Below are positions 1 to 64,000 of a DNA stretch of 64,000 nucleotides, in pieces. Position numbers and translations under genes: made by a program. A model generated the notes under the pieces. That model worked only from the letters and a program-made list of their open reading frames with translations, had not been told where the DNA came from and made no database searches. Position 1 is the first letter of the stretch. Each line of letters starts with the position of its first letter. Origin of the DNA: Verrucomicrobiaceae bacterium (GTDB taxonomy: Bacteria > Pseudomonadota > Gammaproteobacteria > Pseudomonadales > CAMLJR01); contig JAQGNY010000007.1 in the NCBI GenBank assembly GCA_028293825.1, positions 1-64,000 on the forward strand. Reading direction: 5' to 3'.

Positions 1-672
1 GTGTCATTGATGGCGGAAGATAAAAACCCAGCGCAGCCGTTGACGATGACATTAATGGCTGGCCCCATTGATACGCGCGTGAGTCCATCGGTGGTCAATG
101 ATCTTGCCACCAGTCGCGATATCAAATGGTTTCGCGAAAACGTGATTACGTATGTGCCGTTTCGTTACAAAGGTCGCATGCGCAAAGTCTATCCAGGCTT
201 TTTACAAATTAGTGCATTCATGACGATGAATATTGGCCGCCATGTGCATTCGCTGACGGAAATGTACGCCAACGAAGTGCGTCGTGATTTCGATAAGGCC
301 AACAACACGCGTGAGTTCTACGAAGAATATTTTGCGATGATGGATATTTCGGCGGAATTTTATTTGCAGACGGTGCAAAAAGTTTTTATCGAACATCATT
401 TGCCGCTCGGAATTATGGAGCATCGCGGTCGTCTGGTTAATCCGGGAAAAATTAAACGTACTGCGCTATTCACGATTGAGGGCGAGCAGGACGATATTTG
501 CTCTGCAGGTCAAACGCTTGCGGCACAGGATTTATGCACGGGAATTCCGCCGTTTAAGCGCAAGCATCATGTGCAAACGGGTGTCGGGCACTACGGTGTA
601 TTCGCCGGTCGACGTTGGGATAAAGAGATTTATCCGCTGTGCCGCGACTTTATTCATATGTACGATAAATAA
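1..672 (+). CDS. phaZ: Intracellular PHB depolymerase, C-terminal part
   Basis: This is the 3' part of an intracellular poly(3-hydroxybutyrate) depolymerase, an alpha/beta-hydrolase that mobilises stored PHB granules. The frame is open at the window edge, and the catalytic serine and its nucleophile elbow lie upstream of the window. The visible part matches the family's C-terminal half. The catalytic Asp is probably in the IEGEQDDIC segment (about residue 163). The catalytic His is in the GVGHYGVFAGRRW segment near residue 198. The protein ends with a typical family tail (YPLCRDFI). The first codon shown (GTG) is almost certainly internal. A strong hairpin terminator follows 38 bases after the stop. 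Assignment rests on recognised family sequence; the substrate is inferred. Confidence 0.85.
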   Translation: MSLMAEDKNPAQPLTMTLMAGPIDTRVSPSVVNDLATSRDIKWFRENVITYVPFRYKGRMRKVYPGFLQISAFMTMNIGRHVHSLTEMYANEVRRDFDKANNTREFYEEYFAMMDISAEFYLQTVQKVFIEHHLPLGIMEHRGRLVNPGKIKRTALFTIEGEQDDICSAGQTLAAQDLCTGIPPFKRKHHVQTGVGHYGVFAGRRWDKEIYPLCRDFIHMYDK

Positions 673-704
673 ATTGCTGCTTTACTAGAAAGTATTCGGG
701 TGGA

Positions 705-738
705 AAAAACCGCAACGCGCAAACGTTGCGGTTTTTTT
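705..738. terminator. Bidirectional intrinsic terminator
   Basis: A perfect 8-bp stem (CCGCAACG at 710-717, CGTTGCGG at 724-731) with a 6-base loop is flanked by an A-run on the left and seven Ts on the right. It can therefore terminate both the PHB depolymerase transcript (plus) and amiE (minus), which converge here. Confidence 0.9.
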
Positions 739-748
739 ATTGCCGTAT

Positions 749-1819
749 TTAGCCCGCCGCGCTGCGGATTGGTGTTGGCGCCACCACTGCAGCGGGTGCT
801 TCAGTGGGAATTCCTTCGATCGGGCATTCTGGTGTTCCGGCCGCAGGACGCGTTAACGCTTCCACGTCCAACCGTGTTGCCTCCGGATCGGTAATCCATT
901 TTTTGTAGAAATCAAAAGGACACTCAGCGACACCGCGCGCATCCTCGCCGGAATTAATTTTTCCGGTGTAACCGCGATGCAGCAATTTATATAAATGATT
1001 TTCCGATTGCATATTTTTGCGCGCATCGCGAATCAAAAATTTAGATATCGCTGCGTATTGAATGCCGTTTTCTTCTTCACCGCATTCGCCCAGCGTGCGT
1101 CCATCAAATCCAATAATGGCGGAGTGGCCGAAGTACGAATACACGCCGTCGAAACCTGCCGCATTGGCAACAGCGACGTAGGTGTTGTTCGCCCACGCCA
1201 TCGATTTGGCCATCAGAATTTGTTGCTCTTTGGCCGGATACATATAGCCCTGGCAACGCACAATTAATTCGGCACCTTTCATGGCGCAATCGCGCCAGAT
1301 TTCCGGATAGTTGCCGTCGTCGCAAATAATTAAACTGACTTTTAATCCTTTCGGGCCGTCCGATACATAGGTGCAGTTGCCCGGATACCATCCTTCGATG
1401 GGCACCCACGGCATAATTTTTCGATATTTTTGTACGATTTCGCCCTGATCGTTCATCAGGATTAATGTGTTGTAAGGCACTTTGTGCGGGTGTTCTTCGT
1501 GGCGTTCGCCAGTGAGAGAAAATACGCCCCACACTTTTGCTTTGCGGCAGGCCTCGGCAAAAATATCGGTTTCTTCACCGGGAATGGTTGCCGCCGTGTC
1601 GAACATTTCCTTGGTGTCGTACATGATGCCGTGCGTGCTGTACTCGGGAAATATCACCAAATCCATGCCGGGCAATCCGGTTTTCATACCGACAATCATG
1701 TCGGCAATTTTGCGCGCGTTAGCGAGAACTTCGGCTTTGTTATGAAGACGCGGCATCTTGTAATTGACGACCGCAATTCCGACTGAATCTTTACTGCTGG
1801 AAATATCACCGTGCATCAT
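749..1819 (-). CDS. amiE: Aliphatic amidase (AmiE)
   Basis: Nitrilase-superfamily acylamide amidohydrolase that hydrolyses short aliphatic amides to carboxylate and ammonia in the cytoplasm. The sequence follows Pseudomonas AmiE almost residue for residue: E59 in FPEYS, K134 in the KYRKI segment and C166 in SLIICDDG form the Glu-Lys-Cys triad. The start is placed at 1819 because an AGGGG ribosome site lies 8 bases upstream and this puts the catalytic Glu at 59. A longer reading frame to 1939 adds 40 residues unlike the family. The protein is 356 aa against about 346 in Pseudomonas, with an Ala/Pro-rich extra tail. No amiC/amiR regulator genes or amide transporter are adjacent, so it stands alone. 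Confidence 0.93.
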
Positions 1820-2111
1820 GATTCGACCCCTGACTGAAAGTGGATACCTGAATGTGTTGGATACAAAGTGCAATCGAGCGGATTCGATAGAACGTGAATT
1901 CCGAACGCTGAGTTTCGGTATTCGCTGTATGCGATTCAATCTGGTATCAATTAATTTCGTTTTGCCCCATTTATTTAGGTGCGTGTCGGGTCGATTGTTT
2001 TACGAAAGGGGGAATAAAATTAAATGGCAAGGTTAAAAATGAAGGCGAGTGGAAAACAGAAAAGAAAAATAAAAGAGAGAAAAATAAAACGGCGCCCGCA
2101 AAAAGAATTTG

Positions 2112-2624
2112 TTAACGCGTATTTTTAGCGCGCTCAAGTTCTTCCTGTGCGCGTTCAACTGCGGCTTGCAAGTCGTTGATACGCTCGATGCGTTGTGTAG
2201 AGGGTCCCACGCCGCCATTTTTTTTGCCGGCAAAATCGCCCGATTGAGTTTCCGTACCGGCTGCCAAGGCTTGTTGCGCAGACTTCAGTGCAGCTTCGGC
2301 TTCGGCAATTTTACTGCTGCGGCTTTCGCCGGTATTCCCACTGGAATTACCGGTCCCGGAATTTTGTGAAGTCGGGTAAGGGTTTTTCTGTTGGTTGGGA
2401 TCGGCGGGGATGATGTTTTGATTGGGATCAATTGTCATCTCGACTGTTTTTGCTTTTTTCGCCGGTGTAGTGGGTGGATGCTCCGAATACGAAGTGCCAT
2501 CTTTGTCGGTCGATTTATAAACGGTTTGCGCCCACGACGATGTCGTCACCGCGATTGTCATCAGGGCGAGCGTGAAGGCGAACGGCTTAGCGATAAGCAA
2601 GTATTTACGCAGTTTGTTTCGCAT
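2112..2624 (-). CDS. Secreted DUF4124 protein
   Basis: Small exported protein of 170 aa. A signal peptide (hydrophobic core LALMTIAVTTSS, likely cleavage after SWA-Q near residue 32) is followed by a DUF4124-type motif, QTVYKSTDKDGTSYSEHPP. This fold is common in periplasmic or outer-membrane-associated proteins of proteobacteria. A low-complexity Asn/Ser/Gly linker (residues about 70-100) leads to an Ala/Glu/Arg-rich helical segment that probably forms a coiled coil. The function is unknown. It is preceded by a weak GAGACG site and has no obvious operon partner. The terminus is rich in charged residues (ERAQEELERAKNTR). Confidence 0.8.
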   Translation of the reverse strand: MRNKLRKYLLIAKPFAFTLALMTIAVTTSSWAQTVYKSTDKDGTSYSEHPPTTPAKKAKTVEMTIDPNQNIIPADPNQQKNPYPTSQNSGTGNSSGNTGESRSSKIAEAEAALKSAQQALAAGTETQSGDFAGKKNGGVGPSTQRIERINDLQAAVERAQEELERAKNTR

Positions 2625-2725
2625 CGCATCGTCTCGCTATGTTTATAAGAATGAGCGGTTAAAAATTAGCACTGTGGCGCCAATTTTCACAGAACTAGTT
2701 TTCGTCATTGCAGCGCATTCAATGC

Positions 2726-3766
2726 TCATTCAACGTTGAAAGTTAGCCGCTTGATTAGTTGCCCGCCGGGAGTGAGTACATCCACGGTCCATTGGCCTGT
2801 GGAACCCGCTGGGAAGTTTTGTTTGCGCGACCAAGTGCGCCAGCCCGATTTGCGCGCGCCGTGAATTTCTGCGGCAATTCTTTCCTGCGTAGCACCGTGC
2901 CGCCATTCAAAAATAACTGACTGCGCCACGCCCATCGGTGCACGAATCGATACGAATGCGACCACGCCCTGCTGCAAATCAGACGCGCGAACCGTTTGCA
3001 CCGGCGCACCCGGCGTGAGTTCGTGAATGGTCTGCGTGATAGTAGCTTCGCGCACCGACAGCCCGGCAGCGGGAATGTTGTCGCGTAGCATCCAGACTAG
3101 AAACGGGACCAGCAAACAACTGCCGGCCCAAATGATGCGGCGGCGAAAATCCGGCAGCAGCGGCAGGCTGCGCGGCATGGTGATTAACAGCCAGGCCACC
3201 ACGAATATCAGTGCATATGGAAGCGCGCGCTCCAATGGCACATGAATCACCATCGGCAGCACCACCAGCGCGGCTAGCCAGCTGCAATAGCTGTGAAAGG
3301 CGAGGCTGAGTATCGGGCGCCCCGCCACATGGCGGTTGTAGAGCGGATCGATAGTGCTGATAAGCGCTGCGATAATGGCGATCACCGCAAACAGAATTTG
3401 CCCGACATGCAGTTGGGTGGCGCCAAGAATTAGCGGCAGCGAAAAAAACAGCAATTCTTGCTGCACCGACTGGCCGATAAAGTTGAGCGCTAAATCGGTC
3501 AGATTGCCCGGCATTTTATTCTGCAGATATTTACGCAGATAAGGTTCGGCGAGCAGCCACGGCCAGCCGATAAACGCGAGCAGAGCCAACATGCGCGCGA
3601 AGTCTTCGCCGCGTCGCATCAATAAAAACGATGCCCAACCCCAGCCAAAGCTGAGCAGAGGCAGTAACCAGGGCACACTATCGAGCGCCGCGGCCAGTGC
3701 AGCGATGCGCGTTTTCAAACGCGCCAAAGGAGCAGCGGCGATGGGCGGTTCGGCGGGTGAGTTCAC
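2726..3766 (-). CDS. DUF5924/DUF2914 membrane protein
   Basis: Integral inner-membrane protein of 346 aa. About six to seven hydrophobic segments can be seen (roughly residues 31-50, 57-75, 105-140, 153-176, 181-198 and 211-228). They are followed by a soluble C-terminal domain of about 90 residues with the DUF2914 pattern (FVSIRAPMG, then IFEWRHG, ending LTPGGQLIKRLTF). The arrangement matches DUF5924 family proteins, whose role is unknown; the C-terminal domain probably lies in the periplasm. The start is a GTG at 3766. The gene is transcribed away from the opgH-like gene and towards DUF4124. No function is claimed. Confidence 0.75.
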   Translation of the reverse strand: MNSPAEPPIAAAPLARLKTRIAALAAALDSVPWLLPLLSFGWGWASFLLMRRGEDFARMLALLAFIGWPWLLAEPYLRKYLQNKMPGNLTDLALNFIGQSVQQELLFFSLPLILGATQLHVGQILFAVIAIIAALISTIDPLYNRHVAGRPILSLAFHSYCSWLAALVVLPMVIHVPLERALPYALIFVVAWLLITMPRSLPLLPDFRRRIIWAGSCLLVPFLVWMLRDNIPAAGLSVREATITQTIHELTPGAPVQTVRASDLQQGVVAFVSIRAPMGVAQSVIFEWRHGATQERIAAEIHGARKSGWRTWSRKQNFPAGSTGQWTVDVLTPGGQLIKRLTFNVE

Positions 3767-4192
3767 GGCGATTACGTCTTAAATTCGAGTCGTGGATTAT
3801 CGCCCGCTTTACCAATCGCGTCAGCTTTGTCGCTTATTTTGCGCGGTAGTACGCAGATGTCAGCGTAAGTTGTCCGGCGCTGAGTTTGAGTGTTTGCAAA
3901 TCGACGGGGATGAAAACTGGTTACGATGCGAAAGGTTCTTAATTGGCATCGTTAGTGCTAAACATCGACAGTGCTAAGCCAAGCCTGCGATGTATCGCGC
4001 TTTATAAGAACGGCATTTTTCGACTACTAGAGCCACTAGAGCCACTATTTTTCGGCGTATTTGGCTGTGCGTTTCTCTGCGTAAAGCACAGACGCTTTGC
4101 CAAACCAATTCGCTGTTCCCGTGTGATTAGCTGATTAAATTCAGCTACCATCGCGCGCCCATTTATCTCCCATTCGTCAGGCTGAAGTTTGC
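3767..4192. other. Intergenic region between divergent genes
   Basis: This 426-base gap separates the minus-strand DUF5924 gene from the plus-strand opgH-like gene and must hold both promoters. I see no convincing gene. A short tandem repeat (CTAGAGCCA twice, at about 4025-4042) is present. No strong sigma-70 promoter or terminator can be picked by eye. Confidence 0.5.
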
Positions 4193-5965
4193 ATGCAAGG
4201 ATCGTTAAAAAGAGCACCCGTTCAAATGGATAGCGGTATTTCATTGCGGTGGCGGCGGGTTGGTTTTGCATTCCTCGTGGCATGCAGCTCACTGGCACTG
4301 TTGGCATTGATGGCTGCAGTATTGTTTGTCGACGGTATTGATCCGCTCGGTTGCGCGATGCTCGTATTATTTGCATTGACACTACCCTGGACCACGGTGG
4401 GGTTTTGGAACGCGGCGATCGGGTTCTTCCTGATGACCTTCGCGCGTGACCCCGCCGCGCTGGTCGCGCCCTTCAAGCGGCGCTTGCATAACTGCGATCC
4501 GATCGTTAGCTCAACCGCGTTGCTGATCTGTATTCGCAACGAGGATGCAAGCCGGCTGCGCCGCAACTTGGAATGGATGCTCGACAAGTTGGTCGCCAGC
4601 GGCGAGTCGCGCGGGTTTCATCTTTACATTCTTAGCGATAGCGACCAGCTCGAACGCATCGCGCAGGAGCAGCAAGTCGCCGCGGCGATGGCCGAGAAGT
4701 TTGGTGCTGCGCTAGCGATCGCCTATCGCCGCCGCGACAACGCCAGCGGCTTTAAAGCCGGCAATATTCGCGACTTTTGCGAGCGCTGGGGCCAGCAGCA
4801 TGAGTTCGCCATCGTGCTCGATGCCGATAGCGTCATGACGGCAGACGCGATGCTGCGACTGGTGCGCGCGATGCAGGCTGAGCCGCAAATCGGCATTCTG
4901 CAAACGCTCGTCACCGGTCTGCCCAGCGCCAGTCCGTTTGCGCGCGTGTTCCAATTTGGTATGCGTCTCGGCATGCGCTCCTACACGCTTGGCGCGGCCA
5001 GCTGGCAGGGCGACTGCGGGCCGTACTGGGGTCACAACGCGATCCTGCGGCTGGCGCCGTTTATCGAACATTGCGAATTGCCGCTGCTGCCGGAGAAGCA
5101 CCCGTTGGGCACACATGTGCTCAGCCATGATCAGTTGGAGGCGGTATTGATGCGCCGCGCCGGTTATGAGGTGCGGGTATTGCCGGACGAGGAGGGCAGT
5201 TGGGAAGAGAATCCGCCAACGCTGCTGGAGTTTATTCGGCGCGATCTGCGCTGGTGTCAGGGCAATATGCAGTACTTCCACTTCTTGCGGATGCCCGGCT
5301 TACTGCCGGTGAGTCGTTGTCAGCTCGGGCTTGCCATTGCGATGTACCTCGGCTCGCCAGCATGGCTGACTTTTATGCTGCTGGGTCTGATCCGCAACCA
5401 ACCTATTCGCGCCGATCTCGGCCTGCTTTTGCTCTCAGTGACACTGGTTATGAGCCTGGCGCCTAAGCTTGCTACCTTGGTCGATGTGTTGCTGCGCAGC
5501 AGGCTGCGGCGCGCTTATGGCGGACCGTTGCGACTCTTCGTAAGTGCTGCAATGGAGTTCGTTTTCTCGATGCTAGTAGGGCCGATCTCCGCCGTAGCCG
5601 TATCGATCTTTCTGCTGGGCTTGCCGTTCGGTCGGCAGATTGGCTGGACCTCGCAGCAGCGCGATGCCGAAGGCGTGCCGATTATCGCCGCTGCAGCGAA
5701 ACTGTGGCCCCAGACTGTGTTTGGTATCGCGCTGGGCGCCTGCTTTTGGCAGGTCGCGCCGGACGCCTGGTGGTTGTGGGGACCGTTCACGTTGGGGTTG
5801 GCGGCCGCGATTCCAATCGCGGTCGCGACCGCGCATCCGCGCTTCGGGCAGCTGCTGGCGGCCGCCGGTATTTGCCGGATTCCCGAGGAAGCGCAGCGCG
5901 ATACCAAGCCGGAAGTCACAGCGGTTATGTTTTCGCCATTCGTATCCGCGACACCGGCGGAATGA
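4193..5965 (+). CDS. opgH: OpgH/MdoH-like glucan glucosyltransferase
   Basis: Membrane family-2 glycosyltransferase resembling the enzyme that polymerises glucose from UDP-glucose into the beta-1,2-linked backbone of osmoregulated periplasmic glucans. Two N-terminal membrane helices (about 22-45 and 52-80) precede the cytosolic GT2 domain, which shows LLICIRNED (about 110-118), LDADS (209-213) as the metal-binding motif and RRDLRWCQGN (349-358) as the acceptor-site RW motif. Several C-terminal helices follow. At 590 aa it is much shorter than E. coli OpgH (about 850) and closer to alphaproteobacterial forms. There is no opgG neighbour. Its stop overlaps the next start (ATGA). The ATG at 4193 has only a weak CAGG upstream, and the ATG at 4226 is an alternative. 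Confidence 0.8.
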   Translation: MQGSLKRAPVQMDSGISLRWRRVGFAFLVACSSLALLALMAAVLFVDGIDPLGCAMLVLFALTLPWTTVGFWNAAIGFFLMTFARDPAALVAPFKRRLHNCDPIVSSTALLICIRNEDASRLRRNLEWMLDKLVASGESRGFHLYILSDSDQLERIAQEQQVAAAMAEKFGAALAIAYRRRDNASGFKAGNIRDFCERWGQQHEFAIVLDADSVMTADAMLRLVRAMQAEPQIGILQTLVTGLPSASPFARVFQFGMRLGMRSYTLGAASWQGDCGPYWGHNAILRLAPFIEHCELPLLPEKHPLGTHVLSHDQLEAVLMRRAGYEVRVLPDEEGSWEENPPTLLEFIRRDLRWCQGNMQYFHFLRMPGLLPVSRCQLGLAIAMYLGSPAWLTFMLLGLIRNQPIRADLGLLLLSVTLVMSLAPKLATLVDVLLRSRLRRAYGGPLRLFVSAAMEFVFSMLVGPISAVAVSIFLLGLPFGRQIGWTSQQRDAEGVPIIAAAAKLWPQTVFGIALGACFWQVAPDAWWLWGPFTLGLAAAIPIAVATAHPRFGQLLAAAGICRIPEEAQRDTKPEVTAVMFSPFVSATPAE

Positions 5966-6876
5966 GGTACGCCGTTTTTGCGTTGCTGCTGAGCGGCGCC
6001 AGTTTTGCCGGCGCGGCTGTCGATGTGGACTTCGTCAATGCCAGCAAGGCCACGCGTTGCGCTGAGGAAGACAATGTCTACGTAAAGCTATTTGGCGATG
6101 GCATCAAGTCGTTTCATATTAGGGCGGAACACCCGGTCTATATCGGCAGCATCGCCGCTGACAGCACAGCTCCTGATTTCACCCATTGCGACATGTCGCA
6201 TGATGCAAGCTTTCCATTTACGCCGCGTACGGTGACGCTGTACGAAGACGCTAACATCCGGTTGGTCGGCCATACCTATGCCACGTTTTGGCGACCGGAC
6301 GTGGTGGATTTTCGCGTCGGTGCGCGCAGTGAGCCCGGTTTGCATCTGGTGCAATTGCTGCGGCGGCGCGCGCAGGGCGATGTCGAAATGCTGGTCGTGT
6401 ATCCGGCCGATGGTTATTGGCGCGCCAAGCCACTGCCACCAGCGGGATTGCCGGATACCGCTTACGGCAGCTCATTCCTGTTTGGGCCGATTGAAGAGGG
6501 CATACGTCCATTCGTCGCGATTCGACGTATTACGTTCGAGCCGAGCACGCTGACATTCCGGCTCGAATTCAAGAATGAAGCGCGCGGCATTCTCGCGGTA
6601 TCCTCTGCGACCAGCGTCGGCTTGGATCTTAGCGTTGCGATAGAGCCAGCGCTCGCCGCCGACCGTCCGTTTGCGGCGTTGCGTTCGATGTTCGTCGGGC
6701 CGGAACAGGCGGATGTAGCGGTGGCCAATTGGCCCGAGCAAAGCGCAAATCGGCGCTCGTCTATTCTCGAATTCAGCGGCGCTCGTGCACCGTTAGCGCG
6801 GTTCGAGCGAGTACTGCCATCGCACCATAATTTGAGCGCTCCCGATGTTATTTTCGACCAATTCGCCACTGAGTAA
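5962..6876 (+). CDS. Secreted protein of unknown function
   Basis: A 304-aa exported protein I do not recognise. It starts at the ATG overlapping the opgH-like stop (ATGA), which implies translational coupling. The N-terminus is a clear signal peptide (MRYAVFALLLSGASFAGAA, cleavage near residue 19). The mature part is rich in beta-type sequence and Ala/Arg/Val. It has two early Cys (in ATRCAEED and THCDMS) that could form a disulfide, and no membrane anchor. By position it could be a periplasmic partner of the glucan synthase, standing where opgG would be expected, but it does not look like OpgG/OpgD. Its 3' end overlaps the next frame by 32 bases if the upstream start there is used. Confidence 0.7.
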   Translation: MRYAVFALLLSGASFAGAAVDVDFVNASKATRCAEEDNVYVKLFGDGIKSFHIRAEHPVYIGSIAADSTAPDFTHCDMSHDASFPFTPRTVTLYEDANIRLVGHTYATFWRPDVVDFRVGARSEPGLHLVQLLRRRAQGDVEMLVVYPADGYWRAKPLPPAGLPDTAYGSSFLFGPIEEGIRPFVAIRRITFEPSTLTFRLEFKNEARGILAVSSATSVGLDLSVAIEPALAADRPFAALRSMFVGPEQADVAVANWPEQSANRRSSILEFSGARAPLARFERVLPSHHNLSAPDVIFDQFATE

Positions 6877-7687
6877 CCCCACGATAAGTGCGAGCGAACC
6901 ACCGATTGAATCGTCACGGCTGACTGAGATGCCGGTGGACGAAGCGCAATGGCAGGCGTTGCTGGCAGCGCGCGCAGACGACGCGCCGCCTGTGGGCATA
7001 GACACTCATCTGATCGATTTATATTGGCCGCTGTTTGTTGCGGGTCGCACCGGTTCAATCGCGGTGGGGCATTTAGCGCAGAGCCTTGATGGCCGCATTG
7101 CCACCACCAGCGGCGTGTCGCGCTGGTTGAGCGGCGACGCCGATCTGATTCATACACACCGCATGCGCGCTATCGCTGATGCCGTATTGGTCGGTGCCAA
7201 TACGGTATTGCATGACGATCCGCAGCTCACCGTGCGCCGCTGTGTCGGTGCTAATCCGTGGCGCGTAGTGATTGACCCAGAGCGTCGGCTCGATGGCAGC
7301 CAGCGGGTTTTTCATGACGAGGACACTCCAACGCTGTTACTGGCAGCCAGCGATCGGGCTGACGTCGGTGAAACAGTCGGTCGGGCCGAGGTGATTCCCA
7401 TAGCCCGCAACGCAGCTGGGCTCGATCCCCACGAAATTCGCCGCGTTCTTGCCCAACGCGGTTTGAATTGGCTATTTGTCGAAGGCGGTGGCGTCACTGT
7501 TTCGCGCTTCCTCGCGGCCGGGGCGCTCGACCGTCTGCAGATCACCATCGCGCCGGTCATTCTCGGTTCGGGTCGGCCCAGCGTGTTGTTACCGGAAATA
7601 GCCGATCTCACCGCCAGCTTACGACCGCGCACGCGGCGCTTTGATTTGGGCGACGACATCCTAATCGAGTGTGATTTTTCACGATGA
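6845..7687 (+). CDS. RibD C-terminal-type pteridine/pyrimidine reductase
   Basis: Protein of the RibD C-terminal/dihydrofolate-reductase-like family, NADPH-dependent reductases acting on pyrimidine or pterin substrates. After an N-terminal extension of about 70 residues come SLDGRIAT, the [19 protein letters not shown] region, the DDPQLTVR motif and [17 protein letters not shown], all hallmarks of the family. The deaminase half of true RibD is absent, so this is not the full riboflavin enzyme. The start is uncertain: ATG at 6845 overlaps the previous gene, and the internal ATG at 6929 would remove 28 residues. The stop overlaps the next ATG (ATGA). The context beside a PTPS-family gene suggests a pterin substrate, which is inference. 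Confidence 0.85.
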
Positions 7688-8691
7688 GCACAACACCCGA
7701 CTCTATTTCGGCCAGCGCATTCTGGATCGCCGAACCCGGCCGCGGTGAGGTTCGTATGAGTGCGTTACGTGCGCCGAAGGCTGATGAAGTACTGGTGCGA
7801 ACATTGCGCTCCGGTATCAGTCGCGGCACTGAAAGTCTGGTGTTTAACGGCTTAGTGCCGGCCAGTCAGCGAACAATCATGCGCTGTCCCTTTCAAGAGG
7901 GTGATTTCCCTGGTCCGGTTAAATATGGTTATGGGTCGGTCGGTCGCGTCGAAGTAGGCCCGGCTGCGTTGATCGGACAGCGCGTGTTCTGTCTGTACCC
8001 ACATCAAACACTTTATGTAGTTCCGGTCGATGCGGTCGCGCCGTTGCCTGACGCGTTGCCCGACGCGCGGGGTGTACTCGCCGCCAACATGGAAACGGCC
8101 ATTAACGGCCTCTGGGACGCTGCGCCGCGCTTGGGCGATCGCATTGCCGTAATCGGCGCCGGTGTGGTCGGCTGCATCATTGCCGCGTTGGCGTCGCGAA
8201 TTCCTGGCGTACGCGTCGAGTTGATCGATACGGACCCGCGCCGCGCCGCGATTGCTGCCGCCTTGGGTTGTAGTTTTGCGGTGCCGGCCGATGCGGCCGG
8301 CGATGCAGATTTAGTCATTCATACCAGCGGCAATCCGGCCGGGCTGGCAACGGCGTTAAGCCTGGCTGGTTTTGAGGCGACAGTACTCGAAATGAGTTGG
8401 TACGGCGATCGCAGTGTACCTGCGCCATTGGGTGAGGCATTTCATTCGCGCCGCCTGACTTTACGATCCTCGCAGGTGGGCGCCGTCGCCACCGCGCAGC
8501 GCGCGCGCTGGAGTTATCGCCGCCGTATGGCGCTCGCACTCGATTTGCTCTGTGACCCCATCTTCGATGCCTTGCTCACTGGCGAAAGCGCATTTGCCGA
8601 TTTGCCGGCGACCCTCGCCAAACTTGCCAGCACTCCCGATGGCGCGCTCTGCCACGTCATTGCCTATCCCATTGTTTGTCCGATCACTTAA
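7684..8691 (+). CDS. MDR-family zinc-type alcohol dehydrogenase-like protein
   Basis: Medium-chain dehydrogenase/reductase of 335 aa with a Rossmann motif [16 protein letters not shown] (about residues 156-171) and an acidic residue (ELIDTD) favouring NAD binding. The N-terminal half carries family blocks ([12 protein letters not shown] and [11 protein letters not shown]). This subtype recurs beside PTPS-like, glycosyltransferase and RibD-like genes in other proteobacteria, as I recall the family. The substrate is unknown; oxidation or reduction of a pterin side chain or sugar is the contextual guess. It is coupled by overlapping start and stop to the RibD-like gene. Confidence 0.82.
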
Positions 8692-8716
8692 TCCTTGAAA
8701 ATCAGGAAGTTTGCCC

Positions 8717-9121
8717 ATGTATAGCCTTGCCGTTTCCGATCACATCATGATTGCGCACAGCTTCGTCGGCGCGATTTTCGGCCCCGCCCAACAGATGCAT
8801 GGCGCTACTTACGGCGTCGAGGTCGAATTTCGGCGCCAGCAGCTCGACGCCGACGGGTTAGTTTGCGACATCGGTCTGGCGGCGCAGACTCTGCGCGAAA
8901 TACTGGCGCAGCTGAACTTCAAGAATCTGGATGAGCTGCCGGAGTTTCGCGGCAAAAATACGACCACAGAATTCATGGCAGGCGAGATTTTTCGGCGCTT
9001 GCAGGTACGAGTTGCCGCTGGCGCGGTCGGTCCTGGCACCGCCGAAGCGCTCCTCAGCATGCGCGTGGTTTTGCGCGAGTCGCCGACAGCTTGGGCAAGC
9101 TTCGAAGATTCGTTGCAATGA
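8717..9121 (+). CDS. PTPS/6-carboxytetrahydropterin synthase family protein
   Basis: A 134-aa protein of the 6-pyruvoyl-tetrahydropterin synthase superfamily, which converts dihydroneopterin triphosphate into tetrahydropterin derivatives (BH4, queuosine precursor). The start ATG at 8717 has AGGAAG seven bases upstream; an in-frame TTG six bases earlier is less likely. Visible family blocks are IAHSFVG, MHGATYGVEVEF, DGLVCDIG, LNFKNLDELPEF, NTTTEFMA and the terminal VVLRESPTAWASFE. The usual HGH zinc pair is HGA here, so one canonical zinc-ligand His is replaced. That suggests a divergent activity. It lies between the dehydrogenase and GT4 genes in the same operon. Confidence 0.85.
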   Translation: MYSLAVSDHIMIAHSFVGAIFGPAQQMHGATYGVEVEFRRQQLDADGLVCDIGLAAQTLREILAQLNFKNLDELPEFRGKNTTTEFMAGEIFRRLQVRVAAGAVGPGTAEALLSMRVVLRESPTAWASFEDSLQ

Positions 9122-9152
9122 ACCTGAAATCTAACAGGTGAGAGCTGCGCTA

Positions 9153-10217
9153 ATGAAGCTGACATTTCTGGTGCCCGGCGCACTGAATCAACTCACCGGC
9201 GGCTATGTCTTCGATCGTAAAGTGGTTGAGTGTTTACGCGCTTTGGGTCGCGGGGTGGATGTCATCGAACTGTCCGGTCGCTACCCCGCTGCAGACAATC
9301 TTGCCTGCACAGCAGCGCAAAACGCGCTCGCCAGTCTGCCGAGTGGGAGCCCTGTGGTAATTGACGGTCTTGCGCTTCCTGCATTCGATGCTTGTTTAGA
9401 TATTGAGTCCAAACGGCTGAATATCATTGGTTTTATTCACCATCCTTTGTTTCTCGAAACAGGATTAAGTGCGGCCGATGCAAGCAGTTATGCCGAGCTT
9501 GAAGCTCGACTCTGGCGGTTGCTGCGCGGCATTATTTGCCCGAGCGCCCACACCTCTAAGGCGGTGATTGCCGCAGGTGTAAGCTCCGTTCGCGTTGCGA
9601 TTTCGCCACCAGGAACCGGTAAGGTCGTCCGCGCTAGCGAGCGGCGCTCATCCACCCAGCTGCAATTACTCGCGGTCGGTACCGTGACGCAGCGTAAAGG
9701 TCATTTGCTGTTGATCGAGGCTCTGGCTGGCTTGCGCGACGAACTGGAAAATATCGATTGGAAATTGACCTGTATCGGCAGCGTGGAGCGCGACCCGGTT
9801 GCAGCCAATGCCGCGCGGGAAGCGATAGCAGCCAATCAACTTGAGGATAGGGTTTTGCTCGCTGGCGAGCAGCCCCAAGAGTTTTTGACGAACACGTATG
9901 AGAGGGCCGACATCTTCGTGCTGCCGTCATACCACGAGGGTTACGGCATGGTTTTTACCGAGGCAATGGCGCATGGGTTACCGATTATTTCGACCACAGC
10001 CGGCGCGATCCCGGACACTGTTCCCGCCGCTGCAGCGCTATTGGTCGAGCCGGGCGACGCGGGTGCATTGCGCGACGCATTGCGCAGCGTGATGATCGAC
10101 GGTGAATTGCGCGCGCGACTGGCTGCCGGCGCCAGACAAGCCGCAGCCGAACTTCCAGATTGGGACGCTGCCGTTCTTAATTGGTCGCATGCGCTTGATC
10201 GGTTGCTCGCCGCATGA
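9153..10217 (+). CDS. GT4-family glycosyltransferase
   Basis: GT-B fold glycosyltransferase of family 4 (354 aa). The C-terminal donor domain shows AVGTVTQRKGHLLLIEAL, a conserved VLPSYHEGYGMVFTEAM block with the EX7E pair, and GLPIISTTAGAIPD. The N-terminal acceptor domain begins with LTFLVPGALNQLTGGYVFDR. The ATG at 9153 is preferred because GGTGAGAG lies just upstream; a GTG at 9138 would add five residues. It is soluble, with no membrane segment. In this operon it would be a small-molecule rather than polysaccharide transferase, perhaps attaching a sugar to a pterin. The donor and acceptor are not determinable from sequence. Confidence 0.85.
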   Translation: MKLTFLVPGALNQLTGGYVFDRKVVECLRALGRGVDVIELSGRYPAADNLACTAAQNALASLPSGSPVVIDGLALPAFDACLDIESKRLNIIGFIHHPLFLETGLSAADASSYAELEARLWRLLRGIICPSAHTSKAVIAAGVSSVRVAISPPGTGKVVRASERRSSTQLQLLAVGTVTQRKGHLLLIEALAGLRDELENIDWKLTCIGSVERDPVAANAAREAIAANQLEDRVLLAGEQPQEFLTNTYERADIFVLPSYHEGYGMVFTEAMAHGLPIISTTAGAIPDTVPAAAALLVEPGDAGALRDALRSVMIDGELRARLAAGARQAAAELPDWDAAVLNWSHALDRLLAA

Positions 10218-11113
10218 GTGGTTTTGCGGCGGATTGGTTGAAACAGCGCGCGCCTTTTGACTTGGCGGCGCGCAGCACAGAGTTGGCGCTCGGTTTTCGT
10301 GCCGCGTTACGTCGCGATCGGGGCGACGCATCGTCAAGCGTGCGCATCATTGATCTGGCCGCTGGCACCGGCGCCAATTTTCGCGCGCTGGCGCCGTTGC
10401 TTGGCGGCGACCAGGACTGGTTGCTAGTCGATTACGATCCGCTGTTGATTGCGGCGCAAACGGGCGAAATTAACGTCTGGGCGCAGCAGCACGGTTGGTG
10501 TTGCTCTGCAATGGCCGATGGTGTTTTGGTCGAGTCGGAAGGTAGTCAATGGCGCGTGCGTTCACAACAGCTTGATTTAGCGCAGTCTCTGGAGCGGCTT
10601 GATTTAGAGGCGTGCGCTGGCGTAACCACGACAGCATTTCTCGATCTGGTTTCGGCGGCATGGCTGGACAAGCTGGCGGCGTTGTTGGCGCATTTCAATC
10701 TACCTTTGCTGGCGACGTTAAGCGTTGATGGGCGGCGCGAATGGCAGCCGTCTGCCGTATCCGATATGCATATTCAGCAAGCATTTTTGCGCCATCAGGC
10801 CGGCGATAAAGGCTTTGGTATAGCGCTCGGCGAACAGGCTACGCCCTACTTAAAGCGTTGTCTCACGGCACATGAATATCGAACGGTAAGTGCTCACAGT
10901 GACTGGAAAATTGGCGCCGATCACGCCGTAATGCTGCTGCAAATGGCGCGCGAAGCCGCGATCATCACGCAGGAAGTCCATCCCGAAGCTTCGATCGAAA
11001 CGATGCAATGGTTGGCGCAGCGTACCGCGCAAATTTCAGCGCGCGCACTCACGCTGCAGGTCGGTCATGTGGATTTGCTCGCGGTGCCGGCTTCGTCGGC
11101 GACCGTTACTTAA
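10214..11113 (+). CDS. Class I SAM-dependent methyltransferase
   Basis: A 299-aa protein with a SAM-binding motif I, IIDLAAGTGANFRALAPLL (about residues 45-63), followed by an acidic loop (LLVDYDPLLI) that would hold the ribose hydroxyls. The remainder is specific to this group, with SAAWLDKLAALLAHF and DHAVMLLQMAREAA segments. It starts at the ATG overlapping the GT4 stop (ATGA) and ends the operon. The likely role is a final methylation of the product made by the PTPS, dehydrogenase, reductase and glycosyltransferase genes. The substrate is unknown. Confidence 0.8.
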   Translation: MSGFAADWLKQRAPFDLAARSTELALGFRAALRRDRGDASSSVRIIDLAAGTGANFRALAPLLGGDQDWLLVDYDPLLIAAQTGEINVWAQQHGWCCSAMADGVLVESEGSQWRVRSQQLDLAQSLERLDLEACAGVTTTAFLDLVSAAWLDKLAALLAHFNLPLLATLSVDGRREWQPSAVSDMHIQQAFLRHQAGDKGFGIALGEQATPYLKRCLTAHEYRTVSAHSDWKIGADHAVMLLQMAREAAIITQEVHPEASIETMQWLAQRTAQISARALTLQVGHVDLLAVPASSATVT

Positions 11114-11167
11114 TCTTCGCTTGAGAGGCATTAAATCAGCGTTGCCGAGAAGAGGCGATTGCGCTTA

Positions 11168-11188
11168 AAATGCGAACAATTCTTATTT
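11168..11188. promoter_or_regulatory. Fur box upstream of fecI-1
   Basis: AAATGCGAACAATTCTTATTT closely fits the Fur operator pattern (inverted GAxAA..TTCTT-type half-sites). It lies about 42 bases before the sigma-factor start, the usual place for iron repression of a FecI gene. A near-identical site precedes the second sigma gene. Confidence 0.8.
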
Positions 11189-11229
11189 AGGCTCGCTGGT
11201 GCTCGGCACCTTCGTGGATTAACGCGATC

Positions 11230-11745
11230 ATGCCGGACCCATCTTTTGCTGCTCAGCAAGAACTTCACGCGCTTTACGCAAGCCATCACAGCTGGTTGCG
11301 CGATTGGCTGCGCAAAAAGCTGGGTAATTCAGCCGATGCCGCCGACCTCGCGCACGATACGTTTATCCGCCTTATGGTCGGACGCGATCTCACCGCCATT
11401 AATGAGCCGCGCGCCTATCTGACACGCGTCGCCAAAGGCATTCTGATCAACTGGTATCAGCGTCAGGCGCTGGAGCGTGCCTATCTCGACGCGCTCGCAG
11501 TGCTGCCCGAACAAAAGGCGCCGTCGCCGGAGCAACATCACCTAATTCTCGAAACGCTGCATGAAATCGACACTTTGCTGGATCGGTTGCCGAGGCCGGT
11601 CAAACGCGCATTTTTGCTGTCGCAAATCGAAGGCATGAAATACGACGCCATCGCCACTGAGCTCGGCGTGTCATTAATTACCGTCAAGCGCTACATGAAG
11701 CAGGCATTTTTGCAGTGTCTGACCTTGATGGAGGTGCAGGTATGA
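11230..11745 (+). CDS. FecI-like ECF sigma factor 1
   Basis: Iron-starvation extracytoplasmic-function sigma factor of 171 aa. Region 2 is visible (LRKKLGNSADAADLAHDTFIRLM, with PRAYLTRVAKGILINWYQR). Region 4 carries the helix-turn-helix (MKYDAIATELGVSLITVKRYM). It should direct RNA polymerase to the promoter of the cognate receptor gene when FecR-1 relays siderophore binding. It is preceded by a Fur box and overlaps fecR-1 by four bases (ATGA), with GGAGGTG as the coupled ribosome site. Confidence 0.93.
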   Translation: MPDPSFAAQQELHALYASHHSWLRDWLRKKLGNSADAADLAHDTFIRLMVGRDLTAINEPRAYLTRVAKGILINWYQRQALERAYLDALAVLPEQKAPSPEQHHLILETLHEIDTLLDRLPRPVKRAFLLSQIEGMKYDAIATELGVSLITVKRYMKQAFLQCLTLMEVQV

Positions 11746-12716
11746 AAGCCATGGCGCCGATCGATCCACGTATTCTCGACCAAGCGGCGGACTGGTTGAT
11801 GCAATTGCATGGGAATGCTGCCAGCGATACCGATCGTGAGGCTTGCGCACGCTGGCGCCAGCTCAGCCCCGAACACGCCCGCGCCTGGGCGCGCGCGGAA
11901 ATGCTGATGAATAAACTTGGCGGTTTGCCGCCGTTGCTGGCAATGCCGTCGCTGGATCGACCATCCAATCCGGCGCGGCGCGCGGCCATCGGTAAGCTCG
12001 CGCTGCTGTTGGCTGTCACGCCTATTGGTTTTGCCGGCTGGCGTTTGATTGAAGTTCAGGACTGGACGGCGGATCACCGCACTGCGGTCGGCCAGCGTCG
12101 CGAGCTGGCACTGGCCGATGGCACGCAGCTTCATCTCAATACTGCATCTGCGGTCGACATTCGTTTTGATGCCGAGCAGCGGCTGATCTATTTGCGCGAA
12201 GGCGAAATTCTGATTCGCACCGCACCCGATACAGCTACGACGTACCGACCGCTTCGTGTGCAGACTGCGCAGGGGCGGCTGGAAGCGCTCGGTACTTTTT
12301 TCAGTGTGCGGCAGGAAGCGGGGCGGTCGCATCTTGCAGTGATCGAAGGTGCGGTGCGAATCGAACCGCGCGATTCGATCGCCAGCCAGGAAATTATTCG
12401 CGCCGGCCAACAAGGCTTTTTCTCCGCCCATTCGATAGCGCCGATTACGGCAGGGAATGAAACCGATCTGGCCTGGACGGAGGGCATGTTGATGGCAGAC
12501 AACATGCGTCTGGGAGATTTTGTAACCGAGCTGGCGCGCTACCGTGGCGGTTTCATGCGTTGCGATCCGGCGGTGGCTGATATTCGTGTCTCCGGCGCCT
12601 TTCCACTTTCGGATACCGACCGCGCGCTGACCATGCTGGTGGCGACGTATCCAGTAACCGCGACGACACGCCTGCGCGGTTACTGGGTAACGATCTGTGG
12701 AATAACGCGACGCTAG
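11742..12716 (+). CDS. FecR-like anti-sigma/signal relay protein 1
   Basis: Cell-surface signalling regulator of 324 aa. The cytosolic N-terminal DUF4880 domain (ILDQAADWLMQLHGNAAS, then CARWRQLSPEHARAW) binds sigma factor. A single membrane helix follows near residues 85-105 (LALLLAVTPIGFAGWRL). The periplasmic FecR domain shows GQRRELALADGTQLHLNTAS and VQTAQGRLEALGTFFSVRQ. The C-terminal part (LGDFVTELARYRGGFMRCDP) is the receptor-contacting, secretin/STN-like region. The start at 11742 is chosen for the ATGA overlap and strong GGAGGTG; the frame opens 27 bases earlier. This is the only full-length, canonical FecR in the block. Confidence 0.92.
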   Translation: MKAMAPIDPRILDQAADWLMQLHGNAASDTDREACARWRQLSPEHARAWARAEMLMNKLGGLPPLLAMPSLDRPSNPARRAAIGKLALLLAVTPIGFAGWRLIEVQDWTADHRTAVGQRRELALADGTQLHLNTASAVDIRFDAEQRLIYLREGEILIRTAPDTATTYRPLRVQTAQGRLEALGTFFSVRQEAGRSHLAVIEGAVRIEPRDSIASQEIIRAGQQGFFSAHSIAPITAGNETDLAWTEGMLMADNMRLGDFVTELARYRGGFMRCDPAVADIRVSGAFPLSDTDRALTMLVATYPVTATTRLRGYWVTICGITRR

Positions 12717-12818
12717 GTCTGCGCTCGTAAAAATAATTGCCTGAGGGTGATACTTTTTTACGTCTCGGCTGGCAACAAGGCAACTACTGATTTTGCCTCG
12801 TTAACAGGATCTCCAGCC

Positions 12819-15227
12819 ATGACCTCAACCAATTTCTTCGCGCAGTCTCGCTCCTCCGAGCGCCGTCTCGTACGATCCATTCGCATTGTTTTGCTTAGCG
12901 CCACACTCGCCGCCACCGCCGTCGTCGCGCAGGCCCAGGAGCAATCGCTGGAAGCGGTTGCTCTCAAGGCTTACAACATTCCTGCCGGGCCGTTGGGTCG
13001 GACCCTGGCGACGTTTGCAATCGATGCCGGTATTGCGCTGTCGTTCGAACCAGCATTGACGAACGGTCGCACCAGTGCCGCGTTGACTGGAAACTATTCC
13101 GTGGCCGATGCCATCTCGCGTTTGCTCGCGGGGACTGGCCTCGAACTGGCCGCACGCGGCGACGGCACTTACACATTGCGGCAATTGCCTGCGAATGCGG
13201 AGTCTGCGACAACGCTGCGTACCGTCAATGTGAAATCGCAACCGGAAACCGCGATCGGGCCGGTATCGGGCTACGTCGCCAAACGCAGTGCGACCGGCAC
13301 CAAGACCGACACGCCGCTGCTCGAAACGCCGCAGTCGATTTCCGTGGTGACGCACGATCGTATGGTCGCGCAAGCCGTTACCACCACCGAGCAGGCGCTG
13401 CGCTACACGGCCGGCGTGTTGACCGAAGTCACCGGTTACGATCTGCGTTATCAGTCGCTGATGGTTCGTGGATTCTCGCCGACTATTTATCGCGATGGTC
13501 TGCGCACGTTCGCGTCCGGTTCCTACGGCGATTGGCAGGCCGATCCGCAGGGGTTGGAGCGAATCGAAGTGCTGAAAGGACCGGCGTCGGTTCTGTACGG
13601 GCAGGGCTCGCCGGGCGGGCTGGTCAACCAAGTTGCCAAGCGGCCGACAGCGACGCCGGTACAGGAAGTGGGTTTGTCGGTCGGCAATAACGATCGTTAT
13701 CAAGGCATGCTGGATGTCGGCGGCCAGGTCGATGCTGACGGTAAGTGGTTGGTTCGGTTGAACGGTTTGGCGCGCAATAGCCAGACGCAAACCGATTACA
13801 GCAAGGACAATCGTTTGTTTATAGCGCCGGCGGTAACGTGGCGCCCGTCCGAGCAGACCGAGCTGACCGTGTTGGTCGATGTCACGCAGGATCGCGTCAC
13901 GCCGAAAAGCTGGTGGCCCGACAAAGCCTTGATCGACCACAATCCGAACGGTCGCATTCCGGTCAGCCGTTTTGCCGGCGAACCGGGCTTCGATCACTAC
14001 GACCGCGACATGACCTCGGCCGCCTATCTGTTCGAGCACAACTTCAATGAGGATTGGACCTTTCGCCAGAACGCGCGCTACTCGGATTTCAAACTCGACT
14101 ATCAGCACGTATACGGCGATAGCTGGATCGACGACCGCACCATCGCGCGCGGTGCGCTCATTTCGCGCACCAAAGGCTATGCGTTCACCCTCGACAATCA
14201 GGCGGAAACGCACTGGTCTATCGGCGGCATCGACAACCGCGTGCTGGTCGGCGTCGATTTGCAGCGCTTCTTCGGCTACGAAGATTTAGGTTTTGGCGAG
14301 GCGCCGACGCTCGACGTCTATGCGCCGGTGTATGGCGCCGCGTTCGATGCGCCGGAAACCTCGCGCAGCAAAAGCGAACTGCGCCAGCTCGGTTTTTACG
14401 CGCAGGACCAGATTCATATCGAGCAGTGGGTAGTCAGTCTCGGCGTGCGCCACGACCGCGCGCATACCAAAAATTGGGACGACACATTTGCGCTGACGCA
14501 GGACGATAGCAAAGCGACTTACAGCGTCGGCGTGGTTCGTCTATTCGACAGCGGACTGGCGCCTTATCTGAGCTATTCGACGTCGTTTGAACCCAATGTC
14601 TTTGCCACCGCTTACGATGGCTCTGATCTCGGTCGACCGTTGCAGCCGCAAACCGGGCATCAACTCGAGCTGGGCGTCAAATACCAACCGGCTGGCTCGC
14701 AAAGCTTAATCACGGCGTCGGTGTTCGATCTGCGCAAACGCAACGTCACCACGGACGATCTCGATCACCCGGGTTACAGCGTGCAAACCGGCGAAGTGCG
14801 CTCGTTGGGATTGGAGTTGGAAGGCGCGGCTTCGCTGACTAATCGACTTGACTTGATCGCCAGTTACACCTGGCTCGATGCGGAAGTGACGCGCAGCAAC
14901 GATCCGGATGAGTTGCATCAGCAGCCGGTGCAGACCGCGAAAAATACCGCGAAATTGTGGCTGGATTATCGACTCGACGGTGCTGCGTTAAACGGCTGGA
15001 GTGTCGGCGGGGGGGGGCGCTATGTGGATAAGGTCGCGGCGGATACTGGTAACACCTATTTCAATCCTGCTTACACGCTGATCGACGCGGCGATTCATTA
15101 CCAGACCGGACCGGTGACTCTGGCACTCAATGCAGCCAATCTGTTCGACAAGGTTTATTACGCCAACCGCGCGCAGTTTTATGGGCAGGGCAGAACCGTA
15201 CAACTGAGTGCGCTGTATCGTTGGTGA
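12819..15227 (+). CDS. TonB-dependent siderophore receptor 1 with STN signalling domain
   Basis: Outer-membrane ferric-siderophore transducer of 802 aa. The signal peptide ends at AQAQE. An STN domain (residues about 45-115, AYNIPAGPLGRTLATFAIDAG) contacts FecR. A TonB-box/linker region leads to the plug (TPQSISVVTHDRMV, then RYQSLMVRGF and VLKGPASVLYGQGSPGGLVN) and a 22-strand barrel ending in aromatic-terminal SALYRW. It belongs to the FpvA/FoxA-like group. The start ATG at 12819 follows AGGAT and gives a clean signal peptide; an upstream GTG at 12747 would add 24 residues. It completes the intact FecI-1/FecR-1/receptor set. The siderophore is unknown. Confidence 0.92.
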   Translation: MTSTNFFAQSRSSERRLVRSIRIVLLSATLAATAVVAQAQEQSLEAVALKAYNIPAGPLGRTLATFAIDAGIALSFEPALTNGRTSAALTGNYSVADAISRLLAGTGLELAARGDGTYTLRQLPANAESATTLRTVNVKSQPETAIGPVSGYVAKRSATGTKTDTPLLETPQSISVVTHDRMVAQAVTTTEQALRYTAGVLTEVTGYDLRYQSLMVRGFSPTIYRDGLRTFASGSYGDWQADPQGLERIEVLKGPASVLYGQGSPGGLVNQVAKRPTATPVQEVGLSVGNNDRYQGMLDVGGQVDADGKWLVRLNGLARNSQTQTDYSKDNRLFIAPAVTWRPSEQTELTVLVDVTQDRVTPKSWWPDKALIDHNPNGRIPVSRFAGEPGFDHYDRDMTSAAYLFEHNFNEDWTFRQNARYSDFKLDYQHVYGDSWIDDRTIARGALISRTKGYAFTLDNQAETHWSIGGIDNRVLVGVDLQRFFGYEDLGFGEAPTLDVYAPVYGAAFDAPETSRSKSELRQLGFYAQDQIHIEQWVVSLGVRHDRAHTKNWDDTFALTQDDSKATYSVGVVRLFDSGLAPYLSYSTSFEPNVFATAYDGSDLGRPLQPQTGHQLELGVKYQPAGSQSLITASVFDLRKRNVTTDDLDHPGYSVQTGEVRSLGLELEGAASLTNRLDLIASYTWLDAEVTRSNDPDELHQQPVQTAKNTAKLWLDYRLDGAALNGWSVGGGGRYVDKVAADTGNTYFNPAYTLIDAAIHYQTGPVTLALNAANLFDKVYYANRAQFYGQGRTVQLSALYRW

Positions 15228-15285
15228 GGGAATGAGCTGGCGCGTGCTGCGGTCGAGCCCTTGCGTCGCCGACATTGTTTTATTA

Positions 15286-15306
15286 AAATGAGAACAATTC
15301 TTATCT
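15286..15306. promoter_or_regulatory. Fur box upstream of fecI-2
   Basis: AAATGAGAACAATTCTTATC is nearly the same as the site before fecI-1 and sits about 40 bases before the second sigma start. The matching position and sequence suggest that the two sigma-antisigma pairs descend from a duplication. Confidence 0.8.
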
Positions 15307-15344
15307 GCATTTGAGGCGCCGCCTCGAGAGATTCGAGGCGAGCC

Positions 15345-15863
15345 ATGTCTTCCGTCGATCCTGCCCAGCATTCTGCAATCCAGACGCTTTACAGCGACCA
15401 TCACGGCTGGCTACAGAGTTGGCTGCGGCGCAAATTAGGCAATGCGTTCGACGCCGCCGATGTGGCGCAGGATGTTTTCATCAAGTTGTTGTCGCGACAA
15501 ACGCGTGTCGATGCCCGCGCGCCGCGTGCCTATCTCAGCACCATCGCGCGTGGTTTGGTGATCGACCACTGGCGGCGGCGCGAACTGGAGCAGGCGTGGC
15601 TGGAAACACTGGCACATTTGCCCGCGCCGGAAGTGCCATCGCCGGAGAGCCGATTAGTGTTTCTGGAAGCGTTGGTCGCCATTGACAAAGTGCTTGACGA
15701 ATTAAAACCCGCCGTGCGTCAGGCATTTCTGTGTGCGCAGCCTGAAGGGCTTACCTGTCCACAAATTGCCGTGCGACTTGGCGTTTCGCTCGCCACGGTC
15801 GAGCGCTATATCGCGACGGCGCTGCGTCATTGCTACGCGCTGCGTTTTGGTGGCGACGTGTGA
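15345..15863 (+). CDS. FecI-like ECF sigma factor 2
   Basis: ECF sigma factor of 172 aa, clearly paralogous to sigma 1. It shares the shape of LQSWLRRKLGNAFDAADVAQDVFIKLL, PRAYLSTIARGLVIDHWRRR and the region-4 helix-turn-helix LTCPQIAVRLGVSLATVERYI. It should transcribe a receptor gene in response to its FecR, but the receptor expected downstream is missing and its FecR is truncated. The stop overlaps a GTG start for the fecR part (GTGA). Confidence 0.92.
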   Translation: MSSVDPAQHSAIQTLYSDHHGWLQSWLRRKLGNAFDAADVAQDVFIKLLSRQTRVDARAPRAYLSTIARGLVIDHWRRRELEQAWLETLAHLPAPEVPSPESRLVFLEALVAIDKVLDELKPAVRQAFLCAQPEGLTCPQIAVRLGVSLATVERYIATALRHCYALRFGGDV

Positions 15864-16960
15864 GCGACGCGAAGGCAATTCTTTTCGATGGAAACTCAAT
15901 TCCCGCTGATGTTGTCGATCAAGCCGTCGATTGGGCGGTAAAGCTCAATTTCAATGCGGCCTCTGCCTCGCATCGCGACGCATTTAGCGAATGGCTGAAG
16001 GCCAGTGCAATCAACGCGGAAGCTTGGCGAAGGGTGCAGGCGCTGCAAAGCGACTTCGCCAAAGTGCCGCCGCGACTGGCCATCGACGCCTTGCAAAACG
16101 CCGCTTTGAATCGCTCCGACGCCACTTTGAGCCGGCGGCGCGCGCTGCAAATGCTTGGACTTGTCGGCGTCGCGGCGGCAGCCGGTTGGGGCGCGTGTCG
16201 GCAAGCGCCGTGGCAGCGTCTGCTCGCCGATGTCAGCACACGGGTTGGGGAGCAGCGCCGTGTTCGGCTTGATGACGGTACTGAGCTGGTTCTTAACACC
16301 GACAGTGCGATCAGCGCCGACTTGCGCGGCGAGCGGCGGCTCATCGCGGTGCGGCGTGGCGAAATTCAGGTGACCACCGGTGCTGACAATCACGCATCCG
16401 CTAGCAGGCCATTTTGGCTGAGCACACCGTTCGAGGCCGAGCGCTCGCTGCTCGCCGCGCTCGTGCATCACTACGACGAGCTAATCGACTACGTGCGGCG
16501 CCACTTTGGCGACCGCGGTTTCGCGCGCGATATCGTCCATGACGTCTGCGTGCAAATCATGGAGCGCACCGAGCAAACCGGCGTACGGATTCCGTTGGCG
16601 TTGCTGCGGCGTATTTCGCACGATAAGGCGGTCGACCGTTGCCGTGGCGAGGCCACGCGACGGCGTTGGATCGATGTGGTCGATACGCTGCCGGATGCCG
16701 TTTGTCCCAGCTCGGATCTATTGCGCGGCCTGACTGCCGAGCAGGAACTCGAACTGCTCACTCGCGCTATCGAAGCGCTGCCGCTGCGGCGGCGTCAGGT
16801 TTTTATCCTGAATAAAATTCACCAGCTGCCGCAGGCCGACGTGGCGGCGCGACTCGGCATTTCAGTAAAAATGGTCGAGAAGCAACTGCGCTTGGCGATG
16901 CTGCATTGCCGCGAGAGTTTCGAGGGTGAGGAGCTCGGTTATGTCCGATTCGCGAAATAA
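15860..16960 (+). CDS. FecR(N-term)-FecI chimera created by deletion
   Basis: One 366-aa frame joins two different proteins. From the GTG at 15860 to about 16432 it is a FecR: a sigma-binding N-terminus (VVDQAVDWAVKLNFNAASAS), a Tat-like membrane segment (RRRALQMLGLVGVAAAAGW) and the first half of the periplasmic domain (VGEQRRVRLDDGTELVLNTD, ending WLSTPF). From about 16433 to the end it is a nearly complete ECF sigma factor (VRRHFGDRGFARDIVHDVC, ISHDKAVDRCRGEATRRRW, and region 4 LPQADVAARLGISVKMVEKQL). The lost middle would be the rest of FecR, a receptor gene and the sigma N-terminus. If the membrane helix inserts normally, the sigma part would sit in the periplasm. A GTG at 16463 could allow separate initiation. 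This is probably a scar, possibly still supplying sigma 3. Confidence 0.8.
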   Translation: MSDAKAILFDGNSIPADVVDQAVDWAVKLNFNAASASHRDAFSEWLKASAINAEAWRRVQALQSDFAKVPPRLAIDALQNAALNRSDATLSRRRALQMLGLVGVAAAAGWGACRQAPWQRLLADVSTRVGEQRRVRLDDGTELVLNTDSAISADLRGERRLIAVRRGEIQVTTGADNHASASRPFWLSTPFEAERSLLAALVHHYDELIDYVRRHFGDRGFARDIVHDVCVQIMERTEQTGVRIPLALLRRISHDKAVDRCRGEATRRRWIDVVDTLPDAVCPSSDLLRGLTAEQELELLTRAIEALPLRRRQVFILNKIHQLPQADVAARLGISVKMVEKQLRLAMLHCRESFEGEELGYVRFAK

Positions 16961-17852
16961 CAATTTCGATTCGCTCGTATTCGACAGCGACGTAGCTGAC
17001 GCGGAGCAGGTTTTATCGCGCCATCGCACCGTGCTGCAAGGGCGCTTTCCGCTCGAAGACATCCACGGATTAGCCATAGTGCACCGACGGGTTCGCGCAC
17101 GTCGCTCGAAACGTGCGGCCATCGCGATAGCGTTATTACTAGTCGTTGCCGGCGTATTGCGCTTCGATCCGACGTACCGCACAGAACATTTCGCCACGGC
17201 AATTGGCGAGCGCCGCGAGGTGGCGCTCAGCGATGGCAGTCACATCACGCTTAACACGAATACCGCGCTCGATTTGGAGTGGCACCTGCGCACGCGGCGC
17301 GTGCTGCTTGCGACCGGGCAAGTACTGTTCGATGTCGAGCACGCGCGCTATCGGCCGTTTCTGGTCGCAGCCGGCAGCACACAGATACGAGTAGTCGGCA
17401 CCGCATTCGATGTGCGGCGCGAGCATGACGATGTAACTGTCACTGTGCTGCGCGGCAAGGTGGCGGTGCGCAATGCCAACGGCGACGAAGCGCTGCTGAC
17501 GATCGGGCAGCGCGCGCTCAGCAATTCGACAGGACTCGGTTCGACGCAAACCGTTGATAGCGCCGTCACCACATTGTGGCGCGATGGGAAATTGGTCTTC
17601 GACCGCACGCCGTTGCGCGAAGCACTGGCGGAAATACAGCGCTATTCCCGCGAGCCGATTGTGCTCGGCGCTGACCTGAGCCTGGCCGAACAGAGGGTCT
17701 CTGGCGTCTTTGCCATCGATAACGCCAGCGCGGTTCTCGATCTGCTCCCACAGATTTTGCCGGTTGCGCTTGTGCATCTGGCTGGCGGTGGCGTACGCGT
17801 GGATTCCGCACCGTCGGCAAAACCTGCGCAATTAAAACCGGTACATCGATAA
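16941..17852 (+). CDS. FecR-like anti-sigma/signal relay protein 3
   Basis: A 303-aa FecR family protein that would pair with the sigma part of the upstream chimera. The start ATG at 16941, with GAGGAG nearby, overlaps the chimera by 20 bases. The N-terminus (about 55 residues) lacks the usual Trp-containing DUF4880 pattern and ends in a basic patch (RRVRARRSKR) before one membrane helix (AIAIALLLVVAGVL). The periplasmic FecR domain (GERREVALSDGSHITLNTNT, VVGTAFDVRREHDDVTVTVL) and the C-terminal STN-like segment (PLREALAEIQRYSREPIVLG) are intact. It probably relays the signal from receptor 2, which is itself frameshifted. Confidence 0.88.
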   Translation: MSDSRNNNFDSLVFDSDVADAEQVLSRHRTVLQGRFPLEDIHGLAIVHRRVRARRSKRAAIAIALLLVVAGVLRFDPTYRTEHFATAIGERREVALSDGSHITLNTNTALDLEWHLRTRRVLLATGQVLFDVEHARYRPFLVAAGSTQIRVVGTAFDVRREHDDVTVTVLRGKVAVRNANGDEALLTIGQRALSNSTGLGSTQTVDSAVTTLWRDGKLVFDRTPLREALAEIQRYSREPIVLGADLSLAEQRVSGVFAIDNASAVLDLLPQILPVALVHLAGGGVRVDSAPSAKPAQLKPVHR

Positions 17853-17876
17853 GCGCTTTCGTTGAATTGCTGCGCG

Positions 17877-17949
17877 AAAAAATAATGACGCGGGCGGGTA
17901 GGGTTTACGCCACCGCCATACGGCAACCCCATTGAGTTCATTATTTTTT
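17877..17949 (+). repeat. 12-bp inverted repeat in receptor-2 leader
   Basis: AAAAAATAATGA (17877-17888) and TCATTATTTTTT (17938-17949) are perfect reverse complements enclosing a G/C-rich 49-base segment. The right arm ends just before the GGGGAAAG ribosome site of the receptor gene. In RNA it would form a long stem closing the leader. It could be an attenuator, a processing hairpin or a sigma-dependent promoter feature; the role is unproven. Confidence 0.55.
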
Positions 17950-17962
17950 GGGGAAAGCCACC

Positions 17963-20325
17963 GTGCAGCATTCAATTTTTAACGCCAGCCGCCTGCGACC
18001 ACTCGCCGCTGCGATCGCCTTGTTAACGTCGTTGAGCATTCACGCGCAGACCGCGCCGGTCAGCGTCGATCTGCCGGCAGAATCTTTAGATAAAGCGCTC
18101 AATCAATTGGCGCGACAGGCCGGCGTGCAAATTATTTTCGCGAGCGGCATTGCCTCGGATAAATCCGCCCCGGCGTTGAAAGGCAATTTCACTGTTGGTG
18201 AAGCGTTAAATCGGCTGCTTAGCGCTAGCGGCCTCAGCGCGCAGGTGCAGGATGGCAAAACCTTCACCGTAGTTCCGCAACCGCGCGACGACAGCGGCAC
18301 ACTGCTCAAGCCGGTACAGGTAAAAGCCGACAACCTTTAGAAGGCGATGCCAGCGCCGGTTATCGCGCGGAGACAACCAGAGGCATCGGACCGTGGGGTC
18401 AGCGTTCGTTGCAGGACACGCCGTATTCGATGACGGTGATTACCTCGAGCCTGATTGAAAATACCGTCGCCGGCGATATGGATCAAATCTACAAAATTAA
18501 TCCGCTCACTCAGAACAGCGCGCCATCGACGGTATACGACACACCGTATGCGGTGATACGCGGATTTCACACGCAGCAGGGTATTGTCGACGGCGTGCGT
18601 CTGTCTTCTGCGCTGTATGGCATCAGCATGGAAGAAATGGAGCGTGTCGAAATTATTAATGGCCTGTCCGGATTTTTGTACGGCGCAGGCAATGTCGGCG
18701 GCACTACCAATTTCGTATTGAAGCGGCCCACCGAAAAACGGGTAACGAATGTCACGCTGGGCAATTACGGTGGCGATCAATATTTCGCGCATGTCGATCT
18801 CGGCGGCCCGATCGATAGCGACGGCAAATTCGGTTATCGCTTCAATGCGGCGTATCAGGACGGCGATACCGAAAAGGACAATCAGCATTTGAAAAAGTCG
18901 CTGATCAGCGGCGCATTCGATTGGCATGTCACGGACGATTTTTTGTTGCAGCTGGAAGCGGGCCATCGCGACTATCAATTGGATGGCGCCGATTCGCGGT
19001 TTTATTTCACCGGCATCAAGCGGCCGTCGTCTTACGATAACGACAAAACGCATACGCCGACTTGGTCGTATAACGATGTCAAAACCGATCGCTACGGTGT
19101 GAACGGGCAGTGGACCATCAACGAACACTTAACTGCTCGCGCGGCGTATTTATATAAGCAAGACGATCGTGAAAGCATTTATACCTACCCGCTGCTGCAA
19201 AGTAACAACACGTTCAATGTCGGTGTTTCAAATGTGGCTCCGAACCAAATGACCGCGCAAGGTGCGTACGGTTATCTCGATACGAACTTCCACACATTCG
19301 GTATTCAGCACACGCTGACCGTCGGCATATCGGGCGATAAATACGAAGTGCGCCAACACGGCGACAGCTCCAGCTACGTGGTTTTTTCGGGCTACGATTT
19401 ACGTGGCATTGCATCGTTGCAACAGCCGGTGACGCCGCCGATCGGCACGAAACCGTTGTACACCGCCAGCAAGGCGGAGAATCGAAATATCGTTGTCGGC
19501 GATGACATTTCTTTCGGTGAACACTGGTCGGCGCTGATTGGTTTCAATCGTTCGACGCTCGAAAATAAAAGTATTAACGCCAGCGGAGTAACGACGGCGG
19601 ATTACGACAAATCCGATATCACACCGACGCTGTCGATTATTTATAAGCCCGTCGAAAATCTCAGTGTTTACGCGAGCTACATGGAAGCGATGGAGCAGGG
19701 CACCATCGTCGGCAGCACCTATAAAAATAGGGACGAAGTGCTCGACCCAATGATCAGCAAACAATACGAAATCGGCGCGAAAGGATCGCTCGGCAATGTG
19801 GCGCTGACCAGCGCGTTATTCTGCATCGAAAAAGCCAATCAATATTCCGATGACGGCACACCGACCGGCACCTACGTGCAGGATGGCTTGCAGGTACATG
19901 AAGGCATTGAATTAACCGCGACCGGAAAGCTGAGCGACAACCTGACCATCGTCGCTGGCGGCGTATGGATGGATCTCACCATCAAGAAAAGTAATAACCC
20001 AGCGCTCGAAGGAAAAATGCCCAGCGGTGTCGCGGATAAAATGGCGAAGCTTTATGCCGAATACAGTGTGCCCGGCGTGAATGGCCTGACCTTGTCCGGC
20101 GGTGCGTTTTATACCGGCAGTTATTACGGCGATGGTTTGAACACGGACGACATCAAGGACTTTGTCGTCGGTGATATCGGCGCGCGCTACGCCACCAAAA
20201 TCTATAACACGCCGGCCACGGTGCGGTTGAATGTGACCAATATTGCCAATGTCGACTATTGGGCGACGAATTATTCGCTGGGAATTCCGCGCACGGTAGC
20301 ATTGTCGATTGGTATGAGTTTCTAA
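17963..20325 (+). pseudogene. TonB-dependent siderophore receptor 2, frameshifted
   Basis: Receptor with signal peptide (ending SIHAQ), STN domain (SLDKALNQLARQAGVQIIFA), plug and barrel, broken by one frameshift. The first frame runs from GTG 17963 (GGGGAAAG upstream) to a TAG at 18338-18340 after VQVKADNL. The remainder continues in the -1 frame as LEGDASAGYRAETT, then QDTPYSMTVITSSLIE, and is open to SIGMSF at 20325. Joining the frames at about 18335 restores a continuous receptor. The change is one base lost or two gained, near the run CCTTTAG. The rest is undamaged, so the lesion is recent or a sequencing error. It should belong with FecR-3. Confidence 0.85.
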
Positions 20326-20340
20326 CTAAACGCATCGAGG

Positions 20341-20374
20341 AAAATAAGGTCGCAGCTGCTGCCTTATTTTTTTT
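20341..20374 (+). terminator. Intrinsic terminator after receptor 2
   Basis: AAAATAAGG (20341-20349) pairs with CCTTATTTT (20362-20370), with GCAGCTGC in the apex, followed by a T-run. It lies 16 bases after the receptor-2 stop. Confidence 0.85.
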
Positions 20375-20463
20375 CAAATTTTTTTCAAAAAAAGTGAGGG
20401 GATTTGAATTTTCGTGCGGCCTACCAGGGAAGCGTTAAAACTTACCTGGCGAGAAAGCTAATC

Positions 20464-21240
20464 ATGTCTCCGAATTATTTTCATAACGGTGTTGCTCATG
20501 GCGCCACTGTTTCAGCGGTAGAAATTAAACCAAACCCATTTAAAGCGAAGGCGATGACTCAGGTTTTGCGCAACGTTGCGGCATATGCCGCGTTGGGGGT
20601 GATGCTGTATCCGACATTGGCGAGTGCGCAAAATAGCGCCGCGCAAGACGCGACCGAAACAAAAAATTTTGCGATTGCGGCAGGGCCACTCGATGTCGCG
20701 CTGGACCGATTTGCTAGAACGGCGGGCGTTAATTTCTCATACGACGCCGCGCTGATCAGCGGTATCACGACTAAAGGATTGAACGGTACACATTCGGTTG
20801 AAGACGGATTAAATAGGCTGCTCGCCGACACCGGCATCGAAGCTGCTCTGCAACCGGGCGGTGGGTTTGTTTTGCGCAAGGCAATTCCGCGCGCCAATAA
20901 CGGCCCGGCGTTAACGCTTGGCGTCGTGAAGGTTAGTGATAGCTTAGAGCGCGAAACGGCCACCGGTCCGATGCGTGGTTATGTCGCCAAACGCAGCGCG
21001 ACCGGCACAAAAACGGACACGCCAATTATCGAAACGCCGCAGTCGATTTCAGTGGTTGGCGCGCAGCAGATCACGATGCAGGGCGCACAGACAGTTAACG
21101 ACGCGCTGAAATATACCGCCGGCGTGACCAGTATTGTCGATACGACGCAGGACAGTATTTATTTGCGCGGCTCAGCAATTAGGCTAAGTAGCGGCTTTTA
21201 TTCAGCTATTCATAAATCTATTTCACATTGTGAAGATTGA
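20464..21240 (+). pseudogene. TonB-dependent receptor 3, N-terminal remnant
   Basis: Only the first 258 residues of a siderophore receptor remain. They comprise an N-terminal extension, a signal-peptide core (YAALGVMLYPTLASAQ), an STN domain (AAGPLDVALDRFARTAGVNF) and the start of the plug (GYVAKRSATGTKTDTPIIE, TPQSISVVGAQQI, DSIYLRGSAI). After that the sequence turns into unrelated AT-rich code and stops. The plug end and the whole barrel are gone. The segment GYVAKRSATGTKTDTP is shared with receptor 1, marking them as close paralogues. It cannot transport anything; an STN-only remnant might in theory still touch a FecR. A TTG at 20404 is an alternative start. Confidence 0.85.
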
Positions 21241-21262
21241 TAAATCTACGTTTGTGATTGAC

Positions 21263-21284
21263 TGATGAGATTGATTCTTATTTA
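21263..21284. promoter_or_regulatory. Fur box upstream of the DUF3649-PepSY operon
   Basis: TGATGAGATTGATTCTTATTT resembles the Fur operator (GATGAGA..TTCTTAT half-sites). It lies about 80 bases before the DUF3649 start, so the inner-membrane operon is expected to be iron-repressed independently of the broken receptor. Confidence 0.7.
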
Positions 21285-21366
21285 ATGCATCTCTCGCTGG
21301 AGTCAGCCATGCATTGACAGCCAGATCCCTCAGCGATTAAACCCGCGAACTCCCGAGGGACTCATC

Positions 21367-21723
21367 ATGCTTATCGACACACTCAAAACCAACCGCAATC
21401 TCTCTCAAGCCGTGCCCACACTGAAATCGACCAAGTCAGTATCGCTGGCGTATCGCGGCGCGGTGCTGTCGCGAATTTTGGCGGGTGTATTTGGCGGTTA
21501 TGCGCTGGCGTCAGTTCTGTCTGCGTTATTGGCGACGACATTACCGCTGTCGCGTATCGATGCCGTGCTGACGGCCACGCTATCGGCCTTCTTCGTGTTT
21601 GCATTGGCCGTAATGTGGACATTTGCCGCGCGAACAGCCGCGCATGCTTGGATCGGATTGTTAGCGCCGACCGCAGCGATGGCTTGTTGGATATTTCCGC
21701 CCGCGTGGATCGTCAGTCTATGA
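21367..21723 (+). CDS. DUF3649 iron-uptake membrane protein
   Basis: A 118-aa inner-membrane protein with three hydrophobic stretches (GVFGGYALASVLSALLAT, VLTATLSAFFVFALAVMW and WIGLLAPTAAMACWIFP). DUF3649 proteins are found almost only beside siderophore receptors and PepSY proteins and are thought to assist iron release or uptake. This one stands first in a three-gene coupled operon behind a Fur box. Its stop overlaps the next start (ATGA). The molecular role is unknown. Confidence 0.85.
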   Translation: MLIDTLKTNRNLSQAVPTLKSTKSVSLAYRGAVLSRILAGVFGGYALASVLSALLATTLPLSRIDAVLTATLSAFFVFALAVMWTFAARTAAHAWIGLLAPTAAMACWIFPPAWIVSL

Positions 21724-23303
21724 AAGAGGGTTTTCGACCAGCGATGGCGTGGCTGCATACCTGGGGCGGCTTGGTTTTTACGTGGCTGCTATTCGCGATT
21801 TTTTTTGCAGGCACGCTGTCGTTTTACCGCGAGGAAATTACGCTGTGGATGCAACCGGAGCTTCATAGAGTTCAATCGAGCGTCGATCAATTCGATGGTG
21901 TCGCTTTTGCGTTAAAAGAACTACAGCAACGAGCGCCCGACGCAAAACGGTGGTCGATTAATTTTCCCGACGCGCGCGACGCTACGATTTCCATTTCCTG
22001 GACGAAAGACGGTCGTTTCGATCGCAATGCTACAGCGGTAATCGATCCAAATAACGGCGCTGTGTTAAATCCGCGCGCGACATTGGGCGGAACATTTTTT
22101 CGCAGCTTTCACTACTCATTGATGGCCGGTCCGCTCGGTGTTTGGATTGTCGGCGCCGCCACAATGATGATGTTGGTGGCGCTGATTACCGGCGTGATTA
22201 TTCACAAAAAAATATTCAAGGATTTTTTTACTTTTCGCCCGCAAAAATCGCCGGGACGCAGTTGGCTCGACGCGCATAACGTCAGCGGTGTAATGTCGTT
22301 GCCATTTCATTTGATGATTACCTACACCGGCTTGGTGACATTAATGTTTACCTTCGTGCCGGCGGCGGCAACTATCGCTTATCAGGGCGATCAGGCTTTG
22401 TTTCTTAAAGAGGCGTTTTCCCGCAAAGAAGCGCCTGCCGCAAGCGGCCAGCCGGCTGCATTAACGGATTTACTCCCGCTATTAATTAAAACGCGCACCC
22501 ACTGGCACGGCGCCGAAATTGGTGGCGTGACGATTAATAATCCCGGTGATACAGTCGCCGTTATCGATATCACCCGAAAACGCGGCGCGACATTGGCCGC
22601 TCGCGCCGAGCCTGTTCTTCGTTTCGATGGCGTCAGCGGCCAGCAATTAAATGAATTCACAAACGACAGCGTTGCGAAATCGACCTACGGTGTTTTTTAC
22701 GGTTTACATGTCGCTTGGTACGCGGGATTTTTTTTGCGCGCGCTGTCGTTTGTGATGGGAATAACCGGTTGCGTAATGATCGCGAGTGGCGCGGTGCTGT
22801 GGACAGTGAAGCGTCGCGATAAACACACTGGCGATAGTAGTGCGACGGGTTACCGTTTTGTCGAAGCATTCAATGTCGCCGGTATTGCAGGGTTGATGGT
22901 GGCGAGCGCCATTTATTTTTGGGCCAATCGATTGCTGCCGGTGAATTTGCAGGAACGTATCGATTGGGAAATGCGTTGTCTATTTATCGCTTGGTTACTA
23001 ACGCTCGCGCATGCAATTTTGCGCGACAAACCCACTGCTGCATGGCGTGACCAATTTTGGTTAGCCGGATTCCTCATCGCATTATTGCCGGTACTTAATG
23101 CCGTAACAGGTGGTCTGTCGTTATTCGAAGCCATGCTGCAAAATCATTGGCGACTTGCCGGTGTCGATTTATCCACGATGCCGCTGGCTGCTGTTTTAGC
23201 GTGGACCGGATGGAGGATTGGCCTACCGAAAAAAACTACCAGCGCGAAGCGAAATTCGAAATCGCGGATAGTCGATCTCGAAGAACTTGAGGAGGCTGCG
23301 TAA
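21720..23303 (+). CDS. PepSY-associated TM protein (putative ferric-siderophore reductase)
   Basis: Inner-membrane PepSY-TM protein of 527 aa. The N-terminus PAMAWLHTWGGLVFTWLLFA starts the first helix and is typical of the family. A periplasmic PepSY-like part (VAFALKELQQRAPDAKRW) is followed by further helices (VWIVGAATMMMLVALITGV and others). Conserved His (WLHTW, SFHYSLM, DAHNVSG, YGLHVAWY) could bind haem, as in related siderophore reductases such as FhuF-independent FpvG-like proteins. That suggests reduction of ferric siderophore in the periplasm, by inference. The start at 21720 overlaps the DUF3649 stop; a longer frame to 21615 is a shadow. Confidence 0.88.
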   Translation: MKEGFRPAMAWLHTWGGLVFTWLLFAIFFAGTLSFYREEITLWMQPELHRVQSSVDQFDGVAFALKELQQRAPDAKRWSINFPDARDATISISWTKDGRFDRNATAVIDPNNGAVLNPRATLGGTFFRSFHYSLMAGPLGVWIVGAATMMMLVALITGVIIHKKIFKDFFTFRPQKSPGRSWLDAHNVSGVMSLPFHLMITYTGLVTLMFTFVPAAATIAYQGDQALFLKEAFSRKEAPAASGQPAALTDLLPLLIKTRTHWHGAEIGGVTINNPGDTVAVIDITRKRGATLAARAEPVLRFDGVSGQQLNEFTNDSVAKSTYGVFYGLHVAWYAGFFLRALSFVMGITGCVMIASGAVLWTVKRRDKHTGDSSATGYRFVEAFNVAGIAGLMVASAIYFWANRLLPVNLQERIDWEMRCLFIAWLLTLAHAILRDKPTAAWRDQFWLAGFLIALLPVLNAVTGGLSLFEAMLQNHWRLAGVDLSTMPLAAVLAWTGWRIGLPKKTTSAKRNSKSRIVDLEELEEAA

Positions 23304-23575
23304 TGTTGCTGGTAATAATGCTGTGTTACGCGAGTTTTATTGCGCTATGTTTAGCAATGCCAAAACATTATCGCGATTTTTTTAAATCGAATGCAGCGCC
23401 ACATCAACTACTGCGTTTATTCCGTGTATTGGGTTGGTCTGGATTACTGGCGGCCTTTTTTGCAGCAATCCACTCAAGTGGCTGGCAGATCGGTCCAGTA
23501 CTCTGGATTGCATCGATGTCAGTCAGTGCCGTCACCTGGGTGTTTATGTTGCCATTTTTACGGCGCCACATATGA
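23303..23575 (+). CDS. DUF3325 membrane protein
   Basis: A 90-aa protein with three hydrophobic segments (LLVIMLCYASFIALCLAM, VLGWSGLLAAFFAAI and PVLWIASMSVSAVTWVFML). DUF3325 proteins accompany DUF3649 and PepSY proteins in iron-uptake operons, exactly the order seen here. Its ATG overlaps the PepSY stop (TAATG). The function is unknown. It is the last gene of the operon; a 14-bp palindrome lies 13 bases after the stop. Confidence 0.8.
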   Translation: MLLVIMLCYASFIALCLAMPKHYRDFFKSNAAPHQLLRLFRVLGWSGLLAAFFAAIHSSGWQIGPVLWIASMSVSAVTWVFMLPFLRRHI

Positions 23576-24245
23576 CACCTTAATTGTTTGTGTGCACACA
23601 ATTATCCGCAAAGTGCCTCTCTAATTAATGCTTATGTCTTATCCATATCTTATATAACTAATAAAATTTACTTTCCATTTATTTTTCTATGTCGGTTTGT
23701 TTCTGGGCAGTGAAAAACTTCTTCGCTACTTATTCGCTTTATTTTTATGTTTCTTTTTATTTCCTCAATTGCACAAGCGCCGTTCTTTTTTTATGACACC
23801 TTTTTTAAAACGTGTAATTAGTTGTTCCTGAAGCTCAATTTTATATTCTTGGCTTAAAAATAAGGTTGAATTATGAGTAGCCGTTGAGGGTGGCTATTTA
23901 TTTGTCAGTCCAATGTCAGGAGATAAGACGTTTTATGGGTTTGTTACTTTTTGTAACCGCAATATTTTTTCCGATTGAATTATCTTCATATCACTAGGTC
24001 GAATTTTCAGTGCAACGAATGCGCATTGCCTTATTTTAAGTGGCTTCTTATAGAAAGCTTTTAAATTCTAAGTAGTTTGCTGTTAAGCATCTCGTCGCGC
24101 GATTCGCGTATAGCTAATTATTTATATTTTAAAAGTTTGAATTTGTGTGAAAGCAGTGGGTATAAACAACGGTGTGCGATTTATTGTTGAGTTTTATATT
24201 TCGCGCTGAAGTAGCTGTAGTTGAAGAGAAATTGAGGAAAAGTAG
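23576..24245. other. AT-rich intergenic region
   Basis: No gene can be supported in this 670-base stretch, which is clearly more AT-rich than its flanks. It contains a perfect palindrome TTGTGTGCACACAA (23588-23601) close after the iron operon, and T-rich tracts from 23640 to 23830. It must hold the promoter of the CBS-domain gene. It may conceal a small RNA, but nothing decisive is visible. Confidence 0.5.
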
Positions 24246-24932
24246 ATGAATCATTTTTCGGCAAAACCGTTATCGGTTATTCATACTGAAATTTCGCTGG
24301 CCCGGCCCGCGCCGACGGTTCAGCCGCAAATTACACTCGATTCGCCGGCGAGCACATTGTTTACTGATTTCACTAAGACTCAGGCGGTCTCTGTTCTAGC
24401 CACCACACAAATCGATGACGCGCTGCAGCAAATGATTGTGGTTGGTGTGCGTTTGTTATTTGTCACCGATCGTGAGTTTAAATTGTTGGGATTGGTTACT
24501 TCATACGATATTGCCGGCGAAAAACCGCTGCTTTATATGCAGTCGCGCGATGCGCATTTTAATTCTGAGGCGCGTGCCTCGATTCAAGTGCAGCACATCA
24601 TGCAGCCGATATCGGCATGGCGGACATTGGATTTTCATGCGATTGAACGCGCCAAAGTAGGCGATATTGTTGAAACGTTTAAATCGGCTGGGTTGCGCCA
24701 TCTGGTGATTTTGCAGCAAGGTGTCACTGATGATGGTGTCGATGAGACAGCGGTGCGCGGTCTATTTTCCGCGAGACAATTTGAGCGCGCATTGCGTATC
24801 AATTTCGATACTTTGCAGCGCCCCAACACTTTCGCTGAGTTGGAGCGCACGCTGGATCATCCCACGCAGTCGCCGTTATTTGAATCGAATCCGTTTCATA
24901 CCCTGTCGAAAAGCGGGCATAAGTGGGGCTGA
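24246..24932 (+). CDS. CBS-domain protein
   Basis: A 228-aa cytosolic protein with two CBS motifs. The first is QAVSVLATTQIDDALQQMI through LLGLVTSYDIAG (about residues 45-85). The second is VQHIMQPISAWRTLDFHAI to AVRGLFSARQFERAL. CBS pairs bind adenosine nucleotides and act as energy or redox sensors, usually controlling a partner. No effector domain is fused, so it is a stand-alone sensor. The start has GAGGAAAAGTAG directly upstream. A bidirectional terminator follows at 24954-24984. Confidence 0.82.
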   Translation: MNHFSAKPLSVIHTEISLARPAPTVQPQITLDSPASTLFTDFTKTQAVSVLATTQIDDALQQMIVVGVRLLFVTDREFKLLGLVTSYDIAGEKPLLYMQSRDAHFNSEARASIQVQHIMQPISAWRTLDFHAIERAKVGDIVETFKSAGLRHLVILQQGVTDDGVDETAVRGLFSARQFERALRINFDTLQRPNTFAELERTLDHPTQSPLFESNPFHTLSKSGHKWG

Positions 24933-24953
24933 GCAATTAGTTGCAGTTGACGT

Positions 24954-24984
24954 AAAAACGCCGCAATTTTCTGCGGCGTTTTTT
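24954..24984. terminator. Bidirectional intrinsic terminator
   Basis: ACGCCGCA (24958-24965) pairs with TGCGGCGT (24972-24979), flanked by an A-run on the left and a T-run on the right. It separates the CBS gene from the convergent cbpA-cbpM operon. Confidence 0.92.
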
Positions 24985-25000
24985 ATGAAATGCTGGTTGC

Positions 25001-25363
25001 CTACTCGTCGCGATGTTTACTTAGTTCATGCCGCAGCGTCGTAATCTGCTGTTTCAATGTATCGACTTGATCCATTAATTCCAGGCTCAACGCTAAACCC
25101 GGTAGATTTAATTCAAGATCGCGACGCAAACGTTGCGCCCGGTACAAGCGAATCAATGCATCCAGATTAAACTGCCAGGAATGTTGTGCGTGCACGGCAT
25201 GCGATTCCGCCGTCAATGATTGTGTCACTGGAGCGACGATGCCGTATTCAACCATCTCCACAATTATTTCGGTTTTAACCCCGCAGCGCTCGCAGATTTC
25301 ACTGAGAGAAAATAGGGCGGCGGTGTGTTCGATATCTGCGATATGAATAGTGGGCGTCGACAT
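25001..25363 (-). CDS. cbpM: Chaperone modulator CbpM
   Basis: A 120-aa MerR-HTH-like modulator that binds the J-domain of CbpA and inhibits its co-chaperone and DNA-binding activity. The sequence shows the family pattern: FSLSEICERCGVKTEIIVEMVEYGIV for the HTH-like fold, LIRLYRAQRLRRDLELNLPGLALSLEL, then a C-terminal coiled-coil helix. It follows cbpA by two bases with GGGGGAAT as ribosome site, the usual cbpAM operon. Confidence 0.9.
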   Translation of the reverse strand: MSTPTIHIADIEHTAALFSLSEICERCGVKTEIIVEMVEYGIVAPVTQSLTAESHAVHAQHSWQFNLDALIRLYRAQRLRRDLELNLPGLALSLELMDQVDTLKQQITTLRHELSKHRDE

Positions 25364-25365
25364 AT

Positions 25366-26319
25366 TTATTCCCCCAACGTTGCGCGTGGGTTAAATGTTG
25401 ATTCTTGTTCAGCAAGCTGGCGGTACAGTGATTCGGCTGCTTCGCTATGTTCCTTGGGCAAGGTGACACGCAAGATAACCAGTTGATCGCCCGGGCTTGC
25501 GCTCGACAAGCCTTTGCCTTTAATTCTCAATTTGTCGCCGCTATTCGATCCTTTTGGAATTTTCAAATTAACTTTTCCACTCAGGGTCGGTACTTCAATC
25601 GTCGCGCCCAATGCAGCTTCCCAAGGGCTAATCGGCAACGTGAGCACAATATTTTTTCCGTCGACTGTAAAATGAGGATGCGGCGCAAATTCGATTTCTA
25701 AAAATAGATCGCCTGCTTCGGCGCCACCAATTCCCGGCGCGCCTTGTCCCGCCAAACGAATGCGTTGGCCGGGAGTTACACCAGCGGGGATTTTAATATT
25801 CAGCGTTTTATCGACATGGCTTACTAAGCCGGATGTATCAGATTGAGGGACGCGTAGCGTAATTTGTTGTTGGCCACCGCGTTGAGCTTCTTCTAACAGC
25901 AGCGCCATCTTGTAATGCAAATCTTCACCGCGTACGCGAAAGCGTTCGTTGCTCTGTCTACGATTTCCCCCGGCATTACCAAAAATAGATTCAAAAAAAT
26001 CGCTGAAATGTTCCGAGTTCGGCCCGGTGTTACCCGCGTCGGAAAAGTCGGCTGCAGATTTCCAACCAGGCGGCGGGCGAAACCCGCCATCGGCCTGCTG
26101 CGCGCCTAGTTTGCGCAATTGATCATATTCACTGCGCTTGGTTTCATCTTTTAATACTTCGTATGCTTCGCCGAGCTCTTTGAATTTATGCTCGGCGTTT
26201 TCTTCTTTACTAACATCGGGGTGGTATTTTCTGGCGAGCTTTCGATAGCTGGTTTTTATGGCGCTCGCATCGGCCGTTTCAGTCACCCCAAGAATTTTGT
26301 AATAGTCTTTAAATTCCAT
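25366..26319 (-). CDS. cbpA: Curved-DNA-binding J-domain protein CbpA
   Basis: DnaJ-class co-chaperone of 317 aa. The J-domain at residues 5-69 carries the HPD motif in RKYHPDVSKEENA. A Gly/Phe-poor linker and two beta-rich C-terminal substrate-binding domains follow (LNIKIPAGVTPGQRIRLAG and VNLKIPKGSNSGDKLRIKG). There is no zinc finger, which separates it from DnaJ. It works with DnaK and can bind curved DNA in stationary phase. The start has GGAGAAAT upstream. Three phased repeats lie just upstream at 26348-26400. Confidence 0.93.
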   Translation of the reverse strand: MEFKDYYKILGVTETADASAIKTSYRKLARKYHPDVSKEENAEHKFKELGEAYEVLKDETKRSEYDQLRKLGAQQADGGFRPPPGWKSAADFSDAGNTGPNSEHFSDFFESIFGNAGGNRRQSNERFRVRGEDLHYKMALLLEEAQRGGQQQITLRVPQSDTSGLVSHVDKTLNIKIPAGVTPGQRIRLAGQGAPGIGGAEAGDLFLEIEFAPHPHFTVDGKNIVLTLPISPWEAALGATIEVPTLSGKVNLKIPKGSNSGDKLRIKGKGLSSASPGDQLVILRVTLPKEHSEAAESLYRQLAEQESTFNPRATLGE

Positions 26320-26347
26320 CGAGCTTATTTCTCCGTGTCGGCCTTGG

Positions 26348-26400
26348 AATTAAAACCACGTAACCTCAGATTTAAAACCGAGTAACTGGGAATTAAAACT
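26348..26400 (-). repeat. Three phased direct repeats upstream of cbpA
   Basis: On the minus strand GGTTTTAAT or GTTTTAAT occurs three times at about 22-bp spacing (plus-strand positions 26348, 26370 and 26391), and the first two spacers both contain GTTAC. The unit is thus an imperfect 21-22-bp direct repeat, two helical turns apart, located 29-81 bases before the cbpA start. It could be operator sites for a regulator or phased A-tract-like bends. Confidence 0.6.
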
Positions 26401-26406
26401 ATTCAA

Positions 26407-27153
26407 TCAACGTCGATTGCCAAACAAACTCAGTAGATTAATAAAAATATTAATGAAATCCAGATACAAAGTCAGTGCACCGAATATCGCAACCTTGCCG
26501 TTTGTCTCACGGTCTTCCGAGCGTTGGTAGTAGAGCTGTTTAAGCTTCTGCGTGTCATAAGCGGTAAGCCCGACGAATACTAAAACGCCGATGGCGGACA
26601 GCGTAAATTGCAGCGCAGAACTTTTAAGAAATATATTTACTACCGACGCAATGATCAGGCCGACTAATCCCATCATCAGAAACGATCCCCAGCTGGTGAG
26701 ATCTTTTTTCGTACTGTAGCCGTACAAGCTCATACTGCCGAAGAGCCCGGCGGTGATAAAAAATATTCGCGCGATGCTGGTGCCGGTATAAATAATAAAA
26801 AGCACCGAGAGCGACATTCCCATTAGTACCGCGTACGTCCAAAAGCTAGCTTGCACAGCGGCGAGACTCATGCGCTGCATGCCAAAGCTAAGCCACAGCA
26901 CCAGGCCGAGCGGCGCCAGAGTCACGAGCCATCCGAGCGGTTTCATCCCAACGATGGCCTCGCCTTGCATCGCGTAAATCGCGTTCAAGAAAGCGGGGGA
27001 GTTCGCGGCCAACATAGCAACTACGCCAGTGATAACTAAAGCGCCTGCCATGTAGCTGTAAATTTTGGCGAGGTACGCGCGCAGGCCGGCATCGTCGGTT
27101 GGTGAACGACTATTTGAGTAAGAGTCCCGTGGGGATGGCATTTGAATGGGCAT
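26407..27153 (-). CDS. Bax inhibitor-1/YccA family membrane protein
   Basis: A 248-aa inner-membrane protein with seven hydrophobic segments after a Pro/Ser-rich N-terminus. Family hallmarks include LAKIYSYMAGALVITGVVAML and the C-terminal LTAYDTQKLKQLYYQ followed by LYLDFINIFINLLSLFG. The paired Asp residues are those thought to gate pH-dependent calcium leak. In bacteria YccA modulates FtsH. The start has GGAGAATGTT. The stop lies 87 bases before cbpA, so read-through into cbpA is possible. Confidence 0.92.
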   Translation of the reverse strand: MPIQMPSPRDSYSNSRSPTDDAGLRAYLAKIYSYMAGALVITGVVAMLAANSPAFLNAIYAMQGEAIVGMKPLGWLVTLAPLGLVLWLSFGMQRMSLAAVQASFWTYAVLMGMSLSVLFIIYTGTSIARIFFITAGLFGSMSLYGYSTKKDLTSWGSFLMMGLVGLIIASVVNIFLKSSALQFTLSAIGVLVFVGLTAYDTQKLKQLYYQRSEDRETNGKVAIFGALTLYLDFINIFINLLSLFGNRR

Positions 27154-27465
27154 AACATTCTCCAGATTAGCGGGTGAGTCGAACGGTTAAGCGCTCAATT
27201 AGCCTCAGCATCATCGCTGATGCGATCAAACTTGGGTGACAAATCTAATTCTTCAAGCGGAATGTGGATTTTTTCTGACTACTTTCGGACCGCTTTCGTA
27301 ATAGCAAGAATGCGCTCCGACTGGCGCGAACTATAGATAGGACAGGGTGGCGGGGGATCTGTTCCTTGTTTGCCGATGTTGGGGTGCACTGCTGGTGCGG
27401 TAGTTCCGCACAGACTTATGGATGAGAGTCAGGTAGTGTGGCGCTCGGCACGCTGATTTTTGACC
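27154..27465. other. Intergenic region between divergent genes
   Basis: This gap of about 310 bases must carry promoters for the BI-1 gene (minus) and the CsbD gene (plus). A small stem GCATCA/TGATGC is seen around 27208-27223. No gene or strong promoter can be supported by eye. Confidence 0.45.
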
Positions 27466-27474
27466 ATGGGGGTT

Positions 27475-27726
27475 ATGCAGTTGGATTGGAGCATGGTTGA
27501 AGATAATTGGGAGCACTTTCACGATAAAGTGAGGGGGCGCTGGAGCAAGCTCACCAGCGATAGGTTGCGCACTATTGCAGGTAATCGAGCTCAATTGGTG
27601 AGCAAAATTCAGGAGGTGTACGGCATCTCCGAGCAGCTGGCCGAACGTCAAGTTCAGGAATTTGAGTTACGTAATTACGATTATCGGCCATGGACATCGT
27701 CATGCAGTAAATGGCGGTCGGTGTAA
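27475..27726 (+). CDS. CsbD-family stress protein
   Basis: A small 83-aa protein with the CsbD signature: WSMVEDNWEHFHDKVRGRW, then LTSDRLRTIAGNRAQLVSKI and YGISEQLAERQVQEFE. CsbD-like proteins are induced in general stress responses and their molecular action is unknown. The start at 27475 aligns with the family N-terminus and has GGGGG close upstream; ATG at 27466 is possible. The tail after residue 65 is Trp/Ser-rich and not typical. Confidence 0.82.
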   Translation: MQLDWSMVEDNWEHFHDKVRGRWSKLTSDRLRTIAGNRAQLVSKIQEVYGISEQLAERQVQEFELRNYDYRPWTSSCSKWRSV

Positions 27727-28090
27727 ATCGATTCGGGGCGGGTGAAATACCACAGCTCAGTTCTTAATCTATTTGAATTCTCTGCGTGTAAATTCCGTTT
27801 ATATAGTGTGATGTCCTCGTTGGTGGGAACGTAATGTGGCGACTCTCCGTACGAGATGTCGATTTTGTTTACGCTTCCATACGCGCGTATTTTTGTCTAA
27901 GTATTACCCAATAAAATATTGCCTTTTTTAGGCTAAAATTAGCTTGAATTCGAGCAAGGCATTTTTTTCAATTTCGATTGAACTCCATTTTGTTTTTTTA
28001 AAGGAAAGATTCAACTTTCCTATGTACGCTGTCGCACAGACTGCATGCTCGCGAAGTTGGAAGATCAAAACTAAATTTAGAGAAACTTTT
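27727..28090. other. Intergenic region before the BON gene
   Basis: No supported gene. An AT-rich part near 27895-27945 probably carries the promoter for the secreted BON protein. An open frame from 27944 reads into the BON gene, but its first 49 residues look like leader sequence, not protein. Confidence 0.45.
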
Positions 28091-28417
28091 ATGCAAAAAA
28101 AATGGTCGGCAATATTGTTCGTTATCGCGGCGTTGCTAATGTCCGCTATGAGTCGCGCCGATATCACTGATGGTCAATCGCGTCCGGTTACTTTCATTAC
28201 TGACTCGTTGATCACTACCAAAATTAAAACAAAATTGGCTGCCGATTATCTCGTAAGCGCGATGCGTCTTTCTGTCTATACCGAAAACGATGGCGTTGTG
28301 TGGCTGAAAGGCGTGGCCTCTACGCAAGTTGAAGCTGATCGTGCGGTTGCCATTGCGCGTTCTATTTCCGGCGTTAGCGAAGTCAACAGCGAAATAAAAG
28401 TTCATCGCGATAAATAA
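28091..28417 (+). CDS. Periplasmic BON-domain protein 1
   Basis: A 108-aa exported protein. The signal peptide is MQKKWSAILFVIAALLMSA, cleaved near SRA-D. One BON domain follows (ITDSLITTKIKTKLAADY, then GVVWLKGVASTQVEADRA and the closing ISGVSEVNSEIKV). BON domains bind phospholipid and occur in OsmY-type envelope-stress proteins. The ATG at 28091 is chosen because it opens the signal peptide. It has a paralogue at 60093-60506 in the stress region. Confidence 0.88.
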   Translation: MQKKWSAILFVIAALLMSAMSRADITDGQSRPVTFITDSLITTKIKTKLAADYLVSAMRLSVYTENDGVVWLKGVASTQVEADRAVAIARSISGVSEVNSEIKVHRDK

Positions 28418-28499
28418 GATCGGCTATTTATTTAGTCGCTGCAACAACGATCAAGCCGCAGAGCACGCGATCAAGTGAATGCGGCGTATGAATCGTTAC

Positions 28500-29915
28500 T
28501 TAGATCAAAATCGCTTTCGGCTCTACATATTCCTCTAAACCGTAGACGCCATATTCTCTGCCGATGCCCGATTGTTTAAAGCCGCCGAATGGCGCCAGCG
28601 GATCGTGCTGCGCTGCATTAATCATGACCCGGCCGGCGATAATTTGCGCGGCGACACGATTAGCCCGCTCGATATTTGCAGAGCTCACATAGGCTTGTAA
28701 TCCGTAGCTTGTGTCGTTCGCAATAGCGATGGCTTCTGCTTCTGTTTTGTACGTCAGTATCGATAAGACCGGGCCGAATATTTCTTCGCGCGCAATGCGC
28801 ATATTATTGGTGACGTTAAAAAATACCGTGGGTTTTATGAAGTTGCCACTTTCTAACCCAGCAGGTTGACCATTACCGCCGATTAATAACTTCGCACCTT
28901 CCTCGATGCCCAGTTTGATGTATTGCTGAACGCGCTCATATTGTTTCTTGCTAACCATCGGGCCAATAGCAGTATCTGCGCTACGCGGATCGCCAACAGC
29001 GATTTTCTCAACAGCTGCCTTTATTAGTAGTTTAATTTCTTCCAAGCGACTTTCAGGCACGAGTAGTCGTGTGCCGGCAACGCAAGCCTGTCCACTATTC
29101 ATGAAGGCTACCTGTAGTGCCAGTGGAATTGCTTTTGTTAAATCGGCATCGTCCAAAATAATATTGGGTGATTTTCCACCGAGCTCCAGTGTAATTCGCT
29201 TCAACGTTGCGGCGGCGTCACGGGCAATCGTTTTTCCGGCTACGGTGGAACCGGTGAACGAAATTTTTGCGATGTCAGGATGACGCGTTAATTCCGCGCC
29301 GACTACATCACCGCGCCCGTTAACGATATTAAATATGCCGGCGGGCAACTGAGCTTCGTGTAGACATTCGAGTAACAGTTGCGTTTGCAGCGCGCTCATT
29401 TCACTGGGTTTTATTACTGCGGTGCAACCCGCTGCAATGGCTGTCGCCAATTTGCTGCAGATGAAAGATACGTTAGCGTTCCACGGCGTGATAATACCGG
29501 CAACCCCCAGCGGTTCAAGCGTAACTCTGGACTTTCCTATATGCCGGGTGAATTCGAAATCCTGTAGGACATCTTTCGCGTGTAGAAAACTATTCGCAGC
29601 CATTTGCATCGACGCTTTGGCAAATTGTAGCGGTGCGCCGTATTCCTCGATCATCACTGCAATAAGCGCATCGATTTTAGGCGCGACCGCATCATGCAAG
29701 CGCTGCAATATATCGCTGCGCTCTTGTTTGCTCGATATCGAAAAAGTTTGGAATGCTGTTTTTGCACTGGCAATGGCGTGGCGTGCATCTTCTGCATCGC
29801 CAAGCGTTGCGCGGCCGATTGTTTCGTTAGTCGAAGGATTAATAAGGTCGAATTTTTCGCTGCCATGGGGCGTGACGAATTGGCCATTGATATAAATTCT
29901 ATCGATAGTTTTCAT
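28500..29915 (-). CDS. NAD(P)-dependent aldehyde dehydrogenase
   Basis: Soluble ALDH-superfamily enzyme of 471 aa oxidising an aldehyde to its carboxylate. Visible motifs are GVAGIITPWNANVSF for the Rossmann fold, ELGGKSPNIILDDAD with the general-base Glu, the nucleophile Cys in NSGQACVAGTRLLVP, EEIFGPVLSI, and the closing PFGGFKQSGIGREYG. The substrate is unknown. It lies 24 bases behind the AraC regulator gene on the same strand, with GGAGATAGT as ribosome site, so the two form a likely operon. Confidence 0.93.
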   Translation of the reverse strand: MKTIDRIYINGQFVTPHGSEKFDLINPSTNETIGRATLGDAEDARHAIASAKTAFQTFSISSKQERSDILQRLHDAVAPKIDALIAVMIEEYGAPLQFAKASMQMAANSFLHAKDVLQDFEFTRHIGKSRVTLEPLGVAGIITPWNANVSFICSKLATAIAAGCTAVIKPSEMSALQTQLLLECLHEAQLPAGIFNIVNGRGDVVGAELTRHPDIAKISFTGSTVAGKTIARDAAATLKRITLELGGKSPNIILDDADLTKAIPLALQVAFMNSGQACVAGTRLLVPESRLEEIKLLIKAAVEKIAVGDPRSADTAIGPMVSKKQYERVQQYIKLGIEEGAKLLIGGNGQPAGLESGNFIKPTVFFNVTNNMRIAREEIFGPVLSILTYKTEAEAIAIANDTSYGLQAYVSSANIERANRVAAQIIAGRVMINAAQHDPLAPFGGFKQSGIGREYGVYGLEEYVEPKAILI

Positions 29916-29938
29916 ACTATCTCCACGATTAATTTTCG

Positions 29939-30904
29939 CTAAAATTTTTCAACTGTTGAATTGAGTGTCATTGTTTTTACGTCTTTAAGCGGTGGGGCGC
30001 CAAATAACCTGCGGTATTCGCGAGTGAACTGTGAGTGGCTGGCATAGCCGACTTGATAGGCCGCTGTCGATGCGTCGACACCGCCGGCTAATAGCAAGCG
30101 TCGCGCCTCTTGCAGACGTAGTTGCTTTTGATATTGCAGCGGCCCCATTGTCGTTACCGCTTTGAATTTATGCTGCAGGCTCGAAATACTCATATTTACG
30201 GATTTTGCCAGCAGCTCGATTTTTATCGGCCGCTTGAAATTTTCTTTAATCCAGTGAATCGCTTTGCCAATCCCAATATTTTGGTGCTCGAATAAAATAT
30301 TTTGATAAAATAGATGACCGTCTTCTCCAGTTAACAGACGGTAGATAATTTCGCGTTTTAATGCCGAGCCAAGAAATGCGGCTTCATGCGGTTTATCGAG
30401 CGTCTTCAGCAGTTTTAAAATAACGTCCCGCAGCTCGGGATCGGACGTGCGCACAAACGCGCCGGCGACGGGTTTTTTGTTTTCGTAAATATTAATTTTC
30501 GCATCGATAACTACCGCAGCGATTTCTTTTGGATCGAGGTCGATACGTACGCCGAGGTAGGGCGCTGATTTCGATGCGCCCACAATTTGGCCGGAGGTCG
30601 GCATATCGATGGTCGCCAACGAATAGTCGCCAGCACCGTATTGAATAATGTCGCTGCCGAGATGCAATTTTTTTCGGCCTTGCGCAATCATGCAAAATGA
30701 CGGCGTCAAAATTCCCTGGTTGAGCAGTGTCGGCTTGCTGGAGCGTATAAAAGAAAGGAATGGAATAATTGTCGGCGCGCTGCCATCGGTTTGAATGCGT
30801 TTATTGGCGATCGCCAAAATTTGATCGAGACTGCTATTGCCATCGGTTAAATGTATTTGCTTCGATGCCAAACGATTTTCTTGTTTGGTTTTAATGGCGT
30901 TCAT
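29939..30904 (-). CDS. AraC-family transcriptional regulator
   Basis: A 321-aa regulator with an AraC_N-type effector domain (roughly residues 30-200, containing TPSFCMIAQGRKKLHLG and DYSLATIDMPTSGQI). A double helix-turn-helix DNA-binding domain sits at the C-terminus (IKIELLAKSVNMSISSLQHKF and STAAYQVGYASHSQFTREY). This N-terminal type is common in regulators of aldehyde or alcohol metabolism such as YqhC. It probably controls the downstream aldehyde dehydrogenase in the same transcript. The start has GAGGTGACC upstream. Confidence 0.9.
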   Translation of the reverse strand: MNAIKTKQENRLASKQIHLTDGNSSLDQILAIANKRIQTDGSAPTIIPFLSFIRSSKPTLLNQGILTPSFCMIAQGRKKLHLGSDIIQYGAGDYSLATIDMPTSGQIVGASKSAPYLGVRIDLDPKEIAAVVIDAKINIYENKKPVAGAFVRTSDPELRDVILKLLKTLDKPHEAAFLGSALKREIIYRLLTGEDGHLFYQNILFEHQNIGIGKAIHWIKENFKRPIKIELLAKSVNMSISSLQHKFKAVTTMGPLQYQKQLRLQEARRLLLAGGVDASTAAYQVGYASHSQFTREYRRLFGAPPLKDVKTMTLNSTVEKF

Positions 30905-31096
30905 ACGGTCACCTCGGCGATCACTATATCCAACCGTTAAAAAACATACTGACAGGATCGTGCAATGTTTTTGCCTAATCCTGCAATAGTGTTACTGTCC
31001 GGCTCTATAGAATTTTGCGAGAGATTTAAACGCAGGTGACGTTGTTGAAATGGAGTGGAACATTTGGTGCGAGCACAGCAAGCACGATGATTCGGA

Positions 31097-31873
31097 TTAA
31101 TCGTTGTGGTGCGGGCGTGTCATTACACGCTGCCATATCAATAGTGGCAGGCGCAGTACGAATCCGATAAATAGGCGCGAATGCATCCAGCTGAGCAAAA
31201 GGTTGTCACGTAGATAATTGAAATGCGAAACACCGCCGTCCTCGGCGCGTAAATATTTCACCGGCGCCGGCAGATTAATCGGACGGATGTTTTTCCAGCA
31301 TAAACGCACAGCCGCTTCGGGGTCGAAATCGAAACGGCGCATCCAGCGATTGTTTTGCATAATCGCGCGCAACGGTTCAATCGGGTAAATCCGAAAGCCA
31401 AATAACGAATCGCCGATGCCGAGCCACAGTGTTTCAACATTCGCCCACAGATTGGAAATGCGCCGACCCTGCACGCGCAGACTGGGCGCGGAGGTGTCGA
31501 ATTGCGGTAAGCCCAGCACCATGCAGTGCGGGTTTTGTTGCGATGCCTGCATAAATTTGGCGATGCAGTCGGCCGGATGCTGGCCGTCCGAATCCATCGT
31601 CAACACATGGGTGAAGCCTTCTTGGCGTGCGACATTAAGTCCGTGTAAAACCGCCGCGCCCTTGCCGCAATTACTCGGCAGCACCATAACGAGCAAATCG
31701 GGGTCGCTCGCGGCCAACGTCTGTAAACCTTCCGCGGTACCATCGGTGCTGCCATCGACGACCACCCACACCGGCGCCCAGTTTTGCCGCGCGGCCTGGA
31801 CCGTCGCATAAACCTGCGGGCCGGGATTAAAGCTGGGAATTAACACCAAATGAGTGAATGAGCGCTCAGGCAT
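31097..31873 (-). CDS. GT2 glycosyltransferase of the aryl-polyene cluster
   Basis: Family-2 glycosyltransferase of 258 aa with LVLIPSFNPGPQVYATVQAA, VVDGSTDGTAEGL and the metal-binding MDSDGQHPA. A C-terminal hydrophobic segment probably associates with the membrane. The ATG at 31873 overlaps the acyltransferase stop by eight bases; the longer frame to 32002 is unlike the family. In aryl-polyene clusters such a GT2, often fused to an acyltransferase, is thought to attach the polyene head group to a sugar or lipid. It is the last gene of the minus operon. Confidence 0.85.
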   Translation of the reverse strand: MPERSFTHLVLIPSFNPGPQVYATVQAARQNWAPVWVVVDGSTDGTAEGLQTLAASDPDLLVMVLPSNCGKGAAVLHGLNVARQEGFTHVLTMDSDGQHPADCIAKFMQASQQNPHCMVLGLPQFDTSAPSLRVQGRRISNLWANVETLWLGIGDSLFGFRIYPIEPLRAIMQNNRWMRRFDFDPEAAVRLCWKNIRPINLPAPVKYLRAEDGGVSHFNYLRDNLLLSWMHSRLFIGFVLRLPLLIWQRVMTRPHHND

Positions 31874-32696
31874 ACGGCGAGCGCTCGCGAAACTCCAGCG
31901 CGGGAATTGCCTCGATTGGCGAGGCGTTGGGCGGTTGCATATCTGCTTGCGCGACGGCACCGCGCAAATAGGTTTCGACCTCGGTCGTGAACCCTTTGAC
32001 ATCCGCTTGTGGCGCGCTGAAACGCTTGCCGAGTCGAATGCGATACGTCATCGGCATCGGCGGACATTTAAATAGCGGCCAGCCTTTGCCGAGAAAGGCG
32101 GTATCGGTTTCGATCAGCAGCGTCTGCACCGGCACTTGCGCCCGTTTTGCCAGCAAGCCGATGCTGGGTTTGCACGGATTCAACGGCGGCAGCACCGTGC
32201 GTGTGCCCTCGGGAAATATCAGCAGAAAACTGCCTTGTTCGAGCGCCTGGGTTGCCTGTCGAATCATGCTGAGCGGCGGATCGTTGCGAATGTAACGCGC
32301 CAGCCGCGCACCACCGCCAAGAAAGATATTGTCCATCAGCCCGGATTTCATGATGCAGGCGACATCGGGGAATTTCGAGATCACCATTACCGCATCGAGT
32401 AGCGAGGGGTGGTTAGGCGCCAAAATGAGGCCCTGCTTTTCATCGCGCAGAGCGTCGAGCTCCGATAGATCAAAGCGACAAGCGCCGATGCAGCGCAGAA
32501 AAATAAGATAGGACTGAAAGCCGCGCATCGCGGCCCAGCGTCCGAGTGGGTGACCCCAGCGCGCCGGCAAAAGCGGATGCAACACAATTGCGGGCAATCC
32601 CCACAACAAGCAGATCAGGCCGAGATAGCCGAGCCCGGCATAAAGCCTGCAATATTCAGAGAAGCGACGGAGCATCGTTGATCGGTAAGATTTCAT
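31866..32696 (-). CDS. PlsC-type acyltransferase of the aryl-polyene cluster
   Basis: Membrane-associated 1-acyl-glycerol-3-phosphate acyltransferase family protein of 276 aa. An N-terminal helix (LGYLGLICLLWGLPAIVLH) precedes the catalytic HX4D motif in APNHPSLLDAVMV and the FPEGTRTVLPP block. The likely role is anchoring the polyene acid to a membrane lipid, as proposed for xanthomonadin-type pigments. The start at 32696 has a poor ribosome site, and the ATG at 32675 is an alternative. It stands 21 bases behind the porin gene and overlaps the GT2 gene. Confidence 0.87.
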   Translation of the reverse strand: MKSYRSTMLRRFSEYCRLYAGLGYLGLICLLWGLPAIVLHPLLPARWGHPLGRWAAMRGFQSYLIFLRCIGACRFDLSELDALRDEKQGLILAPNHPSLLDAVMVISKFPDVACIMKSGLMDNIFLGGGARLARYIRNDPPLSMIRQATQALEQGSFLLIFPEGTRTVLPPLNPCKPSIGLLAKRAQVPVQTLLIETDTAFLGKGWPLFKCPPMPMTYRIRLGKRFSAPQADVKGFTTEVETYLRGAVAQADMQPPNASPIEAIPALEFRERSPYA

Positions 32697-32717
32697 GAGT
32701 GAGGCGCAATCGTCGCG

Positions 32718-33602
32718 TTATTCATTGGTGGGCACGCGTGTTGAAGACTCGGCAATTATCCAGGCGACTGCGATGCCGGCGGCGACATAGTGCTGACTGT
32801 CGACCAGTGGACTGTCGTTAAAAACTGCTCCATTCAATGAGTCGTAACGCACGAAACCACCAATCCAGTATGTGGGAAATCGTTTGGAAATAGCCGCGAG
32901 CACTTGCCAGCCGGCATATCCACCGGGCGCATCATACGCGCTGCGTGTTGCAGTCGCGTAACGGTCCTGCACCGAATAAAAATAGGCGTGCTGCTGTTTT
33001 GAGCCAAACACCGGACCTGCGAGCAGGCCGATATTCCAGCCGTGCGCCATGTGCGGATCGATCAAGTCTAGATTCAGGCGCGGCGTGAATTGCCAGCCGA
33101 CCGATTGCGGCTGCGCTTCGGCAGTGAACGCGTAGCGGGCCGGCAATCGCAAATCCAACTGCCGATGCCGATCATCCGACCGCCACAATGTGATATCCAG
33201 CGACGGTCCGATCTCTAGCGTTGGTTTCAAGTCCGGCATATTTTCCCGTACTTTTATGTCGTCGCTATCGACCGGAATCGAAGCGCTGGTGCTGACGGTT
33301 AGATTGATGCGATCGCTGTCGAAAAATACGCCGCGAATGCCGTCGCGATCCGCTTTCAAAAAATCGCCGCGATAAATTAAATACGGTGCCGGCAACAGCA
33401 TATTGCGCTGTGACGACGAGCCTCGATAAGCGGGAAAGCTCACGCCCCCAACGCCCAGTCCGAATTCCCACAATGGCTTTTCGGTTCCGCCATTTTCTTC
33501 AGCCGCTGAAGATGCAGTGTGCGCACTGATTACGGTGCACAGACAAAGAGTGGCGAACGGTACCGTGAGTGGTGCCGAAATTTTGCTCCGAGCTTTAATC
33601 AT
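32718..33602 (-). CDS. MipA/OmpV-family outer-membrane protein
   Basis: A 294-aa beta-barrel protein with a signal peptide (LTVPFATLCLCTVISAHTAS, cleavage near SSAAE) and the family opening WEFGLGVGGVSFPAYRGSSS. Repeated amphipathic strands follow (LLPAPYLIYRGDFL, DRDGIRGVFFDSDRINLTV and others). MipA/OmpV proteins interact with peptidoglycan enzymes or form small channels. The ATG at 33602 overlaps the chorismatase stop (ATGA), so it is translationally coupled to pigment starter synthesis. Such a porin is not a standard part of described aryl-polyene clusters. Confidence 0.88.
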   Translation of the reverse strand: MIKARSKISAPLTVPFATLCLCTVISAHTASSAAEENGGTEKPLWEFGLGVGGVSFPAYRGSSSQRNMLLPAPYLIYRGDFLKADRDGIRGVFFDSDRINLTVSTSASIPVDSDDIKVRENMPDLKPTLEIGPSLDITLWRSDDRHRQLDLRLPARYAFTAEAQPQSVGWQFTPRLNLDLIDPHMAHGWNIGLLAGPVFGSKQQHAYFYSVQDRYATATRSAYDAPGGYAGWQVLAAISKRFPTYWIGGFVRYDSLNGAVFNDSPLVDSQHYVAAGIAVAWIIAESSTRVPTNE

Positions 33603-34603
33603 GAGATATCCATTAAGTGGCCGCCGCTGGCTTCGATTTCGACCATCAAGTCGGCGCGACAAATATCGGCTTGTAAGTAAACGGCACGCGGCGCGGTGCC
33701 GAGCCAGCCGCGCAAAATTGCTTGCACACGCGAAAAATCGTCGGCATCGCGTAAGTAAACGCGATAAAACAAATCGGCACGAGTGAACCGGGTTCGCTGA
33801 GTCGATTTGTTAGTCTCGTCGAGCACGGCATCGATATTCAGCAGTAATTCTTCGGTTTGTGCCATCACGTCGCCGACATGCAATGTGCGATGCCCGACAA
33901 TACTCGCGGTGCCCGAAATGAAAACGATTTCCTGTTCATCCAACTCGATCAAACTGGCGCGCGAAAAAATCGGACTGCGTGGTCCGTATTCGCTCGGGTA
34001 ACGGTACGCGCTGAGTTGTCGCGGGTTTTCGATGGCGATCGGCGCGTTGCGGCCGGCCAGAAAATAAATACTCAGCGATCCGTTTGCACCCACTGCGCTT
34101 GCAGCCGGCACATTGCCTTCGGTTGCGCGTCCGCTGTTGTCGAACGCAGCACTGCGCTCGATATTGAATTGACGATACCGCTCGATGCCATCGCTGTGCA
34201 GATTGATCTGCGGAATAAAATTCCAAACGCGCCATAAATGCCGAAAGGATAGGCGCGCCAATAATTCAAAAATCTGACGATAGGCTGACGCGGTCGCTTT
34301 TTGCAAAGCGGTGCTTGTTGCATCGGTTACAAAATCGGTTTCAGCGAGGGTAATACTGCCGAATAAGACATCGTCGTCATGTCGATAATTAAGGGCTTCA
34401 AACTGCCCGCTCGTAGTTTTTTTATCCGTTCGCCACACTTCGAAAAAATTGTTTTGCGATGGAATTGCAATAGTTTCAATTGTGATAGCTGCTACGTCAT
34501 TAAATGAAGAGGCGCCGAAAGCGATAGTGCCCAACCGATCGTCGCGCGACGAATCGAGCAGTGCGTTGGGTTTATTGAGGGGGATGTGGTTGAGTTCGAG
34601 CAT
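33599..34603 (-). CDS. xanB2: Chorismatase (XanB2-like hydroxybenzoate synthase)
   Basis: A 334-aa protein of the FkbO/Hyg5/XanB2 chorismatase family, which cleaves chorismate to 3- and/or 4-hydroxybenzoate plus pyruvate. Two RidA-like halves are seen. The family blocks include FRHLWRVWNFIPQIN, RYRQFNIERSAAF and the C-terminal RADLFYRVYLRDADDF with YLQADICRADLMVEIEASG. In Xanthomonas this enzyme supplies the starter for xanthomonadin, and 4-hydroxybenzoate for ubiquinone. Here it opens the minus operon divergent from the pigment ACP gene, which supports starter supply. The start at 34603 leaves MLELNHIPLNKPN; a frame extending to 34681 crosses the divergent promoter region. Confidence 0.88.
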   Translation of the reverse strand: MLELNHIPLNKPNALLDSSRDDRLGTIAFGASSFNDVAAITIETIAIPSQNNFFEVWRTDKKTTSGQFEALNYRHDDDVLFGSITLAETDFVTDATSTALQKATASAYRQIFELLARLSFRHLWRVWNFIPQINLHSDGIERYRQFNIERSAAFDNSGRATEGNVPAASAVGANGSLSIYFLAGRNAPIAIENPRQLSAYRYPSEYGPRSPIFSRASLIELDEQEIVFISGTASIVGHRTLHVGDVMAQTEELLLNIDAVLDETNKSTQRTRFTRADLFYRVYLRDADDFSRVQAILRGWLGTAPRAVYLQADICRADLMVEIEASGGHLMDIS

Positions 34604-34687
34604 GCGGCAAATTATAGCTAAGTTGCGGCAGCTGCTGTGAGACGGCGCGCGCGAACTCGACGTGAGGCCCAAATTGCGCACTCTCCC

Positions 34688-34716
34688 TTGGACAGCTATC
34701 GTGAATGTAATAGAAT
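34688..34716 (+). promoter_or_regulatory. Sigma-70 promoter of the pigment plus operon
   Basis: TTGGAC (34688-34693) and TAGAAT (34711-34716) are separated by exactly 17 bases and lie 36 bases before the ACP start. This is a good match to the housekeeping promoter consensus, so the plus-strand biosynthetic operon is probably expressed without a special regulator. Confidence 0.7.
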
Positions 34717-34751
34717 TCGCCCCTAAATTTTCGGTAAGGTTTGCGCTTTAT

Positions 34752-35057
34752 ATGTCCGATACATCTGCGTCCAATACATCTGGGTTGGTGCACGAAGCGA
34801 CGCCCGAGTTTCTCCATGAGATCGCCGCGATGATCGTATCGTCGTTGAATCTGGAGGTTACTGCCGAATCGATCGAGCCGAATGCGCCGCTGTATGGCGA
34901 GGGTTTGGGTCTTGATTCAATCGATATTCTCGAAGTGGCGCTGGTGATTTCGAAGCAATACGGTCTGCAATTGCGCGCTGACAGTGACGATAACACGCAA
35001 ATTTTTCGTTCTCTGCGCAGTCTGGCGGAGCACGTTGCCGCCTTTCGGAAAAAATGA
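34752..35057 (+). CDS. Acyl carrier protein of the aryl-polyene pathway
   Basis: A 101-aa acyl carrier protein with the phosphopantetheine serine in GLGLDSIDILEVALVISKQY. It carries the growing polyene as a thioester. An N-terminal extension of about 18 Ser/Thr-rich residues is unusual. The ATG at 34752 is chosen by ACP length; the frame extends to 34662 across the promoter. It overlaps the membrane-protein gene (ATGA). Only one ACP is encoded here, whereas E. coli aryl-polyene clusters have two. Confidence 0.9.
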   Translation: MSDTSASNTSGLVHEATPEFLHEIAAMIVSSLNLEVTAESIEPNAPLYGEGLGLDSIDILEVALVISKQYGLQLRADSDDNTQIFRSLRSLAEHVAAFRKK

Positions 35058-35725
35058 CCGGCCGCGCGTCAGCCATAGCTCGTGCGTTAGCAGCCGTTCT
35101 CATCGTTATCGTTTATGCCGTGCTGGCGCATACGTTTTCCACGACATCGCACGTTGCAATCGCTTTGTTGCCGCTCGCGTTAGCTCCTTTATTTATCGCG
35201 TTGCTGTTGCGCCTGTCGCGCTCCGGGAAATGGCTGTTGCTTGCCGTTATTACTGCGATTGCGTTGACGTTATCTTTTCCAAATTCGCGCGATTTTTTTT
35301 CACACAACTTAGCCTGGGTTTATTTTGCGCAGGACAGCGCGCTTAATCTAATGCTTGGTTTTTTATTCGGACGCACGTTGATAAAGGGCCGAATACCATT
35401 GTGTTCGCTTATCGCCGCCAGTTTGCAGCGCGATCCCACCGCACATTTATTGCAATACACGCGACGAGTCACTATCGCCTGGACAATTTTTTTTGCATCG
35501 ATGGTGATTGTTTCCACGCTGCTATTTTTCAGCGCTGACCGAGTAATCTGGTCTAGCTTTGCGAATTTATGGTACTGGCCGTTGCTGATCTCGATGTTTG
35601 CGCTCGAATATTGCGCGCGCTTATTAATCTTGCCGCGCGCCGAACGTGCCGGTTTTTTTGCGACGATAAATGGCTTTCGCGATGCGGTCGCCGCTAAATC
35701 TAGCAGTGATGGAATCAACCTGTGA
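35054..35725 (+). CDS. COG4648-type membrane protein (ApeG-like)
   Basis: Polytopic inner-membrane protein of 223 aa with about six hydrophobic segments (among them ALAAVLIVIVYAVLAHTF, ALLPLALAPLFIALLL and VTIAWTIFFASMVIVSTLLF). Proteins of this type are regularly encoded between the ACP and AMP-ligase genes of aryl-polyene clusters. Their role is unknown; handling or flipping of the intermediate is guessed. Both ends overlap neighbours by four bases, so it is tightly coupled. Confidence 0.82.
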   Translation: MTGRASAIARALAAVLIVIVYAVLAHTFSTTSHVAIALLPLALAPLFIALLLRLSRSGKWLLLAVITAIALTLSFPNSRDFFSHNLAWVYFAQDSALNLMLGFLFGRTLIKGRIPLCSLIAASLQRDPTAHLLQYTRRVTIAWTIFFASMVIVSTLLFFSADRVIWSSFANLWYWPLLISMFALEYCARLLILPRAERAGFFATINGFRDAVAAKSSSDGINL

Positions 35726-37101
35726 ATACGTTGTTGCCGCTAATAATGCATTCGGATTTGCAGTCGCCGGTCGCGTATCGCGGCGACCGCGTCATTCGCG
35801 TCACTGATTTTCTCGCCGATGTTGTGCAACTGACGGCACTATTACCAGCCGCTTCCCACATATTAAATGTCTGCAGCGATCGCTATCGTTTTTGCGTCGG
35901 TTTAGCCGCGGCAATGTGCGCAGGCAAAATCAGCTTATTGCCGTCGACGCATACGCCCGAAGCGGTACGCCAGCTATGCGAATTCGCGCCCGATGTTTTT
36001 TGTCTGACGGATTTCGACGCGGGCATTAATTTGCCCACGCTGAATTATCCCGCCGATGTTGCCTCTGCTAATGCGCATAAAATAATTGCCGACCAAATCA
36101 TTCCAGCATTTTCAGCGACGCAATTGGTCGCGTATGTTTTTACATCGGGCTCGACCGGTACGCCGGTAGCGCATCCTAAAACCTGGGGCGCACTGGTCGG
36201 CAGCGTGCGCGCCGAAGCCACGCGCTTCGGCATGCTCGATGGTCGGCGTTACACCTTAGTCGGCACCGTGCCAGCGCAACATATGTATGGTTTCGAATCG
36301 ACTGTATTGCTCGCGTTGCAAAGTGGCGCCGCATTTTGGGCGGGCAAACCTTTTTTTGCCGCCGATATTGCCGCTGCATTGAATGCGGTGCCGGCGCCGC
36401 GTTTATTAGTATCGACGCCATTTCATCTGCGCGCAGTCATCGATACCGATGTCGAATTTCCGCCCATCGAAAAAGTAATTTCCGCTACTGCTCCTCTAAC
36501 ACAAGCGCTTGCAAGCGAGATCGAAATATTTTGCGCGGCGCCGTTGCTGGAAATTTACGGCAGCACCGAATCGGGACAAATTGCGAGTCGCCGCTCCGTG
36601 CATGAAACGCAGTGGCAGTTGCTCGACGGTTTCGCGCTGGATCAACGCGGGGAAACGACTTACGCGCGCAGTGCTAATTTCGGCGTGGACGCTGCATTCA
36701 GCGATGGTGTTGCGCTCGGCGATATCATTGAAAAAACCGACACCAATCAGTTTGTGCTGCACGGCCGTCGCGGTGATCTGATTAATATTGCCGGTAAACG
36801 CACAGCATTAGGGTTTTTAAATCATCAATTGCTATCGATCAGCGGTGTGCGCGACGGCGTATTTTTTTTGCCGCTATCCGATAGCGGTGAAGATGTTACG
36901 CGTCTGGTCGCTTTTGTCGTTGCACCCGATTTAAGCATTGCTGAAATCACGCAGGCATTGCGCGAACGCGTTGATCCATTATTTCTACCGCGCCCGCTAT
37001 ACCTTGTGGAAAAATTACCCCGCAACGCCGCCGGCAAGTTGCCCAACAAAGAATTGCTCGGATTGCTCGCGCAATTGCGCGAGCAGCGGCAGGAAAAATA
37101 A
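35722..37101 (+). CDS. Acyl/aryl-AMP ligase (ApeH-like)
   Basis: Adenylate-forming ligase of 459 aa that activates the aromatic starter (4- or 3-hydroxybenzoate, from context) and loads it on the ACP. Visible motifs are YVFTSGSTGTPVAHPKTW (phosphate loop), EIYGSTESGQIASRR (A5), VLHGRRGDLINIAGKR (A8) and the catalytic Lys in RNAAGKLPNKEL. The start is a GTG overlapping the previous stop (GTGA). The N-terminal part is shorter than in benzoate-CoA ligases, as usual for this cluster type. Confidence 0.88.
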   Translation: MNTLLPLIMHSDLQSPVAYRGDRVIRVTDFLADVVQLTALLPAASHILNVCSDRYRFCVGLAAAMCAGKISLLPSTHTPEAVRQLCEFAPDVFCLTDFDAGINLPTLNYPADVASANAHKIIADQIIPAFSATQLVAYVFTSGSTGTPVAHPKTWGALVGSVRAEATRFGMLDGRRYTLVGTVPAQHMYGFESTVLLALQSGAAFWAGKPFFAADIAAALNAVPAPRLLVSTPFHLRAVIDTDVEFPPIEKVISATAPLTQALASEIEIFCAAPLLEIYGSTESGQIASRRSVHETQWQLLDGFALDQRGETTYARSANFGVDAAFSDGVALGDIIEKTDTNQFVLHGRRGDLINIAGKRTALGFLNHQLLSISGVRDGVFFLPLSDSGEDVTRLVAFVVAPDLSIAEITQALRERVDPLFLPRPLYLVEKLPRNAAGKLPNKELLGLLAQLREQRQEK

Positions 37102-37442
37102 TGCACGAACACACGCTTGAATTATTTGCGCACGCCGATCACCCGGCGTTTGCGGGGCATTTCCCCGGCATGCCGATTGTGCCGGGTGTGGTGTTGCTCG
37201 ACTGGGCAGTAGCAGCGATCGAAGCCGCGCAAGGTCGCGCATTATTTCCGGGTCAACTAAGTGTTGCGAAATTTTTAATGCCGGTACCACCGGGCGCGCA
37301 ATTGTTTCTGCACTATCGAATCGACGCCACGAATAAAATTACGTTTCGTATCGAATTTGAAACCCGTTTAGTGGCCAGTGGAGTTTTTCTTTCGCATAAC
37401 ACGGTATCGAAATTACCACCTGCACCCGAGCAAAGCGCATGA
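37101..37442 (+). CDS. ApeI-like 3-hydroxyacyl-ACP dehydratase
   Basis: Hot-dog-fold dehydratase of 113 aa with the FabA/FabZ-like motif AGHFPGMPIVPGVVLLDWAV, including the catalytic His and the Pro-Gly turn. It would remove water from the 3-hydroxyacyl-ACP to create each new double bond. In the E. coli pathway ApeI works together with ApeP, whose counterpart is at 44267. The ATG overlaps the ligase stop (TAATG). Confidence 0.87.
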   Translation: MHEHTLELFAHADHPAFAGHFPGMPIVPGVVLLDWAVAAIEAAQGRALFPGQLSVAKFLMPVPPGAQLFLHYRIDATNKITFRIEFETRLVASGVFLSHNTVSKLPPAPEQSA

Positions 37443-38392
37443 CTGCAATTCAGCGCAAAAAACGGGCTGCAGCGGAATGGGCCACACAGCGCGAGCGCAG
37501 CAGCGTATTTATGCTGAGGCTAATGACATGGATTTCGTTGCGCATGGGGCGTCCGTTAGCGCGTGTTGTTTTGCACGGCATCGCATTGTATTTTTATTCG
37601 TTTGCACCTGCTGCACGACGTGCTTCCTACGCTTATCTACAGCGTGCACTCGGACGTAAACCCAATTGGCGCGATTGCTATAAACATTTTTTTACCTTTG
37701 CCGCGACGATTCACGACCGCGTGTATTTGCTGAATCAACGCTTCGATTTATTTTCGATTACCGTGCATGGCGAAGTCGAGCTGCAGGCCATTTTGAAACA
37801 AGGCAACGGCATATTTTTGCTGGGCGCACATTTCGGCAGTTTTGAAATAGTCCATGCGCTCGGTCAGCAGCAACCGGGCCTGCGCATGGCACTGGCTATG
37901 TTCGAAGACAACGCACGCAAAATTACCGCGGCGTTGGAAGCAATCAATCCCGCGATGCGACAGGAAATTATCCCACTCGGCCACATCGACACTATGTTGC
38001 AAGTGCAGGATCGTTTGTCGAGCGGTGCATTGATCGGCATGCTGGCTGATAGATCGCTGCAACAGGATGCGGCGCTGACGCTCGATTTTCTCGGCGCTTC
38101 CGCGCAATTCCCACTCAGCTCCATGCGCTTGGCGGCAGTGCTGCGGCAGCGTGTATTTTTTATGAGTGGCGAATATCTTGGCGGCAATCGTTACGAAATT
38201 CATTTCGAGCCAATTGCGGATTTCTCCGAAATTGCGCGCGGCAAACGCGAGCAAGCGGTAGCGTTAGCCGTTACCGAGTTCAGCCGTCGGCTTGAGCAGC
38301 ATTGTCGCAGTGAGCCTTACAACTGGTTTAATTTTTTCGATTTTTGGAAAACCGCACGGCTTGCGAGCGCAGTGGATCAGAAGCCCTCATGA
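37439..38392 (+). CDS. LpxL/HtrB-type acyltransferase
   Basis: A 317-aa membrane acyltransferase related to lipid A late acyltransferases. It has an N-terminal hydrophobic anchor (ARVVLHGIALYFYSFAP), the HX4E catalytic motif in LLGAHFGSFEIVHALG, and an IGMLADRSLQQDA block. In aryl-polyene clusters this enzyme is thought to transfer the ACP-bound polyene or a partner acyl group to a lipid. It is coupled to the dehydratase (ATGA overlap) and to the LolA-like gene. Confidence 0.87.
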   Translation: MTAIQRKKRAAAEWATQRERSSVFMLRLMTWISLRMGRPLARVVLHGIALYFYSFAPAARRASYAYLQRALGRKPNWRDCYKHFFTFAATIHDRVYLLNQRFDLFSITVHGEVELQAILKQGNGIFLLGAHFGSFEIVHALGQQQPGLRMALAMFEDNARKITAALEAINPAMRQEIIPLGHIDTMLQVQDRLSSGALIGMLADRSLQQDAALTLDFLGASAQFPLSSMRLAAVLRQRVFFMSGEYLGGNRYEIHFEPIADFSEIARGKREQAVALAVTEFSRRLEQHCRSEPYNWFNFFDFWKTARLASAVDQKPS

Positions 38393-39000
38393 AGTTACTG
38401 AATTTTCGTGTGCAACTCGCGGTTTGTTTTTTTTGCATCATGTGCAGCTGCTCGGCGTCTGCGGCGGAGTGGACCGTTGAGCAATTAATGCAGGCGCTCG
38501 CCAGCCATCATTCGGGCCGGGCGACATTCACCGAAACCACTTATCTGGCGATGCTGAAACGACCGGTTGAATCATCCGGTGAGTTGTCGTTTACAGCGCC
38601 AGACTATTTGCAAAAAACTACGCTCGTGCCAAAGCGCGAAGTGCTTAATCTACGCGGCGATGAAATAAGCATCGAGCGCAAAGGCCGCAAGCATGTATTG
38701 CGTTTGAGCGACTATCCGCAAATTGCCGCATTCGTCGACAGTATTCGCGGCACGCTTGTGGGCGATCACGCCGTGCTGGCTAATGCCTATCGGATGACGT
38801 TGGCGGGCAGCGAAAATAATTGGCAGCTGGTATTAATTCCAAATGCGAATGCAGCGAACGGCGTTCGCCAAATTGCGATTACCGGCGCGGCTGGCAGCGT
38901 GGCGAGTATTGAAATTATGCAAACCGATGGCGACCACTCGGTGATGCGTATTGAAAATTTACAGCTCGATGGCAGCAATGCGGTTGAGCATGCGCCATGA
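38389..39000 (+). CDS. LolA-like periplasmic carrier (ApeL-like)
   Basis: A 203-aa exported protein with a signal peptide containing several Cys (VCFFCIMCSCSASA, cleavage near SAA-E). A LolA-type beta-sheet fold follows (GRATFTETTYLAMLKRPVES, then GELSFTAPDYLQKTT). Such proteins are standard in aryl-polyene clusters and are believed to ferry the hydrophobic product across the periplasm. A lipoprotein-type Cys is possible within the leader. The start at 38389 overlaps the acyltransferase stop (ATGA). Confidence 0.85.
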   Translation: MKLLNFRVQLAVCFFCIMCSCSASAAEWTVEQLMQALASHHSGRATFTETTYLAMLKRPVESSGELSFTAPDYLQKTTLVPKREVLNLRGDEISIERKGRKHVLRLSDYPQIAAFVDSIRGTLVGDHAVLANAYRMTLAGSENNWQLVLIPNANAANGVRQIAITGAAGSVASIEIMQTDGDHSVMRIENLQLDGSNAVEHAP

Positions 39001-41342
39001 AAAATAAATGGCCGTTGCTGATATGGGTGCTGCTGCTAATTGGCGCCGCCATCGTTATCGGTAAAACGCGATTCACTGCGGATTTTTCCGCATTTCTGCC
39101 GGCGGCACCGACGCCGGCGCAACAACTACTAGTCGATCAGTTACAAAACGGTGTGGTGTCGCGTTTAGTGTTAATGAGCGTGACCGGCGGTTCTGCCGAG
39201 GAGCGCAGCATGGTATCGCAGCAACTCGCTGCGAAATTGCGCAGCAGCGAAATGTTTGTCGCCACCAATAATGGCGAGCCGGTTTCTCAGCAGCGCGATC
39301 AGCAATTTTTATTTGATCATCGCTATGTGTTAAGTCCAGCTATTTCTGCTGAACATTTCAGCGTGGCAGGTTTGCAAACAGCCATTGGCGATACCGTCGA
39401 TATGCTGGCATCGCCCGCTGGTTTGGCAATGAAGGGCTGGGTGGAGCGCGATCCCACCGGTGAAGTGATGCAATTGCTCGAGCAGTGGAATCCCGCACAA
39501 GCGCCGACAAAATATAATGGTGTGTGGGTTTCCCGCGATGGACAGCGCGCAGTATTGGTCGCGCAAACGCAAGCTTCGGGCGCGGATACCGATGCGCAGC
39601 AAGCGGTGATCGTTGCGATCAATGCAGCTTTTGATGCTGTGCAAAGCGCGTTACCAGAAATGGGAAAAAATTTGCATCTGCAAATGAGCGGCCCCGGTGT
39701 GTTCGCGGTGCAGGCGCGCGAATCGATTCGCACCCAATCTGAGCGCTTGGCGTCGCTCAGTCTGATTTTAATTATTGGTTTTCTATTGGTGGTCTACCGT
39801 TCGCTGCGGTTGTTATTGCTGGGCTTGTTGCCAGTGGCGGCGGGAATTGCAGTGAGCATTGCGGCCGTGTCGTTACGGTTTGGGTCGGTACATGGACTTA
39901 CGCTGGCATTTGGCACTACGTTGATTGGCGAAGCAGTCGATTACGCGATTTATTTTTTCGTGCAGGCGCAGGGTGCGACGCGGGCGAATTGGCGCAGCGA
40001 ATTTTGGCCGACGATTCGTCTCGGCGTGATCATTTCGGTATGCGGTTTTGCGACGCTGATGTTTTCGGGTTTTCCCGGTTTGGCGCAGCTCGGTTTGTAC
40101 TCGATGGCCGGATTAATTACTGCCGCGCTGACTGCGCGTTACGTGTTGCCACTGGTGACGCCAACAACAATGGCGACGCCAATCGCGCAGCGTTTGGGCA
40201 ATAAACTGATTATATTGCTGGCCTATCGGCGCTCGTCCTGGCGCGGCATAGTCATTGTGTTAGCGATTGTCGCGGGCGTCATTGTGGTCCGTCATGGCGA
40301 TTCGTTGTGGAATGAATCGTTGAGTGCGTTAAGCCCGGTGCCGATGTCGGCGCAGGCGTTGGATGAACAGCTACGTACTGATCTCGGTGCGCCCGATGTG
40401 CGCTATATGCTGACGCTTGCCGGCGCCGATAAAGAAACTGTTCTACGCAATGCGGAGCGTGCGACGCAGGTTTTGCAAACGCTGCTCGATGATGGCGCGA
40501 TTGCCGGGTTCGACAGCGCCAGTCGTTATCTGCCGAGCAACGCGTTGCAGTTGTCGCGACAGGCGGCATTGCCCGATACGGACGCGTTGCGTGTGCGATT
40601 AACTGCAGCGCTGCGCGAATTACCGCTCGACGCGGATAAGTTGCAGGAATTTATTGCGGCTGTAGCAGCGGCAAAAAAAAGCCCGCTTTTGCAACGCAGC
40701 GATCTCGACGGGACCAGTTTTGCGTTGGCGGCGGATTCGTTGCTGGTTGCGCGCAATGGTCAGTGGTATGCGTTGTTACCGCTGCAAGCGAATAACGGAG
40801 CGGAAATTCCTGCTGCAAAAATTCGCGCCGCATTGGCTACGGTTGCGATCGACGACGCCGTGTTGATCGATATCACCAGTGAAACGGCGCAGCTGTATGC
40901 CAGCTATTTTCGCGAAGCATTGCATTTATCGTTGGCGGGGCTCGCCGTGATTTGCTGCGTCATCGCGTTGAGTCTGCGTTCTGTGCAGCGCTTTATCGCC
41001 GTGTTGGTGCCGCTTTCGGTAGCCGTGGTGGTGGTGATGGCGGCATTCGTGCTGCTCGAACAGCGACTCAATCTATTGCATTTAATTGGGTTGTTTTTAA
41101 TTGTCGCGGTCGGCTCCAATTACGCATTATTTTTTGCGCGCGGCGAACTGCAACCGCAGACGGTCGCATCGTTGTTGGTGGCGAATACCACCACGGTGAT
41201 CGGCTTCGGGTTACTGGCATTTTCAACGGTGCCGGTGCTGCAGGCGATTGGCACCACCGTCGGCCCTGGTGCGGTATTGGCGCTAATTTTTTCAGCGGTG
41301 TGGTCGGCACCTGCCACGCGCAGTAATTTTTCGGAGCGCTGA
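38997..41342 (+). CDS. MMPL/RND-family exporter
   Basis: A 781-aa inner-membrane transporter of the MMPL type with two homologous halves. Each half has one helix, a large periplasmic loop and a bundle of about five helices (for example LSLILIIGFLLVVYRSLRLL in the first and LAGLAVICCVIALSLRSV in the second). The second-half motif LIGLFLIVAVGSNYALFF and the first-half TTLIGEAVDYAIYFF contain the acidic or polar residues expected for proton coupling. It should move the polyene-lipid to the LolA-like carrier. It overlaps the upstream gene (ATGA). Confidence 0.9.
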   Translation: MKNKWPLLIWVLLLIGAAIVIGKTRFTADFSAFLPAAPTPAQQLLVDQLQNGVVSRLVLMSVTGGSAEERSMVSQQLAAKLRSSEMFVATNNGEPVSQQRDQQFLFDHRYVLSPAISAEHFSVAGLQTAIGDTVDMLASPAGLAMKGWVERDPTGEVMQLLEQWNPAQAPTKYNGVWVSRDGQRAVLVAQTQASGADTDAQQAVIVAINAAFDAVQSALPEMGKNLHLQMSGPGVFAVQARESIRTQSERLASLSLILIIGFLLVVYRSLRLLLLGLLPVAAGIAVSIAAVSLRFGSVHGLTLAFGTTLIGEAVDYAIYFFVQAQGATRANWRSEFWPTIRLGVIISVCGFATLMFSGFPGLAQLGLYSMAGLITAALTARYVLPLVTPTTMATPIAQRLGNKLIILLAYRRSSWRGIVIVLAIVAGVIVVRHGDSLWNESLSALSPVPMSAQALDEQLRTDLGAPDVRYMLTLAGADKETVLRNAERATQVLQTLLDDGAIAGFDSASRYLPSNALQLSRQAALPDTDALRVRLTAALRELPLDADKLQEFIAAVAAAKKSPLLQRSDLDGTSFALAADSLLVARNGQWYALLPLQANNGAEIPAAKIRAALATVAIDDAVLIDITSETAQLYASYFREALHLSLAGLAVICCVIALSLRSVQRFIAVLVPLSVAVVVVMAAFVLLEQRLNLLHLIGLFLIVAVGSNYALFFARGELQPQTVASLLVANTTTVIGFGLLAFSTVPVLQAIGTTVGPGAVLALIFSAVWSAPATRSNFSER

Positions 41343-41343
41343 T

Positions 41344-42147
41344 ATGCAACGCTGGCGTCCGAGTTTTTTTCTAAAACTATCGATGGTGTTGCATGGCGCG
41401 GCACTGCTCAGTTTTATTGTGGCGCCTGCGCAATGGCGAATCGGCTTGATCGCCATCGTCTGCAATCATTTGTTAATTACCGCAATCGGTTTATGGCCGC
41501 GCAGTAATTGGCTCGGCTCGAATTGGACACGCTTGCCGCCGGCAGCTGCGGCGCGTAATGAAATTGCCATTACCATCGACGATGGCCCCGACCCGGACGT
41601 GACACCGCAGGTGCTCGACATTCTTGAACAGCACGGTACCGTCGCAACTTTTTTTTGTATCGGCGAGCGCGCGCAGCGCTATCCCGAGTTGTGTCGCGAT
41701 ATTGCACGTCGCGGTCATGCGCTGGAAAACCATTCGCAGTTGCATCGTCATAATTTTTCGCTGCGCGGTTACACAGTACTGCGCCGTGAAATCGACACCG
41801 CACAGCGCACGTTGGAAAATATTTGCGGTGAGCGGCCGCAATTTTTTCGCGCTCCGGCAGGACTGCGCAATCCATTTCTCGATCCGGTATTGAAACATTG
41901 CGGGTTGCAATTGGCGGCGTGGACGCGACGCGGTTTCGATACGCGCCAACGTGATGCACAGAAAGTATTGAAAAGCCTGACCCATGAACTCGCAGCCGGC
42001 GATATTTTGTTACTGCACGACGGCCACGCTGCACGCGACGAAAATAATCGTGCAGTTATCGTGACGGTACTGCCGGAATTATTGCAGGCGATTCGCGCGG
42101 CTGGGTTGATCGCGGTGACCTTGCGCGCGGCTAAAGTGACGCATTGA
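41344..42147 (+). CDS. Polysaccharide deacetylase-family protein
   Basis: NodB-type deacetylase of 267 aa with one or two N-terminal membrane helices (LLSFIVAPAQWRIGLIAIV). The catalytic blocks are clear: AITIDDGPDPDVTPQVLDI (motif 1, Asp-Asp), HALENHSQLHRHNFS (motif 2, metal His), FRAPAGLRNPF (motif 3) and GDILLLHDGH (motif 5). It would deacetylate a sugar, perhaps the head group added by the cluster GT2. It starts one base after the exporter stop and is followed by a 117-base gap. Its presence suggests a carbohydrate-bearing product. Confidence 0.87.
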   Translation: MQRWRPSFFLKLSMVLHGAALLSFIVAPAQWRIGLIAIVCNHLLITAIGLWPRSNWLGSNWTRLPPAAAARNEIAITIDDGPDPDVTPQVLDILEQHGTVATFFCIGERAQRYPELCRDIARRGHALENHSQLHRHNFSLRGYTVLRREIDTAQRTLENICGERPQFFRAPAGLRNPFLDPVLKHCGLQLAAWTRRGFDTRQRDAQKVLKSLTHELAAGDILLLHDGHAARDENNRAVIVTVLPELLQAIRAAGLIAVTLRAAKVTH

Positions 42148-42264
42148 ATGTTTGGAGCGTGGCCGGTTTTTTTTAATTCGCCGCGCCTGTTTAATCCATA
42201 GGCTTGGCAGCGACGTAAGATCGGAGTCTGATAGCATGTATTTTTTAGCGGTGCATAGGTAACG

Positions 42265-43458
42265 ATGAATCCTTTGCAGTTGAGTTATTTCACCTTGACT
42301 ACTTGTCTCGGCGCGGGGCTCGAAGCCAATCTCGATGCATTGCGTGAGCAGCGTTCGGGACTGGCGCCGTGTGCGTTTGAAACGGTGCAACTCGATACGT
42401 CGGTCGGCGCTGTAGCTGATCTCGATGCGGTGGTACTGCGCGCGGATCTGGCCGCATTTAATTGTCGCAACAACCGGCTCGCGCAACATGCGCTGGAGCA
42501 AGATAGTTTTGCGCAACAGGTTGAGACTGCGTTGACGCATTACGATGCGGCTCGCGTCGGTGTATTTATCGGTACCAGCACGGCCGGCATTCTCGAAACG
42601 GAAATTGCCTATCGCAGCCGCGATGCGCAAACGGGCGCGTTGCTTAATCCACCGCAATATCGCTACACCCACAATCCGTATTCGATTGCCGATTTCGTCC
42701 GCCGTTATTTTTATTTGCAGGGTCCCGCATTTACCGTGTCGACGGCATGTTCATCGAGCGCGAAAGTTTTCGGTTCGGCACAGCGCATGATTGCTGCCGG
42801 ATTAATCGACGCGGCGATTGTCGGTGGTGTCGATACGTTGTGTTTAACCACACTCTACGGTTTTTCATCGTTGCAATTAACATCATCGCAACCGTGTCGG
42901 CCATTCGATAGCGAGCGCGATGGCATTTCGGTGGGCGAGGGCGCCTCATTCGTTCTGTTAGAGCCGCAAACTGCGGTCGCAAGCGATTCGATTTTATTAC
43001 TCGGCGTCGGTGAGTCCAGCGACGCCTACCATATGTCGTCGCCACATCCCGATGGGCGCGGCGCATTGCAGGCGATGCAAGCGGCACTGCAGCAAGCGCA
43101 GTTAACTCCGGCAGCCATCGATTATATTAATTTGCACGGCACTGCGACGCCGAATAACGACAGCGCTGAAGGGCGCGCGGTGAATACATTATTCGGCGCG
43201 CAGGTAGCCGCCAGTTCAACCAAAGGCGCTACCGGTCATACCTTGGGCGCAGCCGGTGGCATCGAAGCAGTGATTGCGGCGCTGGCGCTCACGAACGATT
43301 TAATTCCCGCCGGCGTAAATACCACGCATCTCGATCCGCAATTGGCGATTGATTACGTTTTACAAAATCGCCAGCAAACGCTGCGTTACGTGTTATCGAA
43401 TTCATTCGGATTTGGCGGCACCAATTGCAGTTTAATTTTAGGACGGCAGCCCGCGTGA
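42265..43458 (+). CDS. Beta-ketoacyl-ACP synthase (ApeO-like)
   Basis: FabF-type ketosynthase of 397 aa with the full Cys-His-His triad: C162 in STACSSSAKVFGSA, His in NLHGTATPNNDSAEG and His in KGATGHTLGAAGGIE. It performs the decarboxylative condensation with malonyl-ACP that extends the aryl starter, probably as a heterodimer with the chain-length factor encoded next. It follows a short gap that may hold a second promoter. Only this active ketosynthase is present in the window. Confidence 0.92.
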   Translation: MNPLQLSYFTLTTCLGAGLEANLDALREQRSGLAPCAFETVQLDTSVGAVADLDAVVLRADLAAFNCRNNRLAQHALEQDSFAQQVETALTHYDAARVGVFIGTSTAGILETEIAYRSRDAQTGALLNPPQYRYTHNPYSIADFVRRYFYLQGPAFTVSTACSSSAKVFGSAQRMIAAGLIDAAIVGGVDTLCLTTLYGFSSLQLTSSQPCRPFDSERDGISVGEGASFVLLEPQTAVASDSILLLGVGESSDAYHMSSPHPDGRGALQAMQAALQQAQLTPAAIDYINLHGTATPNNDSAEGRAVNTLFGAQVAASSTKGATGHTLGAAGGIEAVIAALALTNDLIPAGVNTTHLDPQLAIDYVLQNRQQTLRYVLSNSFGFGGTNCSLILGRQPA

Positions 43459-44276
43459 TCAACTCAACCGCATCCGCGCCAATTGCAGCCTGGATCGAAG
43501 GCATCGGCATCCTCGGCCCCGGTATTTCTTCATGGCCGCAGTTGCAGGCTTTATTCACTGCGCAAGAAAATTATGCCTCCGCTAAAACAGTGGTGCCCGT
43601 TGCGGAGTTATTACCGCCGGCTGAACGCCGTCGCGCAGTGCAAATGGTGCGATTAACTTTGGCGGCGGGTTTGGAGGCGGTGACGCATTCGCGTTTAAAC
43701 GCCGCTGCGCTGCCTTCAATATTCAGTTCTTCCAGCGGCGACAGCCAAAACATGCATGCGATTTGTGAAACGCTGGCATCGAGCGAGCGTGAAATTTCGC
43801 CTACGCGCTTTCACAACTCCGTCCACAACGCGGCCTCTGGCTATTGGAGTATCGCCACCGGGTCCACTGCAGCTTCGACGGCGTTGTGCGCATTCGACGG
43901 TAGTTTCGGCGCGGCATTATTGGAAGGACTCGGTTGGCTCGCCACCGAAAAAACGCCGATTCTACTGGTGGTTTACGATCTCGATTATCCCGAACCATTA
44001 CGCTCCTTGCGTCCTGTGCCCGATGCCTTTTGTGCGGCATTTGTATTGGCGCCGCAGCGCAGTGAAAATTCATTGGCGAGTATCACTGCACACTTGGCGG
44101 TCGATGTTTCGGCAAATAAATTACACGTGCCTGAGTTGGACAATTTACGCAAAACAATTCCCGCCGCACGTTGTTTACCGCTGCTCGATGCGCTGGCGAA
44201 TTCGCGTTCGGAGAGCGTTGTGCTCGAATATATCGAGCAGAGCTCACTGATTGTGGACGTGCAAATATGCCGCTAG
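43455..44276 (+). CDS. Beta-ketoacyl synthase chain-length factor (ApeC-like)
   Basis: A 273-aa thiolase-fold protein corresponding to the ketosynthase N-terminal-like domain. The region equivalent to the active site reads GSTAASTALCAFDGSFGA and lacks the nucleophilic Cys context, so it is a catalytically silent partner that limits chain length. It starts at GTG 43455 overlapping the ketosynthase stop (GTGA) and ends ten bases into the next gene. The coupling fits a 1:1 heterodimer. Confidence 0.85.
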   Translation: MINSTASAPIAAWIEGIGILGPGISSWPQLQALFTAQENYASAKTVVPVAELLPPAERRRAVQMVRLTLAAGLEAVTHSRLNAAALPSIFSSSSGDSQNMHAICETLASSEREISPTRFHNSVHNAASGYWSIATGSTAASTALCAFDGSFGAALLEGLGWLATEKTPILLVVYDLDYPEPLRSLRPVPDAFCAAFVLAPQRSENSLASITAHLAVDVSANKLHVPELDNLRKTIPAARCLPLLDALANSRSESVVLEYIEQSSLIVDVQICR

Positions 44277-44764
44277 CCGATCGCGATTGGATTGCAGCGC
44301 GCATCCCGCATCGCGGCACGATGTGTTTACTCGACACTGCGCGCAGCGCGGACGCGCAACACGCGTTGTGCACCGCGAGCAGTCATCGCAGTGCGGATAA
44401 TCCGCTGCGTGTAAATGGTCGCCTCGGTGTAATTTGCGCGATTGAATACGCGGCGCAGGCCATCGCCGTGCACAACGCATTACTTGAGGCGACGGCACAA
44501 CCGGGCGTTACCCCAGCGCAACCGGCTGCGGGTTATCTGGCGAGCGCGCGCGCCGTCGAATTTTTTGTGAAGTATCTCGACGACATCGCTACCGATCTGG
44601 ATATTGAAGTGGTGCGTTTATCCGGCGACGGCAATTCGGTTTTATATCGGTTCGAGTTGCGCGCCTATGACAAAGTGTTAGCCAGCGGGCGTGTGACTGT
44701 CGTCCTCGATGCAACGGCGTTGATAGTGCCGGCGGCGAAATTAACCACGGAAAAATCACAGTGA
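44267..44764 (+). CDS. ApeP-like hot-dog dehydratase
   Basis: A 165-aa protein with an N-terminal RIPHRGTMCLLDTAR motif, the hot-dog dehydratase His region, and a helix GVICAIEYAAQAIAVH resembling FabA-like dehydratases. In the E. coli aryl-polyene system ApeP forms a heterodimer with ApeI. The start ATG 44267 overlaps the chain-length factor by ten bases; the frame opens earlier but without family sequence. Confidence 0.85.
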   Translation: MPLADRDWIAARIPHRGTMCLLDTARSADAQHALCTASSHRSADNPLRVNGRLGVICAIEYAAQAIAVHNALLEATAQPGVTPAQPAAGYLASARAVEFFVKYLDDIATDLDIEVVRLSGDGNSVLYRFELRAYDKVLASGRVTVVLDATALIVPAAKLTTEKSQ

Positions 44765-45480
44765 AGCGCGCACTGGTAACAGGTGGCAGCGGCGGCATCG
44801 GCGCAGCAATTTGTCGACAGCTGGCGCGCGATAAATTTTTTGTATTCGTGCATGCCAATAGCAATATCGAAACGGCTCGAAAAATTGTCGATGAAATTAT
44901 CGCCGCCGGCGGCAGCGCGCGCGCGATTCAATTCGATATCACGCAGCGCGACAGCACTGAAACGGTGTTGAATGAATTGCTTGAAGAGGCGCCGATACAA
45001 GTCATCGTGAACAATGCCGGTGTGACCGCCGATACGGTATTTCCAGCGATGTCGGCCGCGCAATGGCATCGCGTTATCGACGTCTCGCTGCATGGTTTTT
45101 TTCACGTCACTCATCCGTTATTGATGCCCATGCTGCGCACCCGCTGGGGTCGGATTATCAATATCACTTCGGTCGCGGCGCAGATCGGCAATCGCGGTCA
45201 GGTTAATTACGCGGCAGCGAAGGGCGCCCTGCAATCGGCAACAAAAGCGCTGGCACTGGAAGTGGCCAGTCGCGGTGTGACCGTCAATGCGGTGGCACCG
45301 GGAATTATCGAATCGGCGATGACCGAATCTGTTTTTGACGAGGGTTTTATCGCACGCGTGGTGCCGTTGCAGCGCAGCGGCAGGCCCCAAGAAGTAGCCG
45401 CGCTGGTTGCATTTTTAGCGTCCGATCAAGCGGGTTATATCACCGGGCAAACCATATCAATCAATGGCGGCATGGCCTGA
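44761..45480 (+). CDS. 3-oxoacyl-ACP reductase (FabG/ApeQ-like)
   Basis: Short-chain dehydrogenase of 239 aa that reduces the 3-ketoacyl-ACP to hydroxyacyl-ACP. It has ALVTGGSGGIGAAICRQLA (cofactor glycine motif), VNNAGVTADTVF, the catalytic Ser in INITSVAAQIG and YAAAKGA with Tyr-X3-Lys. It starts at a GTG overlapping the dehydratase stop (GTGA) and closes the plus operon. Confidence 0.92.
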   Translation: MKRALVTGGSGGIGAAICRQLARDKFFVFVHANSNIETARKIVDEIIAAGGSARAIQFDITQRDSTETVLNELLEEAPIQVIVNNAGVTADTVFPAMSAAQWHRVIDVSLHGFFHVTHPLLMPMLRTRWGRIINITSVAAQIGNRGQVNYAAAKGALQSATKALALEVASRGVTVNAVAPGIIESAMTESVFDEGFIARVVPLQRSGRPQEVAALVAFLASDQAGYITGQTISINGGMA

Positions 45481-45826
45481 TTTGGTTCGATGATTGATTC
45501 GTCGAGTAATGGCGAACTAAAAAATAATAAACGTCCTAGCGCTCGTAACATTTACAGTGGTTTTGTGCATTTGCGCCGAGAGATTTAAATCGCTACTCCC
45601 TCTTTTTACTACATGTACCCATCGCATACCTTTAAATTTTGTTCCAATCTAACATCTGACGCCTTTTCTACAGCTTTCCTGCGCCAGTTCATCTTCTTCT
45701 TGTTCAAATTACAAAGGCATCAATGATGCATTAAGTTGAGGCATTGAGTTAATGCACGCAATTTTTTGCTCTTTCCGCACGATTAATCTGTGCACCGAGA
45801 ACGAATTTTATGAATGAGTAGATGTT
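45481..45826. other. Intergenic region upstream of ligD with palindromes
   Basis: No gene seen. Near the ligD end it contains an almost continuous pair of inverted repeats: GCATCA-A-TGATGC (45717-45729) and GCATTAA/TTAATGC (45728-45734 and 45749-45755), sharing the GC overlap. They lie 70-110 bases before ligD and are candidate operators. Confidence 0.5.
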
Positions 45827-48577
45827 ATGGAAGCTTCGTTAGATCGGTATGTGCAAAAACGAAATTTCAACGCGACGCCCGAGCCTAAGGGTAGGCATGC
45901 AAAAAAGGCAAAAGGTGCGTTAGGTTTCGTCATCCAAAAACATGCGGCAAGTCATCTTCATTATGATTTTCGGCTGGAGTTAGATGGCACCTTAAAAAGT
46001 TGGGCCATTCCAAAAGGCCCCAGCTTGGACCCGAAAGACAAACGGCTTGCCGTGCACGTGGAAGATCATCCGCTCGATTACGCCGATTTTGAAGGCACCA
46101 TTCCTTCTGGCAATTACGGTGCAGGTACAGTAATTGTTTGGGATCGCGGCGAGTGGATACCGGTTGGCGATCCTTCAGCAGGTTACGACAGCGGCAAATT
46201 AAAATTCGAGCTGCGCGGCACCAAATTGCAGGGCAGTTGGACTTTAGTAAAAACACATTCCCGCGATGGCGCCAATAAAAATGGATGGTTACTTATTAAG
46301 GAGCGCGACGACGCGGCGCGATCAATCGCCGAATTAAATATCGTTGAGGTAATGCCAGATAGTGTGATCGGCGGAGAATCAGGCAAGGTTTGGCGTTCCA
46401 GCCGCGCAACCAAAAGAAGTGCAGCGGTTAAACCGCAAGCTAAAAGCCCGGCGCTTAAATCTGTCGATGCGGAAAATCCATCCTCTAGTACGTTAAAAAA
46501 ATCTTCAAAAAAATCACGTTCTACTAAAGCTAATTATGTAGCACGTCTTGATTCAATGCCGAAATCAGCCATTGCAGCGCCTCTGCCATTAACCTTGGCG
46601 CCGCAGTTGGCGATGCTGGTCGACAGCGTGCCGCGTGGCGGCGAATGGAGTTATGAATTAAAGCTCGATGGTTATCGTTTGCTGGCTCGTATAGATAATG
46701 GTGAGGTGCATTTATTTACTCGCAACGGCAATGACTGGACCAACAAGCTTAAACATATCGCGAAAGCGTTGCGTGCGGCCGATATTCAAAGCGGCTGGTT
46801 AGATGGCGAAATTTTGATGTTCGACGAAAAAAATCAGCCGAGCTTCCAGGCACTGCAAAATGCGTTTGAAAATGCCAGCACCGAAGCCATTCAATATTTT
46901 GTATTTGATGTGCCGTATTTAAATGGCATCGATCTGCGCGCATCGCGCCTTGACGAGCGCCGTGAAATTTTAAAGAACGCCCTCAATGATATCTCCGCAC
47001 CAATTGTGTTTAGTGAAACGCTGGAAATGCCGGCGGCGGATTTATTTAAACATGCCTGTGCGTTACAACTAGAAGGATTAATCGGCAAACGTAAAAGCTC
47101 GCCGTATCAGTCGGCGCGTTCACGCGATTGGATCAAATTAAAATGCTTACAACGGCAGGAGTTTGTGATCGGCGGTTATACCGATTCGAAACGACCGACT
47201 GCCGATAGTTTCGGCGCGTTGCTGTTAGGTGTGCATGAGTCTAATGGTGCGTTGCGCTATGTCGGTCGCGTTGGAACGGGATTTTCCGATAGTAGTTTGC
47301 AGAATATTTTTAAAAAAATGAAACCCCTGCTACGTGACGAAATGCCTTTCGACATTTTCGAGGGCGACAAGCCCACCCGTGCGATGCATTGGATTGCACC
47401 AAAATTAGTGGCTGAAGTAGCTTTCTCTGCATGGACTACGGGCGGTTTAATTCGTCACTCAAGCTTTCAGGGTTTGCGCGCGGATAAATTGGCGGAATCT
47501 GTAACCGCAGAAAAAGCCGTGGCGTCTTCATTAGCGAAAACGTCGTTGGAGCTGTCTCCAAGTAAAAATAAAACCAAAAAAAAGCAGGAAAAAGAAATTG
47601 CCGAGCAAGACGTTTTTGTCAAACGGACTTCTTCCGCGAGGAAAGATAGCGCCACTTCGCTCGCGGCAAAATCATCGACTTCAATTACACATGGCGATCG
47701 CGCTATCGATCCAAAGTCAGGTACCACCAAGCAAGAACTGGTCGATTTCTATTTGCAAATAGCACCGCATTTACTGCCGCATTTGCAAGATAGGCCAGTG
47801 TCCTTGGTGCGGGCGCCAGCGGGCATCGATGGGCAATTATTTTTCCAAAAGCATTTGGAAGGTGGACGCTTTGCACCCGCACAAAAAATTAAGATTGAAG
47901 AAATTGATGTGAAGTTTTTCCCAGAGCATCCGCCGCTAATTACTGTCAATTCGGAATCCGCGCTGGCGGCTTGTTTGCAAATGAATACGCTTGAATTTCA
48001 TACCTGGAATACCATTGTCAATGATGGTGAACATCCGGACCGAATGATTTTTGATTTAGACCCCGGTGAAGGGGTGAGTTGGAAGCAGATACAAGATGCA
48101 GCGCAACTACTGAAAGCTATGCTTGATCAATTGACGTTAACCAGTTTTTTGAAAACCAGCGGCGGTAAAGGACTACATGTGGTAGTTCCATTGAAGCCCG
48201 TATTGGGCTGGGATGTAGTAAAAGAGTTCTCCGCTGAGATCGTGCGCCACCTCGCCAAAACCTTGCCGATGTTATTTGTAGCCAAGAGCGGACCGCGCAA
48301 TCGCGTCGGTCGAATTTTTATCGACTATTTGCGCAATGGACGCGGTGCCACAACAGCCACCGCATTCAGTGTGCGTGCACGCCCCGGTTTGGGTGTATCG
48401 ATGCCGATTGCCTGGGATGAGTTAACGGATGTCCGTGGTGGTGACCATTGGAATATCGGTAACGCTGTTGAACGAGCGAAAAAGTCTCACAAAAAAATGT
48501 GGAGCGGTTATGCAAAAGCAGCGCAGTCCTTAGCGGGCGCGATGAATATTTTAGGTTTCAAGCCGCCCATTAAATAG
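45827..48577 (+). CDS. ligD: NHEJ DNA ligase D (phosphoesterase-ligase-polymerase)
   Basis: Multidomain ligase of 916 aa for Ku-dependent non-homologous end joining. The order is 3'-phosphoesterase (about 10-190, with HYDFRLELDGTLKSWAIPKG), then a Lys/Ser-rich linker. The ATP-dependent ligase follows (about 260-560, with adenylated Lys K279 in ELKLDGYRLLARI), then a second linker, then the primase-like polymerase (about 640-916, with D743 and D745 in FDLDPGEG and SGGKGLHVVVPL). This PE-Lig-Pol order is that of Pseudomonas-type LigD. Ku is encoded 10 kb away at 58497, not adjacent. Downstream is a small DUF3606 gene. Confidence 0.96.
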   Translation: MEASLDRYVQKRNFNATPEPKGRHAKKAKGALGFVIQKHAASHLHYDFRLELDGTLKSWAIPKGPSLDPKDKRLAVHVEDHPLDYADFEGTIPSGNYGAGTVIVWDRGEWIPVGDPSAGYDSGKLKFELRGTKLQGSWTLVKTHSRDGANKNGWLLIKERDDAARSIAELNIVEVMPDSVIGGESGKVWRSSRATKRSAAVKPQAKSPALKSVDAENPSSSTLKKSSKKSRSTKANYVARLDSMPKSAIAAPLPLTLAPQLAMLVDSVPRGGEWSYELKLDGYRLLARIDNGEVHLFTRNGNDWTNKLKHIAKALRAADIQSGWLDGEILMFDEKNQPSFQALQNAFENASTEAIQYFVFDVPYLNGIDLRASRLDERREILKNALNDISAPIVFSETLEMPAADLFKHACALQLEGLIGKRKSSPYQSARSRDWIKLKCLQRQEFVIGGYTDSKRPTADSFGALLLGVHESNGALRYVGRVGTGFSDSSLQNIFKKMKPLLRDEMPFDIFEGDKPTRAMHWIAPKLVAEVAFSAWTTGGLIRHSSFQGLRADKLAESVTAEKAVASSLAKTSLELSPSKNKTKKKQEKEIAEQDVFVKRTSSARKDSATSLAAKSSTSITHGDRAIDPKSGTTKQELVDFYLQIAPHLLPHLQDRPVSLVRAPAGIDGQLFFQKHLEGGRFAPAQKIKIEEIDVKFFPEHPPLITVNSESALAACLQMNTLEFHTWNTIVNDGEHPDRMIFDLDPGEGVSWKQIQDAAQLLKAMLDQLTLTSFLKTSGGKGLHVVVPLKPVLGWDVVKEFSAEIVRHLAKTLPMLFVAKSGPRNRVGRIFIDYLRNGRGATTATAFSVRARPGLGVSMPIAWDELTDVRGGDHWNIGNAVERAKKSHKKMWSGYAKAAQSLAGAMNILGFKPPIK

Positions 48578-48656
48578 AAACTAATCCGAAAATGTTGTCG
48601 GTATTTGCAATAAGTTGAAATGAGTGATTTTTTTAAAAAGCGGAAAGGAGAGCAGC

Positions 48657-48839
48657 ATGAACGAAAATATACGCGTTAATAACGGCACTCCAATTGAAGG
48701 AGCGCGCATTAATTTTTCCGAACAGTCCGATATCGATTATTGGACGAAGAAGCTGGGAGTTAGCGAGCACGATTTACGTTCCGCCGCGCAAGCGGTTGGC
48801 TCATCTGTAGATAAGGTAGCGGCGAAGCTCAAACGTTAG
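48657..48839 (+). CDS. DUF3606 small protein
   Basis: A 60-aa protein with the DUF3606 pattern IDYWTKKLGVSEHDLRSAAQ, then GSSVDKVAAKL. It is a short helical module of unknown function, common near stress genes. The ATG at 48657 has a strong AAGGAGAG site. It is followed by a clear terminator. Confidence 0.85.
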   Translation: MNENIRVNNGTPIEGARINFSEQSDIDYWTKKLGVSEHDLRSAAQAVGSSVDKVAAKLKR

Positions 48840-48895
48840 TCACATATGTCAATGTATTGAGGTGGAAGCGGGCGTAGTTACGCAGGTGCCCGGCA

Positions 48896-48945
48896 ACGCT
48901 CACCATTAACTTTTTCGAACAGAAAGAATTAATGGTGAGTGTTTT
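48896..48945. terminator. Long-stem hairpin terminator
   Basis: CTCACCATTAA (48899-48909) and TTAATGGTGAG (48929-48939) form a perfect 11-bp stem with a 19-base loop, extendable by a wobble and two pairs and followed by GTTTTG. It separates the ligD/DUF3606 unit from the convergent signalling operon, whose last stop is at 48961. Confidence 0.75.
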
Positions 48946-48960
48946 GTTATTTATCTAACA

Positions 48961-50097
48961 TTAAAAATTAGCAGCATGCCTTGGAATAACTACACGAAAA
49001 GAAGTACGGCCGTCACGTGAATGAACGTCCACTGTACCTTTGTGCGCGAGTACCACCTGCTGCACAATAAATAAACCTAGTCCAAGCCCGCCGTTGTGCC
49101 CGTTATTCGGAGCGTTGGTAGCTGGATGATCATTTTTGCGTAAATCGCCACGTCGAAATGGATCGAATATATGCGGCAAAATGTGTGTGGGTATGCAGCC
49201 AGCATTCGCGATGGTAAAAATAATGGCATCTGCATTAGTGCCATCGATATGAATCTGCACCGATGCACTGTCTTCACTGTGCTGTAGCGCATTGCCGATT
49301 AAATTTGACGCCACTTGGGTTAAGCGGTTTGGGTCCCAGTTACCGCATAGGTCACCCTGTTCGAATAGTTCGACAGTGCGGTCGGGAAATGAATTTTTAT
49401 ATTCGCGCAGCACGTGCGCGATTAGCGCGCCAATATTGCTTTCTTCGCGTTTCACGATAATGCCGCCGCCGACGCGGGCACGGGCAAGATCCAACATATC
49501 GTCAACCAAACGACTCATCCATTTGCCGCTCGATATCAGATGGGTAGCAGTGCTCTGCACGAATGCCTCATTGGAAAAGCGCTGCAAACCTTCAGCAGCG
49601 AGCATTATCGATTGCAGTGGATTGCGCAGATCATGGCCCAAAATCGCCATAAACATTTCGTTCAGACGCAGAGTTTCGCTGCGCTCTCGCAGCTCGTGCG
49701 CCAACTGTTGTTTCTGGCGATAGAGCTGAAAGAAAATATCGGCCTTGCTGGTGAGTACATGGGGCTCAATGGGTTTGTAGAGAAAATCCACGGCGCCGGC
49801 ATCGTAGCCTTTAAATAATCGATGCTGATCGCGCGCGCCGGCAGTTACAAATATAAGTGGAATATGACGCGTGCGTTCGCTGCCACGAATTAATTCGGCC
49901 AACTCGAAACCGTCCATGTTCGGCATTTGTACGTCGAGAATGGCGAGCGCCATGTCGTGATTTAGCAGCAGCTCCAATGCCTCAGCACCCGAGCGCGCTT
50001 GAAATAATTCTACGTCGTCGCGACGCAGCAACGCCGATAGCGCGAGCAAATTCTCTTCAAGGTCATCCACCAGAAGACATTTCACACGAATCTGCAT
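48961..50097 (-). CDS. Receiver-histidine kinase protein
   Basis: A 378-aa soluble signalling protein. The N-terminal receiver domain has phospho-acceptor Asp in MALAILDVQMPNMDGFELAEL and the paired acidic LLVDDLEEN. A HisKA dimerisation helix follows (MFMAILGHDLRNPLQSIML, with the phospho-His in GHDLRNPL). A HATPase domain ends the protein (LTQVASNLIGNALQHS, GGLGLGLFIVQQVVLAH). The start at 50097 has AGGTGA upstream; a frame to 50172 overlaps cheB. It is the last gene of a four-gene phosphorelay operon. Confidence 0.88.
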   Translation of the reverse strand: MQIRVKCLLVDDLEENLLALSALLRRDDVELFQARSGAEALELLLNHDMALAILDVQMPNMDGFELAELIRGSERTRHIPLIFVTAGARDQHRLFKGYDAGAVDFLYKPIEPHVLTSKADIFFQLYRQKQQLAHELRERSETLRLNEMFMAILGHDLRNPLQSIMLAAEGLQRFSNEAFVQSTATHLISSGKWMSRLVDDMLDLARARVGGGIIVKREESNIGALIAHVLREYKNSFPDRTVELFEQGDLCGNWDPNRLTQVASNLIGNALQHSEDSASVQIHIDGTNADAIIFTIANAGCIPTHILPHIFDPFRRGDLRKNDHPATNAPNNGHNGGLGLGLFIVQQVVLAHKGTVDVHSRDGRTSFRVVIPRHAANF

Positions 50098-50161
50098 ACT
50101 GCGTTCACCTATTTGCAGTGCATCGGCGATGCACTCGTTTTGAAAGAAAATTTCATTCCGA

Positions 50162-50752
50162 TTAGAACCCATTTTTCAAATCGGTAAAAAATTTTACGAT
50201 ATCCACCAGCGGTAAAACAAAATCGGGTGTGCAGCGTTTCAAGGCTGCTGCCGGCATTACCGACATTTGCGCGGTATCGGGTTGCTGCACGATGGTGACA
50301 CCGCCGGCGTTTTTTACCGCAGCCAAGCCGGCCGCGCCATCTTCGTTGCCGCCGGTTAAAATAATTCCGAGCAGACGATTTTGATAAATATCGGCGGCGG
50401 ACTCGAATAAGCAATCGATAGCGGGCCGCGAATAATGCACGGGCTCGTCGCACGACAGTGCCAGGCGCGGCCCTTTATCCAGTAATAAATGATAATCGGG
50501 TGGCGCAATATACACGGTGCCATTTTCCACCGGTTCTTTGTCCTGCGCTTCGCGCACTGGCAACACGCACTTGTAGTTGAACAATTCCACCAAGCCACTG
50601 GGTCGATCGCGCGGTACGTGCAGCACAATAAAAATGGAAACTCGCATTGTTTCGGTTAATGCAGGCAGCAACGCGGAAATTGCTTCTACACCACCCGATG
50701 ACGCGCCGATAACAATTGCATCAATCGATCTACGCAATAAATCAGCGGCCAT
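50162..50752 (-). CDS. Stand-alone CheB-type methylesterase domain
   Basis: A 196-aa protein with the CheB catalytic fold but no receiver domain. Ser is in VIGASSGGVEAISALLPAL, His in FIVLHVPRDRPSG and Asp in ILTGGNEDGAAGLAAV. In other systems such proteins demethylate receptors or act as partners of CheR in non-chemotaxis pathways. The start follows the CheR stop with no gap. No chemoreceptor gene lies nearby. Confidence 0.9.
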   Translation of the reverse strand: MAADLLRRSIDAIVIGASSGGVEAISALLPALTETMRVSIFIVLHVPRDRPSGLVELFNYKCVLPVREAQDKEPVENGTVYIAPPDYHLLLDKGPRLALSCDEPVHYSRPAIDCLFESAADIYQNRLLGIILTGGNEDGAAGLAAVKNAGGVTIVQQPDTAQMSVMPAAALKRCTPDFVLPLVDIVKFFTDLKNGF

Positions 50753-51580
50753 TTAGATGCTGCCTCGCTTTTGAAAAATTTTGTTTTCGCGCGCCACTTC
50801 AATGAAGTCGTCCGCATGCGCGGAAAAGCGCACCGATTCTTTCGCGCCTAAACCGAGAAACCCTTTGCGACATAGCGCGCCCTCAAATAATCCCAACGCG
50901 CGATCCTGCAATTCGCGATTGAAATAGATCAATACATTGCGGCATGAAACCAATTGCACTTCCGAAAAAACGCTGTCGGTGGCGAGGCTGTGATCCGAAA
51001 ACACAATATGCTCTTTCAGGGTGCGATCGAAAACTACTTTGCCGTACGCGGCCGTGTAGTAATCCGATAGCGAGGTTTTGCTGCCGGATAAACGGTGGTT
51101 GTCAGTGAAGCCGGCGATACGGTCGACATCGTAAATACCTGTTTCGGCCATTTCGAGCGCGCGTACATTGATATCGGTCGCGTAAATTTGTGTGCGTTCC
51201 AATAAGTTTTCTTCGCGTAATAAAATCGCCAGCGAAAAAGCTTCTTCGCCGGTGCTGCAACCAGCTACCCAAATTTTTAGCGAGGGATAAGTGCGCAGTA
51301 GCGGAATTACCTGTTCGCGCAGTGCCCGAAAATAACCGGGATCACGGAACATTTCGCTGACTTGCACCGTGAGGAAATCGAGCAGCATTGGAAATGTCGC
51401 CGGTTCATGCAGCACGCGATCTTGCAATTGCGACAGCGTGGAACAGTCGAAGCGCAACATTGCCGTGCGTAACCGCCGCTTTAACGAAGCCATCGCATAT
51501 TCGCGAAAATCGTAATGATATTTGCGATAGATGGCGTCGATCAGCAGCTCAATTTCCATTTCGAAATCAGCGCTATTCAT
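50753..51580 (-). CDS. CheR-type methyltransferase
   Basis: A 275-aa CheR-family protein-glutamate methyltransferase. It has the N-terminal helical domain (YDFREYAMASLKRRLRTAM) and the SAM-binding motif in IWVAGCSTGEEAFSLAILL. Further blocks are YATDINVRALEMAETGIYD and CRNVLIYFNRELQDRAL. The ATG at 51580 has an AGAG site; a TTG six bases earlier opens the frame. It is encoded 94 bases behind the hybrid kinase and directly ahead of CheB. Confidence 0.92.
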   Translation of the reverse strand: MNSADFEMEIELLIDAIYRKYHYDFREYAMASLKRRLRTAMLRFDCSTLSQLQDRVLHEPATFPMLLDFLTVQVSEMFRDPGYFRALREQVIPLLRTYPSLKIWVAGCSTGEEAFSLAILLREENLLERTQIYATDINVRALEMAETGIYDVDRIAGFTDNHRLSGSKTSLSDYYTAAYGKVVFDRTLKEHIVFSDHSLATDSVFSEVQLVSCRNVLIYFNRELQDRALGLFEGALCRKGFLGLGAKESVRFSAHADDFIEVARENKIFQKRGSI

Positions 51581-51674
51581 TTTCAATATTCTCTACTGCT
51601 GCGGAATGGCTCTAACACATCAAATTAACTCTTAACCTGCTAATACATTAAGTTAATTTGCAACGTACTAAAAA

Positions 51675-54600
51675 TTAGAGCTTCGGCATCCAAACCCGCA
51701 TTAGCGATAAAAGTTTTTCGACATCCAGCGGTTTGGCAATGTAATCGTTTGCGCCGGCGGCAAGGCTTTTTTCACGGTCGTCCTGCATCGCTTTGGCGGT
51801 CAGTGCAATAATCGGCAGGTTTTTCCATTCCGAGCGTTTGCGTATTTCGCGCATTGCTGTGAGCCCGTCCATTTCCGGCATCATTAAATCCATTAACACC
51901 AGATCGATAACTTCAGCTTGGCCGATATTGCGCGCCAGCGCATCAAGAGCCTCGCGACCATTACGGGCAATTTCCAGTTTGGCGCCTTTTGGTTCAAGGA
52001 TGCTCGACAGCGCAAAAATATTGCGCGCGTCGTCTTCGACGATAAGAATTTTACGACCTTCGAAAATACTTTCGCGATTGCGCGCGGCCTTCAACATTTT
52101 TTGGCGCTCGACCGGCAATTGCGATTCGACTTGATGCAGGAACAGGGTGACCTCATCGAGCAGACGTTCGGGTGAACGCGCGTCTTTAATAATGATGGAT
52201 TTTGAGAAACGCCGTAAACCCAGTTCTTCATCCCGAGTCAACGAGCGCCCGGTATAAACAATTACCGGCGGAAACGACACGTCGTTTTGTTCGGCCATTT
52301 TTTCTAATAATTCGTAGCCACTCAGATCCGGCAAATTCAAATCCATCACCACGCAATCGAAAGTGGTGAGCTGCAATTGGCTGAGCGCTTCGCCGGCAGT
52401 TTCGACATCCGTAATTTGCACATCCTTGCTGCCGAGTAAATGTTTGATACTTTCACGCTGACGCGGATCGTCTTCGACAATTAATACGCGGCGTAAGCTT
52501 TGCGAAAACTTTGCTTCCAGGCGTCGAAATGCTTCGACCAACAATTCGCGCTTCACCGGTTTTAACGCATAGCCAATTGCACCGCGCTCCAATGCCTCCT
52601 GCGAGTAATCCGCCACGGAGACAATATGTACTGGAATATGCCGCGTTTGCGGGTCGTGTTTCAATCGATCTAAAACATCAAGGCCGAGTTGATCGGGAAG
52701 ATTCATATCCAAAACAATTGCACTGGGGTGATAGGTTGCGGCGGCGAGTAGACCTTCCTCGGCCGAGTGCGTAATAACGCATTGAAAGCCAAGTTCGTGC
52801 GCCAAGTCGCGCAGAATTCCAGCGAACGCGGCGTCGTCTTCAATCGCCAGAATTAATCGCGATTGCGCGGTTAAATGATCGCGATCATCTTCAAGCGCGA
52901 TCGGCGTTAACGGCCTTGGATTTGGCGCAGTCTGCGAGCGCCACTGATTATCATTGGTTGCGGACAATTGAGCGGGTGGATAACTCGGCGCAACGGTAGC
53001 GCTTTGATCGCCGCCGCTTAACGCAACTGGCTGCATGCCGCTGTTATCGGTGTAAACCAGCGGCAATGTCAGCGTAAAAATACTGCCTTGGCCCGGAATC
53101 GATTGCACGGTGATATCGCCGCCGAGCAAGCGTGCGAGATCGCGCGAAATCGACAAGCCTAAACCGGTACCGCCGTATTTACGATGCGTGCTGCCATCGG
53201 CCTGACGAAATGCCTCGAAAATAATATTTTGTTGATGTTCGGGAATGCCGATGCCGGTATCGCGAATGGCGAATGCCACGGTCTGCGGTTGTTCGCAATA
53301 CACGCGCAATGCTACTTCACCTTTCTCAGTAAATTTCAGCGCATTCGACAGCAGATTTTTTAATATTTGCCCGAGTCGCTGCGGATCAGTTTCGATTTGT
53401 TGCGGCGCGCTTTCTTCGATCTGAATATTGAGCGCGATGCGTTTCTGCTGCGCCTGTGGCTGGAACGATTTAATCAGCGCGTCGAGCGATTTAGCGACGG
53501 AAACATTGGCCGGCTCGACATCGACTTTGCCCGCCTCAATTTTCGACAAATCTAAAATGTCGTTAATTAATACCAGCAAGTCGTTGCCGGCGGACGAAAT
53601 CGTCTGCGCAAATTTCACTTGTTCGGCGGTTAAGTTTTCTTCTTTATTGTCGGCTAGCAACTTCGCCAAAATTAAGGTCGAGTTTAATGGCGTGCGCAAT
53701 TCGTGACTCATGTTCGCCAGGAATTCGCTTTTGAACTGGTTGGTACGTTCCAGCTCGGCGGCTTTGTCCGACAGAACAACCTGCGCTTTAGATAATTTTT
53801 CTTTTTGATGTTCAAGTAATTGCGTCTGCTCTTCGAGATGCGCGTTGGTTTGCTCAAGCTCGGCTTGTTGCGCTTCGAGTTCGGCCTGCGATTCGCGCAG
53901 TACACGGCTTTGTTCTTCCAGTTCTTCGTTGCTGACGCGTAATTCTTCCTGCTGCGTTTGCAGCTCCTCAGCCTGCCGTTGCGTTTCTTCCAATAACTCT
54001 TCAAGTCGCGAGCGGTCTTTCGATGCGCGCACGGCGACGCCAAGCGATTCCGATACGCGCGCAAATAATTCGCGCTCAACGGCACCGATGCTGTGAAAGA
54101 AACCTAATTCGATGACCGCGTGAACGACGCCGTCGACAATGGCGGGCGCCAATAGCAATGAGCGCGGCGCGGCGCGGCCGAGACTCGATGTAACGAAGAG
54201 ATAATCATCCGGAATATTTTCGATATGCAGCGCGTGTTTTTCTTTTACCACTTGCCCGAGCAAACCATCGCCCGGCCGTAGTACGTGACTGTCGGCGCCT
54301 GCCGGCAACGCATATCCGGCAAAACAGCGAAATTTGTTACCGCCTTCCGCGATATAAACTGAACCTACTTGCGCGTTCAAATAATCCGATAAAAATCCCA
54401 GAATATTTTCGCCGAGCTGTTCTAGCGGCTGATCGCCTTGAATGCATTCAGCCAAACCGGCTTGACCCGCGCGCACCCACGCCGTTGCTTGCGCGTTGCG
54501 ATAATCGCGCGATGTCATCGTCGCGGCGATGGCAATCAACACCAGCAGCAAAGCAGAACCGCCGGTTGAGATAAAAACAGAAAGCGTTGTCGCCGCTTGC

Positions 54601-55181
54601 CATTCTTGTTGACGAGTAGTGAGCAGATGCCGCTCTTCGGCGTCCATCTCGAGCAGCAGAGCGCGAAACCGCGCCATGGCTTCTTTGCCGCGATCGGTAC
54701 GCACAATCGCTAACGCATCATCGGTGGCGCCAGTGCGTCGCAGTTCAATGGTCTCGGCAAGCTCCGCCATTTTTTCGGCAACAGTGCGTCTGATAGAAGC
54801 CAGGCGGCGTTGCTGTTCGGTATTGTCGCTAGTTAATTTTGCGATGCTATCTAATTTGATGGGCAGCGCGGCTTTCGCATTTTCGTAGGGCTCTAAATAG
54901 CGCTCGGCGCCAGTCAGTAAAAAACCGCGTTGCCCTGTTTCCGCATCGGTCAATGCAGAGCTCAATGCCTGAAGGTCATCTCTCACCGCAAATGTATGCG
55001 TCATCCGCTCGGCGGCGGTTTGGCGGCTTTCGGAAGCATTGTAGGAAAAGAAGGCGACCAAAATGACGGCTACGATTGCAGCAACGAAACCGACCATCGC
55101 TTTCGGTGGCAGCGGCATACCGGAATTGGCTCTGGCAGTGAAGCTCGTACGTTCATCGAATTTAGCGCGGCGAGCGTTCAT
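51675..55181 (-). CDS. CHASE3-GAF hybrid histidine kinase with three receivers
   Basis: A 1168-aa membrane sensor kinase. An N-terminal helix (VGFVAAIVAVILVAFFSY), a periplasmic CHASE3 domain (DAETGQRGFLLTGAERYL) and a second helix (GGSALLLVLIAIAATM) are followed by a GAF domain and a long coiled coil (Glu/Gln-rich, about 390-480). HisKA has phospho-His in FLANMSHELRTPLNSTLIL, followed by HATPase (GGTGLGLSISRDLARLLGG). Three receivers end the protein (VLDMNLPDQLG, VMDLNLPDLSG and LMDLMMPEMDG). It heads the CheR-CheB-receiver operon and resembles stress-signalling phosphorelays more than motility systems. Confidence 0.93.
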   Translation of the reverse strand: MNARRAKFDERTSFTARANSGMPLPPKAMVGFVAAIVAVILVAFFSYNASESRQTAAERMTHTFAVRDDLQALSSALTDAETGQRGFLLTGAERYLEPYENAKAALPIKLDSIAKLTSDNTEQQRRLASIRRTVAEKMAELAETIELRRTGATDDALAIVRTDRGKEAMARFRALLLEMDAEERHLLTTRQQEWQAATTLSVFISTGGSALLLVLIAIAATMTSRDYRNAQATAWVRAGQAGLAECIQGDQPLEQLGENILGFLSDYLNAQVGSVYIAEGGNKFRCFAGYALPAGADSHVLRPGDGLLGQVVKEKHALHIENIPDDYLFVTSSLGRAAPRSLLLAPAIVDGVVHAVIELGFFHSIGAVERELFARVSESLGVAVRASKDRSRLEELLEETQRQAEELQTQQEELRVSNEELEEQSRVLRESQAELEAQQAELEQTNAHLEEQTQLLEHQKEKLSKAQVVLSDKAAELERTNQFKSEFLANMSHELRTPLNSTLILAKLLADNKEENLTAEQVKFAQTISSAGNDLLVLINDILDLSKIEAGKVDVEPANVSVAKSLDALIKSFQPQAQQKRIALNIQIEESAPQQIETDPQRLGQILKNLLSNALKFTEKGEVALRVYCEQPQTVAFAIRDTGIGIPEHQQNIIFEAFRQADGSTHRKYGGTGLGLSISRDLARLLGGDITVQSIPGQGSIFTLTLPLVYTDNSGMQPVALSGGDQSATVAPSYPPAQLSATNDNQWRSQTAPNPRPLTPIALEDDRDHLTAQSRLILAIEDDAAFAGILRDLAHELGFQCVITHSAEEGLLAAATYHPSAIVLDMNLPDQLGLDVLDRLKHDPQTRHIPVHIVSVADYSQEALERGAIGYALKPVKRELLVEAFRRLEAKFSQSLRRVLIVEDDPRQRESIKHLLGSKDVQITDVETAGEALSQLQLTTFDCVVMDLNLPDLSGYELLEKMAEQNDVSFPPVIVYTGRSLTRDEELGLRRFSKSIIIKDARSPERLLDEVTLFLHQVESQLPVERQKMLKAARNRESIFEGRKILIVEDDARNIFALSSILEPKGAKLEIARNGREALDALARNIGQAEVIDLVLMDLMMPEMDGLTAMREIRKRSEWKNLPIIALTAKAMQDDREKSLAAGANDYIAKPLDVEKLLSLMRVWMPKL

Positions 55182-55604
55182 GGAATATATATCCGATCAG
55201 TGCTAGGAAAAAAGTTAATCACATTATCCCTCACGGCGAGATTTCCGAATTGATTGCGGTGGTACTCACCACCAAGGCTGCGTGTTACAGCTATTTATTT
55301 GCGCCGTTTTCAATCTTGAGTCGCTATATTAAATCAAATGCAGCGGCGATTATCTTGATGTGAATATCGACCGCCCATCATAGTGCGCTAGCCAATTTGG
55401 CCGCAATGGATGGAGTGTGTCGCGGGGCAATAAAATCAAATAAAATGAGGAGAAGGGCAGTCTATTCACGCTAAATGTCAGCGCACAAAAAGACGCCCCC
55501 GCGAGCTTGCTGTTGCAAGCCACACGGAGGCGTGAGGACGTACTTTTTAATCTTTACCTTTTTACAATATTCGAGCTTTTTAAAAGGCCTGTTCACAGTA
55601 ACTA
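55182..55604. other. Intergenic region behind the hemerythrin gene
   Basis: A 423-base gap with the promoter of the hybrid-kinase operon (minus) near 55190-55300 and the terminator of the hemerythrin gene near 55490. No gene can be supported. Confidence 0.5.
55486..55533 (-). terminator. Intrinsic terminator of the hemerythrin gene
   Basis: On the minus strand a two-part stem (outer ACGCC/GGCGT pairing at 55493-55497 and 55529-55533, inner GCTTGC/GCAAGC) is followed by TCTTTTTG. It lies about 70 bases after the hemerythrin stop. Confidence 0.75.
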
Positions 55605-56123
55605 CTAGTGCGCTACAAGTTTCTGCTTCAGCTCGGCTTTAAGCTGCTGTAATTCATCACCGAGAGCCACTATGTCGAGGTCGCTCTTTTTTACTTCGGG
55701 AAACATTTCTTTTTCTTCTTCCTTGACGTGATGACTTACGTATTCCTGCAGCACTTTTACTTTCGCATCGTAGAATTCAGAATCCGGCGCTTCTTTTTGA
55801 ATCTGCGCAATCAGCCACTTCAACGATGCGTGTTCGACTGCCGCTTCATTCACCAGATCCGTTCCATCGCCGAGCGCTTCTTTCACTTTCGGATAAAACG
55901 CTTGTTCTTCGATGGCGGCGTGTACCGTTAATTCGTCGCAAATGTTTTTTGCGATCGCAACTTTTTTTGCTGATTTTTTTGATTTCTCATATTGCTCAAA
56001 TAAATCTTCCACCAGACGATGATCCGCTTTCAGCAATGCGATCGCGTCATGGGGCGCCTTTGTAGTGGCGGTCTTAGCTGTGGTCTTGCTGTCGGTTTTG
56101 CTGGCTGAACGTGGAGTTGTCAT
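55605..56123 (-). CDS. Hemerythrin HHE-domain protein
   Basis: A 172-aa cytosolic protein with a Lys/Thr/Ala-rich N-terminal tail (about 25 residues) and a four-helix HHE domain. Metal-ligand candidates are H in LLKADHRLVEDLFEQYE, HAAIEEQAFYP, EHASLKWLIAQ and HHVKEEEKEMFPEV. Such proteins bind diiron and take part in oxygen, nitrosative-stress or iron handling. The ribosome site GAGGAAAT precedes the ATG. The neighbours support a general stress role. Confidence 0.88.
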   Translation of the reverse strand: MTTPRSASKTDSKTTAKTATTKAPHDAIALLKADHRLVEDLFEQYEKSKKSAKKVAIAKNICDELTVHAAIEEQAFYPKVKEALGDGTDLVNEAAVEHASLKWLIAQIQKEAPDSEFYDAKVKVLQEYVSHHVKEEEKEMFPEVKKSDLDIVALGDELQQLKAELKQKLVAH

Positions 56124-56523
56124 GTTTATTTCCTCTAAGGTTTAAATTTTTTTGTGTTGCGCTAGATGCTTGTGGCTCTAGATAAATAGCAATGGCTATG
56201 CCATAGCGTATGACCCCGCGCGGGACTAGCATCGCCGCGAACACCTTTCACAAAAAATAATTTTTTCCAAAAGGCCAATGGGTATTCCCTGTAAAAAGTG
56301 CGGGACTACAACGTAAGCATGGAAAAAGTGCAGGCAAAAATCTCTATTTAGTTACCGAGAGAAGAAAGGGCTTGATGTAGCGCGGTGTTGTTATGGCTAT
56401 TCGTCTAAATTAATATTCAATTTAAAAATTAGTTAGGTGGCAAAGCAATTGCGTGGCAACATTTGATTTCACAGGAATTAATTTATATACCAAATTGAAT
56501 GTTCGCTAAAAAAAGGCTCTTCA
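56124..56523. other. Intergenic region with short direct repeats
   Basis: A 400-base gap between the divergent hemerythrin and NRAMP genes. GCGGGACTA occurs twice, about 80 bases apart (near 56219 and 56300), and AAAAAGTGC twice (near 56294 and 56325). A palindrome GCTATG-C-CATAGC lies at 56195-56207. No gene is seen. Confidence 0.45.
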
Positions 56524-57918
56524 GTGATTAACAGTGGCGATACTTTCGATGCGGATGAATTAGTGCCGTTGCCAAGTGATGCAGCAATGCGCGTTGCCGA
56601 AGACAACCCAAATGAAGCCGATGAAGCTGGCATAAAGAAAAGAAAAGCTTCTGATAATTCTCCTTCGTTTAAAAAACACCAATCTTGGATAAAAAAAATA
56701 GGGCCCGGATTAATCACTGGCGCTGCGGACGACGACCCCAGCGGTATTGCGACCTATTCGCAGGCAGGAGTGTAATTTGGCTTCAACACGGTGTGGACGC
56801 TTTTTCTGACGTATCCGTTAATGGTGGGAATTCAGATTATCAGTGCGCGAATTGGTCGTGTCAGCGGGCAGGGCTTGGCCGGTAATATTCGCGAATATTA
56901 TCCAAGATGGCTGCTGTACACGCTGGTGGCGCTGCTAGTCATTGCGAACACGATTAACATCGCCGCGGATATTGCAGCGATGGGCGACGCCATTACATTG
57001 CTGGCCGGTGGTTCGACCCGGATTTATGCATTGTTTCTTGGCGTTATTTCGTTGGCTCTGCAAATTTTGATTCCCTACAACCGCTATGTACGCGTATTGA
57101 AATGGCTAACGCTTGCTTTGCTGACATACATAGCGACTGCGTTTGTCGTTACCGTGCCATGGCTTCAAGTAATGCAAAGTACTGTGCTGCCAGAATGGTC
57201 ATGGAGGCCTGCGTATATCACTACCATCGTCGCTATTTTTGGCACCACCATTAGTCCGTATTTATTCTTCTGGCAGGCTTCGCAAGAGGTTGAAGAATTA
57301 ACCGCGCGTGGGCAAAAGCCGCTACGCGAAACTCCTACTAAAATGCCCAGCACCTTCCGTCGCATTAAAATCGATACATTAATTGGAATGGGCTTTTCCA
57401 ATCTCGTTGCCTTTTTTATTATGCTGACCGCCGCGGTAACATTGCGCACGCACGGTATCCATGAAATTAATTCTTCCGCCGATGCCGCAGAAGCATTGCG
57501 GCCAATCGCGGGCCAGTTGGCATTCTGGTTATTTAGCTTAGGGATCATCGGTACCGGGTTACTTGCGGTGCCAGTATTAGCCGGGTCGGCGGCCTACGCG
57601 ATGGCGGGTGCGTTTAACTGGCGCAGCAGTCTTGAAGATAAATTCGAAACGGCACGGCCGTTTTATTTGATCATCGCGTTGGCAACCTTAATTGGTACGG
57701 CATTGTGTTTCACGCCGATCAATCCGATTAAGGCGTTGTATTGGAGCGCGGTAATCAATGGCGTAATTTCGGTGCCGATCATGGCCGTAATGATGTCGAT
57801 GGCTTCACGCAAAGAAATCATGGGCCAGTTCGTTATCGGAAATCGATTAAAAACATTGGGTTGGTTGTGCACTGGCGCAATGACCGTTGCCGTCATCGCA
57901 ATGTTTTGTTTTCAATGA
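56524..57918 (+). pseudogene. NRAMP-family metal transporter with in-frame stop
   Basis: Divalent-metal transporter of the NRAMP superfamily split by a TAA at 56773-56775. Both parts are in the same frame. The first part (GTG start at 56524) ends IKKIGPGLITGAADDDPSG and IATYSQAGV. The second resumes directly with FGFNTVWTLFLTYPLMVG and runs through about ten helices to position 57918. The family normally has AQFGF at this place, so a Gln codon has become TAA by a single C-to-T change. The rest is intact, suggesting a recent mutation or a base-calling error. An ATG at 56791 might restart a protein lacking the first helix, which carries the metal-binding motif. Confidence 0.88.
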
Positions 57919-58060
57919 TTTTTTTTTTTAAGACACGCTGGCGCAGCGATATCAGGAAGGAGGAGTATTTGAATTAAATGTTATGGATAGATTGAAGGTT
58001 TTTTATTTATAGCGCGGTACAGCTAACCATTACTGCATGTGCCGCGCCTATGTTTCAATC

Positions 58061-58417
58061 TTATGATGCAATAGAGTCGGTTAACGCTTGTGCGAACACC
58101 AGTTGATTGCCGTCGGGATCTTTAACGATGACGGTTTTGACCAGCGGACTGTCATTTTCCCAGCCTGGTGAAATTGCTTTAGCGCTTAATTCGAAAACTT
58201 CATCGTCAAGGCTCTCCACGCAAAGCGTCACTGATGATGAGCCGGCACGATCTCGATCCTGAAATATTTGAATCCATCCACCGTTGGGAAATTTCCATTC
58301 CGCCACTTCCGGCATCGGGCGCGAATCGGCAGCGCGATTGAATAATTGCTGATACCAAACAAGGGCGGAGTCGAGGTCGTTGACTGCTATTCCTGCGAGG
58401 GCGTTGTTAATGGCCAT
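58061..58417 (-). CDS. VOC-family (glyoxalase-like) protein
   Basis: A 118-aa single VOC domain with ALAGIAVNDLDSALVWYQQL, WKFPNGGWIQIFQD and a closing VIVKDPDGNQLVFAQ. These are typical positions for the metal-binding His/Glu/Gln set, of which only part is conserved here. Family members are metal enzymes or resistance proteins; the substrate is unknown. The ATG at 58417 is placed 6 bases after GGGAG; a frame start 6 bases earlier is possible. Confidence 0.82.
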   Translation of the reverse strand: MAINNALAGIAVNDLDSALVWYQQLFNRAADSRPMPEVAEWKFPNGGWIQIFQDRDRAGSSSVTLCVESLDDEVFELSAKAISPGWENDSPLVKTVIVKDPDGNQLVFAQALTDSIAS

Positions 58418-58496
58418 ATACATCTCCCACTGTATTAATTATCTACGGCGCAATCTCTTCATTGTTCTCTTAGGTTTTGCTTCGGGGTTCTGTCTT

Positions 58497-59450
58497 TTAC
58501 TTAGACGCTGCTTTACGTTTTGGCACCGGTTTTTTACTCTTAGTTGCGGATTTTTTTGACGGCGCTTTCAGTTTTTCATTTTCATTTGATTTAATGGATT
58601 TTGTCGGTTTTTTAGCGGCTTTACGCTGAGGTTTTTCTTTACTCGATTTTCCATTTCCACTCTGCAAGCTCTTTTTAAGCAATGCCATAAAATCTACAAC
58701 ATTGGTCGCAGCTTCGGTAGGTTCATCGGCATCTTCATCTTCATGAATAAGACCTTTTTTGCTGGCGAGTTGCTTTTCCACTAGCTCGGACAATCGCTGA
58801 CGATGATCGTCGATGTAACTTTCTGGATTCCAAGGCACGCTCATGGTATCGATTAGCTGTGTCGCCATATCGATTTCTGCCTTGGTAATTCTAAATTTTT
58901 TCAAATCAGTTTCGGGAAATTCAAACTCGTCAGGCGAAACTACTTCCTGTGCAAAGCGCAATAAGTTCAGCACTAACATGCGGTCGATGGCCAACACCGC
59001 GCACAAATAACGGCGCGTGCGAATAATGACGTGGCCGATGCCGACACGTTGTGTGTTCTGCAGAATTTCGCGTAATAAGACGTAGCCTTTCTCCGCTTTT
59101 TTACCTGGCAATAAATAATAAGGTTTTTCGAAATAAAGCGGGGTGATCGAATCTCGTTCGACAAACGCCGCGATTTCAATTGTTTCCTTACCTTCCGGTG
59201 CCGCTTTCGCTATTTCTTCTTTGCTGAGTACGACGTAATTGCCTTTCTCATACTCAAACGCCTGCACGATATTTTTCCACGGCACTTCTTCGCCAGTTTC
59301 AGAGTTGACGCGCTCGTATCGGATGGGCTTATTCGTGCGGCTGTCGATCATGCGAAAGTGCAAATCGACGCGTTTTTCAGCAGATTGCAAGCTCACCGGA
59401 ACATTCAACAAACCGAACGATATAATTCCATTCCAGATAGGGCGCGCCAT
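58497..59450 (-). CDS. ku: Ku homodimer protein for NHEJ
   Basis: Bacterial Ku of 317 aa, which encircles DNA ends and recruits LigD. The family start ARPIWNGIISFGLLNVPVSL is complete. Further blocks are EKPYYLLPGKKAEKGYVLL and YLCAVLAIDRMLVLNLLRFA. The C-terminus is a long Lys/Pro/Ser-rich basic tail (about residues 260-317) that probably adds DNA binding. Its partner ligD is at 45827, 10 kb upstream on the other strand. Confidence 0.96.
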   Translation of the reverse strand: MARPIWNGIISFGLLNVPVSLQSAEKRVDLHFRMIDSRTNKPIRYERVNSETGEEVPWKNIVQAFEYEKGNYVVLSKEEIAKAAPEGKETIEIAAFVERDSITPLYFEKPYYLLPGKKAEKGYVLLREILQNTQRVGIGHVIIRTRRYLCAVLAIDRMLVLNLLRFAQEVVSPDEFEFPETDLKKFRITKAEIDMATQLIDTMSVPWNPESYIDDHRQRLSELVEKQLASKKGLIHEDEDADEPTEAATNVVDFMALLKKSLQSGNGKSSKEKPQRKAAKKPTKSIKSNENEKLKAPSKKSATKSKKPVPKRKAASK

Positions 59451-59499
59451 AACTATTTTCTCTTCTAATCAATAGCTCTTCTAGCCTGTGTTCTAACCA

Positions 59500-60009
59500 C
59501 TAAGCTTCAGCACTGCTGGTAATATCGTCAGCGCCGGCTTCTTTAAATATATCTTTGGCGCGACTGCGCTCCTTGCTGTCTTCGGTGTGAACCGAAATCA
59601 AAATGTTGCCGGAGCGAATTTTTTCTTCGTAGCGTTTTGCTTCGAATTCTGGGATGCCCAGACCCACTAAGCCGCCGAGCACTCCGCCTGTTGCTCCACC
59701 GATAGCAGCGCCGCTAAGTGCCGCGACAATTGGACCCGCTGCGATAAATGGGCCCACGCCTGGAATGGCAATCGCCCCAATACCTGCAACCCAACCGAGA
59801 ATTGCGCCGATACCCATGCCAGCAACACCGCCGGTCGCTGCGCCTTCCGGTGCTTTAGTGTTGTGCTCATGTGCGAAATCATGTGTGCCCTGCTTATCTG
59901 GGAACAACACGGAAATGTCATTATTCGAGAAGCCGCCAACGCGCAATGTTTCAACGATCGACTCGGCTTGTTGAACGGATTTTGCGATGCAATATACGGA
60001 GCGTTTCAT
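59500..60009 (-). CDS. Glycine-zipper general stress protein
   Basis: A 169-aa protein. The N-terminal part (SVYCIAKSVQQAESIVETLR, then GFSNNDISVLFPD) resembles the GSP17M/ActD-type small alpha-beta domain. The central part is a glycine-zipper membrane segment (GVAGMGIGAILGWVAGIGA, then GAAIGGATGGVLGGLVGLG). The C-terminus repeats an alpha-beta element (RSGNILISVHTEDSKERSRA). It is probably membrane-inserted or membrane-binding under stress. AGGAGAACC precedes the ATG. Function unknown. Confidence 0.8.
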   Translation of the reverse strand: MKRSVYCIAKSVQQAESIVETLRVGGFSNNDISVLFPDKQGTHDFAHEHNTKAPEGAATGGVAGMGIGAILGWVAGIGAIAIPGVGPFIAAGPIVAALSGAAIGGATGGVLGGLVGLGIPEFEAKRYEEKIRSGNILISVHTEDSKERSRAKDIFKEAGADDITSSAEA

Positions 60010-60092
60010 GGTGGTTCTCCTAAAAAATCGTGTGTGCGTTCAGTTTTTGATTATTTAATTAAATTAGCTCGCAGTAGTTCCAAATCGCTCAA

Positions 60093-60506
60093 CTAACCTT
60101 TGATACTGATTTGGTTTTCCACGCGCGTAACACCGGGCGTAGCCTTCGCTACTTTTTCGATGTGACCTTTTTCTGCCGCGCTATCGACCGGCCCGCGTAA
60201 AGTCACTACACCACTGCGCACAATTACTTTGATGTTTTGCGCATTGGTGGACAAATTGCTGTCACCCGTGAGTGAGCTGCGTACGGCTGCAACAATTTTC
60301 AAATCGGCTGGATCATTAGATTGATCGAGTGGTGTCAATGCCGACGTATCGTGCGCATTGCGTTTAGTGTTATCAGCATCGGGATCGGTTGCCGCGTGCG
60401 TTAATGACGCAGGAACTGCGATAGCCGAAAGCAGCAAATAGAAATAACCGCTGCGCAGTATTCGATTTCTGCGGCTGCGTATAACTCGCATTTTTGATTT
60501 ATTCAT
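60093..60506 (-). CDS. Periplasmic BON-domain protein 2
   Basis: A 137-aa exported protein. A basic N-terminus (VIRSRRNRILRSG) and hydrophobic core (YFYLLLSAIAVPASLTHA) form the signal peptide. After a linker the BON domain reads LKIVAAVRSSLTGDSNLS, VIVRSGVVTLRGPVDSAAEK and ATPGVTRVENQISI. The ATG at 60506 has GAGGATT upstream; the frame extends to 60572. It is a paralogue of the protein at 28091 and probably an envelope-stress protein. Confidence 0.87.
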   Translation of the reverse strand: MNKSKMRVIRSRRNRILRSGYFYLLLSAIAVPASLTHAATDPDADNTKRNAHDTSALTPLDQSNDPADLKIVAAVRSSLTGDSNLSTNAQNIKVIVRSGVVTLRGPVDSAAEKGHIEKVAKATPGVTRVENQISIKG

Positions 60507-60789
60507 TTTTAAAATCCTCAGTGTGCGATCGTGTGCTTCACGGTAAATTGTTCGGCACATTCTTGAGAGCAAGCGCTATGCCACACTAAGGCTCTATTGA
60601 AGAGGGTTGATTTTGTTGGGGATTTGGCGGGAATTAATTGTGAAAAATATGCAAAATTAAATATGTGCAGAAAAAATTCGCGGAAGTTTGAAATAATTGC
60701 GGCGCAATTTTTTAGAAAGAAATGCTGAAGATGGATATTAATGAAGGAAGGTATTAATAAAGTAAGTCACTTCGGAAGCTAGCTTAGGA

Positions 60790-62664
60790 TTACTCAAGCA
60801 TTCCACCGTATTGAAACGGATCGTAACGCGATTCGAGCATTACGATCCATGCCGTGGAGCAGACGCTAGGCAGCGGATTGGCGAACCAGCCGAATGGAAT
60901 CAAATAGCGTTTACTGGCGTAGAGAAATGAATACGGCGAGGCTATGTTTAGCTGATTGTAGTTAGAGGGCTTGTCGGGAAAATTGGTTTTCAAATAATTA
61001 TCGGCACGCAAGTTTTGTACGCCGATTAGCATTGACTGCTCGTCGCTTGTTATCGACGCGATATATTTTTTTGTTTCGGCGTAGTGAGGCGAGCTTTGCG
61101 GGATCGTTTGATAGTACGCAAGCATGCTGCGCAGCATATTAATCGCACCCGCTGTCCATTCCGCGGACATGATTCCCTGGCGATAGTGCTGTGTAGCATC
61201 GATACCGTTGCCATCGACATTGGAGTAACCCACGCCCCAAAGCGTTTTTTCCAAGCCATAGCCGCCCCATGCTTTCAATTGCTGCCAATTTTTATAGGCA
61301 GCCCCAAAGCCAAACCATGCATCGATTTGTTGAGCGCCCAGTACGGCAATGCCCCAGGTATTTACATCAACCGCTTTCGTTGCAGTACTCGCAATCCACG
61401 GGCTTTTACCGGCTGGATCATTTGCCAACCCGCCTTGAACAAACTCACCGTTTTGCCACGCGGCGTTTTTAAAAAAATAGAGCAAGCCCGCAGTCGATCT
61501 ATTCGGCGCTAATTTACCGCCATTAATCATGGTGTTGATTAAATGCAGCACATCATTAATTGCGGCTCTGTCGACACCGGTTAATTTTATATCGTGCGCA
61601 AGTTCAGCCGTTAATGTCGCGTGTAGAATTTTTAAACCTGCGTACAGAGAAAAATTATTTTCGACGGCGACTTCGTGAGGATTTACCAACTCATCGCCTT
61701 GGTTTCGAACTGTTCCCGCCGGCGCGTAGTAGACAGCCCCGAGCGCTGATTGCATTGCTGCAAAGGTCGGCAATATCGCTAGTGCGTTTTGCACGGCTAG
61801 ATCCTGATAAGGAACAAAATCAGATTTTTTTTCGATCACGTGGTGAATATAGGCCGCTTGTAACGGCCCGATTAAAAACGCCCAGGCATTTTCGCCGGTG
61901 ATTGGCTTCCAGTCGGTCCAAGTGACTTTGCCGGGCTGATATGCAGAGTTGAGTGCTGGCAGATCCTTAGCGGTAATCCATGCGGCATAGGGCGAACCGA
62001 ACAGCGGATCGGTCGACAACCAATCGCGCGCCACTGTGCGAAAAGTAAAAGCTTGTTGCGGATCGGAAATTACCTGCCGATTGTAAATAAATACATTGCC
62101 GGCGGTGGTCGCACGATTTTGATTAGCGGCGGGATGACTGGCATTGCCGTTGTAACCTTCGCGCAATAATAGATTCTGATTGCTGATTAGTGCGTACGCG
62201 TCTTGGTTATTTGGCAGTGGTAATCGAGTGCTTGCGTGGCCGAGCATTACCGCAATTTGCCACGTGGCCGCATCGTAAATATTGGTACCGTTATGGGTAT
62301 TGACGCGCTCGGTTTGCAGATCGCCGGCCGCACTTTTTTGCGGAGTGAGCGCATAAGTTTGCGCATTATAAATATCAAGCACGGTGCAATCATTGCCCTG
62401 CAAGTGACAGACATAGTCGCCCCAATACGCCGGCGTATCGACGAAACTCAGCGGTAATCGTAGCCCTGCTAGTTTGCCTGCGGTCGCAGTGTAAAGCGCG
62501 CCGCCGGTGCTGTCGCGCTCAGTGACGAGAAAGCGATAACTGCCGGCCAGATCGGTCTGCATACTCCGAGCACCCTGCGCCGGCTGCACCATCAATAGTG
62601 TTGTCGATACTATCGCGGGCAACCACAGCGCTTTAAACAAATAGCGGTGTGTAATTTTTTTCAC
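60790..62664 (-). CDS. Large secreted protein of unknown function
   Basis: A 624-aa exported protein that I do not recognise. It starts at a GTG and has a signal peptide (LFKALWLPAIVSTTLLMV, cleavage near QGA-R). The mature part is rich in Trp, Tyr and Asn, with alternating helical segments such as ITGENAWAFLIGPLQAAYIH, LYAGLKILHATLTAELAHDI and SAEWTAGAINMLRSMLAYY. This pattern suggests an alpha/alpha-toroid of the sort found in many glycan-active enzymes. No catalytic motif can be named, and the glycan link is only a structural guess. It has no operon partner. Confidence 0.7.
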   Translation of the reverse strand: MKKITHRYLFKALWLPAIVSTTLLMVQPAQGARSMQTDLAGSYRFLVTERDSTGGALYTATAGKLAGLRLPLSFVDTPAYWGDYVCHLQGNDCTVLDIYNAQTYALTPQKSAAGDLQTERVNTHNGTNIYDAATWQIAVMLGHASTRLPLPNNQDAYALISNQNLLLREGYNGNASHPAANQNRATTAGNVFIYNRQVISDPQQAFTFRTVARDWLSTDPLFGSPYAAWITAKDLPALNSAYQPGKVTWTDWKPITGENAWAFLIGPLQAAYIHHVIEKKSDFVPYQDLAVQNALAILPTFAAMQSALGAVYYAPAGTVRNQGDELVNPHEVAVENNFSLYAGLKILHATLTAELAHDIKLTGVDRAAINDVLHLINTMINGGKLAPNRSTAGLLYFFKNAAWQNGEFVQGGLANDPAGKSPWIASTATKAVDVNTWGIAVLGAQQIDAWFGFGAAYKNWQQLKAWGGYGLEKTLWGVGYSNVDGNGIDATQHYRQGIMSAEWTAGAINMLRSMLAYYQTIPQSSPHYAETKKYIASITSDEQSMLIGVQNLRADNYLKTNFPDKPSNYNQLNIASPYSFLYASKRYLIPFGWFANPLPSVCSTAWIVMLESRYDPFQYGGMLE

Positions 62665-62995
62665 AAGATCGCCTAATTAAATCCTTCCGAGAGGTCGAAC
62701 CATTCGCAGTCCTCTTCTATAAGCCCAGCGCATGATTTATTAGCTTCTCTCCGCTTGGATAGCTTAAAGGGAATTATGAAGTGGGTAGGAGGGCGAGATT
62801 CACTGCCGACAATTTAGTGCGGTTAAGTCAAAGCGGTCAATGAGGCGCGGGCAGTGAAGGCCTTGGGCGGGATGACGATACTTTTTGATCGAGTATCAGA
62901 ACGAGTAAAAATTGATCGAAAGATAGGCCACTCTGACTCTTTACATTCCGGCACTTAGGTTGCATGTTGATTTACGGTATTAACAGGGCGGTGTT
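62665..62995. other. Intergenic region between divergent genes
   Basis: A 331-base gap between the secreted-protein gene (minus) and the HAD gene (plus). It contains the direct repeat TTGATCGA twice, about 27 bases apart (near 62886 and 62913). No gene or strong promoter is visible. Confidence 0.45.
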
Positions 62996-63709
62996 ATGGT
63001 TTCGAGCGAACACAATCATCAAGAAGCGGCGCAACAAGATCTCATATTTCTGTTTGACGTCGATAATACGCTGCTCGACAACGACAGCGTGTTGCGCGAA
63101 TGGCATGCACATATCGAACAGAAAATCGGCCCCGAGAATGCAAAGCGCTATTGGGATATCCATAACGAATTGCGCGATAGTCTCGGCTATGTCGATTATT
63201 TAGGTGCGCTGCAGCGGTTCCGCTTGGAACGGTTGGACGCCCCTGCGGTGTTATGGCTATCGACCTATCTGCTCAACTATCCATTGTCGAAGCATTTATT
63301 TAATGACGCACTCGCGGTGCTGCAACACTGCCGAGGTTTTGGCGAAACCGCGATTCTTTCCGATGGTGATGCTGTCTTGCAGCCGCACAAAATTCAAAGC
63401 ACGGGATTATTGGCGGCAGTAGAGGGGCGCGTCCTGATTTATGTGCACAAGGAGCGGATGCTCGACGAAATGCAGCAGCATTTTCCTGCACGTCACTATG
63501 TGATGGTCGACGACAAACCGAATATTTTGGCGGCGATGAAGCAGGTGCTGGGTTCGCGCTTGACCACGGTTTTTCCGCAGCAGGGTCATTATGCGCTCGA
63601 CCCTGCTAATGTTTCTGCCTATCCTAACGCCGATATTACCGTGGCTAATATTGGCGATTTGCTGCAGTACGATAAAGCGGCATTTTTAAACGCAGCGCAG
63701 ACGCAATAA
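62996..63709 (+). CDS. HAD-superfamily hydrolase
   Basis: A 237-aa phosphatase-like protein with motif I LFDVDNTLLDND (Asp nucleophile and acid), motif II in ETAILSDGDAVLQ, and motif IV in HYVMVDDKPNILAAM. An alpha-helical cap lies between motifs I and II (about residues 30-110), typical of subfamily I. The substrate is unknown. The adjacent phosphoglucomutase gene 121 bases downstream suggests sugar-phosphate metabolism, by context only. Confidence 0.88.
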   Translation: MVSSEHNHQEAAQQDLIFLFDVDNTLLDNDSVLREWHAHIEQKIGPENAKRYWDIHNELRDSLGYVDYLGALQRFRLERLDAPAVLWLSTYLLNYPLSKHLFNDALAVLQHCRGFGETAILSDGDAVLQPHKIQSTGLLAAVEGRVLIYVHKERMLDEMQQHFPARHYVMVDDKPNILAAMKQVLGSRLTTVFPQQGHYALDPANVSAYPNADITVANIGDLLQYDKAAFLNAAQTQ

Positions 63710-63829
63710 TTCGAAAGACACAGTTTGAAATCAATCGCGCGAATTAAATTTCGATAACACTCAAAGATCAATTTTTATTTTTGTAATAATTTTTTATCAC
63801 GATGCAAGCGAAAACTTAGAGGCCAATGT

Positions 63830-64000
63830 ATGTCGTCGTCCCCAACCGTTAATCCCCTTGCCGGTAAATTGCTCCCTCAGGAGTTATTAGTCGATATAGC
63901 GAAATTAAACGCAGCCTATTTCGATCGCCCAGATATAGATGCAGTCGAACAGCGCGTCGCTTTCGGCACTTCGGGCCATCGCGGGTCTGCATTTAGTAAA
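63830..64000 (+). CDS. pgm: Phosphoglucomutase, N-terminal part
   Basis: The first 57 codons of alpha-D-glucose phosphate-specific phosphoglucomutase, cut by the window end. The N-terminal sequence GKLLPQELLVDIAKLNAAYF and the diagnostic VAFGTSGHRGSAFSK are those of the bacterial Pgm family; the active-site phosphoserine lies downstream. It interconverts glucose-1- and glucose-6-phosphate and so feeds UDP-glucose synthesis, which the OpgH-like enzyme would consume. AGAGG precedes the ATG. Confidence 0.92.
   Translation, partial: MSSSPTVNPLAGKLLPQELLVDIAKLNAAYFDRPDIDAVEQRVAFGTSGHRGSAFSK

Follow-up and report, generated by a model that had tools for sequence, protein, structure and literature searches.

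A FecR-ECF sigma factor chimera among tandem cell-surface-signalling cassettes, probably the scar of a deletion

The fecR2'-fecI3 gene and its surroundings

The window, the whole 64,000-nucleotide stretch of DNA analysed here, carries an array of cell-surface-signalling genes in which fecI2 is followed by a fused gene, fecR2'-fecI3. The features of this part of the array are:

15285..15304 (+), Fur-box-like element before fecI2 (2 matches found against 0.01 expected by chance)
15345..15863 (+), fecI2, an intact ECF sigma factor of the FecI type (Pfam, NCBIfam)
15860..16960 (+), fused gene fecR2'-fecI3, 366 aa
15917..16045 (+), DUF4880, FecI-binding cytoplasmic domain of FecR2 (Pfam)
16133..16198 (+), membrane anchor with Tat-like motif (residues 92-113), made up of RRR and one hydrophobic segment
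16229..16429 (+), first two thirds of the periplasmic FecR domain, stopping before the position of LGT, the Gly-Thr self-cleavage motif
16427..16433 (+), junction, CCGTTCG, read as TPF of FecR or as start-(S or P)-F of the sigma factor
16427..16957 (+), sigma-3, an ECF sigma domain complete in regions 2 and 4 but missing its own start codon
16941..17852 (+), fecR3, encoding the cognate anti-sigma factor for sigma-3, with its own ATG at 16941 and GAGGAG in front
17948..18340 (+), STN (signalling) domain of receptor 3, whose homology to sigma-3 cluster receptors stops at about 18280, ahead of the frame end at 18340
18343..20325 (+), plug and barrel of another receptor lineage, in a different frame from the STN domain
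20404..21240 (+), receptor 4, STN domain and half a plug, ending mid-plug with the barrel missing

The fused gene is a single open frame without interruption from GTG 15860 to TAA 16960, and its start overlaps the stop of fecI2 as GTGA. Codon-position GC is coding-like across the whole chimera, with the phase unchanged at the junction. Pfam matched DUF4880 at residues 20-62 (E 3e-10), FecR at residues 124-190 (E 7e-9; the truncated domain covers positions 2-67 of the 97 in the profile) and Sigma70_r4_2 at residues 298-350 (E 1e-13), together with a weak Sigma70_r2 match at residues 203-264. NCBIfam assigned residues 21-190 to FecR (PRK09774) and 203-352 to an ECF sigma factor (PRK12527). We attribute the weak region 2 match to a divergent lineage rather than to damage, since the homologous sigma of genome G170 likewise lacks a region 2 match at E 0.001.

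The FecR part retains the DUF4880 domain, in which W25, W45 and W56 are spaced as W19, W39 and W50 of E. coli FecR, and a single RR-type membrane segment, whose hydropathy peak (residues 95-113, the sole hydrophobic segment) follows RRR at 92. FecR is reportedly exported by Tat, to go by the title of Passmore et al. 2020, a reference cited in PMC10924467. Absent are the full periplasmic domain with the Gly-Thr motif and the C-terminal receptor-binding subdomain. On the sigma side, regions 2 and 4 are present according to Pfam, NCBIfam, the structure model and the relatives; the translation start of a FecI-type factor is missing, the start-codon column of the relatives reading ACA in the chimera.

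An AlphaFold2 model of the chimera was built from a 16-row alignment (mean pLDDT 72.7, pTM 0.38). The DUF4880 helices and the sigma 2 and sigma 4 domains were modelled confidently, with pLDDT mostly above 80 over both sigma domains; the FecR remnant was poor (about 53-74), and the arrangement between the parts is unreliable at this pTM. Foldseek matched ECF sigma factors and, weakly, the periplasmic domain of PupR. The model fits a protein in which two intact modules would flank a broken one.

The Fur-box-like 20-mer before fecI2 differs by one base from that before fecI1 (11167-11186), and both lie about 40 bases ahead of the start. No such element precedes sigma-3, which has therefore probably lost its own promoter and now depends on that of fecI2. 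A weaker Fur-box-like palindrome is found at 21264-21281, before the gene at 21367, and comparison by eye of the promoter before receptor 3 with its G170 counterpart revealed no clear common motif.

Downstream, the STN domain of receptor 3 shares 45-49% identity with the receptors of sigma-3 clusters up to its limit of homology, and the plug and barrel that follow are about 30% identical, over their whole length, to receptors of G078 and G061. Receptor 3 (17948-20325) thus reads as a mosaic, a sigma-3-type STN domain joined out of frame to a foreign plug and barrel. The sole whole-looking cassette is the first one, fecI1-fecR1-receptor 1. The genome as a whole has 44 TonB-dependent receptor barrel matches and three FecR matches, all of the latter inside the array, which places nearly all receptors outside FecR control. 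Between a glycosyltransferase gene and the array, a 299-aa frame at 10214-11113 has no Pfam match.

Parental lineages and the junction

The two parts of the chimera belong to lineages that exist as separate genes in other genomes. The closest relatives of the FecR part (G862, G801, G900, G938 and G762, 44-46% identical), and also G238, G251 and G290, match residues 13-190 and then continue full-length; each has a sigma of the fecI2 lineage upstream and a receptor gene directly downstream. Orthologues of fecI2 itself adjoin FecR2 orthologues in G238, G251, G801, G900 and others. The closest relatives of sigma-3 (G840, G1022, G859, G878, G1011 and others, 51-56% identical) match from about residue 191 and stand as genes of their own, with a fecR3-like gene and then a receptor downstream, the pair order sigma-3/fecR3 being repeated in G170, G840, G1022, G859, G878 and others. 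The missing half of FecR2 was not found relocated elsewhere in the genome. G001, the sole other genome of the genus, contained no similar DNA by direct comparison and hence offers no near outgroup.

Alignments to both parents place the switch from FecR to sigma at codons 190-192. The original prediction, of a frame that begins as a FecR and turns into a sigma factor at about 16433, is borne out by Pfam and NCBIfam and by these alignments (16427-16433). Intact sigmas begin (GTG)-S/P-F-D/E-x-A-K-P-T-L-L-x-x-L, for example GTG CCG TTC GAT in G859, and FecR relatives read ACG CCC TTC GGC (G900) or ACC CCC TTC GCT (G1085) at the corresponding place; the chimera has ACA CCG TTC GAG GCC GAG CGC TCG CTG CTC. 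The switch is set within 16427-16433 because CCGTTC suits both parents. The junction likely lies within this microhomology, and we infer a deletion mediated by it.

In our reading of the alignment, the start codon of the sigma relatives (GTG, TTG or ATG) corresponds to about codon 189 of the chimera. Homology to intact sigmas still extends through the N-terminus PFEAERSLLAAL, which limits the loss to the start codon; sigma-3 appears to have lost essentially just that codon and the upstream promoter region. A deletion had been proposed to have taken the remainder of fecR2, its receptor gene and the first codons of the next fecI. The first two of these agree with the FecR2 relatives, which run on and are followed by a receptor; the third has to be narrowed to essentially the start codon. 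The proposed search of relatives for an uninterrupted stretch came back empty, the ancestral order fecR2-receptor-fecI3 being found in no genome examined, so we infer, rather than read off from a relative, what a deletion would have taken, receptor included.

Origin of the chimera

No second FecR-then-sigma fusion was found among the matches listed in four surveys spanning about 1,080 different genomes, in which scoring covered the top candidates of each genome and a full-length fused homologue would rank first, or in a scan of genome contigs. An automatic check of 160 locus sequences, some from overlapping loci (78 sigma frames and 155 FecR frames), returned a FecR-then-sigma frame solely in the window. 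The check also recovered one IutY-like sigma-then-FecR frame, in G203, so fusions are detectable in this way. That frame (L097:6999-8174, +) encodes an ECF sigma and then a complete FecR in 392 aa and is followed by a receptor. Long open frames near sigma hits at L048, L094, L095, L099 and L152-L157 were inspected and are not FecR fusions. A conserved family of FecR-sigma fusions, which the original prediction had named as the sign of a functional fusion rather than a scar, was rejected, with zero full-length homologues among the matches listed for about 1,080 genomes.

We consider it likely that a deletion within the tandem array of signalling cassettes left the chimera as its scar, a real gene and probably an accidental relic. 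The ancestral order would have been fecI2-fecR2-receptor2-(promoter)-fecI3-fecR3-receptor3, from which a deletion would have removed everything from mid-fecR2 through the start codon of fecI3, probably via recombination at CCGTTC; the two frames would then have matched by chance, leaving a fused gene transcribed from the Fur-box promoter of fecI2. This was also what the original prediction held to be the simplest explanation, and it agrees with parents that are separate and intact elsewhere. It is favoured because the halves come from two gene lineages, the relatives of FecR2 keeping their C-terminal half directly before a receptor and those of sigma-3 having a start of their own, and because the lost half of FecR2 lies nowhere else in the genome. 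That the fusion was seen once among the matches listed for about 1,080 genomes, in a search that did detect an IutY-like one, argues for a scar, as do the mosaic, out-of-frame receptor 3 and the truncated receptor 4; the lack before sigma-3 of the Fur-like box that fecI1 and fecI2 have supports it too. With three lesions within about 5 kb, decay of the array is favoured over the birth of a new regulator. One feature counts against a scar: domains free of stops and well-conserved sigma motifs would equally fit a functional fusion. Instead of a deletion, a fecI3 cassette inserted or shuffled into fecR2 may also have formed the gene, which would accord with the lack of the uninterrupted ancestral order among the genomes examined.

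The DNA fusion might be a scar while sigma-3 is still made free, by internal initiation, and works with FecR3. We regard this as unlikely. The original prediction had pointed to GTG 16463, which does lie in frame within the sigma part; starting there, the protein would begin VHHYDELIDYV and be slightly shorter than a related sigma of G147 whose first ATG gives MLENYYRELVCF, and FecR3 comes from an intact gene that has a start codon and a ribosome-binding site of its own. No Shine-Dalgarno-like sequence, however, precedes GTG 16463 or GTG 16493, and with the receptor of this system mosaic and out of frame the transducer would be missing. Far less probable is a functional hybrid of reversed order, the mirror image of IutY, in which the sigma would be held by the FecR domain and set free under its control. 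The 366-codon frame is intact and coding-like in composition, the FecI-binding and sigma domains both look complete, and extensions that put the anti-sigma part first are reported in some ECF36 sigmas (PMC8999054). Yet this fusion occurs only once among the matches listed for about 1,080 genomes, the membrane segment would place the sigma on the wrong side if the protein were exported, and neither the self-cleavage site nor the receptor-binding half survives, with the cognate receptors lost or broken. That the array carries two further lesions also makes the suggested new regulator improbable. We give very little credence to its most elaborate form, a reversed IutY whose intact FecI-binding domain would switch FecI2 on constitutively and also hand over a tethered second sigma, wiring two sigmas into one protein. 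It is likewise most improbable that assembly or sequencing joined two distant pieces. The assembly does consist of 56 contigs, and the array contains paralogous receptors and another frame break nearby; against this, the two joined sequences share no homology, the 211-mer spanning the junction occurs once in the genome with no off-target match longer than 31 bases, codon composition is smooth across it, and shared words such as CCGTTC are far shorter than an assembler overlap.

Predicted regulatory effects and comparison with known systems

As a deletion scar, the gene would encode a FecR2 anchored in the membrane but deprived of the Gly-Thr self-cleavage site and of the half that binds the receptor; the sigma domain would trail behind the membrane segment as cargo. 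In E. coli, nonsense mutants of fecR at codons 82 and 202, FecR fragments of 59 or more residues and internal deletions lacking Gly181-Thr182 all activate FecI in the absence of ferric citrate (PMC9249621). FecR-BlaM fusions activate FecI without requiring ferric citrate, and L13, W19, W39 and W50 of FecR are required for induction (PMC9249621). Since the FecI-binding N-terminal domain is intact in the chimera, analogy with truncated FecR and FecR-BlaM predicts that the truncated FecR2 should keep FecI2 active without a receptor signal. The sigma-3 part would probably sit behind the membrane segment, out of reach of RNA polymerase, and be largely silent; some activity could remain should export of the chimera fail or translation start afresh at GTG 16463. 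If truncated FecR2 leaves FecI2 on, the locus would be a natural signal-independent regulator of iron uptake; otherwise it would be an ordinary relic of gene decay.

In these respects the chimera is a natural equivalent of the FecR truncations and FecR-cargo fusions built in the laboratory. It shares with E. coli FecR and its derivatives the N-terminal DUF4880, the tryptophan spacing, the RR-type segment and the FecR domain, and carries foreign cargo at the C-terminus as FecR-BlaM does, the difference being that the cargo is a natural sigma factor, encoded in a genome rather than constructed. In ECF36 sigmas with an N-terminal DUF2275 anti-sigma extension the regulatory part also precedes the sigma part (PMC8999054); there, however, the anti-sigma belongs to another family, not FecR, and has several membrane helices. 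Stand-alone cassettes of the sigma-3 type (G840, G1022, G859 and others) resemble the fused gene in sequence, at the 51-56% identity noted above, and in the fecR and then receptor downstream, and differ in that the sigma carries no FecR part and keeps a start codon of its own, with an intact receptor in most loci read.

A close parallel in composition is IutY of Pseudomonas putida (ECF243), which also unites, within a single polypeptide of an iron cell-surface-signalling system, an ECF sigma with one membrane segment and a domain of the FecR type (PMC5411451, PMC9249621). As the original prediction stated and the literature confirms, IutY has the sigma first (PMC5411451, PMC9249621): its cytoplasmic sigma is followed by the membrane segment and a complete periplasmic domain, whereas the chimera runs in the opposite order, retains two thirds of the FecR domain and lacks the self-cleavage site. 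Hybrids of the IutY type are activated by Prc and RseP cleavage. In architecture the chimera is a hybrid of the IutY kind with its order turned round, for which no evidence of conservation emerged, and it illustrates how signalling cassettes in tandem can give rise to hybrid genes by collapsing, a plausible route to IutY-like proteins.
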